From positions 124,001 to 188,000 of the forward strand of contig NZ_CP034885.1 in the NCBI RefSeq assembly GCF_005083105.1: 64,000 nucleotides of DNA, given 5' to 3'. The translations under genes and the position numbers were made by a program. Each line of letters starts with the position of its first letter. The first letter of the stretch is position 1. This document shows, piece after piece, positions 1 to 64,000 of the stretch. This DNA is from Buchnera aphidicola (Aphis nerii). Lineage in GTDB: Bacteria; Pseudomonadota; Gammaproteobacteria; Enterobacterales; Enterobacteriaceae. The notes under the pieces were generated by a model. The model was not told the origin of the DNA and ran no database searches. It saw only the letters and a program-made list of their open reading frames with translations.

Positions 1-600
1 CCTTTATTAATACAATCTAATGGTATTAAATTTGGGAAAACAGAATCTGGAACTATTTGGTTAGATCCGCAAAAAACAACTCCGTATAAATTCTATCAGT
101 TTTGGAAAAACATAGATGATTCTAATGTTTATAATTTTTTAAGATTGTTTACTTTTTTAGATTGTAATGAAATTAATGATAGAGAAGCAAAAAAATATAA
201 AAATGATCAAATTATTAATGATAAATCTTATTTAGCTAAATATCTTACTTGTTTAGTACATGGTGAAGAGAATTTATTATCCGTAGAAAGAATTACAAAC
301 ATACTTTTTTTAAAAAATATTAAGAATATAAAAAAATCTGATTTACAGCAACTTAAAAAAGATGGTATACCTTTTATTGAAGTATATAAAGTGAAAGATC
401 TTCCAGAAGCATTAGTTTTGTGTTCATTAGCTCAATCTAGAACTCAAGCAAAAAACATGATAATATCTAATTCTATATCTATTAATACGAATAAAATTAT
501 AAATAAAAATCATGTTTTTCATGATAATGAAAAGTTGTTTAATCAATTTACTTTACTTTCAAGAGGTAAGAAACATCATTGTCTCATACATTGGAAATAA
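1..600 (+). CDS. tyrS: Tyrosyl-tRNA synthetase, C-terminal part (5' end outside window)
   Basis: Charges tRNA-Tyr with tyrosine in the cytoplasm (class I synthetase). The window opens in frame, the first codon being CCT at base 1, and 199 residues remain of a family usually near 424. The KFGKT stretch at the start corresponds to the class I KMSKS-type ATP loop (KFGKTE in E. coli), followed by the conserved WLDPQKTTPYKFYQFW block. The last 70 residues form the S4-like tRNA-binding domain and end in RGKKHHCLIHWK, close to the E. coli terminus RGKKNYCLICWK. The catalytic HIGH-type motif lies upstream of the window. Convergent with sufA, 13 bases away. Confidence 0.97.
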   Translation, partial: PLLIQSNGIKFGKTESGTIWLDPQKTTPYKFYQFWKNIDDSNVYNFLRLFTFLDCNEINDREAKKYKNDQIINDKSYLAKYLTCLVHGEENLLSVERITNILFLKNIKNIKKSDLQQLKKDGIPFIEVYKVKDLPEALVLCSLAQSRTQAKNMIISNSISINTNKIINKNHVFHDNEKLFNQFTLLSRGKKHHCLIHWK

Positions 601-613
601 ATTCAAATATCTA

Positions 614-997
614 TTAGTTAATCGAAAAACTTTCTCCACAACCGCAAAATTTATCTAATTTTGGATTAGAAAATTTAAATATTTGATTAATGTTATTTTT
701 TATAAAATCAATTTTAATACCATCTACTAATGGAATGTCTTTTTTATCAATTTGTATTAAAATATTTTTATGAATAAAAGCTATGTTGTTTGCTTCTGAT
801 ATATTCTTACTATTAATTAATTCCATGATATACCTAAAACCTGCACATCCAGATTTTTTTACAGTTATTTTTATTCCTTTATTATCTGTATTAAGATTAA
901 TTAAAAATAATATTTGTTTTATAGCATTTTGAGTAATTTTAATTCCTTTCAATTTATATTGATTAAATAGATAAGATTTGTTTTGTTTTTCTTTCAT
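614..997 (-). CDS. sufA: SufA, A-type iron-sulfur carrier protein
   Basis: Carries and transfers iron-sulfur clusters to apo-proteins. The protein has 127 residues, against about 122 for E. coli SufA. The three cluster-binding cysteines are visible: C51 in SGCAGF, and C118 and C120 in CGCGESF. The segments KKSGCAGFRY and NQIFKFSNPK match SufA (KQTGCAGFGY, NQIFKFHNPK) better than ErpA or IscA, which is why I call it sufA. It stands alone: no sufB, sufC, sufD, sufS or sufE follows. In E. coli ydiK lies near the suf operon, so the sufA-ydiK adjacency looks like a remnant of that ancestral order. Confidence 0.88.
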   Translation of the reverse strand: MKEKQNKSYLFNQYKLKGIKITQNAIKQILFLINLNTDNKGIKITVKKSGCAGFRYIMELINSKNISEANNIAFIHKNILIQIDKKDIPLVDGIKIDFIKNNINQIFKFSNPKLDKFCGCGESFSIN

Positions 998-1214
998 TTT
1001 TTCCTCTTTTATTAAATTTAATAAAAATAATATTTTTTAAATAAAAATGTAAATTATACTTATATTGTTTTTTATTTAAAGTTTGTTATTTTGCATATCA
1101 TTATTTTTAAAAGTTTAATATTTTAATGTACAAATAATAAAGTTTTTAAATTATTTTATACTAATCATCTATAATATAAAGATATTTAAAAAAATATTGA
1201 GGTGAGACAACTAT

Positions 1215-2297
1215 ATGCAAAATCCAAAAGAAAAAATGGATTTATCGCAGTTTATTTTATCATTAATATTTATTATTGCCATAAGCATTGCAAGTTTTTT
1301 GATAATAAAACCATTTATGTTAGGATTTTTATGGGCTAGTACAATTGTTATTTCAACTTGGCCTCTTATGTTAAAAATACAAAAATTTTTAGGAGGTCAA
1401 CGTTTAATTGCTGTTATTAGTATGATTATTATTTTGTTATTGTTATTTATTATTCCTATAGTACTTTTAGTAAATAGCTTGATTGCAACAAGTATTCCTC
1501 TTATCCATTGGTTTAGTTCAAATACTTTAGAATTTCCAGAATTAATTTGGCTTAGAGATATACCATTGATTGGAAAAAAAATTTTTATTAGTTATCAAGA
1601 ATTATTAGATAGTGATGGAGCCGAATTAATTAAAGAAGTTAAGCCGTATATGGGTCGTACCACTGAGTTTTTTATTTTGCAAGCTAAAAATTTTGGATTA
1701 TTTGTAATGCATTTAACTTTAATGTTGTTATTTAGTATCTTACTTTATTGGAATGGTGAAAAAATTAGTAATTTAGTACGTCAATTTGCATCTCGTATCC
1801 ATGCTAAAAATGGCGACGCTATTATTTTACTTACAGTAAGAGCTATCAGATCAGTTGCATTAGGAGTTGTAGTAACAGCATTAATTCAAGCTTTTTTATC
1901 TGGTATCGGTTTGTTAATTTCAGGTGTTCCATATTGGACACTATTAATGATTTTAATTGTTTTTTCTTGTTTAATACAACTAGGTCCATTGCCTATTTTA
2001 ATACCATCCATTATATGGCTTTATTGGCATAATGATACAACATGGGGGACATTGTTATTAATTTGGAGTTTTTTTGTGTTCATATTAGATAATATACTTC
2101 GACCTTTTTTAATACGAATGGGATCTGATTTACCGACGTTTTTGATTTTATCAGGAGTCATAGGTGGTTTGTTAAATTTTGGAATGATTGGATTATTTAT
2201 TGGTCCAGTCGTTTTACTAATATTATATAGATTAATAATATTTTGGATATATGGTATTTCTATAAATTCATTTTTAAATAATATAAATATAAAATAA
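1215..2297 (+). CDS. ydiK: YdiK, AI-2E transporter family inner-membrane protein
   Basis: A 360-residue polytopic membrane protein of the AI-2 exporter-like (UPF0118) family; the substrate of YdiK itself is not established. Hydrophobic helices pair near residues 12-42 and 58-90. After a soluble loop come further helices near 150-180 and a C-terminal group from about 210 to 350. Conserved stretches shared with E. coli YdiK include ALGVVVTALIQAFLSGIGLL, QLGPLPILIPSIIWLYW and LSGVIGGL. The start has a good ribosome site, GAGGTGAG, about eight bases upstream. A TATAAT at 1170-1175 may be its -10 box, but no clear -35 box was found. E. coli YdiK is about ten residues longer at the C terminus. Confidence 0.93.
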   Translation: MQNPKEKMDLSQFILSLIFIIAISIASFLIIKPFMLGFLWASTIVISTWPLMLKIQKFLGGQRLIAVISMIIILLLLFIIPIVLLVNSLIATSIPLIHWFSSNTLEFPELIWLRDIPLIGKKIFISYQELLDSDGAELIKEVKPYMGRTTEFFILQAKNFGLFVMHLTLMLLFSILLYWNGEKISNLVRQFASRIHAKNGDAIILLTVRAIRSVALGVVVTALIQAFLSGIGLLISGVPYWTLLMILIVFSCLIQLGPLPILIPSIIWLYWHNDTTWGTLLLIWSFFVFILDNILRPFLIRMGSDLPTFLILSGVIGGLLNFGMIGLFIGPVVLLILYRLIIFWIYGISINSFLNNINIK

Positions 2298-2520
2298 AAT
2301 ATGAATTAACACTTTTAAATTTTAAGTTGTAAAAATATATCAGTTAATTTAATCTAAAAAGACAGAATAAGCAATTTTAAAAAATAAATAAAAAAATTAT
2401 GATATTATAAAAAATAATATAATTACGTTTAATATTTACTGAACAGAATATTAATAATCTTGTATAATTGTATGATTTTTAGGATTTTGTTTTCATTTTA
2501 TTTCCTATTTTAAGCTTCTT

Positions 2521-2549
2521 TTGTTATGTTTAAAGTATACTATTATACT
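2521..2549 (+). promoter_or_regulatory. Possible sigma-70 promoter of aroH
   Basis: TTGTTA at 2521-2526 and TATACT at 2544-2549 are separated by 17 bases. The palindrome AAGTATA-CTAT-TATACTT (2533-2550) overlaps the -10 box like an operator, or could be a weak ydiK terminator. In such AT-rich DNA -10 look-alikes are common, so this is only a candidate. Confidence 0.35.
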
Positions 2550-2626
2550 TCTTTTCTCTAATTTTATAATATTTTATTAAATATAATAAATTTATTAGAG
2601 ATAAGTTTATGATTAATTAGTTTGTC

Positions 2627-2641
2627 GTGATTTTTATCACA
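2627..2641 (+). promoter_or_regulatory. CRP/FNR-like palindrome upstream of aroH
   Basis: GTGATTTTTATCAC is a perfect inverted repeat (GTGAT-N4-ATCAC). Read as GTGA-N6-TCACA it matches the core of the E. coli CRP consensus TGTGA-N6-TCACA except for the first base. It lies 45 bases before the aroH start codon, inside the probable leader. No regulator gene for it is in the window, so it may be a relic. Confidence 0.35.
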
Positions 2642-2685
2642 TCTTGATATTCTTTTTAGGATAAAAAATTCATTTAGAGAATAAA

Positions 2686-3732
2686 ATGAAAAAAACAGAT
2701 GAACTACGTACAATACGAATTGATCCATTAATTACTCCTTCTGAATTAGCAAAAAAATATGCTATTACTTCAGAAATTATGGATAATGTTATTATAACAA
2801 GGAAAAATATTGCCCGCATCATGACTGGTCAAGATTTACGTTTACTTGTTGTAATAGGCCCATGTTCTGTTCATGATCCTATAGCTGCAGTTGAATATGC
2901 TGATCGATTAAATGAGTTACGTAAAAAATATCAAGATCGTCTTGAAATTATAATGCGCACATATTTTGAAAAACCAAGAACAGTAGTAGGTTGGAAAGGA
3001 TTAATTTCAGATCCAGATTTAAATGGTAGTTTTAGAGTGAATCACGGACTTTCTGTTGCTCGTAAATTATTATTAGATATTAATACTTTAGGAATGCCTG
3101 CTGCAACAGAATTTTTAGACATAGTAGTAGGTCAATTTATTGCAGATTTAATTAGCTGGGGTGCTATTGGTGCAAGAACTACTGAAAGTCAAATTCATAG
3201 AGAAATGGCTTCTGCACTTTCATGTCCCGTAGGATTTAAAAATGGAACTGATGGTAATATACGTATTGCAATAGATGCTATTAGAGCTTCAAAAGCTCGT
3301 CATTTATTTTTTGCACCAAATAAAGATGGACAAATGACTATTAATCATACTAGTGGAAATCCATATGGACATATTATTATGAGAGGTGGTAAATCTCCAA
3401 ATTATCATTCTGAAGATATTGAATCAGCAATAAAATATTTACGTGAATTTAACTTAACTGAACATTTAATGATTGATTTTAGTCATGGCAACTGCTTAAA
3501 AGAACATATTCGTCAAAAAGATGTTGCAACTTCTGTTGCAAAGCAAATTTCATTAGGATCAAAAAATATATTTGGTGTAATGATTGAAAGTTTTTTAGAA
3601 GAAGGTTCTCAGATGGTATTAAAAGATAAACCATTAATATATGGTAAATCAATTACTGATTCATGTTTAAATTGGGAAGACAGTGTTTTAATTATTAAAC
3701 AATTAGCAGATGCAGTAGATACTCGTTTTTAG
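2686..3732 (+). CDS. aroH: Tryptophan-type 3-deoxy-D-arabino-heptulosonate 7-phosphate synthase
   Basis: Condenses phosphoenolpyruvate with erythrose 4-phosphate, the first step of the shikimate pathway, and so feeds phenylalanine, tyrosine and tryptophan provisioning to the host. The protein is 348 residues, the same size as E. coli AroH, and shares MKKTDELRTIRID at the start and AVDTRF at the end. Conserved blocks include VVIGPCSVHDP, RTYFEKPRTVVGWKG, GAIGARTTESQ, SCPVGFKNGTDG and the metal-site IDFSHGNC. It is followed by a strong terminator and so looks monocistronic. The AroH isotype rests on E. coli similarity; feedback sensitivity cannot be read from sequence alone. Confidence 0.96.
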   Translation: MKKTDELRTIRIDPLITPSELAKKYAITSEIMDNVIITRKNIARIMTGQDLRLLVVIGPCSVHDPIAAVEYADRLNELRKKYQDRLEIIMRTYFEKPRTVVGWKGLISDPDLNGSFRVNHGLSVARKLLLDINTLGMPAATEFLDIVVGQFIADLISWGAIGARTTESQIHREMASALSCPVGFKNGTDGNIRIAIDAIRASKARHLFFAPNKDGQMTINHTSGNPYGHIIMRGGKSPNYHSEDIESAIKYLREFNLTEHLMIDFSHGNCLKEHIRQKDVATSVAKQISLGSKNIFGVMIESFLEEGSQMVLKDKPLIYGKSITDSCLNWEDSVLIIKQLADAVDTRF

Positions 3733-3737
3733 CTTAT

Positions 3738-3770
3738 ATGCTAGTCAAAATTTTGACTAGCATGTTTTTA
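3738..3770 (+). terminator. Rho-independent terminator of aroH
   Basis: A perfect 26-base inverted repeat (3738-3763; arms ATGCTAGTCAAAA and TTTTGACTAGCAT) is followed by GTTTTTA. It begins six bases after the aroH stop. It is one of the best hairpins in the window and contrasts with the many gene ends that have none. Confidence 0.8.
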
Positions 3771-3851
3771 TTAAGTTAAATAAATTCAATTTTATAAAAT
3801 TAAATTTTTTATAAATTATTTAAAATAATCTTTAAAAAAAGGTTCATCAGA

Positions 3852-5780
3852 ATGCCTGTAATAAGATTTTGTGATGGAAGTAAAGAAATTTATGAGCATT
3901 CTATTTCATTAAAAGAAATTTTAAAACATAAAAATCCTAATATAATTCAGTCTCTTATTTCTGTTACTGTTAATGGTAATTTTTCAAATTTAAATACTTT
4001 AATTACAGAAGACGCTTTTATATCATTTTTTAGAAAAAATGATCTTTCTGCATTAAATATTATTAGACATTCGTGTATACAACTCTTAAATTATTCAATT
4101 AAAACATTATGGCCATTATCTAAAATTGTAGAAGGTAAAATCATAAATAATGGTTTTTATTGTGATATTGATACAAAAAATAGAATTTTAGAAAAAGATC
4201 TTATTTTAATAGAAAAAAAAATGAAAGATCTTTTAAATAAAAAATATGATATTTTAAATAAAAAAGTATCTTTTGATAAAGCTTTAAAGGAATTTAAAAA
4301 ACAATTACAGACATATAAAGTTGATTTAATAGAAAGTAATTTTTTCAAAAATGATGTAATTTCTTTGTATTATCATGAAAACTATATAGATTTTGATATT
4401 GGTATGCAGGTTTTTAATATAAAGTTTTGTAAATATTTTAAATTACAAAAAATTGGAGGCGTTTATTGGAAAGGTAATAATAAAAATAAAATGTTACAAC
4501 GTATTTATGGTACTGCTTGGTCAAATCAAGAAGAATTAGATCAACATTTAAATTATATTAATGAAATAGAAAAAAGAGATCATAGAAAAATTAATAAATA
4601 TTTAAAATTATATCATATGCAAGATGAGTCACCTGGTATGGTTTTTTGGCATAATAATGGTTGGATTGTTTTTAATGAATTAGAAAGTTTTGTTCGTGAA
4701 AAACTAAAAGAATATAACTATAAAGAAGTAAAAACGCCGTTATTAATAGATAAATCAATATGGGGGAAAAGCGGTCACTGGGATAATTACAAAGACGCTA
4801 TTTTTACTACTTCATCAGAAAATAGAGAATATTGTATTAAACCCATGAATTGTCCTGGACATGTTCAAATTTTTAATATTGGATTAAAATCTTATCGAGA
4901 TTTACCTATTCGTATGGCGGAATTTGGAAGTTGTCATAGAAATGAATTTTCAGGGGCTTTACATGGTCTTATGAGAGTTCGTAATTTTACTCAAGATGAT
5001 GCTCATATATTTTGTACTCAAGAACAAATACAATTTGAAATAAATAATTGTATTAAAATGATATATGATTTATATAGTATATTTAATTTTAAAAAGATTA
5101 TAGTAAAATGTTCAACTCGGCCACAAAAACGTATTGGTGATGATTTAATTTGGGATAAAGCAGAAAAAGATCTATCTGATGTTTTGATTAAAAACAATTT
5201 AGAGTTTGAATATCAAACTGGAGAAGGTGCTTTTTATGGTCCTAAAATTGAATTTGTTTTACAAGATTGTTTAGATAGAAACTGGCAATGTGGAACAATT
5301 CAGCTTGATTTTTACTTGCCAATTCGTTTAAATGCATTTTATATTAATGAAAATAATGAAAAATCTATTCCTATTATAATTCATCGAGCTATATTAGGTT
5401 CAATTGAACGTTTTATTGGAATACTAGTAGAAGAATGTGCTGGTAAATTACCAACTTGGTTATCTCCAACACAAGTTGTAGTAATTAGCATAAAAAGTAT
5501 TCATTCTACTTATGTACAAAAAATAGTTAAAAAACTTAATTCAATAAATATTCGTGTTGAAGCAGATTTAAGAAATGAAAAAATAGGATTTAAAATTAGA
5601 GAACATAGTTTACGTCACATTCCATATATATTAATTTGTGGTGAAAAAGAAATTAAATATAACACAGTGTCTATTAGAAATAGAAACGGAAAGCATTTTG
5701 GAATGATTGATCTTGATTTTTTTATTAAAAAACTACAAAAAGAGATATTTACTCGTAGTTTTTTTCAAATGGAGGAATAA
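3852..5780 (+). CDS. thrS: Threonyl-tRNA synthetase with a destroyed editing site
   Basis: Charges tRNA-Thr. At 642 residues it is colinear with E. coli ThrRS: TGS-like domain 1-60, N2 editing domain about 65-225, class II catalytic core about 245-530, anticodon-binding domain from about 535. Catalytic zinc ligands are retained in MNCPGHVQIF, CHRNEFSGALHG and IIHRAILGS. The editing domain keeps H73, but H77 is Q, C182 is D and H186 is Q, so the HxxxH/CxxxH hydrolytic site that clears Ser-tRNA-Thr is gone. First gene of thrS-infC-rpmI-rplT; its 3' end contains the infC ribosome site. I do not recognise the tRNA-like operator that precedes E. coli thrS. Confidence 0.98.
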   Translation: MPVIRFCDGSKEIYEHSISLKEILKHKNPNIIQSLISVTVNGNFSNLNTLITEDAFISFFRKNDLSALNIIRHSCIQLLNYSIKTLWPLSKIVEGKIINNGFYCDIDTKNRILEKDLILIEKKMKDLLNKKYDILNKKVSFDKALKEFKKQLQTYKVDLIESNFFKNDVISLYYHENYIDFDIGMQVFNIKFCKYFKLQKIGGVYWKGNNKNKMLQRIYGTAWSNQEELDQHLNYINEIEKRDHRKINKYLKLYHMQDESPGMVFWHNNGWIVFNELESFVREKLKEYNYKEVKTPLLIDKSIWGKSGHWDNYKDAIFTTSSENREYCIKPMNCPGHVQIFNIGLKSYRDLPIRMAEFGSCHRNEFSGALHGLMRVRNFTQDDAHIFCTQEQIQFEINNCIKMIYDLYSIFNFKKIIVKCSTRPQKRIGDDLIWDKAEKDLSDVLIKNNLEFEYQTGEGAFYGPKIEFVLQDCLDRNWQCGTIQLDFYLPIRLNAFYINENNEKSIPIIIHRAILGSIERFIGILVEECAGKLPTWLSPTQVVVISIKSIHSTYVQKIVKKLNSINIRVEADLRNEKIGFKIREHSLRHIPYILICGEKEIKYNTVSIRNRNGKHFGMIDLDFFIKKLQKEIFTRSFFQMEE

Positions 5781-5786
5781 GGTATT
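5771..5786 (+). promoter_or_regulatory. infC ribosome site and AUU initiation codon
   Basis: GGAGG (5771-5775) lies inside the last codons of thrS, and ATT (5784-5786) follows at normal spacing. The sequence GGAGGAATAAGGTATTAAA matches the corresponding E. coli site almost base for base. In E. coli the AUU codon lets IF3 repress its own translation by discriminating against non-canonical starts; retention here implies the same autoregulation. Confidence 0.88.
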
Positions 5787-6323
5787 AAAGTCGGAAAAAG
5801 AACTCAATTAACAAGACCAAATCGTATTAACAGTGAAATTCGTTCAATTAAAGTACGTCTTACAGGTGTTAACGGCGATCAATTGGGTATCGTTAATTTA
5901 CGTGAAGCTTTAGAAAAAGCTGAAGAACTAGGTTTAGATTTAGTAGAAATTAGTCCTAATGCAGAACCTCCAGTTTGTCGTATTATGGATTATGGAAAAT
6001 TTCTTTATGAAAAAAGTAAATCTTCTAAAGAACAGAAAAAAAAACAAAAAGTTATTCAAGTCAAAGAAATTAAATTTCGCCCTGGAACTGATGAAGGAGA
6101 TTATCAAGTTAAATTACGTAATTTAATCCGTTTTTTAGAAGATGGTGATAAAGTTAAAATCACTTTACGGTTTAGAGGTCGTGAAATGGCTCATCAAAAA
6201 ATAGGTGTAAATGTATTAAATAGGGTAAAAAATGATCTAATTGATTTAGCTGTTATTGAATCATTTCCATCTAAAATTGAAGGTCGGCAAATGATAATGG
6301 TTTTAGCACCAAAAAAGAAATAG
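5784..6323 (+). CDS. infC: Translation initiation factor IF-3 (AUU start)
   Basis: Binds the 30S subunit, prevents premature 50S joining and checks the start codon-anticodon pair. From the ATT start the protein is 179 residues (E. coli 180) and begins as MKVGKRTQ, close to E. coli MKGGKRVQ. The first in-frame conventional alternatives lie about 33 codons later and would remove conserved N-terminal sequence such as RPNRIN. The linker and C-terminal domain ([44 protein letters not shown]) are nearly identical to E. coli. It starts three bases after the thrS stop and is cotranscribed with rpmI and rplT. Confidence 0.97.
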
Positions 6324-6391
6324 TGATTTTAACTGGATGTATTCAAGAATAAAGATATAATTGCTTTTTTATAATTTAAAAGAAACATTAT

Positions 6392-6589
6392 ATGCCAAAA
6401 ATTAAAACTTTAAAAAGTGCAGCAAAACGTTTTAAAAAAACTGCATCTGGTAAATTTAAACGTAAACAAGCAAATTTACGTCATATTTTAACAAAAAAAA
6501 CAACAAGTAAAAAACGCCATCTTCGTCCTAAGATTTTAGTGTCTAAAGGAGATATGCATAAAGTTAAATTATTTTTACCTTATATATAA
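6392..6589 (+). CDS. rpmI: 50S ribosomal protein L35
   Basis: A 65-residue basic protein of the large ribosomal subunit, the same length as in E. coli. It starts [17 protein letters not shown] and contains [10 protein letters not shown] and KKRHLRPK, which are L35 signatures. It lies 68 bases after infC and 41 bases before rplT in the conserved infC-rpmI-rplT order. In E. coli this operon is repressed by L20 through a structure in the infC-rpmI region; I cannot confirm that fold here. Confidence 0.97.
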
Positions 6590-6630
6590 ATTTATTTTTA
6601 CTAAAATTGTATGAACAGGGGAGCGTATCA

Positions 6631-6987
6631 ATGGCTCGTGTAAAACGCGGCGTGACTGCTCATGCTCGTCATAAAAAAGTTTTAAAACAAGCAAAAGGTT
6701 ATTATGGAGCTCGTTCTCGTATTTACAGAGTAGCATGTCAAGCAGTAATTAAAGCTGGTCAATATGCTTATCGTGATAGACGTCAAAGAAAAAGACAATT
6801 TCGTCAATTATGGATTACAAGAATTAATGCTGCTGTTCGTCAAAGTCAACTTTCTTATAGTAAGTTTATTTATGGATTGAAAAAAGCTTCTATTAATATT
6901 GATCGTAAAATATTATCTGATATTGCTATATTTGATACTAATTCGTTTAATATTTTAATTAAAAAAGCAAAAGAAGCATTACTTTAA
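6631..6987 (+). CDS. rplT: 50S ribosomal protein L20
   Basis: A 23S rRNA-binding protein needed early in 50S assembly. I chose the ATG at 6631, which gives 118 residues starting [16 protein letters not shown] exactly as the E. coli protein. The frame is open 24 bases further up (6607), but AGGGGAG at 6617-6623 sits seven bases before 6631 and decides the start. The central [17 protein letters not shown] and C-terminal [10 protein letters not shown] are highly conserved. A GC-rich hairpin follows about 50 bases after the stop. Confidence 0.97.
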
Positions 6988-7037
6988 TAAAAGAAGCATT
7001 AATTTAATTCAAATAAATTATTTCTAGTAAAAAAAGA

Positions 7038-7058
7038 AGGGGAAATTCATCTCCCCCT
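7038..7058 (+). terminator. GC-rich hairpin after rplT, probable terminator
   Basis: GGGGA (7039-7043) pairs with TCCCC (7052-7056) around an eight-base loop. Runs of G and C are rare in this DNA, so the structure stands out. No clear T-run follows directly, so it may be a processing or pausing hairpin rather than a full terminator. Confidence 0.5.
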
Positions 7059-7149
7059 CAACTTATAAAATAGTTATTTTTAAATTTTGTATGATATTTT
7101 TTAGATGAAATAATCAATATATTTTATATTTTTAAAAATTCAATAAAAC

Positions 7150-7173
7150 AAGCTTCCTTTAAGGAAGCTTTTT
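7150..7173 (+). promoter_or_regulatory. Terminator hairpin before pheS, counterpart of the pheST attenuator
   Basis: AAGCTTCCTT (7150-7159) and AAGGAAGCTT (7161-7170) form a stem ending in a TTTTT run (7169-7173), 52 bases before pheS. In E. coli the pheST genes are preceded by the Phe-rich leader pheM and an attenuator terminator at this same place. A tiny frame at 7091-7108 (Met-Ile-Phe-Phe-Arg-stop) precedes the hairpin and could be a reduced leader peptide, but it has no clear ribosome site. Confidence 0.6.
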
Positions 7174-7224
7174 AATATCTTGGTAATATAAAATGCAATT
7201 AAAATATTAAAGAAAGAGTTAAAA

Positions 7225-8214
7225 ATGTTAATGTTAAAAAAATTATGGGTTGTTATTACAAGTGAAATTAACAATGCTAATAGTATAGAAATACTAGATA
7301 AATTAAAAATTAAATACTTAGGTAAAAATGGTATCTTTAATAATTATATGCGAAATTTAAAAAATTTTTCTTTTGAAGAAAAAAAAGAATACAGTATTAT
7401 TATTAATAGAATTAAAAAAAAAACAATATCTAAAATTTATGAAAAAAAAATTGAATTAAATAAATCTATTTTAAAAAAACGTATTGAAAATGAAAAAATT
7501 GATATATCTTTACCAGGTCGACGTTTTGAAAATGGTTCAATTCATCCTATAAATCATACTATTAATTGTATAAAAAATTTTTTTTATCAATTAGGATTTC
7601 AGTCAGTTAATGGTTTTGAAATAGAAGATGAATATCATAATTTTGATGCATTAAATATGCCTAAAAATCATCCTGCACGTGATAGTCATGATACCTTTTG
7701 GTTAGATAAGAATAGATTATTAAGAACTCAAACCTCTACTATGCAAATTCGTATTATGAAATTAGAAAAACCTCCAATGAGATTTATTTTCCCTGGAAAA
7801 GTATATAGAAATGATTATGATTCTACACATACACCTATGTTTCATCAAATAGAAGGCTTGATAGTTGAAAAAAATATTAATTTTTCTCATCTGAAATGGA
7901 TTATATACAATTTTATATATAATTATTTTAACAAAAAAGTTGTTCTTAGATTTCGGCCTTCTTATTTTCCTTTTACTACGCCTTCTGCCGAAGTTGATAT
8001 TATGACTGATTCTAAAAAATGGTTAGAAATTTTAGGTTGTGGTATGGTGCACCCCCTAGTTTTGAAAAATGTTAATATTAATTCTAATGTTTATTCTGCT
8101 TGTGCATTTGGATTAGGAGTAGAACGAATGACTATGTTACGTTATGGTATTTCAGATATTCGAACTTTTTTCGAAAACGATTTAAGGTTTATAAAACAAT
8201 TTAAATATATTTAG
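7225..8214 (+). CDS. pheS: Phenylalanyl-tRNA synthetase alpha subunit
   Basis: Catalytic subunit of the alpha2-beta2 PheRS that charges tRNA-Phe. The protein has 329 residues (E. coli 327). An N-terminal coiled coil (about 1-85, very lysine-rich) is followed by the class II core: SLPGRRFENG, EIEDEYHNFDALN, PARDSHDTFW, RTQTSTMQIR, GKVYRNDYDSTHTPMFHQIEG and the terminal FGLGVERMTMLRYGI (motif 3). An A10 run at 7414-7423 stays in frame. pheT follows after nine bases. Confidence 0.98.
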   Translation: MLMLKKLWVVITSEINNANSIEILDKLKIKYLGKNGIFNNYMRNLKNFSFEEKKEYSIIINRIKKKTISKIYEKKIELNKSILKKRIENEKIDISLPGRRFENGSIHPINHTINCIKNFFYQLGFQSVNGFEIEDEYHNFDALNMPKNHPARDSHDTFWLDKNRLLRTQTSTMQIRIMKLEKPPMRFIFPGKVYRNDYDSTHTPMFHQIEGLIVEKNINFSHLKWIIYNFIYNYFNKKVVLRFRPSYFPFTTPSAEVDIMTDSKKWLEILGCGMVHPLVLKNVNINSNVYSACAFGLGVERMTMLRYGISDIRTFFENDLRFIKQFKYI

Positions 8215-8223
8215 TGAGATAAA

Positions 8224-10626
8224 ATGAAATTTAGCGAAAAATGGTTACTTGAATGGGTTGATCCTAAAATAGATATCGTACTTTTAAGCAAACAAATTGT
8301 TAATTCTGGCATAGAAATCGAGTCTATTGATAAAATATCTCCATTATTTAATGGTGTAGTAGTTGGTAAAATAGTTTCTTGCACTGTACATCCTAAATTA
8401 AATAATTTAAAAATAGTTAAAGTTGATATAGGAAAAAAAAATTTATTAAATATTTTATGTGGAGCTTTAAATTGTCGCAATAAAATAAAAGTAGCAGTAG
8501 CTACTATTGGAAGCATATTACCTAATAATATAAAAATTACTTTAAAAAAGTTTGATGATGAAAATTCTGAAGGAATGTTGTGTTCTTTTTTTGAATTAGG
8601 TTTATTTAATAATAATAACAATATTATTGAATTTCCCAAAGAAACTCCTTTGGGAATGGATGTTAATGATTATTTTTTATTAGAAGATAATATTATAAAA
8701 GTAAATGTTCCACCTAATAGAGCAGATGCATTGAGTATTTTAGGAATGGCTCGGAATATAGCAGTTATAAATAATTTAAATATATCTCCATTAAAAGAAA
8801 AATATAATCCGATTACAAGTCAAAAGAAATTACCAATTTATGTTCATACTGAAAAAAAAGATATTAATTTTTTTGGAAGAATAATTAATAATATAAATAT
8901 TAATATTGACACTCCATTTTGGATGAAAAAAAAGCTTTTTATGTGCGAAATGTTATCAGATAATGTGATAATTAATATTATTAATTATATTTTAATTGAA
9001 ATAGGTCAACCATTAAATATATTAAACGCAGATGAAATAGATACATGTATTCAAATCAGACAAACGAATAAACAAGAATTTTTATATTTAAAAAATAATC
9101 TTAAAATAATATTAGATCAAGAAATGTTAGTATTTTCTGATAAATCAAAAATATTGTTTTTACCTGGTAATTTAAATTCTGATTTTTTGGAAGTTAATCA
9201 AAATACAAAAAATATATTTTTAATGTCATATTCAGTAGACAAAGAATCTTTATTTAATATTACAAAAAAGTTTGGTTCTAATAAAATTCTTAATTATTAT
9301 AACCATGGTATTGATTTATCTTTACAAAAATATGCAATTGAATATGCTACAGAATTAATTATGAAAATATGCGCTGGAAATTCAGGCAATATTACATATT
9401 ATATAGATAAAACTTCTTTAACGAATAAAAATAGAATTAAATTATATTATGAAAATGTTAATAAAATAGCTGGTTTTTTTATTGATTCTAAAATTATTTT
9501 AAATATTTTATTTCGTCTTAAATATGAAATAAAGGAAAATCAAGATTATTTAAATGTTGTACCACCCACTTGGAGATTCGATATATTAATAGAAGAAGAT
9601 GTAATAGGTGATATTCTTCGAGTGTATGATTATAATAAAATTCCCTTAACTTCATTAAAAGAAAATTTTAAGTTTTTTAAACAAACAAATGATTTTCAAA
9701 AAGATTATATGTTAAATCAATTATCTACGTTACTTATACATAAAGGTTATCATGAAATAATTACTTATCCATTTATTGATCCAATTTTTCAAAAAAATAT
9801 TTTTTCAATAAATGATAAAGAATTACTTATTTCTAATCCTATTTCTAAAGATTTTTCTTCTATGAGAAGATCATTATGGCCTGGTTTGATTAAGACTCTT
9901 TCTTATAATATAAATCGAAAACAAGATAGTATTCGTTTATTTGAACGAGGATTATGTTTTTTAATAGATGATAAAAAAAAACTTGGAGTCAACCAAAAAA
10001 TGTTTTTAGGAGGAATAATTAGTGGATTTTATACTAAAGAAAATTGGTTTTCTAAAATAAGAAAAGTAGATTTTTATGATTTAAAAGGTGATATAGAATC
10101 TATATTAGAATTAATATGTGGTCTAAATCATTATGAAATTAAAAATGAAATAGTATTAGGATTGCATCCAAATCAAAGTGCAAAAATTTTTTTAAATGAT
10201 AATTTTATTGGTAGTTTTGGTAAGATAGATCCAGTTTTAGAAGAAAAGTTAGATTTAAATAACAATATATTTTTATTTGAATTACTAATTGATGAAATTT
10301 TTGATTTTAAGAAACTCAACAAATTTAAAGTTAAAAAATGTTGTAAATATCCGAGCAGTCGTCGTGACATTTCAATATTAGTATCAGAGAATATTTTATA
10401 TTCAGATATTATTAAAACATGTAGAGATTGTTTTTTAGATAAAAAAATAAATATTAATCTTTTTGATATTTATTCATCTAATAAATTTTCCAATAAAAAA
10501 AGTTTAGGAATTAGTTTTACTTTTCAAGATGAAAGAAAAACTTTAAAAGAAAATGAAATTAATTTAATGCTCGATCATTGTATAAAAACGTTAATAAATA
10601 AATTTCAAATTATTTTAAGGAAATAA
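8224..10626 (+). CDS. pheT: Phenylalanyl-tRNA synthetase beta subunit with degenerate editing domain
   Basis: Structural, tRNA-binding and normally proofreading subunit of PheRS; 800 residues (E. coli 795). Order: tRNA-binding OB fold about 40-150, B1/B5 region, B3/B4 editing domain about 210-370, catalytic-like core about 480-690, C-terminal RNA-binding domain about 705-800 ([10 protein letters not shown]). The Tyr-tRNA-Phe editing pocket is lost: aligned with E. coli, H265 is N, G318 is N, E334 is M, T354 is K and A356 is L. The GQPMHAFD motif reads GQPLNILN and the block before RGVDP is scrambled. Domains outside B3/B4 are well conserved. Four bases separate it from ihfA. Confidence 0.97.
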
Positions 10627-10630
10627 ATTT

Positions 10631-10933
10631 ATGGTATTAACAAAAGCTAAAATTTCAGAAAATTTATTTGAAAGGTTAAAGTTAACCAAACGTGCTTCAA
10701 AAGATTTTGTAGAATTTTTTTTTGAAGAAGTAAGAAAATCTTTAGAAAATGGAGAAAATGTTAAATTATCTGGATTTGGCAATTTTCAATTAAAAAACAA
10801 AAAAGAACGTCCAGGGAGAAACCCAAAAACAGGTGAAAAAGTTATAATTACAAAAAGACGAGTTGTTACTTTTAAAGCAGGTCAAAAATTAAAAAATCGT
10901 GTTGAACATTGTTTTTTAAAAGCTAAATATTAA
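10631..10933 (+). CDS. ihfA: Integration host factor alpha subunit
   Basis: A 100-residue DNA-bending protein of the HU/IHF family that would pair with IHF beta (not in this window). The DNA-binding arm is intact in [15 protein letters not shown], followed by [16 protein letters not shown]. Position directly after pheT, as in E. coli, supports alpha rather than HU. It is the most general DNA-structuring protein encoded in the window. Confidence 0.95.
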
Positions 10934-10967
10934 TATTTTTTATTTAATTTTTTAAAAGAAATATAAT

Positions 10968-12041
10968 ATGAAACTTAGTAATTTTTCTTTTGAGGTACCA
11001 AAATCATTAATAGCATTTTATCCTTCTTGTATACGTAGTCAGTGTCGTTTACTGGTGATCAATGGTCATACAGGTAAAATAGATCACAAATTTTTTTTCA
11101 ATATTATTAATGAAATTAATTCTGGTGACTTAGTTGTTTTTAATAACACAGAAGTTTTACCTGCTCGTTTATTTGGATTTAAAGAAAGTGGTGGAAAAGT
11201 TGAAGTTTTACTTGAAAAAGTATTAAACAATAATAATATACTTGCATATATCAAATCATCCAATCCAGTTAAAGTTAATTCAAATATTTTTTTTGGAAAA
11301 TCTAACGAATTTAAAGGTTGTATAATTAATTATAAAGATCCATTTTATGAAATAAAATTTAATAATAAAATTTCATCTATTTATATTTTTAATAAAATTG
11401 GACACATACCATTACCGCCTTATATTAAAAGAAGTAATGTAAAATTAGATTCAAATTTATATCAAACCGTATATAAAAAACACTTAGGTTCTATTGCTGC
11501 ACCAACTGCAGGTTTGCATTTTGATTTACCTTTATTACAAAAGTTATTTCAAAAAAAAGTCAATATTGGTTTTGTAACTTTACATATAGGAAGTGGTACA
11601 TTTCAACCTGTTAGAACTATTCAAATAGAAAAACATATAATGCATACCGAACGAGTAAATGTTTCTTCAGATTTAATTGATAAAATTAAAATATGTAAAA
11701 AAAATGGAGGTCGTGTAATTGCAGTAGGAACTACCACATTACGAGCTTTAGAAAGTGCATATAATTCAATTTCTTGGCATAATAGAACAAGTTATTCAGA
11801 TAATACTAATATTTTTATATATCCCGGTTACCAACACAACGTTGTTGATGCATTGATTACTAATTTTCATTTTCCAGAATCAACATTAATAATGTTAGTA
11901 TCTTCTTTTTTAGGTTATAAAAATACTATTAATGCTTATTATGAGGCAATTAAAAAAAAATATCGTTTTTTTAGTTATGGTGATGCAATGTATATTACAT
12001 ATAATAAATTAGCTCCTTATGAGAAAATAAACAAATTCTAA
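10968..12041 (+). CDS. queA: S-adenosylmethionine:tRNA ribosyltransferase-isomerase
   Basis: Transfers the ribosyl group of S-adenosylmethionine to preQ1 in tRNA to make epoxyqueuosine, late in queuosine synthesis. The protein has 357 residues (E. coli 356). QueA blocks are present: [63 protein letters not shown] and [14 protein letters not shown]. It forms an operon with tgt, the enzyme acting just before it, 36 bases downstream. Enzymes making preQ1 itself are not in this window. Confidence 0.96.
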
Positions 12042-13181
<1,140 letters not shown>

Positions 13182-13219
13182 ACTTATATTTATCAACATA
13201 TACTAAGGAATCTTATAAA

Positions 13220-13564
13220 ATGAGTATTTTAATTGAAAATGCTAATGCTGCAATTAATCAACCAATAGAGACTAGCTCTTACTCTTTTGTTATTATGTTA
13301 GTTGTTTTCTTGTTAATTTTTTATTTTATGCTTTTTCGTCCTCAACAAAAAAAAGAAAAAGAACGAAAAAATCTTATGAAACTAATTTCTTTAGGTGATG
13401 AAGTAATGACAACTAGTGGTTTATTAGGTCGTGTAAAAAACATCACAGAAAATGGATATATTTTATTAGAACTTAACGATACAAATGAGGTTTTCATAAA
13501 AAAAGATTTTATAGTTTCATTGCTTCCTAAAAACACTTTAGAATCTTTAAAAAAAAGCAAATAA
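13220..13564 (+). CDS. yajC: YajC, Sec translocase auxiliary membrane protein
   Basis: A 114-residue single-pass inner-membrane protein associated with SecDF-YidC. One transmembrane helix is visible at about residues 23-42, followed by FRPQQKKEKERKN and the conserved LGDEVMTTSGLLGRV. In E. coli secD and secF follow directly; here the operon stops at yajC and the next gene, glyS, converges from the other strand 25 bases away. Confidence 0.93.
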   Translation: MSILIENANAAINQPIETSSYSFVIMLVVFLLIFYFMLFRPQQKKEKERKNLMKLISLGDEVMTTSGLLGRVKNITENGYILLELNDTNEVFIKKDFIVSLLPKNTLESLKKSK

Positions 13565-13589
13565 TTAAACAGTTTTAATTAAATATTTT

Positions 13590-15656
13590 TTAATATAAAA
13601 AAGAAAAATTTGCTATTTTTAAAAAAATTTTTTCTAGTTTTTTTAATAAAACTAATCTATTGTTTTTAATTTTAAGATCGTCATGATTTATTTGAACTTG
13701 GTTAAAAAAGTTATTTATAGGATTTTCAAGTTTTTTCAATCTTGATAAAATTATTTTATAATTTTTTTCTATAAATAATTTTTTTGTATCATTTTTAAAT
13801 TTTTGTATTGATTTAAGTAGGTTTTTCTCTTCTTCTTTTTGCATTAAATTAATATTAATTTTAATATTGTTTAAATCTTTATTATATATTTTTAATAAAT
13901 TAGATACTCTTTTAATTATTAAAAAAGTTGATTGTGAAGATTCTTGTTTTTTAAAATCTGATATTGCCATAATCCTTTGATCTATATCTAAAATTTCTGT
14001 TGTTTCAGAAAATAACACTGATTGAATAACTTTGGTATTATATCCCTTTTTTTGATAAAATGATAATAGTCTTAATTTAAAAAATTTTATAATCTTATTA
14101 GATATTAATATATAATCTAAATTTATTTTATTATAAATTTTAAGACTATTAAAAATTAAAAAATTTAAATCTAAATTTATTTTTTTATTAATAATAATAC
14201 GTATTATACCTAGTGTCATTCTTCTTAAACCGAATGGATCTTTATTTGATAATGGTATTTGATTAATTGAAAACATACCACATAAAGTATCTATTTTATC
14301 AGCAATTGATAATATGCATCCAATTATACTAGATGGGAGTGTGTCTTCAGAAAAAGACGGTAAATATTGTTCTTTGATAGATAAAGCAATTTCATATTTT
14401 TCTTGATTTTTTAAAGCATAATACATTCCAATTATTCCTTGTAAATCTGGAAATTCGCACACCATATCTGTAATAAGATCACATTTTGATAAAATTGCAG
14501 CTTTTGTTAAGTTCGCTTTATTGCTATTTGGGGATATTATGTTTACAAGAGATTTTAATCGCATAGTTTTATCATATAATGTTCCTAAATTTTTATAAAA
14601 TAAAACTTTTTTTAATAATGGCAGATAATCTAATAATTTTTTTTGGTTGTCTTTTTTTAAAAAAAACAATATATCAGATAGTCTGGATTTCATAACTTTT
14701 TCATACCCATATATAATATGACTGTTATTTTTTGGTGTAATATTAGTTATAAAAATAAAATTTGGTAAAATTTTTTCATCTTTGTATATTGTAAAACATT
14801 TTTGTTGTTTTTCTATGATATAAATCAGAATTTCACTAGGTATACATTTAATATAATCTATTTCAAAAGTACCTAAAAAAGCTTTTGGAGATTCAACTAT
14901 TGAATTTATTTCCTCTAGCAGTGAATAGTTTATTTTAATATATCCATTCATCTTTTTAGCAATTTCTTTTATTTCTTTTTTAATTTTTTCTTTACGTGCC
15001 TCATATTCAGCAATTATGTAACTATGCTCAAATAATATAAATGGATATTCTTGAACATGATTAAGATATATTTTTTTTTCTTTATATGAAAGATGATTGT
15101 GAAGTTTATTTGTAGAGTTAATATTAAAAATTTTATTGTCAATTTTTCTATCATCTAACATCATTAAAATATTTCGAATAGGACGAAAGAATTTACTATT
15201 ATTTTCATCCCATCGCATTAAATTTTTGACATTAATTTTTTTTAATGCTTTTTCTGTCATTTTAGGAAGTAATATTTCAATTTTTTCTTGTTTTTGTTTT
15301 TCATAATATACAAGCCATTCACCTTTTTCATTTTTTAATTTTTTTGCTATATTTAATTTAATTCCAAGATGATTAGCCCAAGAATGTGCAAATTTTGTTG
15401 GATTTCCATCTTCATTAAAAGCGTTTTTTAAAGAAGGCCCTTTTTTAAGAATTATTTTTGTTTTTTCAGAAGTATCAATATCTAAAATTTTTAATGCTAA
15501 TCTTCTAGGAGTAGCGAAATAATCAATTTTTTTGTATTTGATGTGACATGATTTTAATTCATTAATGAAGTTTTCATAAAATAAAATAATCAAGTTATGT
15601 AATATTTTAGCGGGTAATTCTTCTGTTCCTATTTCAACTAAAAATGTTTGTTTCAT
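13590..15656 (-). CDS. glyS: Glycyl-tRNA synthetase beta subunit
   Basis: Beta subunit of the bacterial alpha2-beta2 GlyRS; it supplies tRNA binding. It has 688 residues (E. coli 689). The N terminus, MKQTFLVEIGTEELPAKILH, is the family signature. Others are FATPRRLAL, KKGPSLKNAFNEDGNPT, MRWDENNSKFFRPIRN, ESPKAFLGTFEIDYIKCI and SNKDPFGLRR. The C-terminal DALR-like anticodon domain is present. It lies 30 bases after glyQ in the usual glyQ-glyS operon and ends 26 bases from convergent yajC with no evident terminator. Confidence 0.97.
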   Translation of the reverse strand: MKQTFLVEIGTEELPAKILHNLIILFYENFINELKSCHIKYKKIDYFATPRRLALKILDIDTSEKTKIILKKGPSLKNAFNEDGNPTKFAHSWANHLGIKLNIAKKLKNEKGEWLVYYEKQKQEKIEILLPKMTEKALKKINVKNLMRWDENNSKFFRPIRNILMMLDDRKIDNKIFNINSTNKLHNHLSYKEKKIYLNHVQEYPFILFEHSYIIAEYEARKEKIKKEIKEIAKKMNGYIKINYSLLEEINSIVESPKAFLGTFEIDYIKCIPSEILIYIIEKQQKCFTIYKDEKILPNFIFITNITPKNNSHIIYGYEKVMKSRLSDILFFLKKDNQKKLLDYLPLLKKVLFYKNLGTLYDKTMRLKSLVNIISPNSNKANLTKAAILSKCDLITDMVCEFPDLQGIIGMYYALKNQEKYEIALSIKEQYLPSFSEDTLPSSIIGCILSIADKIDTLCGMFSINQIPLSNKDPFGLRRMTLGIIRIIINKKINLDLNFLIFNSLKIYNKINLDYILISNKIIKFFKLRLLSFYQKKGYNTKVIQSVLFSETTEILDIDQRIMAISDFKKQESSQSTFLIIKRVSNLLKIYNKDLNNIKININLMQKEEEKNLLKSIQKFKNDTKKLFIEKNYKIILSRLKKLENPINNFFNQVQINHDDLKIKNNRLVLLKKLEKIFLKIANFSFLY

Positions 15657-15686
15657 TATTTTGCTCTTTTTAATTTAACGAAAATT

Positions 15687-16565
15687 TTAATTTTGTATTG
15701 AATCTAAATATTTTTTGGCTATGTTTTTAGTTATTTTTCGAATCTTTAAAATATAATTTTGTCGTTCACTAGAAGATATGGCTTTTCTAGAATCTAATAA
15801 GTTAAATATATGATTTGCTTGTAATATTTTTTCATATCCTACTAATAGTAATGGTTCTTTTAAGTTTATTAAACTATCTGCTTCTAATATATATTTATCA
15901 AAATATTCAAATAATAAATTAATATTTGAATATTCAAAATTGTATTTTGATTGTTCTATTTCATTTTTTTTAAAAATATCACCATAAGTAATGGTTTGGA
16001 AGTTGTTTGAATCCCAAGTTAAATCATATACATTTGATTTATTTTGGATGTGCATTGCTATTCTTTCTAATCCATAGGTAATTTCTATAGTTATAGGATT
16101 ACATTCTATTGCTCCCACTTGTTGAAAGTAAGTAAATTGGGTAATTTCCATTCCATTAAGCCAAACTTCCCATCCAATACCCCATGCACCTAATGTTGGA
16201 TTTTCCCAATTATCTTCTATAAAACGTATATCATTATTTTTTTCATCTATTTTAAGTAAGTTTAATGATTCTAAATACATATTTTGAATATTTTCGACAG
16301 GAGGTTTAATAATAACTTGAAATTGGTAGTAATTTTGTAAACGATTTGGATTTTGTCCATATCGACCGTCCGTTGGACGTCGACAACATTGTATATAAGC
16401 TGCTTTAATAGGTTTACTTCCAAGTGCACCAAAAAATGTTACATTATGGAATGTTCCTGCTCCTATTGGTAAATCTAATGGTTGAAAAATAGTACATTCT
16501 TGTTTTTTCCAGTATTTTTTCAGCGTTTGAACCAAGTTATAAAAAGTATTCTGATAATTTTGCAT
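15687..16565 (-). CDS. glyQ: Glycyl-tRNA synthetase alpha subunit
   Basis: Catalytic alpha subunit of GlyRS (class II). It has 292 residues (E. coli 303). Family blocks are conserved: the [22 protein letters not shown] segment (read here from about residue 28), [57 protein letters not shown] and [10 protein letters not shown]. It reads away from folE; the 160-base divergent spacer holds a tandem repeat and probably both promoters. Confidence 0.97.
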
Positions 16566-16605
16566 TCTATACCTTTAAGAAGCACATTGTTTTTATTATG
16601 ATATA

Positions 16606-16650
16606 TATATTATATATAACTATATTATATATAACTATATTATATATAAT
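16606..16650. repeat. Three tandem copies of a 15-base AT repeat
   Basis: The unit TATATTATATATAAC occurs at 16606-16620, 16621-16635 and 16636-16650; only the last base of the third copy differs. It is pure A/T apart from one C per unit and lies between divergent glyQ and folE, overlapping several TATAAT-like boxes. It is most likely a slippage-prone microsatellite. Confidence 0.85.
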
Positions 16651-16725
16651 GATATTTATAATCTATATATTTTATAAAGAGTTTTTGAAAAATATAATTT
16701 TCAACATTTAAGGAGAATTTTAAAC

Positions 16726-17388
16726 ATGATTAAAATTAGTAAAGAAGCTCTTTTAGTACGTAGTGCTTTATTATCAAAAGGACTAGAAAATCCTATTTTA
16801 AAAGAATACAATGATATAAAAGAAAAAGAAAGAGAATTATTAATTGCTAAATATATATATAAAATCATGTGTGTTTTAAATTTAGACGTAAAAAATGATA
16901 GTTTAAAACAAACTCCTACTCGAATATCAAAAATGTATAATAATGAAATTTTTTCAGGTTTAGATTATAAAAATTTTCCGAAGATTACTTTAATAGATAA
17001 TATAATAAAATCTAATGATATGATTCTTATTCGTGATATTATATTAATAAGTACTTGTGAACATCATTTTATCACTATATACGGGAAAGCTACTATTGCA
17101 TATATTCCTAAAAAAAAAATTATCGGATTATCAAAAATAAATAGAATTGTACAATTTTATTCAAAACGACCACAAATTCAAGAACGTTTGACTAAACAAA
17201 TCTTAGTAGTCTTACAAATTTTACTTGAAACTAAAGATGTTGCAATTATTGTTCATATGGATCATTTTTGTGTTAAAGCACGTGGTGTATGTGATGTTAA
17301 TAGTGTTACAATTACTTCATGTTTAGAAGGTTGGTTTAAAACAAAAAAAAGTGTTCGTGATGAATTTTTCTTAAAAAATAATATGTAA
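16726..17388 (+). CDS. folE: GTP cyclohydrolase I
   Basis: Converts GTP to dihydroneopterin triphosphate, the first step of pterin and folate synthesis. It has 220 residues (E. coli 222). Zinc ligands are visible in STCEHHF (Cys and second His) and CVKARGV, and the conserved TPTRISKMY, DEIFSGLDY-like NNEIFSGLDYKNFPK and GLSKINRIVQFYSKRPQIQERLT are present. Translation follows an AGGAGA site (16710-16715). With folA and folC elsewhere in the window it supports retention of at least parts of the folate pathway. Confidence 0.96.
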   Translation: MIKISKEALLVRSALLSKGLENPILKEYNDIKEKERELLIAKYIYKIMCVLNLDVKNDSLKQTPTRISKMYNNEIFSGLDYKNFPKITLIDNIIKSNDMILIRDIILISTCEHHFITIYGKATIAYIPKKKIIGLSKINRIVQFYSKRPQIQERLTKQILVVLQILLETKDVAIIVHMDHFCVKARGVCDVNSVTITSCLEGWFKTKKSVRDEFFLKNNM

Positions 17389-17503
17389 AATAAATATATT
17401 TGATTGATTAAAACGTTATTTTTCAGTATTATATATTTTAAATTTACAAAAATTTTAATATTTGAATTAATTTTTATTATCATAAAATTTAATGGAAAAT
17501 AAT

Positions 17504-18343
17504 ATGAAATATATTGGTGCTCATGTTAGTTCTGCTGGTGGTTTAGAAAAAGCAGTATTTCGAGCATTTCAATTAAAATCTACAACTTTTTCGTTTTTTA
17601 CTAAAAATCAGTTGCAATGGTCTTCAATTCCTTTAAATACAATAGATATAGATAATTTTAAAAAAGCTTGTATTAAATATAATTTCTCTTTTAAAAAAAT
17701 TTTACCTCATAGTAGTTATTTAATTAATTTAGGTCATCCTGATGATCATTTATTAAATAAATCTCGTGTAGCATTAATTAATGAAATAAATCGTTGTGAT
17801 GAATTGGGATTACGTTTTTTAAATTTTCATCCAGGTAGTCATTTAAATCAAATTTCAGAAAAAAATTGTTTATCAAGAATTTCTGATTCAATTAACATAG
17901 CTTTAGATAAAACAAAAAATGTAGTAGCTGTTATAGAAAATACTGCAGGACAAGGTACTAATGTTGGATATCGTTTTGAGCATTTATCTGATATTATCAA
18001 TAAAATAGATGATCAATCTAGAGTTGGAGTTTGCCTTGATACTTGTCATATGTTTTCAGCAGGATATGATTTAAGAACAAAAGAAAATTGTGAAAATACA
18101 TTTGATAAATTTTTTAATTTAGTAGAGTTGAAATATTTAAAAGGTTTTCATTTAAATGATTCGAAACGAGATTTTAATAGTCGTATTGATCGACATGAAA
18201 GTTTAGGATTAGGAAAAATTGGAACATTTGTTTTTGAATGGATTGTTATGAATAAAAATTTTCAAGAAATACCCATGATATTGGAAACTAGCAATCCTAA
18301 AATATGGGATAAAGAAATTAGCTGGTTAAAATCATTAAAATAA
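17504..18343 (+). CDS. nfo: Endonuclease IV
   Basis: Cleaves DNA at abasic sites in base-excision repair, using three zinc ions. From the ATG at 17504 the protein is 279 residues, starting [13 protein letters not shown] like E. coli Nfo (285); an in-frame ATG four codons earlier (17492) would add MENN and is less likely. Metal-ligand blocks are intact: [63 protein letters not shown] and ILETSNP. Confidence 0.96.
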
Positions 18344-18375
18344 ATTAATATTTTTATGTATACAGAGGATATATT

Positions 18376-18660
18376 ATGTTAGTTATTAATGCAGAAATAA
18401 GAGAAAAAAAAGGAAAAAGTTTTAGTAGAAAATTACGTTTTAAAAATAAATTGCCTGGTATTTTGTATGGTTTAAATAAACATTCTATATCTTTGACATT
18501 AGATCATAATTCTGTTTTTAATCTTCAAAAAAAAATTGATTTTTATAATAAAACATTGTTATTGTTAATTAATAATAGAGAATATAAAGTTAAAGTACAA
18601 TCAGTTCAACGGCACGTATTTAAATTAAAATTATTACATATTGATTTTTTATATATTTAA
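18376..18660 (+). CDS. rplY: 50S ribosomal protein L25
   Basis: Binds 5S rRNA in the large subunit. It has 94 residues, the short enteric type without the CTC extension and equal in length to E. coli L25. [20 protein letters not shown] and the C-terminal [18 protein letters not shown] are the family blocks. It lies 32 bases after nfo and ends 14 bases from convergent yabI. Confidence 0.95.
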
Positions 18661-18674
18661 TTTTTTTTAAAATA

Positions 18675-19433
18675 CTATAGTATAGTTGATAAAACTTTTC
18701 TAAAAATTAACATTGTTGGATGAAATTGTATTAATATCAATCCAATAAATCCGCATGTTAGGATTATTAATGATATATATCCAATGTTTTTTTGAAAAAT
18801 ATTCATATTATCTTTGTTTTTTATTTTTCTTATTTTCCACCATTTTAATGATAACCACACTCCGATCCAGATTAAAATAGCAATAATTAATAGGAACCAT
18901 TTAAAATTATTATTGTCAGAATTTGTAGGTATATTAATCGTTACACCTGCAATAATTCCAGGGAAAAAATATACTGGAGGCCATAATATACAACCTATTA
19001 AACTAGGTAAAATAAATTTTTTTAATGGTAATTTTAACATACCTGAAACCATAGGAACCAGTGGTCTAGTTGGACCTATAAAACGGCCAATTAGTATTGT
19101 CAACATACTATGTTTATGCAATAAAACTGTAGTTTTTTCAAGTATTTTATGATGTTTTTTTAAAAAAGAAAGATTATATAGCCAATTTTTAAAGTATAGT
19201 CCAATATAATATGATAACCAATCTCCTAATAAACATCCTATAATTCCAGCCATCCAACAGGGGTAAAAGAGTAATTTCCCATTACCGATGAATGTACCTA
19301 ATGTTGCCATGAATACTATTCCAGGAAGTAATAGTCCAATCAATGCAAGAGATTCTAAAAAAGAAACTATGCCTACTATACATAGTGAATATATTAAAGA
19401 ATGTGTTATTAAAGTTGTTAACCAATATTCCAT
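18675..19433 (-). CDS. yabI: YabI, DedA-family inner-membrane protein
   Basis: A 252-residue DedA/SNARE-associated family membrane protein, about the length of E. coli YabI (254). DedA proteins are thought to move lipids such as undecaprenyl phosphate or to support envelope homeostasis; the role of YabI itself is uncertain. Motifs match YabI closely: FLESLALIGLLLPG, GIIGCLLGDWLSYYIG, GRFIGPTRPLVPMVSGML and GCILWPPVYFFPG, with C-terminal helices near 180-200 and 220-240. Confidence 0.93.
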   Translation of the reverse strand: MEYWLTTLITHSLIYSLCIVGIVSFLESLALIGLLLPGIVFMATLGTFIGNGKLLFYPCWMAGIIGCLLGDWLSYYIGLYFKNWLYNLSFLKKHHKILEKTTVLLHKHSMLTILIGRFIGPTRPLVPMVSGMLKLPLKKFILPSLIGCILWPPVYFFPGIIAGVTINIPTNSDNNNFKWFLLIIAILIWIGVWLSLKWWKIRKIKNKDNMNIFQKNIGYISLIILTCGFIGLILIQFHPTMLIFRKVLSTIL

Positions 19434-19658
19434 AAATATCCATTTTTTATTTTATATTAATTTTAATATATTATTTTTTAAGTTTTCTATTTACACTTTA
19501 TATTTTTTTTTAAAAAATCTCAAGAAAATATTTTAAATTTTATTATTAACAGTTAATAAATTTAAAAATTTTTTTGAAGATAAAAAATTATGTATTAGAA
19601 TATCATTATGATAGTAAACTCGTTATAATAAAAAATTTAAAAATAAAGAAGAATAACA

Positions 19659-20960
19659 ATGAGAGTGTTTTTTATTTTAATTTTATATTTATTTTCAATT
19701 TTTTTTTCAAATTGTTTTTCGAAAAATTTTGAAATTGATAAAATTGTTGCTGTTGTAAATAATCAAGTTATATTAAATAGTGATATCAACCAAATTCTTT
19801 TTTATCTAAAACAAGAAAAAAACATTATTACGGTACCTTTAAAAATTAATTTTTTAACAGATAAAATATTAGAGAAATTAATTATAGATACATTGATTTT
19901 AGAAGAAGCAAAGAAATTCAATATTATAGTTTCTAATGATCAAGTAGATAATATGCTTAGAAATATTGCTTTTAAAAACCATATTACTTTTGATGAATTT
20001 AAAAAAAATATTATCAAAAATAATACCAATGATTTTTTTAATTATGAAGATTATATAAAAAATATTAAAAAATCATTGAAAATTAAAATATTACAAGATT
20101 ATATATTAAAAAATAGTATTCATATCACTAAAAAAGAAATATATTTTTTACTACATAATAAAATAAAAGAACAAAACGATCTTAAAAAAGTTAGTTTAAA
20201 GTGTATTGTTTTACCTTTTTTAAAAAAAGAAAATTCTAAATTAATTAAAAATAAAAAAATACTAGTTAATAATCTATTTAAAGTTATTAATGATAATTCT
20301 AATTTTGATGATTTTTATGAAAATTTCAAGAAAAATAAAAATGTTTTTTTAACAGAAAATATATCATTAAAACCTTTAAAAGGTTTAAAAAAATTATTTT
20401 CTAATAAATTATATATTTCTAAAAGAAATGAAGTATTAGGTCCTATTTTAGGTAAAAAAGGTTGGTATATTGTAAAAGTTGAGAATATTAAAAATAATAG
20501 TTTAAACAAAACTAACAAAACTACCACTGAATTTCATATTCAGCACTGTTTAGTACATCCTTCAACTATTTTAAGTGATGAACAAGCAAAAAAAGATATT
20601 TTTGCAATTTATAATGATATAAAAACAAAACATTATAGCTTTGAATATGCTGTAAGCAATTTCTCTCATGATATTAATTCATCTCATAAAAAAGGCGATT
20701 TAGGCTGGATTTCAAATAAATCATTTGATCGTTCTTTTAAAAATACTTTAAAAAATCTAAATGAAAATGAAATTAGCAAACCAATTAAATCTAAATTTGG
20801 ATGGCATATAATTAAATTATTAAAAAAACGTCGAATAAATGAGCATTGGAAATTAGAAAAAGAAAAAATCTATGAAACTTTATTACAACGTAAAATAAAA
20901 TTAGAAAAAATTAATTGGATTAACAAACTCAAAAATTCATCATATATAAATATTTTTTAA
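19659..20960 (+). CDS. surA: SurA, periplasmic outer-membrane protein chaperone and peptidyl-prolyl isomerase
   Basis: Escorts outer-membrane proteins through the periplasm. It has 433 residues (E. coli 428). A signal peptide covers about residues 1-22 (hydrophobic core then SNCFSK), and the mature protein starts FEIDKIVAVVNNQVILNSDI, the SurA N-domain signature. The second parvulin domain is recognisable (about 290-395: HIQHCLV, GDLGWISNKSFDRSF, PIKSKFGWHIIKL). The first parvulin domain (about 180-280) is strongly diverged, with only GPILGKKGWYIVKVEN clear. In E. coli pdxA lies between surA and rsmA; here the spacer is 63 bases. Confidence 0.93.
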   Translation: MRVFFILILYLFSIFFSNCFSKNFEIDKIVAVVNNQVILNSDINQILFYLKQEKNIITVPLKINFLTDKILEKLIIDTLILEEAKKFNIIVSNDQVDNMLRNIAFKNHITFDEFKKNIIKNNTNDFFNYEDYIKNIKKSLKIKILQDYILKNSIHITKKEIYFLLHNKIKEQNDLKKVSLKCIVLPFLKKENSKLIKNKKILVNNLFKVINDNSNFDDFYENFKKNKNVFLTENISLKPLKGLKKLFSNKLYISKRNEVLGPILGKKGWYIVKVENIKNNSLNKTNKTTTEFHIQHCLVHPSTILSDEQAKKDIFAIYNDIKTKHYSFEYAVSNFSHDINSSHKKGDLGWISNKSFDRSFKNTLKNLNENEISKPIKSKFGWHIIKLLKKRRINEHWKLEKEKIYETLLQRKIKLEKINWINKLKNSSYINIF

Positions 20961-21023
20961 ATTATTAAATTGATCATAAAAATTTTAACAAATTCTATAA
21001 TATTAAAATTAATAAAAATTTAA

Positions 21024-21839
21024 ATGAGAAAACATATTCCCCTAAAAAAATTTAGTCAAAATTTTCTTATAGATTCTTCTATAGTTAAAAAAATAGTTGA
21101 ATTTATTAATCCGCAATTAAATGAAATATTAGTTGAAATTGGTCCAGGACTTGCTGCATTAACTCGACCTGTTTGTAATTTAATAGATGAATTAATTGTA
21201 ATTGAAATCGATAAATATTTATTAGAAAGATTAAAAAAATGTTCATTTTACTCAAAATTGATAATATTTTATCAAGATGCTGTAAAATTTAATTATTTAA
21301 AATTGTTTAATAAAAAAGATAGATTAATTCGGGTTTTTGGTAATTTACCATATCATGTCGCTACGTCTTTAATATTAAATTTATTTAAAAATATTAAAAT
21401 TATTAAAGATATGAATTTTATGTTACAAAAAGAAGTTGCTGAACGCTTAGTTGCCCTACCGGGAAGTAAATCATATGGTCGTTTGAGTATTATTGCTCAA
21501 TATTACTGTAATATAAAAATATTATTAGACGTTTCACCGAAATGTTTTAGACCAGTTCCTAAAGTAGATTCAATATTTTTAAATTTAACGCCTTATACTA
21601 ATTTTTATCCTTATTTCACTCATAATGTAAAAGTTCTTAGTTATATTACAAATTTAGCTTTTCAAAAACGTAGAAAAATATTAAAAAATAGTTTAGGGAA
21701 ATTATTTTCTGAAAAAGTTTTAACAACATTAAATATTAATCCACAAGAAAGACCAGAAAATATTTCTATATTGCAATACTGTCAGTTATCTAATTACATC
21801 ATAGAAAATAATATATATTGCAAGTCTATTTCTATTTGA
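21024..21839 (+). CDS. rsmA: 16S rRNA dimethyladenosine transferase (KsgA)
   Basis: Dimethylates two adjacent adenosines near the 3' end of 16S rRNA as a late 30S quality check. It has 271 residues (E. coli 273). The methyltransferase motifs are SQNFLIDSSIV, EIGPGLAALTRPV (SAM loop) and GNLPYHVATSLI (catalytic motif IV). The C-terminal GRLSIIAQYYC, VPKVDSIFLNL and FQKRRKILKNSLG are typical. In E. coli apaG sits between rsmA and apaH; here only 32 bases separate them. Confidence 0.96.
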   Translation: MRKHIPLKKFSQNFLIDSSIVKKIVEFINPQLNEILVEIGPGLAALTRPVCNLIDELIVIEIDKYLLERLKKCSFYSKLIIFYQDAVKFNYLKLFNKKDRLIRVFGNLPYHVATSLILNLFKNIKIIKDMNFMLQKEVAERLVALPGSKSYGRLSIIAQYYCNIKILLDVSPKCFRPVPKVDSIFLNLTPYTNFYPYFTHNVKVLSYITNLAFQKRRKILKNSLGKLFSEKVLTTLNINPQERPENISILQYCQLSNYIIENNIYCKSISI

Positions 21840-21871
21840 ATATATATTACTTATACTTTAAGAGAAATAAA

Positions 21872-22684
21872 ATGAGCATTTATTTTATTAGTGATATTCA
21901 TGGTTGTTATAAAGAATTAAAACTACTTTTAAAAAAATCACATTTTAATATTAATAATGATTATTTATGGATTGCAGGTGATTTAGTTTCGAGGGGAAGA
22001 AATTCATTAGAGGTTATGAGGTATTTATATTCTATAAAAGATAGGATAAAAGTAGTACTTGGAAATCATGATCTAAATTTAATTGCAGTTTATTCTGGTA
22101 TTCAAAAAAATAAAAAAGAAAATTATTTCGATGATTTTTTATCTGCTCACGATAGTGATCAATTAATTAATTGGTTACGTTCTCAATCTATTTTAAAAAT
22201 TGATAAAAAACAAAAAATTATTATGGTACATGCAGGAATAAGTCCTCAATTAAATTTACAAGTAGCTCAAGAATGTTCTTTAGAAATTGAAGCATGTTTA
22301 TTAAGTAATAATTACCCTTTATTTTTAAAGTCTGTTTTAAATAACAAAATAAGTTATTGGGATTCTAATTACAAAAAAATTGATCAATTACGATATGGTA
22401 TTAATGTTTTTACACGTATAAGATATTGTTATCCTGATGGAAAGTTAAATCTTACATGTAAACAATCTCCTAGCATCGTTAAATATCCATTATTACCATG
22501 GTTTCTTATATCAAATGAATATATAAAAAAATATTCTATTATTTTTGGACATTGGTCATCTTTGAAGGGAACAAATGTACCATCTCAATTTTTTCCATTA
22601 GATCATGGGTGCTGTTGGGGTGGAGAATTATCAATATTACGATGGGAAGATAAAAAATATTTCCATCAATCTTATCAAAGATGA
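21872..22684 (+). CDS. apaH: Bis(5'-nucleosyl)-tetraphosphatase, symmetrical
   Basis: Hydrolyses Ap4A to ADP and removes Np4 RNA caps. I chose the ATG at 21872 (270 residues, MSIYFISDIHGCYKEL), preceded by AAGAGAAATA; the frame stays open upstream into rsmA but that part is not conserved. The metallophosphatase motifs are intact: DIHGCY, GDLVSRG, GNHDLNL, HAGISPQ and FGHWSSL. The E. coli protein is about ten residues longer. Confidence 0.96.
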   Translation: MSIYFISDIHGCYKELKLLLKKSHFNINNDYLWIAGDLVSRGRNSLEVMRYLYSIKDRIKVVLGNHDLNLIAVYSGIQKNKKENYFDDFLSAHDSDQLINWLRSQSILKIDKKQKIIMVHAGISPQLNLQVAQECSLEIEACLLSNNYPLFLKSVLNNKISYWDSNYKKIDQLRYGINVFTRIRYCYPDGKLNLTCKQSPSIVKYPLLPWFLISNEYIKKYSIIFGHWSSLKGTNVPSQFFPLDHGCCWGGELSILRWEDKKYFHQSYQR

Positions 22685-22712
22685 ATACATAACATAAATA
22701 TTTAATGACTAT

Positions 22713-23210
22713 CTATCTAACTAATATTTCGAAACAGAAATCATAATCATGTTGGCTATCTTTAAAAAAATTTTGCTTAAATATTGTTTTCCAATTTTTA
22801 AATAATTTGTATTTTGGAAAATAAGAATCTCCAATAATATTACAATTTACATGAGTTAAATATAATTTATTAGCATAAAACAACATTTGTTTATATATTT
22901 TACCTCCTCCAATAATCATGATTTCTTCATTTTGATTATATTTTGAGTATACAGTGGAGATTATAGCATTATTAATTGAATTTACCCATATAACATTTTT
23001 GTTAATTATTTTTTTTCGACTAATAACTATGTTATTTCGCGCAGGTAAAGCATTGATGAGAGATTCCCAAGTTAAACGTCCCATAATAATATTTTTATAT
23101 ATTGTGTTTTTTTTAAACCATTTTAAATCTTCTGGGAGTTTCCAAGGTATTTTATTTTTGTTACCAATAACTAAATTATTAGAAATAGCTGCTATTAAAC
23201 TAATTTTCAT
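22713..23210 (-). CDS. folA: Dihydrofolate reductase
   Basis: Reduces dihydrofolate to tetrahydrofolate with NADPH. It has 165 residues (E. coli 159). Substrate and cofactor elements are visible: MKISLIAAIS, IPWKLPEDLKWFK with the catalytic aspartate, MGRLTWESL, IMIIGGGKIYKQML and YLTHVNCNIIGDSYFP. It converges on apaH with 28 bases between and lies downstream of carB on the same strand, 74 bases away. Confidence 0.96.
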   Translation of the reverse strand: MKISLIAAISNNLVIGNKNKIPWKLPEDLKWFKKNTIYKNIIMGRLTWESLINALPARNNIVISRKKIINKNVIWVNSINNAIISTVYSKYNQNEEIMIIGGGKIYKQMLFYANKLYLTHVNCNIIGDSYFPKYKLFKNWKTIFKQNFFKDSQHDYDFCFEILVR

Positions 23211-23283
23211 GTCATTAAAATTTTTAAGAGTTATAAATATGTTTTACAACATATTTATAAAAAGTATTTTATTTAAAATAAGT

Positions 23284-26200
23284 TTAATGTTTTAAATTTA
23301 TTTTTTTATGAATTTCTTGTAATGATATAATATTTTTTATTGGGTCTTCATTCAACGCCATTACTGTAGCGAATGCACCATTAATAGTTGTATCATAGTG
23401 AACCCTATATTGTAAAGCACTTCGGCAGATTAATTTTGCATCCTTCATACCTTGATGACATGATGTTGTATTTACAATATATGCGTACTCTCCATTTTTC
23501 AAACGATCTTGTATATGAGGTCTACCTTCATATACTTTATTTACTAATCTAGAAATAATTCCAGATTTTTTTAAGGCTTTAGAAGTACCTCTAGTAGCAT
23601 CAATTTTAAATCCAAACTTTTGTAATTTGACTGCTAAATTTACAATATTTTTTTTATCATTATCTCGTACTGATAGCAATACACGTCCTGATTTTTTCAT
23701 GTTAGTATGAGCGCCAAGCATAGCTTTAGAAAATGCTTCTGAAAAATTTTTTCCAATGCCCATTACTTCCCCTGTAGATCTCATTTCTGGTCCCAATATA
23801 GGATCAACACCTTGAAATTTGTCAAAAGGTAAAACAGCTTCTTTGACTGAAAAGAACGATGGAATAATTTCTTTTGTGAAACCTTGTTCGTCTAATTTTT
23901 TACCACACATAACACGTACAGAAATTTTTGCAAGTGCCAATCCTGTCGCTTTTGATACAAATGGAACTGTTCGAGCAGCTCTTGGATTTACTTCAAGAAT
24001 ATATATTTCATTATTTTTAATTGCAAATTGGACATTCATTAATCCCTTTACAGATAATTCAAATGCTAATTTTTTAACTTGTTTTCTAATTTTATCTTGA
24101 ATTTTTCTTGTTAATGTATATGCTGGTAAAGAACATGCTGAATCTCCAGAATGTACTCCGGCTTGTTCAATGTGTTCCATAATACCTCCTATTAATACTG
24201 TTTTTCCATCACAGATAGCATCAACATCAACTTCTGTTGCATAATTTAAATATTGATCTAGTAAAATTGGAGTAGTATTTTTTTCTTTTAGTGTTGTTTT
24301 AAAATATTGATCTAATTCAGATGGTTCATAAACAATTTCCATTGCTCTACCCCCTAATACATAAGATGGTCGAACCATAATAGGGTAGCCAATTTGAAAT
24401 GCTTTTTGATGAGCTTCTTTTAAATTTAAAACAGTAGCGTTTAAAGGTTGTTTTAAATTTAATTTTGTTACAATTTTTTGAAAACGATTACGATCTTCTG
24501 CTTTATCAATAGAATCTGGTTTAGTTCCAATGATTGGTATTCCTTCTTTTTCAAACGCCTTTGCTAATTTTAATGGTGTTTGTCCACCATATTGAATAAT
24601 TACTCCGTAAGGTTGTTCGATTTTAACTATTTCTAAAACATTTTCTAATGTAATAGGTTCAAAGTAGAGTCTGTCAGATATATCATAATCTGTAGATACT
24701 GTTTCTGGATTACAATTAATCATAATTGCTTCAAAACCATCTTCTCTTAATGCTTGTGCAGCATGTACACAACAATAATCAAATTCTATTCCTTGTCCTA
24801 TTCTGTTAGGACCCCCTCCTATTATAATAATTTTTTTATTATTCTTTGTCGGATTTGCTTCACATTCATCTTCCCAGGTAGAATACATATACGCTGTTTC
24901 AGTGGAAAATTCAGCTGAACATGTATCAATTCTTTTATAAACAGGATGTAATTTTAATTTATATCGAAGATTACGTATGTCATTTTCTTTTTTATTTGTT
25001 AATATTGCTATGCGTAAATCTGAAAAACCTTTTCTTTTAATAAAATATAAAAATTTATAACTTAACCCGATAAATCCATTTTTTTTAATTTTTTCTTCTA
25101 AAATAATTATTTCTTGAATTTGTATGAGAAACCAAGGATCAATAGATGTTAATTCAAAAACATCGTCTATAGACATTCCTAATCTAAATGCATCACCGAT
25201 ATACCAAATTCTGTCTGCACCGGCTTCTTTTAGTTCATGTCTAATTTTTATTAAACATTTTGGATCTGATATAGATATTTTAGAATTGAAGCCACTTACT
25301 CCAATTTCTAATCCCCGAATAGCTTTTTGGATTGACTCCTGAAAGGTTCTTCCTATTGCCATTACTTCTCCAACAGATTTCATTTGAGTAGTCAATCTAT
25401 CATTACATCCTAAAAATTTTTCAAAATTAAATCTGGGTATTTTAGTTACTATATAATCTATTGATGGTTCAAAAGACGCTGTTGTATTTGTACCTGTAAT
25501 ATCATTAGCAAGCTCGTCTAATGTATATCCTACTGCTAATTTAGCAGCAATTTTTGCAATTGGAAATCCTGTAGCTTTAGATGCTAATGCAGAAGATCGA
25601 GAAACTCTAGGATTCATTTCAATAACTATCATGCGACCATTTTTTGGATTAATTGCAAATTGTACATTCGAACCTCCAGTTTCTACTCCGATTTCTTCTA
25701 AAATAGCCATAGATGCATTTCGCATAATCTGGTATTCTTTATCAGTTAAAGTTTGTGCTGGAGCTACAGTAATTGAATCCCCGGTATGAATTCCCATAGG
25801 ATCTAAATTTTCAATAGAACATACAATAATACAATTATTGTTTTTATCTCGTACAACTTCCATTTCATATTCTTTCCAACCGATTAATGATTCATCAATT
25901 AATAATTCAGTAGTAGGAGATAATTTTAATCCTCTTTCACAAATTTCTTCAAATTCTTCTTGGTTATAAGCAATGCCGCCACCACTTCCACCCATGGTAA
26001 AAGAAGGTCTAATAATACATGGAAATCCTACATTTTTTACTACAGATAATGCTTCTTTAATATTATGTGCAATACCACATTTTGCAGTTTTTAGATTAAT
26101 TTTTTTCATTGAATATTCAAATAATTTTCTATCTTCTGCCTTATTAATTGCATCAATCGTAGCACCTATAATTTTAACATTAAACTTTTTTAGTATTCCT

Positions 26201-26514
26201 CTTCGATTTAGTTCTAAAGCACAATTAAGTGCTGTTTGACCCCCCATTGTAGGAAGCAATGCATCTGGACGTTCTTTAATTATAATTTTTCTTACTATTT
26301 TCCAGTGAATAGGCTCAATATATGTAGAATCTGCCATATATGGATCAGTCATAATAGTAGCAGGATTTGAATTAACAAGAATAATTTTATAACCTTCTTC
26401 ATGTAATGCTTTACATGCTTGTGCACCTGAATAATCAAATTCACATGCTTGTCCAATTACAATAGGACCTGCACCGAGAATTAAGATAGATTTTATATCA
26501 GTAGATTTAGGCAT
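23284..26514 (-). CDS. carB: Carbamoyl-phosphate synthase large subunit
   Basis: Makes carbamoyl phosphate from bicarbonate, ATP and ammonia delivered by CarA, for arginine and pyrimidine synthesis. At 1076 residues (E. coli 1073) it has the duplicated structure: carboxyphosphate half about 1-400, oligomerisation domain about 400-550, carbamoyl-phosphate half about 553-935 and C-terminal allosteric domain. Paired ATP-grasp signatures appear as [19 protein letters not shown] and [18 protein letters not shown], and [12 protein letters not shown] and [12 protein letters not shown]. It starts 13 bases after the carA stop. Confidence 0.98.
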
Positions 26515-26527
26515 TTTTTTTCCCTAA

Positions 26528-27667
26528 TTAATTACTGAGTTTTGTTTGATTAAGTAATTTTATAAAATGATCAAATAAATAGGATGCATCATGTGGACCA
26601 GGGCTAGCTTCTGGATGCCCTTGAAAGCTAAAAGCTAGTTTATCAGTGAGAGATAATCCTTGTAGAGTACCATCAAAAAGTGAAGTATGTGTTATAGAAA
26701 TATTATTTGGCATCTCTTTTGTATCAACAGTAAAACTATGATTTTGTGACGTAATAATGACACGATTTGTTTTGAGTTCTCTTACTGGATGATTACCTCC
26801 ATGGTGACCGAATTTCATTTTAATAATATTAGCTCCACTAGCTAATGCGAGTAGTTGATGTCCTAAACATATGCCAAACATTGGAATATTAGCTTTTAAA
26901 AAATCTTGAATAGATTTAATTGCATAATGACACGGTCTTGGATCACCTGGTCCATTAGATAAAAAAATTCCGTCAGGAGATAAATTTAATACTGTTTTTG
27001 AACTTGTTTTAGCAGGTACTATAGTTAAATAACATCCTCGATCTACTAACATACGTAATATATTTCGTTTGACACCAAAATCATATACAATAATATGGAA
27101 TATATTTTTTTTTTCAGAACATGTTTTTTTTTTGTTAATGTTAAAACTACCCTGATTCCAATGATAAATATTTTTAGTAGTTACTTTTTTAGCTAAATCT
27201 AATCCTTGTAAACTTAAGCAATTTTTAGCTTTTTCATGTGCTATAATATAGTTTTCTTTTTTATTTTCTATAATACACCCATTTTGTGATCCCTTTGTTC
27301 GTAAAATTCTTGTTAATTTTCTTGTATCAATATCAGATATTGCGATAATATTATTTTCTTTTAAATAATCAGAAAAGCTTTTTTCACTACGAAAATTACT
27401 CGATATAGGAGACATGTCACGAATGATTAAACCTCTTATGTGGACTTTAGAGGATTCTTCATCATTTTTATTCGTACCAATGTTTCCAATATGAGGATGA
27501 GTTAGTGTTACAATTTGATGTGAGTAAGAAGGATCAGTGATTATTTCTTGGTATCCAGTAATTGATGTGTTAAAAACAACTTCTCCTACAGTTGTTCCTT
27601 TAGCTCCAATAGAACGTCCATGAAATCTAGTGCCATCTTCTAAAACTAATACTGCTTCTTGTCCCAA
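26528..27667 (-). CDS. carA: Carbamoyl-phosphate synthase small subunit (UUG start)
   Basis: Glutamine amidotransferase subunit supplying ammonia to CarB. I place the start at a TTG (27667) with GGAGG five bases upstream, giving 379 residues (E. coli 382); the frame also opens at another TTG at 27679, which has no ribosome site. E. coli carA is known to initiate at UUG. The N-terminal domain has [11 protein letters not shown] and [17 protein letters not shown]. The class I amidotransferase domain has the nucleophile in [13 protein letters not shown] and the histidine/glutamate pair in [10 protein letters not shown]. Two T10 runs inside (27105-27114, 27124-27133) stay in frame. Order dapB-carA-carB is as in E. 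coli. Confidence 0.96.
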
Positions 27668-27859
27668 AACATCCTCCAAAAAATTTTTTTAATATTGATT
27701 GAGTTACAAATAATAAGTAAAATATTTTGAAAAATTAAATTTTAACTAAAATTAATATTTTTGTCTATTTATCGTGATAAATATTTTATACATTTTAGTT
27801 TTAAAAGTTTATTTTTTAAAAAATATAAAATTAATATAATTATTCTCAAAATACACGAT

Positions 27860-28678
27860 TTATAACATGTTTTTTAACAAATCTTTCATAGTAAATAATC
27901 CTTTATTTTTCGAAACAACCCAAATAGCTGATTGAATCGCGCCTTTTGCAAAAGATTTTCTATTGAAAGCTGTATGAGTAATATTAATTTCTTCTTCAGA
28001 ATTTGTAAATATTACAGAGTGTTTCCCAATAATATTTCCTGATCTTATACTAGAAAATCCAATTTTTTTTGGTTCTCTAATTTTTGTAAATCCTTTTTTA
28101 TGATATAAAGAACTTTTATTTAAATCCCATTTCATAATTTTTGATATAGTTTCTCCAATTGTTATTGCAGTTCCTGAAGGAATATCAATTTTATTACGAT
28201 GATGAAATTCTATAATATCAATATCAGAATTATTTCCTAAAATTTTAGTAGTTTTTTTAACTAATTCACAAAGCAAATTTACACCTATACTGAAATTTGA
28301 TGCTGCTAAAATAGCAATATTTTTTGAATATAATTCGATGGTTTTTATTTCTGTATTTGAAAATCCAGTAGTGCCAATAATTATTTTTTTTTGAAATGTA
28401 TTACAATATTCTAAATATTTTAATGTTGCACTGGGACATGTAAAATCAATTAAAACATCAAAATCATTTTTATTAATATTTAAATGATCCTTAATAAGAA
28501 CTCCTATATTTCCTATTCCGATTTCTTTTCCAATATCACAATTAATTAATGGATGATGTTTTTTTACTATAGCTGCAGTTAGACAAGTATTTTTGTTTTT
28601 TTGTATTTCTTTAACTAACATTTGCCCCATTCGACCTAAAGGGCCAGTAATTGCAATACGAGTTATTTTTTTATTCAT
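27860..28678 (-). CDS. dapB: 4-hydroxy-tetrahydrodipicolinate reductase
   Basis: NAD(P)H-dependent step of the diaminopimelate-lysine pathway, feeding both peptidoglycan and lysine supplied to the host. From the ATG at 28678 it is 272 residues (E. coli 273); a TTG three codons upstream is possible but unneeded. Motifs: the nucleotide loop ITGPLGRMGQ, IDFTCPSATL, GTTGFSN, the active-site region EFHHRNKIDIPSGTA and the C-terminal HTAFNRKSFAKGAIQSA. It lies six bases after ispH. A 181-base spacer with no gene separates it from carA. Confidence 0.96.
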   Translation of the reverse strand: MNKKITRIAITGPLGRMGQMLVKEIQKNKNTCLTAAIVKKHHPLINCDIGKEIGIGNIGVLIKDHLNINKNDFDVLIDFTCPSATLKYLEYCNTFQKKIIIGTTGFSNTEIKTIELYSKNIAILAASNFSIGVNLLCELVKKTTKILGNNSDIDIIEFHHRNKIDIPSGTAITIGETISKIMKWDLNKSSLYHKKGFTKIREPKKIGFSSIRSGNIIGKHSVIFTNSEEEINITHTAFNRKSFAKGAIQSAIWVVSKNKGLFTMKDLLKNML

Positions 28679-28683
28679 ATTTT

Positions 28684-29628
28684 TCAACTTGATAAAAATG
28701 TTAAATGTTTAGGTATATTAAAATTTATTTTTTCTTCAGTTCCTAAAACTTCCTTCGTTTTTTTAGCTCCTATTTTTTGTAAATATTTAATTACTTGTGT
28801 TACTAAAAATTCTGGTGCAGATGCTCCTGCTGTAATACCAATATATTTTATATTTTTTATCCAATTTACTTGAATATCTTGAAATGATTCAATTTGTTTA
28901 GTACATACTCCAGTTTCTTCTCCTATTTCAGCAAGACGATTAGAATTTGAAGAATTTTTAGATCCTATAACAAATATCATATCAACTATTTTTGATAATT
29001 TAATAACTGCATTTTGTCGATTAGTTGTTGCATAACATATATCTTCTTTTTTAGGACCAGAAATGTGTGGGAATTTGTTTTTTAAAGATTCAATAATAGC
29101 TTTAGTATATGTAATAGATAATGTTGTTTGTGTGAAGTAATTTAATTTTTTACTGTTTTTTTCAATTGATAGTTTATCGACATCTTCTATTGATTCAATA
29201 AGATGTATTTTACCATTTTTATTGTTATATTGTCCTATTGTTCCGATTACTTCAGGGTGTCCTTTATGACCAATAAAAATAGTTTCTATGTTTTTTTTGC
29301 TTGCTTTTTCAACTTCCTTGTGTACCTTTGTAACTAAAGGGCAAGTTGCATTTAAAATTATTAATTGTTTTTTTATAGCTTTTTTTTCGGTTTTTTTTGA
29401 AACCCCATGAGCAGAAAAAACTACTATTGAATTGTTTGGAATATCTGAAATTTTTTCAACAAAAACAACTCCTTTTTTACGTAATTGTTGTATAACATAT
29501 TGATTATGTACTAATTCATGTTTAACATAAATAGTTTTTTTATAAATTTTTAATGCATTTTCAACAATTAAAATAGCTCTTTTAACACCTGCACAAAAAC
29601 CTCTTGGATTAGCTAATAAAATATCCAC
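28684..29628 (-). CDS. ispH: 4-hydroxy-3-methylbut-2-enyl diphosphate reductase (GUG start)
   Basis: Last step of the methylerythritol pathway, making IPP and DMAPP with a 4Fe-4S cluster. It has 314 residues (E. coli 316). The three cluster cysteines lie in NPRGFCAGV, LNATCPLVTKVH and KEDICYATTNRQ. Other blocks are HELVHNQYV, SAHGVS, GHKGHPEVIGT, VIGSKNSSNSNRL and GITAGASAPE. The start is GTG at 29628. In E. coli fkpB lies between lspA and ispH; here 74 non-coding bases remain. Confidence 0.97.
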   Translation of the reverse strand: MDILLANPRGFCAGVKRAILIVENALKIYKKTIYVKHELVHNQYVIQQLRKKGVVFVEKISDIPNNSIVVFSAHGVSKKTEKKAIKKQLIILNATCPLVTKVHKEVEKASKKNIETIFIGHKGHPEVIGTIGQYNNKNGKIHLIESIEDVDKLSIEKNSKKLNYFTQTTLSITYTKAIIESLKNKFPHISGPKKEDICYATTNRQNAVIKLSKIVDMIFVIGSKNSSNSNRLAEIGEETGVCTKQIESFQDIQVNWIKNIKYIGITAGASAPEFLVTQVIKYLQKIGAKKTKEVLGTEEKINFNIPKHLTFLSS

Positions 29629-29702
29629 TTATGTGAAGCCTCAAAAAAAATTTATATTAAAGTAATATATTTTATTGTAAAATTTTTAAAAAAATAATAA
29701 AT

Positions 29703-30173
29703 TTATTGTTTTTTAATAATTTTATATGTATTTTTTATATATATAACTACTCCAATAAAAATACTACAATCAGATATATTGAATGTGGCAAAATGCCAAT
29801 TATCAATGTGTATATCAATGAAATCTATAACAAATCCATAGTAAATACGATCAATTAAGTTCCCCATGGCTCCTGCAATAATAAGGCAATAAGCTAATTT
29901 TTTATCTCTTTTGTTTGATTTCAAAATTTTTTTAAATATTATTAATATAATAATTATACTTAATATTGACAAAAAAAATCTATTCCATAAATTTTCATTT
30001 GATAAAATGCTAAAAGCAACTCCATAATTATGTACATGAAATAAATTTAATACTGATACAATTTTTTTTGTTTCATATAAGTTTAAATTATTAAAAACTA
30101 AATATTTAGAAAGAATATCTAACATTAAAAAAAATATTGTGATTAAAAAATATTTTTTATGCATTTGTTTCAT
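29703..30173 (-). CDS. lspA: Lipoprotein signal peptidase (signal peptidase II)
   Basis: Cleaves the signal peptide of prolipoproteins in the inner membrane. It has 156 residues with four transmembrane helices at about 8-26, 64-83, 93-110 and 135-152. The two catalytic aspartates are in [10 protein letters not shown] and FNISDCSIF, and [11 protein letters not shown] is the conserved first-loop block. Its ATG overlaps the ileS stop in ATGA, so the two are translationally coupled. Its substrates are probably few in a reduced envelope. Confidence 0.95.
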
Positions 30174-32983
30174 ATAAAAATTCGTTTTTCACCGTCACCT
30201 TGTGTATTGGAAATGCAACGTGTACAAATATTGTAGGTCTGTTTATTGGTAATAGGAATATTATAATGCCAACATCTTTCACATTTTTTATCCTGACTTT
30301 TTTCTAAAGATATTTTGCATTTAGAAAATAAAAAACTTTGTTTGATATTTTTTGGCGCTTTTTCATAATCTTCAACTACAACATAAGATGTTAAAAATAT
30401 AAATTTTAATTCCTTTCCTAAGACATCTAATTTTTCTTTTATTTCAGGTTTTACATATAATATAATAGATGCTTCTAATGAATTTTTTATTTTGTTATTT
30501 TTTATTTCTTTTTCTATAAATTTATTTATTTCATTTTTAATTTCTATTAATTGATTCCAAAATTGATGATTAAATAAATCATTATTTAATTTAAATAATT
30601 TATTAAACCATTCTTCTGTAAATACATATTTTGAATTTTTTCCAGGTAAATATTCCCATATTTCATTAGCAGTAAATGATAATATAGGTGATATCCATCT
30701 AACAAGTGCATGAAGTATATAATATATTGCTGTTTGACAACTTCTTCTTTCTAAACTGTTTTTTTGTAAAGTGTATTGTCTATCTTTTATAACATCTAGA
30801 TAAAAAGATCCCATTTCAATAGAACAAAAATGCATTAATCGTTGTATTACACCATGGAAGTTGTACTTATTATAAAGTAGAATAATCTCTTCTTGTAGTA
30901 TTTTTGTATGTGAAACAGCCCATTGATCTAAATAAATCATTTTTTCTTTTGGAATAATATTTTTGTTTGGATCGAAATCATTAATATTAGCTAACATAAA
31001 ACGTGCTGTATTTCTTATTCTTCGATAGATATCTGATGTTCTTTTTAAGATTTCTTCAGAAATAGTAATATCATTAGAATAATTTGAGGAAGCAACCCAA
31101 AGTCTTAAAATATCTGCACCTAGCGTATTTATTATGTCGTTAGGACTAATAGTATTACCTATAGATTTAGACATTTTTTGTCCTTTCCCATCTACTACAA
31201 AACCATGTGTTAAAACTTCAGAATAAGGTGCTTTTTGGTTAATTAACATAGATATCATTAACGATGACATAAACCAACCTCTATGTTGATCAGAACCTTC
31301 TAAGAACATATCTGCATGATTTTTCATATTTTTATTATTTTTATATTTTATTGATCTATGAGTGCTTCCTGATTCAAACCATACATCTAATATATCAAAA
31401 TTTTGATTATATAAATTAAATTCTTCACCTAATATTTCTTTTAAATTGATATTCCACCATGCTTGAATACCTTCTAATTTTACTTTTTTAATAATTTTTT
31501 TCATTATTAAAGAATTTTTAGGATGTATTTGATTTGTTTTTTTATTTATAAAAACAGATATTGGTACTCCCCATTGTCTTTGTCTTGAAATACACCAATC
31601 AGGTCTGTTTTTAATCATTTCTTCAATTTTCGATTTTCCCCATTTAGGGATCCAAGAAACTTTTTTAATTTCTTTAATAGTATTAAAACGCAAATGATTT
31701 TTATTAATATTAATAAACCATTGTGGAGTTGCTCGAAATATAATAGGATATTTATGTCTCCAGCAATGCGGATAGCTATGATTTAATAATGCATGATGTA
31801 ATAAACAATTATTATCAATTAATAATTGAATAATTATTTGATTAGCTCTGAAAATATTAATACCATCTAATTTTGGGTGTATATTTTTTTTAAAATTACC
31901 TTTTTCATTAATCAAGTTTATTGTATTAATATTGTATTTTTGACAAACAATATAATCATCTTCTCCATGATCTGGAGATGTATGAATTGCACCTGTTCCT
32001 GCTTCAGGAGTTACATGTGTTCCTAAGATTACAGGTAATAAAATATTTTTTAAAAATGGATGTGAAAATTTTATACCTTCTAATTTTTTACCTTCAGTAG
32101 AAAATAAACACTTCCAATTTTTTATTTTTAAATGATTAACAGTATTTTTTACAAGTTCTTTGGCTATAATTAAATTATATTTTTTGGTTTCAATAAGATC
32201 ATACTTAAAATCCGGATGAATTGTGATAGCTTGACTAGATGGTAAAGTCCATGGAGTAGTTGTCCAAATAGGCAGATATGTTTCTTTATTATTTAATATA
32301 TAAGTATTAAAAATTTTTTTTAAATTTTCATCATTACTTTTCATTGCAACGAAAATAGCGTCTGATTTTTTATTAAAATATTCGATTTCTGCATCAGATA
32401 AAGATGATTGACATTTTAAACACCAATGTACCGGTTTAAAATCTCTATATAAATATTTTTTTTCAATAATTTTAGAAAGTGTTTTTATTATATTTGCTTC
32501 GTTTTTATAATCCATTGTAAGATGGGAATTTTCCCAATCTCCAATTACACCTAATCTAATAAAATCTTTTTTTTGTTTTTTTACTTGATTTTTTGCATAT
32601 GTTCGACATTTTTCTTGAAATGTTGAAGTATTTATTGTTGTTTTAAGAATTCCAAGTTTTTCTTCAACTTTTTGCTCAATAGGTAGTCCATGACAATCCC
32701 ATGATGGTATATAAGGTGCATCAAAACCAGATAAATTTTTTGATTTAATGATTATATCTTTTAATATTTTGTTTACGGCGTGTCCAATATGAATATTACC
32801 ATTTGCATATGGAGGGCCATCGTGCAGAAAAAATATTTTTTTGTTTTCTTTATTTTTTCTAATCATCTTATAAAGATTATTTTCATGCCAATTTTTTAAG
32901 ATTTTAGGTTCTTTTTCAGTTAAATTAGCTCTCATAGAAAATTTTGTTTTAGGTAAATTTAAAGTTTTTTTGTAATCATGCAT
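30170..32983 (-). CDS. ileS: Isoleucyl-tRNA synthetase
   Basis: Charges tRNA-Ile (class I). I chose the ATG at 32983, giving 937 residues starting [15 protein letters not shown] (E. coli 938, MSDYKSTLNLPETGF); the frame is open 75 bases further but that extension is not conserved. Motifs: HIGH as [16 protein letters not shown] as GQKMSKSIG and the C-terminal zinc finger CERCWHY/CTRCIS. The CP1 editing domain keeps WTTTPWTLP (240-248) and [13 protein letters not shown] (with H334), although the residue equal to E. coli N250 is serine. Order ribF-ileS-lspA is as in E. coli. Confidence 0.97.
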
Positions 32984-32993
32984 AATTTTATCT

Positions 32994-33941
32994 TTATTGT
33001 TTAAGTTCACAATGAAAATTTCTAAAATATTTTTTAGAAGTTTCAATATCTTTAGCAATTTGTTTTTTTAATCTTGGTATTGATGAAAAAAAATGTTCAT
33101 TTCTTATTTTTTTATGTAAAAAAACTTCTATTTTTTTATGATATAAATTGATATTTATATCAAATAAATGTACTTCAAGAATTTTATTTTTTGAATTTTG
33201 AATATAACTGGGTTTTATGCCTATATTACATATTCCAAAATACGTTTTTTTATAATTAACTGTAACAGCATATACACCCTTATTAATAGAAATATTTTTA
33301 TGTAATTTTATATTAGCTGTGGGATAACCTAGTGTTCTTCCTATTTGATCACCATAAACAACACGGCCAAATATACTAAATGGTCTTCCAAGTAATAATT
33401 TTGCTAATTTAACATTATTTTCTAATAAATATTTTCTAATGTTAGTACTACTAACTTTAATATTATTTTTATATACTGACTTAATAGTGAGAACATTAAA
33501 TTTATATTTTTTACTAGCTTCTTTTAGAAGTAAAACATTTCCATTTTTTTTACAACCAAACTTGAAATCTTCACCAATAATAATAAATTTTATATTTAAT
33601 TTATCAATTAATATTTTAATAATAAAATCTTCTGCAGTAAGATTTGAAAAAAAATTGTTAAATTTAATACATAAAACTATATCAATTTTGTGTAATTGAA
33701 TATATTTTATTTTTTCACGAAATTTCGTAATTCTTTTAGGAGGGTTTTGGCTCTTTAAAAATTCCAATGGTTGTGGTTCAAATAAAATTATTATTGTTGG
33801 TATTTTGTTTGTTTTACCTATTTTATATAATGTATAAAGTAATTTTTGATGTCCTAAATGTACTCCATCAAAATTTCCTATGCTTACTGCCGAATTAGAA
33901 TTTATTTTCTTTAGATTATGAATGCCTCGTATAATCCTCAT
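32994..33941 (-). CDS. ribF: Bifunctional riboflavin kinase / FAD synthetase
   Basis: Makes FMN and then FAD from riboflavin. It has 315 residues (E. coli 313). The N-terminal adenylyltransferase domain has [25 protein letters not shown] and [12 protein letters not shown]; the C-terminal kinase domain has [20 protein letters not shown] and the GVYAVTV block. It is the first gene of ribF-ileS-lspA and diverges from rpsT across a 173-base spacer. It supplies the FMN used by the complex I encoded downstream (inference). Confidence 0.96.
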
Positions 33942-34002
33942 TATTAAATTAACCTGATTAAATAAAGTAAAAATATATCATAAAATTTATTAATAATAAC
34001 AG

Positions 34003-34032
34003 TTGTTTTATAAGGTATAATATTAATATAAT
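34003..34032 (+). promoter_or_regulatory. Possible sigma-70 promoter of rpsT
   Basis: TTGTTT (34003-34008) and TATAAT (34027-34032) are 18 bases apart and about 83 bases before the rpsT start. Other TATAAT-like boxes are close by, so this is a candidate only. Confidence 0.35.
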
Positions 34033-34114
34033 CTATTATCTTTGCTACTGATTTTTATTTTTTTTTGTACTATATTTTTTATACTTTATCATTTTAAATA
34101 TCTAGGAGTCAAAA

Positions 34115-34384
34115 TTGGCAAATATTAAATCATCTAAAAAAGATTCAATAGTATCTGAACAACGTCGCAAAAAAAATACAAGTCAACGTTCGAAAGTTCG
34201 TACTTTTATTAAAAAAGTTCGATTAGCTATTGTTTCTAAAGATAAAAGTAAAGCGGAAGACGCTTTTAAAAGTATGCAACCTATTATTGATAAATATGCA
34301 ACTAAGGGTTTAATACATAAAAATAAAGCTGCAAGGCATAAATCTATTTTATTATCACAAATTAAAAAATTAATTTTAAATTAG
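34115..34384 (+). CDS. rpsT: 30S ribosomal protein S20 (UUG start)
   Basis: A 16S rRNA-binding protein of the small subunit. It has 89 residues (E. coli 87) and starts at TTG (34115) as [10 protein letters not shown], with TAGGAG at 34103-34108 as ribosome site. E. coli rpsT also starts at UUG, and this weak codon takes part in autoregulation of S20. [35 protein letters not shown] and IKKL are the family blocks. Divergent from ribF; convergent with dnaJ. Confidence 0.96.
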
Positions 34385-34395
34385 TTTTTTTATAT

Positions 34396-34424
34396 AGTAT
34401 TGCCTCTAAAAGAAGCAATACTTT
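34396..34424. terminator. Hairpin between convergent rpsT and dnaJ, probable bidirectional terminator
   Basis: AGTATTGCCTCT (34396-34407) and AGAAGCAATACT (34411-34422) form a 12-base stem with one mismatch and a three-base loop. It lies 11 bases after rpsT and 10 bases after dnaJ on the other strand. Only short T runs follow on the plus strand. Confidence 0.65.
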
Positions 34425-34432
34425 ATAGTATT

Positions 34433-35569
34433 TTATTTTGTTAAATCGTCAAAAAATCTTTTTACTCCATCGAAAAATCTTTTGGAACGAGGTGTATTTT
34501 TTTCACCTTTAAAACCGTTTAAACTTTTTCCTAATTCATTTAAAAGATATTTTTGTTGTTCATTAAGATTTACTGGCGTTTCTACTACTACGCGACATAA
34601 TAAGTCACCTTGTTTCCTGTTTTGAACTGACTTTACACCTCGGCCTTTAATACGAAAAAGTTTTCCTGATTGTGTTTCAGATGGTATTTTTAATTTAACA
34701 CGACCATCTAATGTTGGAACTTCGATTTCTCCTCCTAATGCTGCCATAGTGAAGTTAATTGGTACTTCACAGTAAAGATTGTTTTCCTCTCTTTCAAAAA
34801 TAAGATGTTTACTGACAGTAATTTGCACATAAAGATCACCTGATTGTGCACCATTGATACCAGCTTCTCCCTCATTATTTAATCGAATGCGATCATTAGT
34901 GTCTACACCAGGTGGAATTTTTACCGATAATATTTTATTAGTTTTAATTCTTCCTTGTCCTTTACATATATTGCATGGATCTTTGATTATAGTTCCTTGT
35001 TCATTGCATGTAGGACAAGATTGTTGAACTGTAAAAAATCCTTTTCTCATATGTATTTGACCTCTTCCATGGCAAGTAGTGCAATGCTGAGGTTTACTTC
35101 CTTTTCTAGCTCCAGTTCCATAACAATTTTGGCATTTTTGAAATGTTGGAATACGTATTTCTTTTATTGTTCCTTTTACAGCTTCTTCCAATGAAATATC
35201 CATATTATAGCATAAATCAGCTCCTTTTTTTACCCTTTGATTCCTATTTCCGCCGAAAATATCTCCGAAAACATCTCCAAAAATATCACCAAAATCTGTA
35301 GAACTAGTAAAAGTACTGTAAGTTGTATTTTGATTATGACCATTTTCAAAAGCTGCATGCCCATATTGATCATATGCATTTCTTTTTTCTTGATTAATTA
35401 AAACTTCATAAGCTTCTTTTATTTCTTTAAATTTATTTTCAGCATTTTTATCACCTTGATTTCTATCAGGATGATATTTCATTGCTAATTTTTTATAAGC
35501 TTTTTTAATTTCACGTTCTTCAGCTGATTTAGAGACTCCTAAAATTTGATAGTAATCTTTTTTTCCCAT
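34433..35569 (-). CDS. dnaJ: Chaperone protein DnaJ
   Basis: Hsp40 co-chaperone that presents substrates to DnaK and stimulates its ATPase. It has 378 residues (E. coli 376). Order: J domain 1-70 with the HPD motif in [11 protein letters not shown]; a short G/F-rich linker about 75-110; four zinc-finger repeats [24 protein letters not shown] and CNICKGQG at about 145-210; then the C-terminal substrate domains. It is the second gene of dnaK-dnaJ; the 80-base spacer has a strong hairpin. Confidence 0.97.
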
Positions 35570-35598
35570 TATTACTCTTCCTGCTTTTAAAATAATTA

Positions 35599-35628
35599 CA
35601 CGGGCGTAGATATTTTTCTACGCCCGTG
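35599..35628 (-). promoter_or_regulatory. Strong GC-rich hairpin between dnaK and dnaJ
   Basis: CACGGGCGTAGA (35599-35610) and TCTACGCCCGTG (35617-35628) form a perfect 12-base stem, eight of its pairs G-C. It is the most GC-rich structure in the spacers. It may act as a partial terminator lowering dnaJ output relative to dnaK, or as an mRNA 3'-stabiliser of the dnaK part; no T run follows in the direction of transcription, which argues against full termination. Confidence 0.6.
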
Positions 35629-35649
35629 CTAGTTTTTAGACGGTTATAA

Positions 35650-37566
35650 TTATTTTTTAGGATCTTTTATTTCTTCAAATTCTGCATCTACAACATTTTC
35701 ATCTTTTTTTGATGTAGATGTTTTATTTTCATTATTTATATTTTCTTCTGACTGTTTTTGATTAATTTCAGTTAGCTTAGATGAAATTTTTAAGAGATTT
35801 TGTATGTTTTTTTCGATTTCAGATTTACTTTCTCCTTTTAATGATTGTTCTAATTCATCTATAGCTGATTGTATTGTGTTTTGATCTTCAACTTTAATTT
35901 TTGTTTTGTTTTCATTTAGTTGTTTTTTTGTACTATGAATTAGTTGGTCACCTTGATTACGTATTTGAATTAATTCTTCAAATTTACGATCTGCTTCAGA
36001 GTTTGCTTCTGCATCATTGATCATTTTTTTAATTTCTGATTCATTTAGTCCAGACGAGGCTTTAATAGTAATTTTTTGTTCTTTACCAGTTTTTTTATCT
36101 TTTGCTGAAACATGTAATATCCCATCGGAATCAATATCAAATGTTACTTCGATTTGAGCTGTTCCTCTAGGTGCAGGTTCAATGCCATCTAAGTTAAATT
36201 GACCCAAAGACTTATTGTCTGAAGCTCTTTTTCTTTCACCCTGTAGTACATGTATTGTTACTGCTGATTGATTATCTTCTGCTGTTGAAAAAACTTGACT
36301 ATGTTTTGTAGGAATTGTAGTGTTTTTGTTAATAAGTGCTGTCATTACACCACCCATAGTTTCAATTCCCAAGGATAATGGAGTTACATCAAGAAGTAAA
36401 ACATCTTTAACATCACCTGAAAGAACGCCTCCTTGAACTGCAGCTCCAACTGCTACTGCTTCATCTGGATTAACATCTTTTCTAGGTTCTTTTCCAAAAA
36501 AATCAGCTACTTTAGATTGAACCATAGGCATTCTTGTTTGACCACCTACTAATATTACATCATGAATATCTGAAATTGATAAGCCTGCATCTTTCAATGC
36601 TACTTTCAGTGGTTCAATAGATCTTAATACTAAATCTTCTACTAAAGATTCAAGTTTTGAACGAGTAACTTTAATGTTTAAATGTTTTGGACCATTAGAA
36701 TCTGCTGTGATATATGGTAAATTTACGTCTGTTTGCTGTGCTGATGATAGCTCAATTTTAGCTTTTTCTGCAGATTCCTTTAGTCTTTGCATCGCTAGTG
36801 AATCATTTCGTAAATCAATACCTTGCTCTTTTTTGAATTCATTTACTAAATAATTAATTAGTCTACTATCAAAATCTTCTCCTCCAAGATGTGTATCACC
36901 ATTGGTTGCAAGTACTTCAAATGTTTTTTCTTTATCTACATCATCTATTTCAATAATTGATATGTCAAAAGTTCCACCACCTAAATCATAAACAGCGATG
37001 GTTCGATTTCCTTTGCCTTTATCTAAACCATATGCAAGTGCTGCAGCTGTAGGTTCATTTATGATTCTCTTAACTTCTAAACCAGCAATTCTACCTGCAT
37101 CTTTAGTCGCTTGTCGTTGAGCATCATTAAAATAAGCAGGTACTGTAATTACAGCTTCATTTATTGATTCTCCTAAATAATCTTCTGCAGTTTTTTTCAT
37201 TTTTTTTAAAACTTCTGCAGAAATTTGAGGAGGAGCCATTTTTTTTCTTTTTACATCAATCCACGCATCTCCATTTTCAGAATTAATGATATTATATGGC
37301 ATAATTTTTATATCACGTTGCACTTCTTCATCTTTAAATTTCCGACCAATTAAACGTTTTATAGCAAATAAAGTATTTTTTGGGTTTGTAATAGCCTGAC
37401 GTTTAGCAGGTTGTCCTACTAATACTTCACCTTCTTGAGTATATGCAATGATTGAAGGCGTAGTACGATCTCCTTCTGCATTTTCTAAAACACGAGGTTT
37501 GTTGCCGTCCATAATAGCAACACAAGAGTTGGTTGTTCCCAAGTCGATACCAATAATTTTACCCAT
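35650..37566 (-). CDS. dnaK: Chaperone protein DnaK (Hsp70)
   Basis: ATP-driven Hsp70 chaperone. I chose the ATG at 37566, giving 638 residues (equal to E. coli) that start [21 protein letters not shown], with GGAG ten bases upstream; an in-frame start 36 bases earlier is not conserved. ATPase signatures [23 protein letters not shown] and [14 protein letters not shown] are intact, followed by the substrate-binding domain and a charged C terminus ending EEIKDPKK. A sigma-32 promoter lies about 120 bases upstream. The high conservation relative to other genes suggests strong expression and selection. Confidence 0.98.
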
Positions 37567-37905
37567 TGTATTTCTCCTATTTTTGATAAATTGGGTGTTC
37601 AACCTTTATGTAACCATTTTTTTGGCTTGAATTAGCGACATAGGATTGTATTTTCATATTTATCTATCAGTGTTGTGATTATTAGATGGGGTCTTTTTTT
37701 AAGTCATCAAGGTCTGAGTCTAAAAAAAATGAGTTTTTCAATTTTCTGATTAAATCGAATATAATTTTGTTTGCTAAACATAATTTATTATTTTACATTT
37801 TTGATGTATATTGAATTTTGGTACTTTTATAAAATTACTTATTGAACCTTTATAATGTTAATCTTATTTATTGTATTAATTTAAAATAGTTTTTGAGGTT
37901 ATCTG
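37567..37905. other. Divergent control region dnaK-nuoA, 339 bases, without a gene
   Basis: The region holds the dnaK leader and sigma-32 promoter on the minus strand. On the plus strand a TATAAT at 37851-37856, about 50 bases before nuoA, could be a -10 box, but no well-placed -35 box was seen. A GAGG about ten bases before the nuoA ATG is its probable ribosome site. I see no coding frame or repeat in the rest. Confidence 0.65.
37684..37711 (-). promoter_or_regulatory. Sigma-32 heat-shock promoter of dnaK
   Basis: Reading the minus strand, CTTGAT (37711-37706) and CCCCATCT (37691-37684) are 14 bases apart. This fits the RpoH consensus CTTGAA-N13-15-CCCCAT. The flanks CCTTGATGAC and GACCCCAT agree with the E. 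coli dnaK P1 promoter as I recall it, and the distance to the start codon (about 120 bases) is similar. This is the clearest promoter in the window and implies a working RpoH elsewhere in the genome. Confidence 0.88.
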
Positions 37906-38289
37906 ATGTTAATGGTGAATATATTTGATAATAAAGAATATTTATCTTTTTTTTGTTTTATATTTTTTTCTTTGTTTTTTTGTGTTTTTATGTTGTTTTT
38001 AAGTTCATTATTAGGAGGTAAATCATTATCAAGATATAAACATACTCCGTTTGAATCAGGTATAGCACCAGTAGGAGATACACATTTACATTTTTCTGTT
38101 AAGTTTTATTTAGTTGCTATGTTTTTTGTAATATTTGATATGGAAGCTCTTTATTTATACGTGTGGTCTGTTAGCATAGTTGAAACAGGTTGGACAGGAT
38201 TTATTGAAGCTTTTATATTTATTTTATTTCTTTTGTTATCATTGTTTTATTTGGTTCGCATTAAAGCATTAAATTGGACACATAAATAA
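37906..38289 (+). CDS. nuoA: NADH-quinone oxidoreductase subunit A
   Basis: Membrane subunit of complex I near the quinone site. It has 127 residues (E. coli 147, with a longer hydrophilic tail). Three transmembrane helices lie at about 12-35, 66-88 and 98-120. [39 protein letters not shown] is the family block (read in parts), and [14 protein letters not shown] closes it. First gene of a full 13-gene nuo operon. Confidence 0.96.
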
Positions 38290-38324
38290 AATATTTAAAT
38301 TCATTATATTTAGGATATAATTTG

Positions 38325-39011
38325 ATGAAATATAAAATGAATTATACTTTAACTAGAGCTGAAACAAAAAAATCTGATAAAAAATATCCCAAAGAAGTTA
38401 CTCATCTTTCAACAGATCCAGTAAAAAATTATTTAAAAAAAAATATTTTTTTAGGTAAAATTAATCAGTTACTTAATAAATTAGTAAATTGGGGACGAAA
38501 AAATTCTCTTTGGCCTTATAATTTTGGATTATCTTGTTGTTATGTAGAAATGGTCACTGCTTTTACCTCTACACATGATATAGCTCGTTTTGGTTCTGAA
38601 GTATTAAGGGCGTCTCCAAGACAAGCTGATGTTATGGTAATTGCAGGTACACCTTTTATTAAAATGGCTCCTATTATTCAAAGATTATATGACCAAATGT
38701 TAGAACCTAAATGGGTAATTTCTATGGGTGCATGTGCTAATTCTGGGGGAATGTATGACATTTATTCTGTAGTTCAAGGAGTAGATAAATTTTTACCAGT
38801 AGATATTTATATTCCTGGTTGCCCACCTAGGCCAGAAGCATATATACATGCTTTAACATTATTACAAAATTCAATTAATGAAGAAAGAAGACCACTATCT
38901 TGGGTAGTCGGAGAACAAGGTATATATAGAAAAAAAATGCTTTCAGAAAAGGTAAAAAAAAGAAGTAAAAGAATTTCCATTGTTAATCTTCCAACATCAG
39001 AAAAAATTTAA
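38325..39011 (+). CDS. nuoB: NADH-quinone oxidoreductase subunit B
   Basis: Carries the terminal 4Fe-4S cluster N2 that reduces quinone. Cluster cysteines are in [17 protein letters not shown] and PGCPPRPE. I chose the ATG at 38325 (228 residues), placed about nine bases after AGGA; the ATG at 38337 matches the E. coli start (MNYTLTR against MDYTLTR) but is far from that site. [17 protein letters not shown] and [15 protein letters not shown] are nearly identical to E. coli. Confidence 0.96.
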
Positions 39012-39101
39012 TCTTTTAATATTTAAAATAATATCTTATTTAAAAATGATAAAAATTTAAAAAATATTTAATTTTTTAAAATCAATTACAATGAGAAATC
39101 C

Positions 39102-40895
39102 ATGATAGATGAAAAAAGTAGTGTTTTAAATAAAAATATTGAGAAAGATAATTTAAATGATTTGGTTTTTAAAAAACTATTTAATAATTTTGGAAAAGAT
39201 TTTTGTATTGTTCAAAAAACTAAAACTGGTTTTCCAATAATTTGGTTAAATAAAAATTTATTATTACAAGTTATTAAATGTTTATTTAATTCATCTTATT
39301 CTTATAATATGCTTTTTGATTTGCATGGTGTTGATGAACGTTTTCGATTACATAGAGAAAACTTGCCTCATGCAGATTTTTCAGTTTTTTATCATTTAAT
39401 ATCTATTAAATATAACATTGATTTTATGATAAAAGTACCCTTATTAGAAAAAGATTTAATTTTATCAACGTGTACTAATTTATTTCCTAATGCTAATTGG
39501 TATGAAAGAGAAACATGGGAAATGTTTGGTATTGTTTTTAAGAATCATCCAAATTTAACTCGTATTATTATGCCGCATACATGGAAAGGACATCCATTAA
39601 GAAAAGATTTTCCAGCAAGAGCTACTGAATTTAAAGCTTTTTTCTTAAATGAAGAAAAAGAAGATTTAGAAATGGATAGTCTAATATTTAAGCCTGAATT
39701 ATGGGGAATGAAGCGAAAAAATGAAAATGTGGATTTTATGTTTCTAAATTTAGGTCCTAATCATCCTTCTGCTCATGGTGCTTTTAGAATTGTTTTGCAG
39801 TTAGATGGTGAAAATATTGTTGATTGTGTCCCTGATATAGGATATCACCATCGGGGAGCAGAAAAAATGGCAGAACGTCAATCTTGGCATAGTTATATTC
39901 CATATACAGATAGAATTGAATATTTAGGTGGTTGTGTTAATGAAATGCCTTATATTTTAGCAATAGAAAAATTAGCTAATATTACGGTTCCAGAAAAAGT
40001 AGAAGTTATTCGAGTAATGTTATCTGAATTATTTCGTATTAATAGTCATTTATTATATATTTCTACTTTTATCCAGGATGTTGGATGTATGACACCTGTT
40101 TTTTTTGCTTTTACGGATCGTCAAAAAATTTATGATTTAATTGAAGCAATAACTGGAGCAAGAATGCATCCTGCTTGGTTTCGTATTGGCGGAGTAGCTA
40201 ATGATCTTCCAAAAGGATGGGATACTTTATTAAAGAATTTTCTTAAATGGATGCCTAAAAGGTTAAAATATTATATAGATGTAGCTTTAAAAAATACTAT
40301 TTTAATTAATCGTTCTAAAGGGATTGCTAAATATTCTCAAAAAGAAGCTTTAGAATGGGGTATAACAGGAGCTGGTTTACGTGCTACAGGTTTAGATTTT
40401 GACGTAAGAAAATGGAGACCATATTCTGGCTATCAAAATTATACTTTTGAAATACCAATTGGTAATGGAACAAGTGATTGCTATTCTAGAGTAATGATCA
40501 AAGTAGAAGAAATTTATCAAAGTCTCTCAATTTTAAAACAATGTTTAAATAATATGCCTGAGGGTCCTTTTAAAGCTGATCATCCATTGACTACACCTCC
40601 TCCTAAAGAAAACGTACTTAAAGACATTGATAGTATGATTACTCATTTTTTACAGGTATCATGGGGTCCAGTGATTCCAAACAATGAAAGTTTTCAAATG
40701 ATTGAAGCAACTAAAGGTATTAATAGCTATTATTTAATTAGTGATGGAGGTACTATGAGTTATAGAACAAGAATACGTACGCCTAGTTTTGCACATTTAC
40801 AGCAAATACCTTCAGTAATTCGTGGAAGTTTAATATCCGATTTAATTGTGTATTTAGGCAGTATAGATTTTGTTATGTCAGACGTGGATAGATAA
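39102..40895 (+). CDS. nuoC: NADH-quinone oxidoreductase fused subunit C/D
   Basis: Fused peripheral-arm subunit as in E. coli; 597 residues. The 30-kDa NuoC part is about 1-190 ([35 protein letters not shown]). The 49-kDa NuoD part, from about 205, has [43 protein letters not shown] and the C-terminal [19 protein letters not shown] ending ([14 protein letters not shown]). NuoD forms much of the quinone pocket with NuoB. The stop is two bases from the nuoE ATG. Confidence 0.97.
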
Positions 40896-40897
40896 TT

Positions 40898-41406
40898 ATG
40901 AAGAAAAAAAAAAACAATTACGAGAAATTTCTACGACATTTATATTAAGTTCCTTTGAAATTGATGAAATAGAAAAGCAAAAAAAATATTATGAAAATTA
41001 TAGAGCAATTATAATAGAAGCATTGAAAATTGTTCAGAAAAAACGTGGTTGGGTGCCTGATTCTGCTATTGTTGAAATTGCAAAAATACTTAATATAAGT
41101 TCAAGTGATATAGAAAGTGTAGCAACTTTTTATAGTCAAATTTATCGACAACCTGTAGGACGTAATATAATTCGTTATTGTGATAGCGTAGTTTGTTATT
41201 TAATGGGTTATCAAAAAATTAAAAAAGTATTAGAAAATCACTTATCAATTAAGAAAGGTGATACTACTTTAGATAAACGATTTACATTATTGCCAGTTTG
41301 TTGTTTAGGTAACTGTGACAAAAGCCCGACTATAATGATCAATGAAGATTTATATTCTAAATTAACTCCAGAATCTACAATAAATTTACTGGAATCGTAT
41401 AAATGA
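40898..41406 (+). CDS. nuoE: NADH-quinone oxidoreductase subunit E, frame interrupted at an A11 run after the start
   Basis: 24-kDa-type subunit with a 2Fe-2S cluster beside the FMN subunit. Cluster cysteines lie in YCDSVVC and [10 protein letters not shown], and [35 protein letters not shown] and [14 protein letters not shown] are conserved. The only ATG is at 40898, two bases after the nuoC stop, but 11 A's at 40904-40914 put it out of frame. With 12 A's it would read [12 protein letters not shown] and give 169 residues (E. coli 166). In the uninterrupted frame the only start is TTG at 40870, inside nuoC and without a ribosome site. I infer slippage-dependent expression or a miscalled base. 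The stop overlaps the nuoF start. Confidence 0.9.
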
Positions 41407-42749
41407 ATAAAAAAAATATTCGTATTGAAGAGACTCACCCACTGACATGGAGAATACGAAATGATAAAAAAACTGTTTGGATCGAAGAATATTCTAATAA
41501 AAATGGTTATGTTGCTTTTAAAAAAGCAATACATGAAATAACTCCAAAAAATATTGTTAATTTAATTAAAGAATCTGGTTTAAAAGGAAGAGGAGGTGCT
41601 GGTTTTTCTACTGGGTTAAAATGGAGTTTAATGCCAGATATTATTAATCATAAAGAACATCGTTATTTACTATGTAATGCAGATGAGATGGAACCAGGTA
41701 CTTATAAAGATAGATTTTTAATAGAGCAGTTGCCTCACCAGTTAATTGAAGGAATATTATTGTCTGCTTTTGCAATACAAGCTACTCGTGGTTATATTTT
41801 TTTGCGAGGAGAATATATTCAAGGTGAACATATTTTAAAAAAAGCTATACAAGAAGCAATCAATTTTGGTTATATTGGTTTAAATATTCTCAATAGTGGT
41901 TTTAGTTTCGATCTGTTTTTACATACTGGAGCTGGTCGTTATATTTGTGGCGAGGAAACTGCTTTGATTAATTCATTAGAAGGTCGAAGAGCGAATCCTA
42001 GATCTAAACCTCCGTTTCCTGCAACTTTTGGATTATGGGGAAAACCTACTTGTGTGAATAATGTTGAAACTTTATCTAATATTCCATCAATTATATTAAA
42101 TGGTGTTGATTGGTATAAAAATTTATCTAAAAGTTCTGATGCTGGTACTAAATTAATGGGTTTTTCAGGAAGAGTTAATAATCCTGGTGTTTGGGAATTT
42201 CCTTTTGGTATCACTGCTCGTGAGATTCTAGAAGATTATGCGCTTGGCATGAAATCAGGTTATTCTTTAAAAGCATGGCAACCAGGTGGTGCAGGTACAG
42301 ATTTTCTAACTGCAAAACACTTAGATTTATCTATGGATTTTAATACTATTTCAAAAGCAGGTAGTCGTTTAGGAACAGGATTAGCTATGGCAGTTGACAA
42401 TCAAATTAATATGGTTTCATTAGTCTATAATATAGAAAAATTTTTTGCTCGAGAATCATGTGGATTATGTACACCTTGTAGAGATGGATTACCTTGGATT
42501 GTTAAAATATTACATAGTTTAAAAAACAAAAAAGGTCAAATTAATGACATAAAAAATTTAGAGCAATTATGTTTTTCTTTAAGTCCAGGAAAAACATTTT
42601 GTGCACATGCACCAGGAGCAATTGAACCGTTACAAAGTGCTATGAAGTATTTTCGTTCAGAATTTGAAGATGGAATTGATATAAAACAATCAAATTTAAA
42701 TAAAAATATTATCGGGATTCAATCTAATAAATTTAACTTAAATCTTTAA
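41403..42749 (+). CDS. nuoF: NADH-quinone oxidoreductase subunit F
   Basis: NADH-binding subunit with FMN and a 4Fe-4S cluster, where electrons enter complex I. It has 448 residues (E. coli 445). The FMN/NADH glycine-rich motifs are [16 protein letters not shown] and [19 protein letters not shown], and the cluster cysteines are in [12 protein letters not shown] with a later one near [12 protein letters not shown]. Its ATG overlaps the nuoE stop (ATGA), indicating translational coupling, which makes a nuoE frameshift potentially costly for nuoF as well. Confidence 0.97.
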
Positions 42750-42788
42750 TTTTAAATTTATTCTTAAAAAGTTTTGGAATATTCTATT

Positions 42789-45512
42789 ATGTCTAAAATT
42801 TATATCAATAATAAAAAATATTATGTAAGTGAATCTGATAATTTGTTAAAAGTATGTCTTTCAATTGGATTGGATATTCCTTATTTTTGTTGGCACCCTG
42901 AATTGGGTAGTATAGGATCTTGTCGACAATGCGCTGTAACACAATATCATGATTTTTCAGATTCTCAAGGAAGATTAATTATGTCTTGTATGACTCCTAT
43001 AACAAATGGATCTATTATTTCCACTAATGATACAATATCACAAACATTTAGAAAAAATATAGTTGAACTTTTATTAACTAATCATCCTCATGATTGTCCT
43101 GTATGTGAGGAGGGTGGTAATTGTCATTTACAAGACATGACAGTAATAAATAAACACTATTCTAGAAATTATCGTTTTTTAAAAAGAACACATAAAAATC
43201 AATATCTAGGGCCATTTATTAAACACGAAATGAATCGTTGTATTAGTTGTTATCGTTGTGTTAGATATTATAAAGATTATGCAGACGGAAATGATTTAAA
43301 TGTTTATGGTGCTAATAGTAATATTTATTTTGGACGTATAGAAGATGGAGTTCTGGAAAACGAACATTCAGGTAATTTAGTAGAAATATGTCCGACTGGA
43401 GTATTTACTGATAAAACACATTCAAAAAAATATAATCGAAAATGGGATATGCAATATGCTCCCAGTATATGTCAAAATTGCAGTGTAGGTTGTAATATTA
43501 GTATAGGAGAGCGATATGGTGAAATACGTCGTATAGAAAACCGATATCATCAAAATATAAATCATTATTTTATTTGTGATTTAGGACGTTTTGGATATTC
43601 ACAAAATTATTTAAAAAAACGTCCGAAAAATCCTTCTTATGTAGTTAATAATAAGTTAAATATATTAAATTTTAATGATGCAATAGAAAAGAGTGTAAAT
43701 TTTTTTCAACATTATAAAAACGTAATTGGTGTTGGTTCTGTACGTACTAGTATAGAAAACAATTTTGCATTACAAGAATTAGTAGGGGAAAAAAATTTTT
43801 CTCATGGCATGTCAATTAAAGAAGAGTCTTGTGTCAATTTAATTTTAAGTGTTTTAAAAAATAATGAGTTTTATATACCTTCTTTAAAAGAAATTGAAAG
43901 TTATGATGTTATTTTAATTATAGGAGAAGATTTAACACAAACCTCTCCTCGTGTTGCTTTAGCAGTTCGTCAAGCTATTAAAAAAAGAGCTAAAGATATA
44001 GCTGTATTGAATGGAATTCCTAAATGGAATGCTTCTGTTGTATCTAGTATTGCAGAAAATTATAAAAATTCTTTATTTATTACTCATACACATGAAACTA
44101 AATTAGATGATATTTCTGAATGGTGTTATTTTGGTTCAACATATGATCAATCAAAGTTTGGTTCTGCAATAGCATATAATTTAGATCCAACACTTCCAAT
44201 TGTTCAAGGTTTAAATTCTTATTTACTTGAAAAAGCCTCTCTTATTTCAAAAAAATTGCTTAATGCAAAAAAAACATTAATTATTTCAGGTACACATTCA
44301 TTCAGTACATCTATTATAAAAACAGCTATTAATATAGCTATATCTATTAAAAAGAAAAAAGCTAATCATGTTGCTATGACTTTTTTAACTTCTTCTGCAA
44401 ATACGTTAGGTTTAGCATTAATTGGAGGTATTTCAATAGAAGAAGCATTTAAACAACTTACTGAAAAAAAAGCAGATGCTGTAATATTTATGGAATACGA
44501 TTTATATCGTTATATTTCTAAATATAATTGTGATATTTTTTTTAAAAATAAAAAAAATATTTTATCGATAGATCACCAATATACTAAAACTTATAAAAGT
44601 TCTGCAATTAATTTGCCCTGTCTGAATTTTTCAGAAAGTTCTGGAACCATAATAAATTTTGAAGGTAGAGCTCAGCGTTTTTTTCAAGTTTATGATCCAA
44701 TGTTTTTTGATAAAGAAAACTGTCTTTATGAGAGTTGGAAATGGCTACATTTAATTAAATGTAAATCTTTAAATAAAAAGATATCTTGGTTTAATTTAGA
44801 CGATGTTATTTTATCCTATACTAATAAATATGCTATATTTAAAAACATAAAAATATATTTACCTAATGCTGATTTCCGAATAAATAATCAAAAAGTTGCT
44901 CGATCTCCTAATCGTTATAGTGGTCGAACAGCCTTAAAATCTCATATTAATATTCATGAATCTTCACAACCCAAAGATATCAATACTATGTTTTCTTTTT
45001 CAATGGAAGGTTTTAATCAACCCCATAAAGCTTTTTCATATATTCCATTTGCTTGGTTTCCTGGTTGGAATTCACCACAAGCATGGAATAAATTTCAAGT
45101 AGAAGTTGGAAAAGAATTAATATCTGGAGATTCAGGTATTCGTTTATTTCAAGATAATAAAAAAATTTTAGATGCTTATTTGAATTTTAAAAATACTATT
45201 CAAAAAAAATGCTGGTATATAATTCCTTATTATAATATTTTTGGTAATGAAGAATTAACACAATATTCAGATACTATTCAAAAAAATATACCATTACCAT
45301 ATGTTTTAATTAGTGAAGCAGATGGGTTAGAAATAGGTTTAAAAAAACATTCTGTAATAGAATTTTATTGTTTAAATAAAATTTTTCGCTTAAATATACG
45401 ATTTTCTAAGAATTTAAATAATAAACAAATTGGATTACCTATAGGAAGAAAAGGTTTTCCTATTGATCTTGTTGGAAAGAAAATCAAATATATAAGGGAA
45501 TTTGTTAAATGA
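42789..45512 (+). CDS. nuoG: NADH-quinone oxidoreductase subunit G
   Basis: Largest peripheral subunit, carrying the electron chain between NuoF and NuoI. From the ATG at 42789 it is 907 residues (E. coli 908), starting [13 protein letters not shown]; an upstream in-frame TTG at 42774 is not needed. The N-terminal 2Fe-2S ferredoxin domain has [15 protein letters not shown]; then [26 protein letters not shown] and the [11 protein letters not shown] cluster motif at about 225-235. The molybdopterin-type domain that follows is structural in the family. It ends in an ATGA overlap with nuoH. Confidence 0.97.
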
Positions 45513-46477
45513 AATACTTTGGAATAGATATATTCGAAATATTTTTAATTTTTTTAAAAATTATGTCATTTGTTGTTTTAATTGTATTTTTTTCAGCAAT
45601 GCTCAGTATTTTTGAACGTCGATTATTAGCATTTTTTCAAAATAGACATGGTCCTAATCGTGTTGGTTATTTTGGTAGTTTGCAATTATGTGCTGATATG
45701 ATTAAAATTTTATTTAAAGAAGATTGGGTTCCAAAATTCAGTAAAAAATTTATATTTATTTTGTCTCCAGTTATATCTTTTGTTTCTTTATTATTCATAA
45801 TTCCAATAATTCCATTTATTCCTAACCGTCCATTAATTAATTTAAATATAGGAATATTATTTTTTTTAATGATGGCAGGTTTATCTGTATATGCAATATT
45901 ATTTGCGGGGTGGTCTAGTCATAATAAATATGCTTTGTTAGGAGCGATTCGCGCTTCTGCTCAAACTTTAAGTTATGAAGTTTTTTTAGGTTTGTCATTA
46001 ATGGGTGTTGTTGCTCAATCAGGTTCGTTTAATATACTTGATATTATAAATCATCAACAAAAAATATGGAATATTATACCTCAATTTTTTGGGTTTTTAT
46101 CTTTTTTTATAGCTGGATTAGCTGTTTGTCATAGACATCCATTTGACCAACCTGAATCTGAACAAGAATTAGCTGATGGTTATCATATTGAATATTCTGG
46201 TATGAAGTTTGGTTTCTTTTTTATCGGAGAATATATTTCTATTGTTGCTATTTCATCTTTAATAACAGCATGTTTTTTAGGTGGATGTTTCGGTTTTGGA
46301 AAGCCTAGTTTTTTTTGGTTTTTTATTAAAATGATGTTTTTTATTATTTTATTTATTTTAATTAGGGCATCTTTACCAAGACCAAGATATGATCAGATGT
46401 TGTCTTTTGGATGGAAAATATGTTTACCGTTAACATTGTTAAACTTACTTGTAACAGCTTTTTTTGTATTAATATAA
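45509..46477 (+). CDS. nuoH: NADH-quinone oxidoreductase subunit H
   Basis: Membrane subunit linking the peripheral and membrane arms and forming the quinone entrance. It has 322 residues (E. coli 325) with about eight transmembrane helices. Conserved blocks include [73 protein letters not shown] and [11 protein letters not shown]. The start overlaps the nuoG stop. Confidence 0.97.
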
Positions 46478-46501
46478 ACTATGTTAAAAGAGATTTAATT
46501 T

Positions 46502-47044
46502 ATGAATTTAAAAAAAGTCATTATTGGATTTTTTACACAAATAAGAAGTATTTGTATGATTTTTTTGAATATATTTTCTAAATCTGAGACTAAATTGTAT
46601 CCAGAAGAAAAAGTTTATTTACCTCCTAGATATCGTGGTCGTATTATATTAACAAAAAATCTAGATGGAGATGAGCGTTGTGTTGCATGTAATTTATGTG
46701 CAGCAGTTTGTCCGGTCGATTGTATTTCTTTACAAAAATCTGAAAAAATAGGTGGTCGTTGGTATCCTGAATTTTTTAGAATTAATTTTTCTCGTTGTAT
46801 TTTTTGTGGTTTATGTGAAGAAGCTTGTCCTACTGCTGCTATTCAATTAACTTCAGATTTTGAATTATCAGATTTTGAAAGGAGTAATTTAATATATGAA
46901 AAAAAAGATCTATTAATTTCTGGTCCTGGAAAATATCCTGATTATGATTTTTATAATTTTTCTGGTGTACTTATTAATGGTAAAAAAACAGGTGAAACAA
47001 ATATAGAATCATTGCCTGTTAATGTAAAAACTTTATTACCATAA
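46502..47044 (+). CDS. nuoI: NADH-quinone oxidoreductase subunit I
   Basis: Ferredoxin-like subunit with clusters N6a and N6b. It has 180 residues, equal to E. coli. Two 4Fe-4S motifs are complete: [15 protein letters not shown] and [15 protein letters not shown]. The linker [22 protein letters not shown] is conserved. It lies 24 bases after nuoH and 19 before nuoJ, the latter preceded by AAAAGGAG. Confidence 0.97.
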
Positions 47045-47063
47045 ATAAAAAGGAGATTATTAA

Positions 47064-47570
47064 ATGAATTTTGTTTTTTATACATGTTCTTTCATAGCGA
47101 TTATTTCTACTTTTTTAGTAGTTATCCAGAAAAATGCAGTTTATTCTTTGATATATTTAATAATTTCATTGTTATCAATATCAGGTGTTTTTTTTACCAT
47201 TGGTGCTTTTTTTGCAGGTGCACTTGAAGTTATTATATACGCGGGAGCAATTATAGTTTTATTTGTTTTTGTAATAATGACACTTAATCTTGGTCAAAAA
47301 GATGAAATAAAAGAAAAAAAATATTTACATCCTATTTTTTGGATTTTTCCAAGTATTTTAACATTGATTTTATTTATATCAATGACATATGTTATTTTTT
47401 TTCTTAAAAAACAAAAAATAAACTTTTTTTTAATGAACACTAAGATTATAGGTATTAGCTTATTTGGTCCTTATTTATTATTAGTTGAACTTTCATCTTT
47501 TCTTTTATTATCTGCCTTAATTGTGGTTTTTCATATTGGCACTGAAAAAAAATTAAATTCAAAAAAATAA
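47064..47570 (+). CDS. nuoJ: NADH-quinone oxidoreductase subunit J
   Basis: Membrane subunit of the proton-pumping arm; 168 residues with five hydrophobic helices at about 4-22, 27-48, 52-74, 88-110 and 133-157. The conserved YAGAIIVLFVFVIMTLNLG stretch of the third helix is present, as is the helix-breaking region GAFFAGALEVIIYAGA. A strong ribosome site precedes the ATG. Confidence 0.94.
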   Translation: MNFVFYTCSFIAIISTFLVVIQKNAVYSLIYLIISLLSISGVFFTIGAFFAGALEVIIYAGAIIVLFVFVIMTLNLGQKDEIKEKKYLHPIFWIFPSILTLILFISMTYVIFFLKKQKINFFLMNTKIIGISLFGPYLLLVELSSFLLLSALIVVFHIGTEKKLNSKK

Positions 47571-47604
47571 TCATAACTTATTAATTTCATAAGGATAACG
47601 ATTT

Positions 47605-47907
47605 ATGATTTCTTTGTTTCATGGTTTATTTTTGTCATTAATATTATTTATTTTGGGTTTAACATCTCTTATAGTTCGTCGTAATGTGTTATTTATGTTA
47701 ATTGGTTTAGAAATTATGATGAATGCTGCTGCATTAGCCTTAGTTGTAGTCAGTACATATTGGAAGCAACCAGATGGATATATAATGTACATTCTTGCTA
47801 TTACATTAGCAGGTTCGGAAGCTAGTATAGCATTGGCATTATTACTTCAATTATATAGAAATAAAAAAACATTAAACATTAATGTTTTAAGTGAGATGAG
47901 TGGATGA
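47605..47907 (+). CDS. nuoK: NADH-quinone oxidoreductase subunit K
   Basis: Small MrpC-like membrane subunit; 100 residues, as in E. coli, with three transmembrane helices at about 6-24, 29-50 and 60-83. The buried glutamates important for proton transfer are in [17 protein letters not shown] and [18 protein letters not shown]. Preceded by AAGGATAACG. Its stop overlaps the nuoL start in ATGA. Confidence 0.96.
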
Positions 47908-49736
47908 ATATTATTTTTTTAATAATTTTATTTCCATTAATTGGTTTCTTTATTTTATCTTTTTCACAGGGACTTCTTTCTAAAAGAAATATATCTAATA
48001 TAGGGGTTTTTTCTATATTTTTATCTTTTCTTGTTACTACTTTTTATAGTATAACTTTTCTTAATTATTCTTCTAAATTTTTGGTTCAAACATTATGGCA
48101 TTGGATAAATATTAATACAGTTAGAATAGATTGTAATTTGATTTTAGATGGTTTATCTTTAAGTATGTTAGAAGTTGTTACAGGAGTTGGTTTATTAATA
48201 CACATTTTTTCTGTTTGGTATATGAAAGATAAAGAAGGATATTCGCGTTTTTTTTCTTATACTAATTTATTTATAGCAAGTATGTCTTTATTAGTGTTGG
48301 CAGATAATTTAATATTTATGTATATTGGATGGGAAGGTGTTAGTATATGTTCTTATTTATTAATTGGTTTTTATTATAAAAATATTATTAATAATAAATT
48401 TGCGTTAAAAGCTTTTATTTTGACACGAATTTCCGATATATTTTTAATTATTTCAATTTTTTTAATATATGAAAAATATGGTACGTTTAATTTTCAAAGA
48501 ATTAGTTTTTTGTCAAATTTTATTTATACAGATACTGGAAGCATAAGTTTAATAACATTACTTTTATTAATTGGTGTAATTGGTAAATCAGCACAATTTC
48601 CATTACAAACTTGGTTATCAGATGCTATGGTTGGACCATCTCCTGTTTCTGCTTTAATTCATGCTGCAACTATGGTAACAGTAGGTGTTTATTTAATAGC
48701 TCGAACACATTTTTTATTTTTATTAACGCCTGACATATTATATTTAATAAGTTTTATTGGTGTTTTAACAATAGTATTTTCTAGTTTTTCTGCATTAGTT
48801 CAGACAGATATAAAACGTATTCTTGCATATTCTACTATGAGTCAAATAGGATATATGTTTTTATCATTAGGTGTAAAAGCATGGTCTGCTGCAATTACAC
48901 ATTTAGCTATGCATGCTATTTTTAAAACATTATTATTTTTATCGTCTGGTTCTTTGATTATATTATGTAAAAATGAAAAAAATATATTTAAAATTTCTCA
49001 AATGAACATAAATTGTCCTATTGTATGTGCTAGTTTTATTTTTGGTGGAGCATCTTTAATTTCGTTTCCATTAATTACAGCAGGTTTTTATAGTAAAGGT
49101 AATATTTTATTTAGTGTTTTACAAAGTGGTTATATTAATTTATTTTTATTTGGCTTGCTTGGATCATTATTAACATCTATTTATACATTTAGAATGATTT
49201 TTGTTTTATTTTATAAATCTCGCTTTTCTCGTTTTTCGTATAAAAAAAATTTAACACATAATATACCATTGTTAATTTTATTAATATTTTCTACTGTATT
49301 TGGAATTTATTTAATACCTTCGTTATCTTTAATATTTCCTACATTTGAACATTCTTTTAAAGAAAAATTTTTATTTGAATTAATATCTAGTTTTATATCA
49401 CTTATTGGTATTTTTATTGCATATTATTTATGGATTAAAAATACAAATTTAATTGTTAAAATACTAAAATTAAAATTTTTTAGATCTATATATTATTTTT
49501 TATTAAATGGATGGTTGTTTGATTTATTATATAATTTATTTTTTGTTAACTTATATTTATTTATTACTAATTTTTTATCATCAGATCCATTTAATAAAAT
49601 TAATAGTTTTTTAATTAGTCTAATTAAAAAGTTTAATATGATTTTATTAAAAACTGTTAATGGAAACATAAAATGGTATATAGCATCAATGCTATTAGGT
49701 ATTAATTTAATTTTTATATTAATTTTATTTTTATAA
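47904..49736 (+). CDS. nuoL: NADH-quinone oxidoreductase subunit L
   Basis: Distal antiporter-like proton-pumping subunit. It has 610 residues (E. coli 613) with about 16 predicted helices and a long C-terminal amphipathic segment that braces the membrane arm. Antiporter-family blocks: [20 protein letters not shown] (key glutamate), [31 protein letters not shown] (read in parts, key lysine/histidine) and [17 protein letters not shown]. The last third is very rich in Phe, Ile and Lys, as expected under AT pressure. Confidence 0.97.
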
Positions 49737-49808
49737 AAAATTTAGTTCATTAATTATCTCAAAGTTTTTAATGAAATAGTTTATATAAATCATAGGAATA
49801 TATATCTG

Positions 49809-51338
49809 ATGTTGCTTTCTTTATTGATTATCATTCCATTTTTTAGTGGTTTTATTTCTTTTTTTTCTTTTAAATTTAATAAATATATTAGTCGTTATAT
49901 TGCTTTAATAAGTTTAATATTAACATTTTTAGTTTTTATTAAAATATGGATATGTGTAGATTTTAAAATATATCAATTAGATCATTATCCTCATTGGAAT
50001 TATGAATTGATACTACCTTGGATACCTAGATTTGGAATTGAGTTTCATTTAGCAGTTGATAGTTTTTCAATTATCATGTTATTTTTAACTTTTTTTTTAG
50101 GTATAATTGCTATTTTATGTTCATGGAATGAAATTAAAAAAAATCAAGGATTTTTTTATTTTAATGTTATGTTAGTTTTAACTGGAGTTATCGGTATTTT
50201 TATTGCTTGTGACTTATTTTTATTTTTCTTTTTTTGGGAAATTATATTAGTTCCTATGTATTTTTTAATATCACTATGGGGGAACAATAAAAAAGATAAA
50301 AAAAATTCTATACATGCTGCTAATAAATTTTTTATATATGCACAAATATCTGGCTTAATAATGTTAATGTCAATTTTGTTATTAGTTTTTAGCTATTATC
50401 AAAAGACGCATATTTTAACATTTAATTATAATTTATTGATATTTAGTTCAGTTAATTTATATATACAATATCTTGTTATGTTTGGTTTATTTGTTGCATT
50501 TATTATTAAAATGCCTATTGTTCCATTTCATGGGTGGTTATTAAATTTTCATTGTGAATCTTCATATTGTGGTACAGTAGACATAATTGGTGCTTTATTA
50601 AAAATAGCTCCTTACGCGATGTTACGTTATAGTATGACAATTTTTCCAAATACAATACAAAAATTTGCTCCAATTGCAATGGTATTAGGTTTATTTAGTA
50701 TTTTTTACGGAGCATTACTTGCATTTTCTCAAACAAATATTAAACGTTTAATTGCATATGCCTCAATTTCTCATATGGGTTTAATATTAGTTGCTATTTA
50801 TAGTAATAGTGAAATTGCTTTTCAAGGAGTGGTTATACAAATACTATCTAATAGCATATCTACTGCTGCCTTATGTATTATATCTGGACAAATTTATAAA
50901 TATTTTAAAACACACAATATTCTTGAAATGGGGGGTTTTTGGTCTAATATTTATTGGATTCCTGCTTTTTCTTTATTTTTTGCTTTAGCAAATTTAGGTC
51001 TTCCAGGAACAGGTAATTTTATTGGTGAATTTTTAATTTTGTTTGGAATATTTAAAACATATTCCATTGTTTCAATTTTTGCAGTTATAAGTATTCTTTT
51101 TTCTTCAATTTATTCGTTATATATGATTCAAAGAATTTATTATGGTCCTGTTAAAAAAAATTGTTCAACATTATTTCCTAATATTAAAGAAATTTTGATA
51201 CTAATAATATTAGTTTTATCATTAATTTTTTTAGGTTTAATGCCTCAAAAAATATTAAATATTTCACAAGATACTATATCTTCTATATATTATTTTCAAA
51301 AAGAGTTTATTAATTCTATTTTAAAGATAAGGTTATGA
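49809..51338 (+). CDS. nuoM: NADH-quinone oxidoreductase subunit M
   Basis: Second antiporter-like pump subunit; 509 residues, equal to E. coli. Conserved: FFFWEIILVPMYFLISLWG with the key glutamate, KMPIVPFHGWLLNFHCESSY, GAYAMLRY-like APYAMLRY, NIKRLIAYASISHMGLI and GLPGTGNFIGEFLIL. E. coli NuoM has HCQAP-type HTHAPTAGS after the lysine helix; here the loop reads NFHCESSYCGT, a local divergence. It starts 72 bases after nuoL and ends seven bases before nuoN. Confidence 0.96.
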   Translation: MLLSLLIIIPFFSGFISFFSFKFNKYISRYIALISLILTFLVFIKIWICVDFKIYQLDHYPHWNYELILPWIPRFGIEFHLAVDSFSIIMLFLTFFLGIIAILCSWNEIKKNQGFFYFNVMLVLTGVIGIFIACDLFLFFFFWEIILVPMYFLISLWGNNKKDKKNSIHAANKFFIYAQISGLIMLMSILLLVFSYYQKTHILTFNYNLLIFSSVNLYIQYLVMFGLFVAFIIKMPIVPFHGWLLNFHCESSYCGTVDIIGALLKIAPYAMLRYSMTIFPNTIQKFAPIAMVLGLFSIFYGALLAFSQTNIKRLIAYASISHMGLILVAIYSNSEIAFQGVVIQILSNSISTAALCIISGQIYKYFKTHNILEMGGFWSNIYWIPAFSLFFALANLGLPGTGNFIGEFLILFGIFKTYSIVSIFAVISILFSSIYSLYMIQRIYYGPVKKNCSTLFPNIKEILILIILVLSLIFLGLMPQKILNISQDTISSIYYFQKEFINSILKIRL

Positions 51339-51344
51339 TACATA

Positions 51345-52799
51345 ATGATAATAAATCTAAAAGAATTAACCGCTTTATTTCCCTTATTGATTTTAATAGC
51401 AAGTGTAGTAATAGTTATGTTATATATTGCTTATAAGCGAAATCATTTTATAATTTTTCTACTTAGTATATTTGGTTTAATTATAACATTATTTTCATTA
51501 TGTTTTTTATTTTCAAATGTTCCTATTGATGTTACTAGTTTATTTCATATTACTAAATATTCTATTTTGTACATTAGTATTATTTTAATTTCTAGTATTG
51601 CTACTTGTATTTTTTCATATAGGTGGCTCTTAAATTATCCTTTTAATAAAGAAGAATTTTACTTACTTCTTCTTCTATCAACATTAGGTTCAATTTGTTT
51701 GACTATTTCTAGTCACATGTCATCAATGTTTATTAGTATTGAATTAATGTCATTACCGATTTTTGGTTTAATTGGTTATTCAAATTATGTAAAATATTCT
51801 TTAGAAGCATCTTTTAAATATCTTATTTTATCTTCTATATCTTCTGCATTTTTATTACTTGGTATTGCTTGGATTTATGCAATTTCTGGTAATCTTAGTA
51901 TTTCATATATAAACCATGTTTTATTATTTGCATCTAGTAATGAAAAACTGGTTTTATTATTTGGAATACTAATGGTATTAGTTTCTTTTTTATTTAAATT
52001 ATCATTAGTTCCATTTCACTTATGGACATCTGATATATATCAAGGAACGCCTTCTTCGATTTTATCATTTTTTTCTGTTTCAGGAAAAGTCGCACTTTTT
52101 AGTGTTTTATTAAATATATTTTCATATAAATCCATTATTAACAATGAAATATTATATTTTATAATATCATTAGTAAGCATTTTTTCTATATTATTTGGAA
52201 ATTTGATGGCTATTTTCCAATCTAATATTAAAAGATTCTTTGGATATTCATCAATATCACATTTAGGTTATTTATTAATAATATTGCTTGTTTTAAAAAA
52301 TAGTTATGTTTTTTCTTTAGAAACAACATTCATTTATTTGTTTAACTATTTATTTATTAATATTGCATATTTTGGTGTTATTCATTTTTTTTCAAATTCA
52401 TCTAATGATATAGATACAATAAGTTCATATAAAGGTTTGTTTTGGTCGCAACCTCTTCTTAGTAGTATTTTTACAATTGTTTTACTTTCTCTGGCTGGAA
52501 TTCCTATGACCTTAGGTTTTATTGGAAAGTTTTATATTTTATCTATTATAATAAAACATCATTTATGGTTAATTGGTTTTATTTTTATATTTGGAACTAT
52601 ATTAGGTATTTATGGTTATTTTAGATTAATTATTAATTTATATTTGAAATCATCAGATAAATTATTGAATAGTCAAATTATATCTAATATTTGTATTAGC
52701 AATTTATCTAAAATTTTAATATTATTTTCTGGAATAATTTTGTTAATATTAGGATTATATCCAAATCCGTTAATATATTTAATAAAATTAACTGAATAA
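51345..52799 (+). CDS. nuoN: NADH-quinone oxidoreductase subunit N
   Basis: Third antiporter-like pump subunit; 484 residues (E. coli 485) with about 14 helices. Blocks: ISIELMSLPIFGLIGY with the key glutamate, SLEASFKYLILSSISSAFLLLG, KLSLVPFHLWTSDIYQGTPSS, NIKRFFGYSSISHLGYL and LAGIPMTLGFIGKFYIL. Last gene of the nuo operon; no clear terminator hairpin follows before alx. Confidence 0.96.
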   Translation: MIINLKELTALFPLLILIASVVIVMLYIAYKRNHFIIFLLSIFGLIITLFSLCFLFSNVPIDVTSLFHITKYSILYISIILISSIATCIFSYRWLLNYPFNKEEFYLLLLLSTLGSICLTISSHMSSMFISIELMSLPIFGLIGYSNYVKYSLEASFKYLILSSISSAFLLLGIAWIYAISGNLSISYINHVLLFASSNEKLVLLFGILMVLVSFLFKLSLVPFHLWTSDIYQGTPSSILSFFSVSGKVALFSVLLNIFSYKSIINNEILYFIISLVSIFSILFGNLMAIFQSNIKRFFGYSSISHLGYLLIILLVLKNSYVFSLETTFIYLFNYLFINIAYFGVIHFFSNSSNDIDTISSYKGLFWSQPLLSSIFTIVLLSLAGIPMTLGFIGKFYILSIIIKHHLWLIGFIFIFGTILGIYGYFRLIINLYLKSSDKLLNSQIISNICISNLSKILILFSGIILLILGLYPNPLIYLIKLTE

Positions 52800-52898
52800 T
52801 ATATGATTAATAATTATATATTGTTTTATTATAAAAATTTGACTATTTATTAATAGTTTTTCTTAAAATCAATTGACAATTAAATAAAGAGTTATTTA

Positions 52899-53845
52899 AT
52901 GACTAATTTTTTTTTAGCTCCATTATTTTTTTTGGAGTATTTTTTTTAATTTTAATTAATTTTTTTTTTAAAAAGTATGGTTTTATAAATAAAATTAAAC
53001 ATTTTTTTTATTTATATCATTGGATTTTTATTTATTTTTTTTCTTTTTTATTATTTATTTGTATATTTTGGAGTGTTTTATACCATATTAATGGAATCAA
53101 TATAGCTAATAAAAACATTATTTTGTTTTTAACTAGTTATTTATTAGAAATTATACTTTCAGTAGATAATATTTTTGTTTGGTTTTTAATATTTAAATCG
53201 CTTAATATACCAATTATTTATCAAAAAAAAGTTTTATTATATGGCTCATTAGGAGCTTTTTTACTACGTTTTATATTTTCTTTTTTTGGTTTTTTTTTAT
53301 TTTCTCGCTGGCATTGGATATTATATTTTTTTGGAGGCTTGTTTGTTTTTATTAGTTTTAAAACATTTTTTTTAAGAAGTAAAAAACAAAATGAAAATGA
53401 AAAAATAAATGTAATCTTTTATTATTTTTACAAAATATTTAGAATAAGTGAAAATGTTTACTGTGAAAAGTTTTTCTTAAAAATAAATAACAAAATATTT
53501 TTTACTCCTTTATTCCTATCTTTAGTTCTTATAGAATTTAGTGATATTATTTTTTCAGCAGATAGTATTCCTGCTATTTTTACTATTACTAATAATTTAT
53601 TTATTATTTTAACATCTAATATTTTTGCAGTTTTAGGCTTAAGGTCTATGTACTTATTTATAGTACCAATAATAAAAAAATTTCCTATTTTTGAGTATGC
53701 CTTATCGTTTATTTTAATGTTTATAGGATGTAAAATATTATTTGAAAAATTTATAATTATTTCAACTTTTTTAACATTTAGTATTATATTAATAATTTTA
53801 ATTATCGCATTCACAATAAATATGATTTTTTATAAAAAAGAATGA
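52899..53845 (+). pseudogene. alx: Alx/TerC-family membrane protein, frameshifted at a T8 run
   Basis: TerC-family inner-membrane protein; E. coli Alx is linked to alkaline pH and manganese export. The ATG at 52899 gives MTNFFLAPLFF, then 8 T's at 52926-52933 lead to a stop. With one more T the frame continues GVFFLILINFFF through 53845, for 315 residues (E. coli 321). Metal-site blocks persist: TSYLLEIILSVDNIFVW and FSDIIFSADSIPAIF, then LTSNIFAVLGLRSMYLF. About nine helices are predicted. Conservation past the shift argues for recent loss or slippage-based expression. A TTGACA at 52873-52878 may be part of its promoter. Confidence 0.87.
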
Positions 53846-53918
53846 TATTGTATTATTTACTTATATTTAATATTTTTAAAAATTTATATAAGTAATATTT
53901 TTTAAATAAGTTGGAAAT

Positions 53919-55156
53919 ATGTATAAAAAAAATTTTTCTTTTTCTATGTGGATTGAATATTTAGAAAAATTAAAAAAAAAAAAAGAAATTTAATAGATGT
54001 TAAATATATTGCAAAAAAGTTAAATTTATTAAATTTGAATTCTTTTTTTTTTACTATAGGTGGCACAAATGGTAAAGGAACAACATGTGCTATGTTAGAA
54101 AATGTATTATTAAATTCAGGTTATCAAGTTGGTTTGTATACATCTCCACATCTTTTTCATTTTGTAGAAAGGGTTAGAATTAATGGTGCATATCTTCCGG
54201 AAATAGAATATGTTAATGCATTTCTTAAAATAGATTCAGTAAAATTAAATTATTCACTAAGTTATTTTGAATTTGTTACACTTGCAGCATTATTATTATT
54301 TAAACAATATTCACTAGATGTTATTATATTAGAAGTAGGTTTGGGTGGAAGATTAGATGCTACTAACATTATAGAATCAAATATATCTGTTATTACTAAT
54401 ATAGGAATTGATCATACTGCAATTTTAGGTGCGAATAGATTTAGCATAGCAAGTGAAAAAGCAGGAATTTTTAAAAAAAACAAAATTTCTATTATTGGTG
54501 AAAAAAATATTCCATATTCTCTATATGAAATAGCCAAAAAAACTCAAACAAAATTAAAAATAATTAATCAAGATTGGTATTGGGAAGAATATAACAATAC
54601 TTGGAATTTAATTCATTCAAAAATAGAATTATATAATTTACCAATACCTCAGATACCCCTAGCAAATACTGCGATTGCTTTATCAGCGTTATTTTATTCA
54701 AATCTTAAAATTAATAAAGAAATATTAATAGATTCTATATCTGAAGTAAAATTACAAGGTAGATTTCAAGTTATTTCTTATGCACCTTATATTATTCTTG
54801 ATGTAGCTCATAATGCTCATGCTGCTTCATATCTTTCGAAGAAAATTAATCAAATAGGCATAGAAGGAAATATATATGCAATATTTGGTGCATTTAAAGA
54901 TAAAGATATTTTATCAATTATTTATCCATTAAAAAATCAAGTACATGCTTGGTATACTTCTACTTTACCAATAGATAGAAGTGCTAGTGTTAAGCAATTG
55001 AAAAATATTTTACCCGTTGAGAATACATTTTTTTTTAGTAGTATTTATAATGCTTGGAATAGTTTAAAAAAAATAATAACTAGGAAAGATATGGTATTAG
55101 TTTTTGGTTCTTTTGTTACTGTTTCAGAATTTATTTCTATAAAAAATAAAAAATAG
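53919..55156 (+). pseudogene. folC: Dihydrofolate synthase / folylpolyglutamate synthase, frameshifted at an A13 run
   Basis: Adds glutamate to dihydropteroate and to folates. The ATG at 53919 gives MYKKNFSFSMWIEYLEKL, then 13 A's (53972-53984) lead to a stop at 53991. With 14 (or 11) A's the frame continues RNLIDVKYIAKKLNLL and through to 55156, giving 412 residues with 14 (E. coli 422). Downstream all Mur-ligase features are kept: GGTNGKGTTCAMLE (P-loop), YTSPHLFHFVERVRING, LEVGLGGRLDATNI, IGIDHTAILG, KAGIF and LDVAHNAHAASYL. The first ATG-less stretch before the P-loop cannot serve as a full protein. Probably functional through transcriptional slippage, or a sequencing undercall. Confidence 0.93.
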
Positions 55157-55181
55157 AATAATATTATTTTTTGGAAAAAAT

Positions 55182-55627
55182 ATGATTTTAATAGATTTTA
55201 TTATTCTTACTATTATTTTATATTCTGTTTTTTTGGGGGTTTTAAAAGGTTTTTTAAAAGAATTAACATCTACTTTATTTTGGTTTTTTTTTATTTACTT
55301 TTTTATTAATTATACATATTTTAGTTCTTTTTATTCGAATACTTTTTTAAAAAAAAATAGTTATCTGGTCATTTCAATTATTATTATTTTTTTTTTATTA
55401 TAAGAATGGCAGTTAATTGTATTTTAAAAAAAATAATTAAAAAATTTAAATTATTATATGTAAATGTTATTTTTGGAGGTTTATTTGGTTTATTTCGCGG
55501 AATAATATTAGTATATTTTTTACTTCTTTCAATTAGTAAATGTAGTAAAACTATTTATTTAAGTTTATTAAATAAATCTTATTTAATTAATTTATTTGTT
55601 TCAATCACTTTAAATCATAAATTTTAG
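55182..55627 (+). pseudogene. cvpA: CvpA family membrane protein, frameshifted at a T10 run
   Basis: Inner-membrane protein of the CvpA family; its E. coli homologue is named for colicin V production, and its core role is poorly understood. The first part (55182 to the stop at 55401-55403) reads MILIDFIILTIILYSVFLGV with two helices. Ten T's at 55387-55396 break the frame; with 11 it continues IIRMAVNCILKKIIKKF, then FGGLFGLFRGIILVYFLL, matching the E. coli CvpA segment FGALRGVLIVAAILFFL. The repaired protein would be 148 residues (E. coli 162). The gene follows folC by 25 bases, as in the folC-cvpA neighbourhood of E. coli. Confidence 0.82.
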
Positions 55628-55652
55628 TTTTTATTTCAAATTTTTTAAAGTA

Positions 55653-55688
55653 CTAAGCACATTATTTTAATAGATATAGTGTGCTTAG
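55653..55688. terminator. Hairpin between convergent cvpA and prs
   Basis: CTAAGCACA (55653-55661) pairs with TGTGCTTAG (55680-55688), and the stem can extend inward through one G-T pair and three A-T pairs. It lies 25 bases after cvpA and 10 bases after the prs stop on the other strand, so it can serve both. T runs are weak. Confidence 0.6.
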
Positions 55689-55698
55689 AATTAATTTA

Positions 55699-56646
55699 TT
55701 AATGTTCAAACATTGCAGAAATTGATTCTTCATTACTGATACGTCTTATGGCTTCAGCTAACATACCAGCTAAAGTAAGAGTGCGTACATTTGGTAAAGA
55801 TTTAATTTTTTCTTGTAAAGGTATAGTATCACAAACAACAACTTCATCAATAACAGAGTGTTTTAAATTTTCTGATGCTTTTCCTGAAAAAATAGGATGT
55901 GTAGCATATGCAAAGACTCTTTTTGCTCCTCTTTCTTTGAGAGCTTCTGCAGCTTTACAAAGTGTTCCTCCAGTATCAATCATATCATCAACTAAAATAC
56001 AATCTCGATTTGCAACATCACCAATAATGTTCATAACTTGAGAAATATTAGGACGCGGTCGTCTTTTGTCTATAATTGCCATGTCAGTATCATAGAGGAG
56101 TTTGGCAATTGCTCTTGCTCTTATTACACCACCAATATCAGGTGATACAACTATAGGATTTTTTAGTTCTCTTTGTAACATATCTTCTAAAAGAATTAAA
56201 CTACCAAATACATTATCTACAGGTACATCAAAAAAACCTTGAATTTGCTCAGCATGTAAATCTACTGTTAATACACGATCTACTCCAATACTAGATAAAA
56301 AATCAGCTACAACTTTAGCTGTAATTGGAACACGTGCAGATCGTACACGTCGATCTTGACGTGAATATCCAAAATATGGAATTACTGCAGTAATTCTACC
56401 AGCTGAAGCTCTTCTTAAAGCATCTACCATTACAACAAGTTCCATAATATTATCATTTGTTGGAGAGCAAGTTGATTGGATTATAAAAACATCACTTCCT
56501 CTAACGTTTTCATTAATTTGAACGCTAATTTCACCATCGCTAAATCGACCAACAGATGCATTCCCTAAGTTTATATAAAGTCGATGAGCAATAAACTTTG
56601 CTAGTTTTGGAATAGAATTTCCAGCAAATAATTTCATATCTGGCAT
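55699..56646 (-). CDS. prs: Ribose-phosphate pyrophosphokinase
   Basis: Makes PRPP from ribose 5-phosphate and ATP for purine, pyrimidine, histidine, tryptophan and NAD synthesis. From the ATG at 56646 it is 315 residues starting [11 protein letters not shown], equal in length to E. coli Prs; a TTG two codons upstream (56652) is not needed. [40 protein letters not shown], the PRPP loop [14 protein letters not shown] and the terminal [13 protein letters not shown] are nearly invariant. Strong conservation compared with neighbours indicates strong selection. Upstream gene on this strand is ispE, 41 bases away. Confidence 0.98.
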
Positions 56647-56687
56647 AAACAACCTTGTTTTTTATTTTTTATTTAAATATTGAATTT

Positions 56688-57566
56688 TTAATTGAAAATA
56701 TGTGTTTTTTTTTCATAAAAAATATGATGTAATGGAGATATATCAACACTTTTAGCAATAAATCCTTCTATGTTTTTAGGGAGTAAAGAAAATATTTTTT
56801 CAGCGGTTATTTTATCATTAAATTCTGCAAAAACACAGGATCCTGTTCCAGTTATTCGAGTTGGCGCATAAAGAGATAATATAGAAATTAATTTTTTTAT
56901 TTTCCTAAATTTTTTGGTTACTATATTCTCAAAATCATTACTAAATGGAGATGATAATAGTAATTGTATTGGTTTTTTTTGAGTTTTATTTTTTAAAAGA
57001 AAACTTGAAAATATATTTTTTGTTAAAATATGAATTTTAGGATAAATAACTAAATACCATTTTTCTTTTCTTTTAATAGGATGTATTATTTCTCCTATTC
57101 CTTCAATAACAGATGTTTTACCCATAACAAATGCTGGAATATCCGATCCTATTTTAAGACTAAACTCAGCTAATTCTGTTAATGTAAATTTTATTTTCCA
57201 TAATTGATTTAATACAATTAGTACTGTTGCAGCATTAGATGATCCACCTCCTAATCCGCTTCCTATAGGTATTTTTTTATTTAAAAATATTTTCGCTCCA
57301 AGATTAGTGCAATTAGTTTTTTTATAATATAATGCTTTTGATTTTAACAATTGAGCTGCATTAATAATAGTATTTTCTCTATTTAAAAATAGTTTTTTTT
57401 CAGAAAATAGTTCAATATTTCCTGTTTTATTTGGAATAATTTTTAATGTATCACCATAATTAAGAAATTGAAATAAGCTTTGTATACTATGATATCCGTC
57501 TGAACGAATACCTGTAACGTATAAAAATAAATTAATTTTTGCAGGAGAAGGCCATGTATGTATCAT
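56688..57566 (-). CDS. ispE: 4-diphosphocytidyl-2-C-methyl-D-erythritol kinase
   Basis: GHMP kinase of the methylerythritol pathway, with IspH in this window giving a second enzyme of the same route. It has 292 residues (E. coli 283). SPAKINLFLYVTGIRSDGYHSI carries the catalytic lysine, KKIPIGSGLGGGSSNAATVL is the ATP loop and ITGTGSCVFAEF the third GHMP motif. In E. coli lolB lies upstream of ispE and hemA-prfA diverge from it; here a 191-base spacer without a gene separates ispE from prfA. Confidence 0.95.
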   Translation of the reverse strand: MIHTWPSPAKINLFLYVTGIRSDGYHSIQSLFQFLNYGDTLKIIPNKTGNIELFSEKKLFLNRENTIINAAQLLKSKALYYKKTNCTNLGAKIFLNKKIPIGSGLGGGSSNAATVLIVLNQLWKIKFTLTELAEFSLKIGSDIPAFVMGKTSVIEGIGEIIHPIKRKEKWYLVIYPKIHILTKNIFSSFLLKNKTQKKPIQLLLSSPFSNDFENIVTKKFRKIKKLISILSLYAPTRITGTGSCVFAEFNDKITAEKIFSLLPKNIEGFIAKSVDISPLHHIFYEKKTHIFN

Positions 57567-57757
57567 TTATGTTTATTTTTAAAAAATTCTTTTTATGTTA
57601 ATATTTATGAAAATTATACTAAAAATCATTAAAAATGATATAATCATTTGGATCAGAAGAATTTAATTTTTTATTTATTTATTATATTTTTATTTTTATT
57701 GATTTTTGCAGTAATATTATTTTATTTATTTTTTGTATTTTAAAAGGATAATATTAT

Positions 57758-58843
57758 ATGAATTCTTCTATTATTAACAAATTAAAATCTTTAAAATATC
57801 GTTATCAAGAAATTGAATTATTGCTTACTCAAAAAGATATTATATCAAATCAAGATAAATTAAAAACTTTATCTAAAGAATATTTAAAACTTTCTGAAGT
57901 TGTTAAATATTTTGTGGAATGGGAAAAAAAAGATTATGATATAAAAAACATTAGAATGTTATTTGATGATCAAGAAATGTATGATTTAGCAAAAGAAGAA
58001 TATTATATACTTAAACAAGAAAAAAAAAAATTAGAAAAAAAAATTAAAATATTATTATTACCTGAAGATCCTAATGATCAACATGATTGTTTTATTGAAA
58101 TTAGGGCTGGTACAGGTGGAGATGAATCGTCTATTTTTGCAGGTCAATTATTTAGAATGTATATAAGATATGCTGAAAGTTATATGTGGAAAACAGAAAT
58201 TATGAGTTCTAGTGAAAATGAAAAAGGAGGATTTAAAGAAATAATACTTAAAATTACAGGAAAAGGTGCTGCTGGTCGTTTAAAGTTTGAATCGGGAGGA
58301 CATCGTGTTCAAAGAGTTCCAGAAACTGAATCGCAAGGCAGAATTCATACTTCTACTTGTACTATTGCTGTAATGCCTGTTCGTCCTAAAACAGAAAAGG
58401 AAGAAATTAATTTGTCTGATTTGAAAATTGACACTTTTCGGTCCTCTGGTGCTGGTGGACAGCATGTAAATACAACTGATTCAGCAATTAGAATTACTCA
58501 TTTACCTACTGGTAATGTAGTAGAATGTCAAGATGAAAGATCACAACATAAAAATAAAGCTAAAGCTTTATCTATTTTATCTGCTCGTTTATATACTCAA
58601 AAATTAGCACAAAATAAAAAAGAAAATTCTTCTATGAGACGTACTTTATTAGGTAGTGGCGAAAGATCCGATAGAAATAGAACATATAACTTTCCTCAAA
58701 ATAGAATTACAGATCATAGAATTAATTTAACTATATATAAATTAGACGAAGTATTAGAAGGAAAATTAGATTTTCTTATAAAACCAATTATTCAAGAATA
58801 TCAAGCAGATATGCTTTCTTCTTTATCTAAGTTAAGAAGATGA
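57758..58843 (+). CDS. prfA: Peptide chain release factor 1
   Basis: Recognises UAA and UAG and triggers peptide release. It has 361 residues (E. coli 360). An N-terminal coiled-coil domain (1-100) precedes [18 protein letters not shown], the PxT-type codon-recognition region [12 protein letters not shown] with the [10 protein letters not shown] flank, and the GGQ motif in [20 protein letters not shown]. An A11 run at 58020-58030 stays in frame. Ahead of it E. coli has hemA, which is absent here. Its stop overlaps the prmC start (ATGA). Confidence 0.97.
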
Positions 58844-59667
58844 AAATACACCAATGGTTAAAACACACAATTAAAATATTCTCTCATCTTCAATATCCTA
58901 AACACGAAGCTGAAATATTATTAGGTCATGTTTTAAAACGTTCACGTTCTTGGATTGTAGCTTTTGATCAAACAGAATTAAGTGAATTAAATCAAATGCA
59001 ATTAAAAAATTTTGTTGATCGAAGATCTATAGGAGAACCTATGGCGTATATATTAGGAAAAAAAGAATTTTGGTCTTTATCATTACGTGTATCCCCAGAT
59101 ACATTAATTCCTAGACCTGATACAGAAATTTTAGTTGAAACAGTATTAACTAAAATTGAAAAAAATCATAGATATATTCTTGATTTAGGAACTGGTTGCG
59201 GTACCATTGCATTAGCACTTGCAAGTATTTGTTCAGATTTTCATATTACTGCTGTTGACAATTCAAATAAAGCTATTAAAATAGCTAAAATAAATGCGTT
59301 GGAATTGAGTTTAAATAATATTGTTTTTTTTTACAGCGACTGGTTTTCAAAAATAAATAAAAAATTTCATATCATTGTAAGTAATCCTCCATATGTTAGT
59401 TTAAAAGAAATGAAAATATTAAAAAAAAATTTTATTTTTGAACCGATTCAAGCATTATTATCAAAAAAAAATGGACTACAAGATATCGAGTTAATTATAA
59501 AAAAATCAAAAAAATATTTATTTAATGAAGGATGGCTTATCATTGAACATGGATGGAAACAAAAATGTAAAGTTCAATTTTTATTTAAAAAATATAATTT
59601 TTTTAATATAAAATCTTATAAAGATTATGGAGGTAATGATCGTGTCACTATTGGTCAAAAAAAATAA
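58840..59667 (+). CDS. prmC: Release factor glutamine methyltransferase
   Basis: Methylates the glutamine of the GGQ motif in RF1 and RF2, acting on the product of the overlapping upstream gene. It has 275 residues (E. coli 277). The N-terminal helical domain has [10 protein letters not shown] and [15 protein letters not shown], and the methyltransferase core has [33 protein letters not shown] and the catalytic NPPY in [10 protein letters not shown]. The terminal [12 protein letters not shown] is typical. Confidence 0.97.
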
Positions 59668-59792
59668 TAATGTGTTTAATTTTATTTTAAAAATATAAAA
59701 ATTTTAAATTACAAAAAAATAGTTTAAAATATTTCAAAATCATAAAAATAAATTTTAAATTTATTTATCATCTAAAATATTAATACAATAAC

Positions 59793-60602
59793 ATGAAATC
59801 TTTTTCAAAAAATAATTTATCTAAATTATCACTTTTTGATTCTATTATATCTATTTCTCAATTTATTCGAGAAGATTTTCCTATAGATTTTGTAGTCTTA
59901 GAGATGTGTAATAAAATTAAAGAAGCAAAATTTTATATTTCAACTGAAATTGAACCAAATCAAAAATTAAAAAAGTTATTAAATTTATTTTATAAAAATT
60001 GGAATTTTGGTGGAGCTAGCGGTATTTATAAGCTTTCAGATGTATTATGGATTGACAACGTTTTAAAAACCAAGCAAGGTACTGCAGTTTCTTTAGGCAT
60101 TCTTTTATTACATATTGCAAAAGAATTAAAATTACCGTTAGATCCTGTGGCATTTCCGACTCAATTAATATTAAGAGCAGATTGGCCAGATAAAAAAAAG
60201 TGGTTAATTAATCCGTTTAATGGTGACATATTAGATCAACATACATTAGAAGTTTGGTTAAAAGGAAATATCAGTCCAACAGCTGAATTATATGAAAATG
60301 ATTTATACCAAGCTGAATCTATTACTGTTGTTCGAAAAATGTTAAATACTTTAAAATCAGCATTAATGGAAGAAAAAAATATGGAGTTGGCACTAAATGT
60401 TAGTAATGTTCTTTTACAAATTGATCCTAATGATCCATATGAAATTCGTGATAGAGGTCTGATTTACGCTCACTTAGATTGCAATCATGTCGCTTTAACA
60501 GATTTACTTTACTTTATTGAAAACTGTCCAGAAGATCCTATCAGTGAAATCATTAAAGTACAAATTCACTCTATTGAACAAAAAAAAATGATATTACATT
60601 AA
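59793..60602 (+). CDS. sirB1: SirB1 family protein (YchA)
   Basis: A 269-residue protein with an N-terminal transglutaminase-like domain (FGGASGIYKLSDVLWIDNVLKTKQGTAVSLGILLLHIAKELKLPLDPVAFPTQLILR, seen in parts at about 70-130) and a C-terminal TPR-like region (about 185-265: MELALNVSNVLLQIDPNDPYEIRDRGLIYAHL). The exact function in E. coli is not established. It follows prfA-prmC as in E. coli, where sirB2 intervenes and kdsA follows; both of those are absent here. Confidence 0.9.
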   Translation: MKSFSKNNLSKLSLFDSIISISQFIREDFPIDFVVLEMCNKIKEAKFYISTEIEPNQKLKKLLNLFYKNWNFGGASGIYKLSDVLWIDNVLKTKQGTAVSLGILLLHIAKELKLPLDPVAFPTQLILRADWPDKKKWLINPFNGDILDQHTLEVWLKGNISPTAELYENDLYQAESITVVRKMLNTLKSALMEEKNMELALNVSNVLLQIDPNDPYEIRDRGLIYAHLDCNHVALTDLLYFIENCPEDPISEIIKVQIHSIEQKKMILH

Positions 60603-60611
60603 ATAAAAATA

Positions 60612-61418
60612 TTATCCAATATTAATTGGATATCTTTTATGTTGTGTGTTTAAATAGAGTTTTTCAATTATTTTTTTATCTAATATATTTATTTGTTTAC
60701 CCTCTAAATAAGAATCAATGGTGCTATATTTAACACCCAAAACAAGTTCATCTGGTTTTTGCGGATTATTGTCCTCAAGATCAGCTGTTGGTGTTTTTAA
60801 ATATAAATTTTTTGGACATTTTAGTTCTTTTAATATTAATCGACCTTGTCGTTTATTTAATTGAGATATAAGATTAATATCTATTCCATGATCCCCATGT
60901 TTAGTGAAAAAACCTGTCATAATCTCTGCTGCATTGCTAGTTCCTACAACTATTCCATTTTTCATTGCAGCAACACTATATTGTATTTTCATTCTTTCCC
61001 TTGCTTTTTCATTTCCTTTAACGTGGTCTGAAATTTTAATTCCAGCTATATTTAATGATAACTCACTGCTTAAAACAGAATTTTTAATGTTTATTGTAAT
61101 AATTTCATCTGGATTAATAAATTTAATTGCTGTTTTACAATCTTCTTCATCTTTTTGAATACCATATGGCAATCTTAATGCAATAAATTTATATGATTTA
61201 TTTTTTTGTTCTTTACGTAATTGTTCGATTGTTATTTGACATAACTTTCCTGTTAATGTAGAATCCTGACCTCCACTAATAGCAACAATTAAAGATTGTA
61301 AATGAATATTTTGAAGTAAGTATTCTTTTAAGTGTATAATTCGATTTGTAATTTCTATTCTTGGGTTGATTTTTGGTTTTACATTAAGTAATTTAATAAT
61401 TTTCTTTTGTAATATCAT
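60612..61418 (-). CDS. nadE: NH3-dependent NAD synthetase
   Basis: Amidates deamido-NAD to NAD. It has 268 residues (E. coli 275) and is the short, ammonia-dependent form without a glutaminase domain. Motifs: the PP-loop [64 protein letters not shown] and [17 protein letters not shown]. Flanked by convergent sirB1 and divergent ackA. Confidence 0.96.
60613..60638. terminator. Short hairpin at the sirB1-nadE convergence
   Basis: TATCCAAT (60613-60620) pairs with ATTGGATA (60625-60632) over a four-base loop, followed by TCTTTT. It overlaps the last codons of nadE on the other strand, so it may terminate sirB1 transcripts. The stem is short. Confidence 0.4.
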
Positions 61419-61574
61419 ATTATATTTAATTCTAAATATAGATGTTATAAAAATATTTATTTTTTATGTTATATTTTTTATTAAGATTTATTATTATATA
61501 TTAATATAATAATTTTTTAAATATATATTAAAAACAATTCTTTTTAGTTTTTAATCAGACATTGGTAAATAATA

Positions 61575-62780
61575 TTGAATCATTTAATTTTTGTATTAAA
61601 TTGTGGAAGCTCTTCTATAAAATTTTCTATATTAGACCCTACAACTAAAAAGAAACATCTATCTGGTTTAGTAGAATGTTTATTTTTAAAGAAAACATAT
61701 ATTACATGGGAATATTTAAAAATAAAATATAAAAAATATATAGGTTCTTATATATCTCATAAAGATGCTTTAGATTTTATTTTTAACGAAGTTTTATTAA
61801 AACAACAAGATATATATAATAACATTATTGGAATAGGACATAGAGTTGTTCATGGTGGTAAAAAAATAAACAAATCGATTCTAATAGATAGTATGGTTAT
61901 TAGTTTTATTAAACAAGCTATCCCATTTGCTCCAATGCATAATCCTGCAAATTTAATAGGAATTGAAATAGCTATTCAAAAATTTCCTAAATTATCAAAA
62001 AAAAATGTAGCAGTATTTGATACTGCTTTTTATCAAAAAATGCCTAAAACTGCATTTTTATATGCAATTCCTTATTATTTCTATAAAAAACATCATATTA
62101 GACGTTATGGTGCTCATGGTATTAGTCATAATTATGTAGCACATGAAGCCGCTACTATTTTAAAAAAAGATTTTGATTTATTAAATATTATTACATGTCA
62201 TTTAGGAAATGGATCTTCTATTTCTGCAATTAAAAATGGAATTTGTGTAGATACTTCTATGGGTTTAACACCGTTAGAAGGTTTAGTTATGGGTACGAGA
62301 AGTGGTGATATAGATCCTTCAGTTGTTTTTTTTATGAATAAACAATTAGGAATAGATGTTGATAAAATTCATGAAATATTAACAAAAGAATCTGGTCTGT
62401 TAGGATTAAGTGGATTGAGTAGTGATTTTCGTTACCTTGAAAAAAATTATCTATCTAATAAAAAAGTAAAATTGTCTGTAGATATATTTTGTTATCGATT
62501 ATCTAAATATATTGCTTCTTATATGTGTTTAATGGATAAAAAGTTAGATGCATTAGTATTTACTGGTGGTATTGGTGAAAACGTTTCATTAATTAGACAA
62601 ATTACTTTATCAAAATTATATCTAATGGGATTTAAAATTGATATAGAACAAAACTGTTTAATTAAGAGTGGAAAAACTGGGTTTATTAGTATAAATGATT
62701 CTTTTCCAGTTTTAGTTATTCCAACCAATGAAGAGTTGCTAATAGCAAAAGAAACAATGAAAATAGTTAGTTTAATATAA
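61575..62780 (+). CDS. ackA: Acetate kinase (TTG start)
   Basis: Interconverts acetate plus ATP and acetyl phosphate; with Pta it links acetate and acetyl-CoA. It has 401 residues (E. coli 400). Blocks: VLNCGSSSIKFSI, GHRVVHGGKKI, APMHNPANLIGI, VAVFDTAFYQKMP, RRYGAHGISHNYV, THLGNGSS-like CHLGNGSSISAI and VFTGGIGENVSLIR. The start is TTG at 61575: a stop lies three codons upstream and no ATG lies near, so non-ATG initiation is needed unless the sequence is wrong. No strong ribosome site is seen. pta starts 40 bases after the stop. Confidence 0.96.
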   Translation: MNHLIFVLNCGSSSIKFSILDPTTKKKHLSGLVECLFLKKTYITWEYLKIKYKKYIGSYISHKDALDFIFNEVLLKQQDIYNNIIGIGHRVVHGGKKINKSILIDSMVISFIKQAIPFAPMHNPANLIGIEIAIQKFPKLSKKNVAVFDTAFYQKMPKTAFLYAIPYYFYKKHHIRRYGAHGISHNYVAHEAATILKKDFDLLNIITCHLGNGSSISAIKNGICVDTSMGLTPLEGLVMGTRSGDIDPSVVFFMNKQLGIDVDKIHEILTKESGLLGLSGLSSDFRYLEKNYLSNKKVKLSVDIFCYRLSKYIASYMCLMDKKLDALVFTGGIGENVSLIRQITLSKLYLMGFKIDIEQNCLIKSGKTGFISINDSFPVLVIPTNEELLIAKETMKIVSLI

Positions 62781-62820
62781 TTAATTTATGAATTTTTACA
62801 TTTAAAATAATAAGAATATT

Positions 62821-64000
62821 ATGTCACGTATTATAATGTTAGTACCTTTAAACGAAAATGTGAGTTTAACAACGATTACTTTAAGCATAATTGATTTTAT
62901 TAACAAAAGGAAAAAAAACGATTTTTTCACATCACTTTTTTATTTTTCTCTTGTAAATAATTCAATAGATAAGAGTAAGATAATTATTAGTAAATATTTT
63001 TCAAATAGTGTAATTATCTTAAAAAATATAGATTTTTCAAATCAATATTTTAATTCTACTGAATATCATATACTTGTTAATGAAGTTATTGAACAGTGTT
63101 ATAATAAAAATAATGTTAATGAATTAATTTTAATTACAGGTATAAATAAAAAACAACATATTGATGCTGATAAAATAAATTATGACATTTCACAAAATAT
63201 AAACGCTGAAGTAATATTTATAGATAATTTAAAAAAATATTCTGTAGAATATATTGATCAAAAAGAAAATAAAATAAAAACACTTTTAAAATATAATAAA
63301 TATAAAAACATTTTAGGTATAATTTTTAGTAACGTAGGTTCTCCCTTTATACACAAAGAATATAATTTTTTAGATAAAATAAATATTTTATCTCATTTAA
63401 AAAAAAATAAAAGTATTTTAAACATTAAAGAACATACTCTTTTAAAGAATCGATTTTTTTCTACATTAGCATGTATTCCTTGGAATCAATGTTTATTAAT
63501 ACCATCTGTAATAGAAATTTTTAATTTTTTAAATGCAAGTATTATTAGAAAAATAAATGTTAATAATTTTATTATTAAAAGGATAATAATTTTTGATGAA
63601 AATTATAAAAATATTATAAGAAACAATTATAATAATTCTTTATTTATCATTTGTTCGAGTCGTATAAAAACATTTATTAATGATTTTTTTATTCGATTAA
63701 AATTAAAGAAAAATATTGGTATTCTTATAACAAAAGCTTATCAATTTAAAAAAAATATTTTATTTTTAATTAAATATTTAAAAAATATGAATATCCCTGT
63801 TTTTTTTACTAATAAAAATACAATAATGATATTATCTAAATTGCAAAAATTTAATTTTAATATTAATTTTTATGATAAAATATACATTATTAAATTATTA
63901 AAATATGTTTCTAGTTATTTTGGAGATATTAATTTAAATTTTGTTAAAAATACAATATCTAATAAAAGATATTCACCTAAAGAATTTTGTTATCATCTCA
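62821..64000 (+). CDS. pta: Phosphate acetyltransferase, N-terminal part (3' end outside window)
   Basis: Converts acetyl phosphate and CoA to acetyl-CoA. The frame is open from the ATG at 62821 (MSRIIMLVPLNENVSLTTITL; E. coli MSRIIMLIPTGTSVGLTSVSL) to the window end, 393 codons. This covers the N-terminal P-loop-like domain and the DRTGG-like domain, ending at SPKEFCYHL, where E. coli has SPPAFRYQL; the catalytic phosphotransacetylase domain lies beyond. The N-terminal half is poorly conserved: the P-loop region GTSVGLTS reads LNENVSLTT and part of the following FKPIAQP segment is missing or unrecognisable, so this domain may be decaying. Confidence 0.93.
   Translation, partial: MSRIIMLVPLNENVSLTTITLSIIDFINKRKKNDFFTSLFYFSLVNNSIDKSKIIISKYFSNSVIILKNIDFSNQYFNSTEYHILVNEVIEQCYNKNNVNELILITGINKKQHIDADKINYDISQNINAEVIFIDNLKKYSVEYIDQKENKIKTLLKYNKYKNILGIIFSNVGSPFIHKEYNFLDKINILSHLKKNKSILNIKEHTLLKNRFFSTLACIPWNQCLLIPSVIEIFNFLNASIIRKINVNNFIIKRIIIFDENYKNIIRNNYNNSLFIICSSRIKTFINDFFIRLKLKKNIGILITKAYQFKKNILFLIKYLKNMNIPVFFTNKNTIMILSKLQKFNFNINFYDKIYIIKLLKYVSSYFGDINLNFVKNTISNKRYSPKEFCYHL

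Follow-up and report, generated by a model that had tools for sequence, protein, structure and literature searches.

Gene content of the pheT locus

We analysed a window of 64,000 nucleotides from the chromosome of Buchnera aphidicola (Aphis nerii), a genome of 642,180 bases over three contigs; the window itself has a G+C content of 24%. Its pheT encodes the beta subunit of phenylalanyl-tRNA synthetase (PheRS). Among the best 120 of 382 protein matches, the closest named relative is PheT of Buchnera aphidicola (Aphis fabae), at 76% identity, and the named matches that follow it are further Buchnera, several of them from Aphis. The genes on which the analysis turns are as follows.

3852..5780, + strand: thrS; His73 retained (4068-4070), with Q77 (4080-4082), D182 (4395-4397) and Q186 (4407-4409), from alignment and codons
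6392-6589: a 65-aa frame at the place of rpmI, assigned from position and length only
7225..8214, + strand: pheS, alpha subunit; specificity residue Ala294 retained, with G292A and F293C beside it, from Pfam and alignment
8224..10626, + strand: pheT, phenylalanyl-tRNA synthetase beta subunit, 800 aa, intact frame, from the ORF, alignment with E. coli PheT and Pfam

The genes run in the order DAHP synthase, thrS, infC, the 65-aa frame, rplT, pheS, pheT and an HU/IHF family gene, which matches E. coli from thrS to ihfA. Four genes (infC, the frame in the rpmI place, rplT and pheS) therefore separate pheT from thrS upstream.

Editing-site residues of the window PheT

The editing domain of PheT and the replaced positions within it map as follows, with their state across the 35 Buchnera genomes in which pheT is readable.

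8866..9372, + strand: B3/B4 (editing) domain, residues 215-383 (Pfam PF03483, E = 3.3e-37)
8938-8940, + strand: R239F (TTT); F239 in 35/35 Buchnera
8953-8955, + strand: R244L (TTA); L244 in 34/35 Buchnera
9016..9018, + strand: H265N (AAT); Asn in 34/35 Buchnera, His in G024 only
9175..9177, + strand: G318N (AAT), at the pocket residue whose change to Trp (G318W) blocks E. coli editing; Asn in 33/35 Buchnera, His in two
9223..9225, + strand: E334M (ATG), with loss of the tyrosine-hydroxyl reader; 14 changes on the genus tree
9280..9291, + strand: an N-K-I-L stretch in place of T354/A356, its pairing varying with gap placement

Five residues, N, N, M, K and L, had been predicted at the positions of E. 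coli H265, G318, E334, T354 and A356. Alignment with PheT of E. coli K-12 bears out the first three in both the genus alignment and a phmmer alignment, and these three positions sit in ungapped parts of the pairwise alignment with E. coli. The last two hinge on the placement of a one-residue deletion near 353-358: T354/A356 become K/L in the genus and phmmer alignments and N/I in the larger alignment, and in neither does the window carry T or A. Both signature motifs had been called unrecognisable, which is so only for TDASHRYERG, mostly replaced in the window; GQPMHAFD is present as GQPLNILN, with GQP retained and His changed to Asn, in a domain that Pfam readily identifies. The B3/B4 domain itself is thus present, and His265, Gly318, Glu334, Thr354 and Ala356 of editing-competent bacterial PheRS are all absent. 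R244 is not diagnostic, because the large genome G061 carries Pro there.

The expected contrast between a degenerate B3/B4 domain and its conserved flanks was upheld: B3/B4 shares 30% identity with E. coli, the lowest of any PheT block, whereas the other four blocks share 36-47%. When three Alteromonadales are compared with E. coli, B3/B4 is among the better conserved blocks (64-68%, against 49-51% for B6/B7). The block that is weakest in the window is therefore not the weakest among free-living genera, which indicates that B3/B4 has diverged from its ancestral form beyond the neighbouring blocks.

In Thermus thermophilus PheRS, Glu323 holds a water jointly with His261. We placed T249 and N250 of that enzyme, two residues that lie close to the ester bond, at E. 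coli T253 and N254 by a simple offset; in the window T253 is replaced by Ile and N254 is retained, as Asn is in 31 of the 35 readable Buchnera. If Asn254 does correspond to that active-site Asn, as we assume, its retention is a counterpoint to loss of function. H265N alone is likewise no proof of loss, since archaeal and eukaryotic PheRS, according to one report, carry Gly at the position of T. thermophilus His261, with an Asn side chain substituting for it, and human cytosolic PheRS still edits Tyr-tRNA(Phe) (PMC3275996). The same report assigns recognition of the tyrosine hydroxyl to the T. thermophilus counterpart of Glu334 (PMC3275996). A B3_4 profile search of the whole genome returned pheT as its sole match and thus no second B3/B4 protein that could act in trans, and the one other trans-editing family searched, PF04073, has a single match per genome, which is ProRS. 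Judged by its residues, the window PheRS has likely lost Tyr-tRNA(Phe) proofreading.

Distribution of the site in the genus and family

The change is not private to the window. Our genus set comprised 36 genomes, 35 of them with a readable pheT. In the remaining genome, G008 (L117, L148), thrS, pheS and pheT are broken into frames, through assembly error or true decay, and alaS and leuS are open; it was left out of the PheRS and ThrRS counts for its broken frames. None of the 35 readable genomes has the E. coli residue set at the PheRS editing site. In the genus alignment, all five core residues are replaced in 32 of 35, none retains G318, E334 or A356, and the exceptions are His265 in G024 and a T at the ambiguous position 354 in G013 and G029. 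The larger alignment places N at 354 in all 35 and A at 356 in G002 only. The full H, G, E, T, A set is present in all ten yardsticks: E. coli, six same-family genomes of at least 3.7 Mb and three Alteromonadales outgroups, the last drawn from 80 loci kept from a scan of genome contigs, among which, judged by title, there were no symbionts, all being free-living-type Alteromonadales and their kin. With five core positions replaced and no intact site in the genus, the predicted proofreading deficiency of PheRS appears well founded and, because the change is present in every readable genome, probably ancestral to Buchnera.

Outside the genus we read another 53 genomes from this family: the six of at least 3.7 Mb and 47 of the 53 reduced genomes of at most 2.4 Mb (all but G040, G045, G086, G111, G136 and G166). 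Allowing S or T for A356, the PheRS site is intact in 13 of the 47 reduced genomes and altered in 34. When Buchnera is entered as a single clade, reduced genomes with an intact site are on average larger (median 1.20 Mb, n = 13, versus 0.70 Mb, n = 24; p = 0.03, kinship uncorrected). The site is lost in G043 (~2.0 Mb) and G074 (~2.4 Mb), and two small genomes, G117 at 538,294 bases and G068 as a single contig of 352,837 bases, carry H, G, E and T with either A or T at the last position, so reduced size does not force its loss.

Constraint on the B3/B4 domain

Across six close Buchnera pairs, dN/dS is 0.30 in B3/B4 versus 0.22-0.27 in the other PheT blocks, and the mean number of changes per column is 7.25 versus 5.6-6.5, which together point to a domain that is mildly relaxed rather than free. 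Changes were placed on a rapidly built LG+G4 tree, in which branches are long, residue composition is uneven and 33 of 89 inner branches reach 95. Position 334 changed 14 times, exceeding 86% of PheT columns, and holds S, T, I, N, V, C, G or M in Buchnera, never Glu; position 354 changed nine times, 265 and 318 once each, and 239, 356 and 375 not at all. Sites that do not vary among the yardsticks and at which Buchnera has fixed a different residue number 12 of 81 in B3/B4 versus 12 of 228 elsewhere (p = 0.013), or 9 of 73 in B3/B4 when the ambiguous stretch is removed (p = 0.06). B3/B4 is not simply decaying, as N265, N318 and L356 are near-invariant in the genus. The simplest reading is that selection no longer maintains tyrosine recognition and that the role of the new residues is to pack the domain.

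Editing sites of other synthetases

We extended the comparison to the other editing synthetases. The E. coli positions in brackets below are those that we take to be their editing residues or, for ProRS, the relevant insertion-domain residues; their letters were verified in the E. coli sequences.

ThrRS (H73, H77, C182, H186): H73 retained in the window, with H77Q, C182D and H186Q; set intact in 0/34 Buchnera, a count that also omits G030, where the gene is cut by the fetched stretch
AlaRS (H564, H568, Q584, C666, H670): all five retained in the window (HHQCH); intact in 36/36 Buchnera
IleRS (T241-243, N250, H333, D342): T241-243, H333 and D342 retained in the window, with N250S (TTT-S-HD); intact in 35/35 Buchnera apart from a uniform N250S, G008 left out
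ValRS (T222, K277, D286): all three retained in the window (TKD); intact in 34/35 Buchnera, G008 left out
LeuRS (T247, T248, R249, T252, D345): all five retained in the window (TTRTD); intact in 11/36 Buchnera, the window included, and altered in 25/36
ProRS (K279, D350, H369): K279 and D350 retained in the window, with H369F

Loss of the ThrRS editing site had also been predicted, and this holds for three of its four residues, His73 being kept. Taken together, these replacements make it very probable that neither PheRS nor ThrRS has a working editing site. As a side observation, His73 (window 4068-4070) is retained only in the window and G007; the other 32 genomes have Tyr, Arg, Cys or Ser, and a reversion is possible. 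In proS (L254 and relatives), H369 is F or Y in 6/6 Buchnera, with D350 kept in 6/6 and K279 in 5/6. Within leuS of the genus (L258-L287, L372-L375), the intact LeuRS sites are those of G008, G010 and the Aphis-type clade; parsimony requires at least two LeuRS changes on the tree and, if loss is irreversible, several independent losses.

Beyond Buchnera, all 26 readable symbionts with altered PheRS, from 28 genomes searched, have an intact AlaRS; of the two unread, G041 has the gene at a contig end and G157 has it interrupted. The aminoacylation half of G157 alaS (L407) is open, and the editing half has two in-frame stops and a Tyr for one editing histidine, the sole interrupted AlaRS among the 28. 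The IleRS threonine run is altered in 4/14 and ValRS T222 in 1/15 (15 genomes searched), and the IleRS N250S change recurs in G117, the one genome outside Buchnera in which LeuRS was read. ThrRS is missing in 3 genomes outside the genus and short in 11 further rows, among which C182 and H186 remain only in G088 and G124.

PheS and possible consequences for translation

PheS Ala294, which is reported to contribute to tyrosine exclusion (PMC7373986), is retained in all 92 PheS sequences read, the window included; a compensating change at this specificity residue is thereby ruled out. The neighbouring replacements G292A and F293C occur together in 32/35 readable Buchnera and, among the rows read outside the genus, as a pair only in G065, with F293C alone in several Buchnera-like genera.

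Misincorporation of tyrosine for phenylalanine had been taken to follow from the degenerate pocket. It does not: in E. coli pheT(G318W), editing drops by a factor of more than 70 while growth in ordinary conditions is normal, and p-Tyr at Phe codons is not significant, with m-Tyr at about 1% (PMC4066437), and Buchnera keeps Ala294. By analogy with that strain, if errors arise in Buchnera, m-Tyr at Phe codons would be likelier than p-Tyr. In Mycoplasma, however, Tyr has been reported at Phe codons (PMC10057733).

Explanations for the altered site

We consider it very likely, from the residues and their distribution, that the B3/B4 pocket no longer hydrolyses mischarged tRNA(Phe), through a loss specific to particular synthetases and probably ancestral to the genus. 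All five core positions (H265, G318, E334 and T354/A356) are replaced, and the beta subunit retains the domain in a form that is recognisable and under selection. The residues at 318 and 356 may plug the pocket with their side chains, much as in E. coli G318W, loss of Glu334 would abolish tyrosine recognition, and specificity would fall to the Ala294 pocket of PheS. Selection at the PheRS site may have lapsed since PheRS and ThrRS errors are cheap, with proofreading by AlaRS, IleRS and ValRS having presumably stayed under strict selection, and this difference in cost would make the loss synthetase-specific.

The original prediction instead saw a general loss of translational quality control, in which drift in a small population erodes all proofreading jointly. 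Parts of the record fit such decay: PheRS (0/35) and ThrRS (0/34) are never intact in Buchnera, ProRS H369 is replaced in all six genomes read, LeuRS is altered in 25/36, intact PheRS tracks larger genomes (the kinship-uncorrected difference in medians above), and outside the genus IleRS, ValRS and one AlaRS are affected (4/14, 1/15 and the interrupted gene). However, the very same Buchnera genomes keep AlaRS (36/36), IleRS (35/35, apart from N250S) and ValRS (34/35), and the small genomes G117 and G068 retain the PheRS site. Since three sites are spared and two are struck every time, the pattern in the genus is not one of general decay; drift alone would hardly produce it, and we regard general loss as unlikely. 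A sequencing or alignment artefact is scarcely conceivable: the 353-358 stretch does align ambiguously, but similar replacements recur in 35 genomes and the window PheT is open over 800 aa. For H265, G318 and E334 the ungapped pairwise stretches refute it, and the caveat stays for 354 and 356. It is also improbable, slightly more so than general loss, that the pocket has been rebuilt, with K236, F239, L244, N265, N318, L356 and Y375 sustaining an altered activity, either another hydrolytic preference or a non-editing role. The enrichment of fixed replacements in B3/B4 (p = 0.013, weakening to 0.06 without the ambiguous stretch) and the near-invariance of several new residues can be read as altered function, yet the substrate-reading position 334 varies among eight residues, most codons of the new residues are rich in A/T, in line with the 24% G+C of the window, and packing constraint accounts equally well for the fixed residues.

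A further reading concerns why the site lapsed. On this account Buchnera makes phenylalanine and not tyrosine, so tRNA(Phe) would rarely meet tyrosine and selection for PheRS editing may have been released. All six tested Buchnera have a prephenate dehydratase domain (pheA), and a TyrA dehydrogenase domain was not found in them; among reduced genomes, the site is intact in 0/21 with pheA and no tyrA match versus 13/32 others (Fisher p = 0.0006). Counting the Buchnera clade once reduces this to 0/6 versus 13/31 (p = 0.07), and independent phylogenetic pairs (three on supported branches) are uninformative. The site is also lost in 14/22 genomes with neither gene, 2/4 with tyrA alone and 3/6 with both; even true TyrA proteins match weakly (E = 1e-14 to 1e-8), which means that a diverged TyrA might escape detection, and the idea leaves the ThrRS loss unexplained. 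The association is suggestive, and we hold this metabolic account as a tentative possibility.

Returning to synthetase-specific loss, error cost and tyrosine supply are two ideas for why PheRS was affected, and both fit. LeuRS, ThrRS and PheRS are reported as the synthetases seen losing proofreading and AlaRS errors as costly (PMC6918089), and the cost idea fits the genus-wide table of synthetases. A fuller scenario, which we think rather doubtful as a whole, is that the stem lineage of Buchnera retired PheRS and ThrRS proofreading, refitted the PheRS pocket with fixed residues and kept AlaRS, IleRS and ValRS near-invariant, the tolerated errors being set jointly by a tyrosine-poor metabolism and the cost per error. 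If that were true, a symbiont genome would be a readable record of tolerable mistranslation. The pattern in the genus itself, with two sites always altered, LeuRS altered in some lineages and three near-unchanged, puts to the test the common view that tiny symbiont genomes lose accuracy wholesale. It ranks the costs of translation errors in nature, a ranking that fits the published suggestion that errors by PheRS, ThrRS and LeuRS are more easily tolerated, those by AlaRS being costly (PMC6918089).

Comparison with known systems

Among the titles and abstract openings listed by the literature searches, we found no report on the PheRS editing residues of Buchnera, which the survey of Melnikov et al. 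2018 (PNAS) may list. As relayed by three reviews and one research paper, that survey reported that host-restricted bacteria whose genomes are reduced carry mutated or degenerate editing sites (PMC7373986, PMC11415595, PMC10057733, PMC12362246), and the degenerate site of the window, in a host-restricted bacterium, shares this pattern.

Mycoplasma is reported to have lost editing naturally in LeuRS, PheRS and ThrRS (PMC10057733, PMC7373986, PMC4014445), and two of these, PheRS and ThrRS, have altered sites in the window too, by the same type of change, in which the domain is retained and critical residues are replaced. As in the window, the PheT subunit persists in the Mycoplasma described (PMC4014445). 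Unlike Mycoplasma, the window has intact LeuRS editing residues, and whereas Mycoplasma defects in PheRS and LeuRS editing are reported as measured (PMC10057733), the PheRS defect of the window is predicted from sequence. Arguments from immune evasion are inapplicable because Buchnera is a mutualist.

E. coli pheT(G318W) and Buchnera N318 share a bulkier residue at position 318 of the editing pocket (PMC4066437). The E. coli strain has one engineered change with a measured loss of editing and normal aminoacylation, whereas Buchnera carries Asn plus further replacements read from its genes. Mitochondrial PheRS, as described in one report, has no editing subunit and relies on its synthetic site (PMC7373986); Buchnera, by contrast, keeps a beta subunit with a selected B3/B4 domain. 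It also retains Ala294, a residue stated to be missing from the mitochondrial PheRS of human and yeast (PMC7373986). Editing loss in host-restricted bacteria is thus already published, and what the present analysis adds is a count for each synthetase within one genus, together with the fixed residues that replace the PheRS site.
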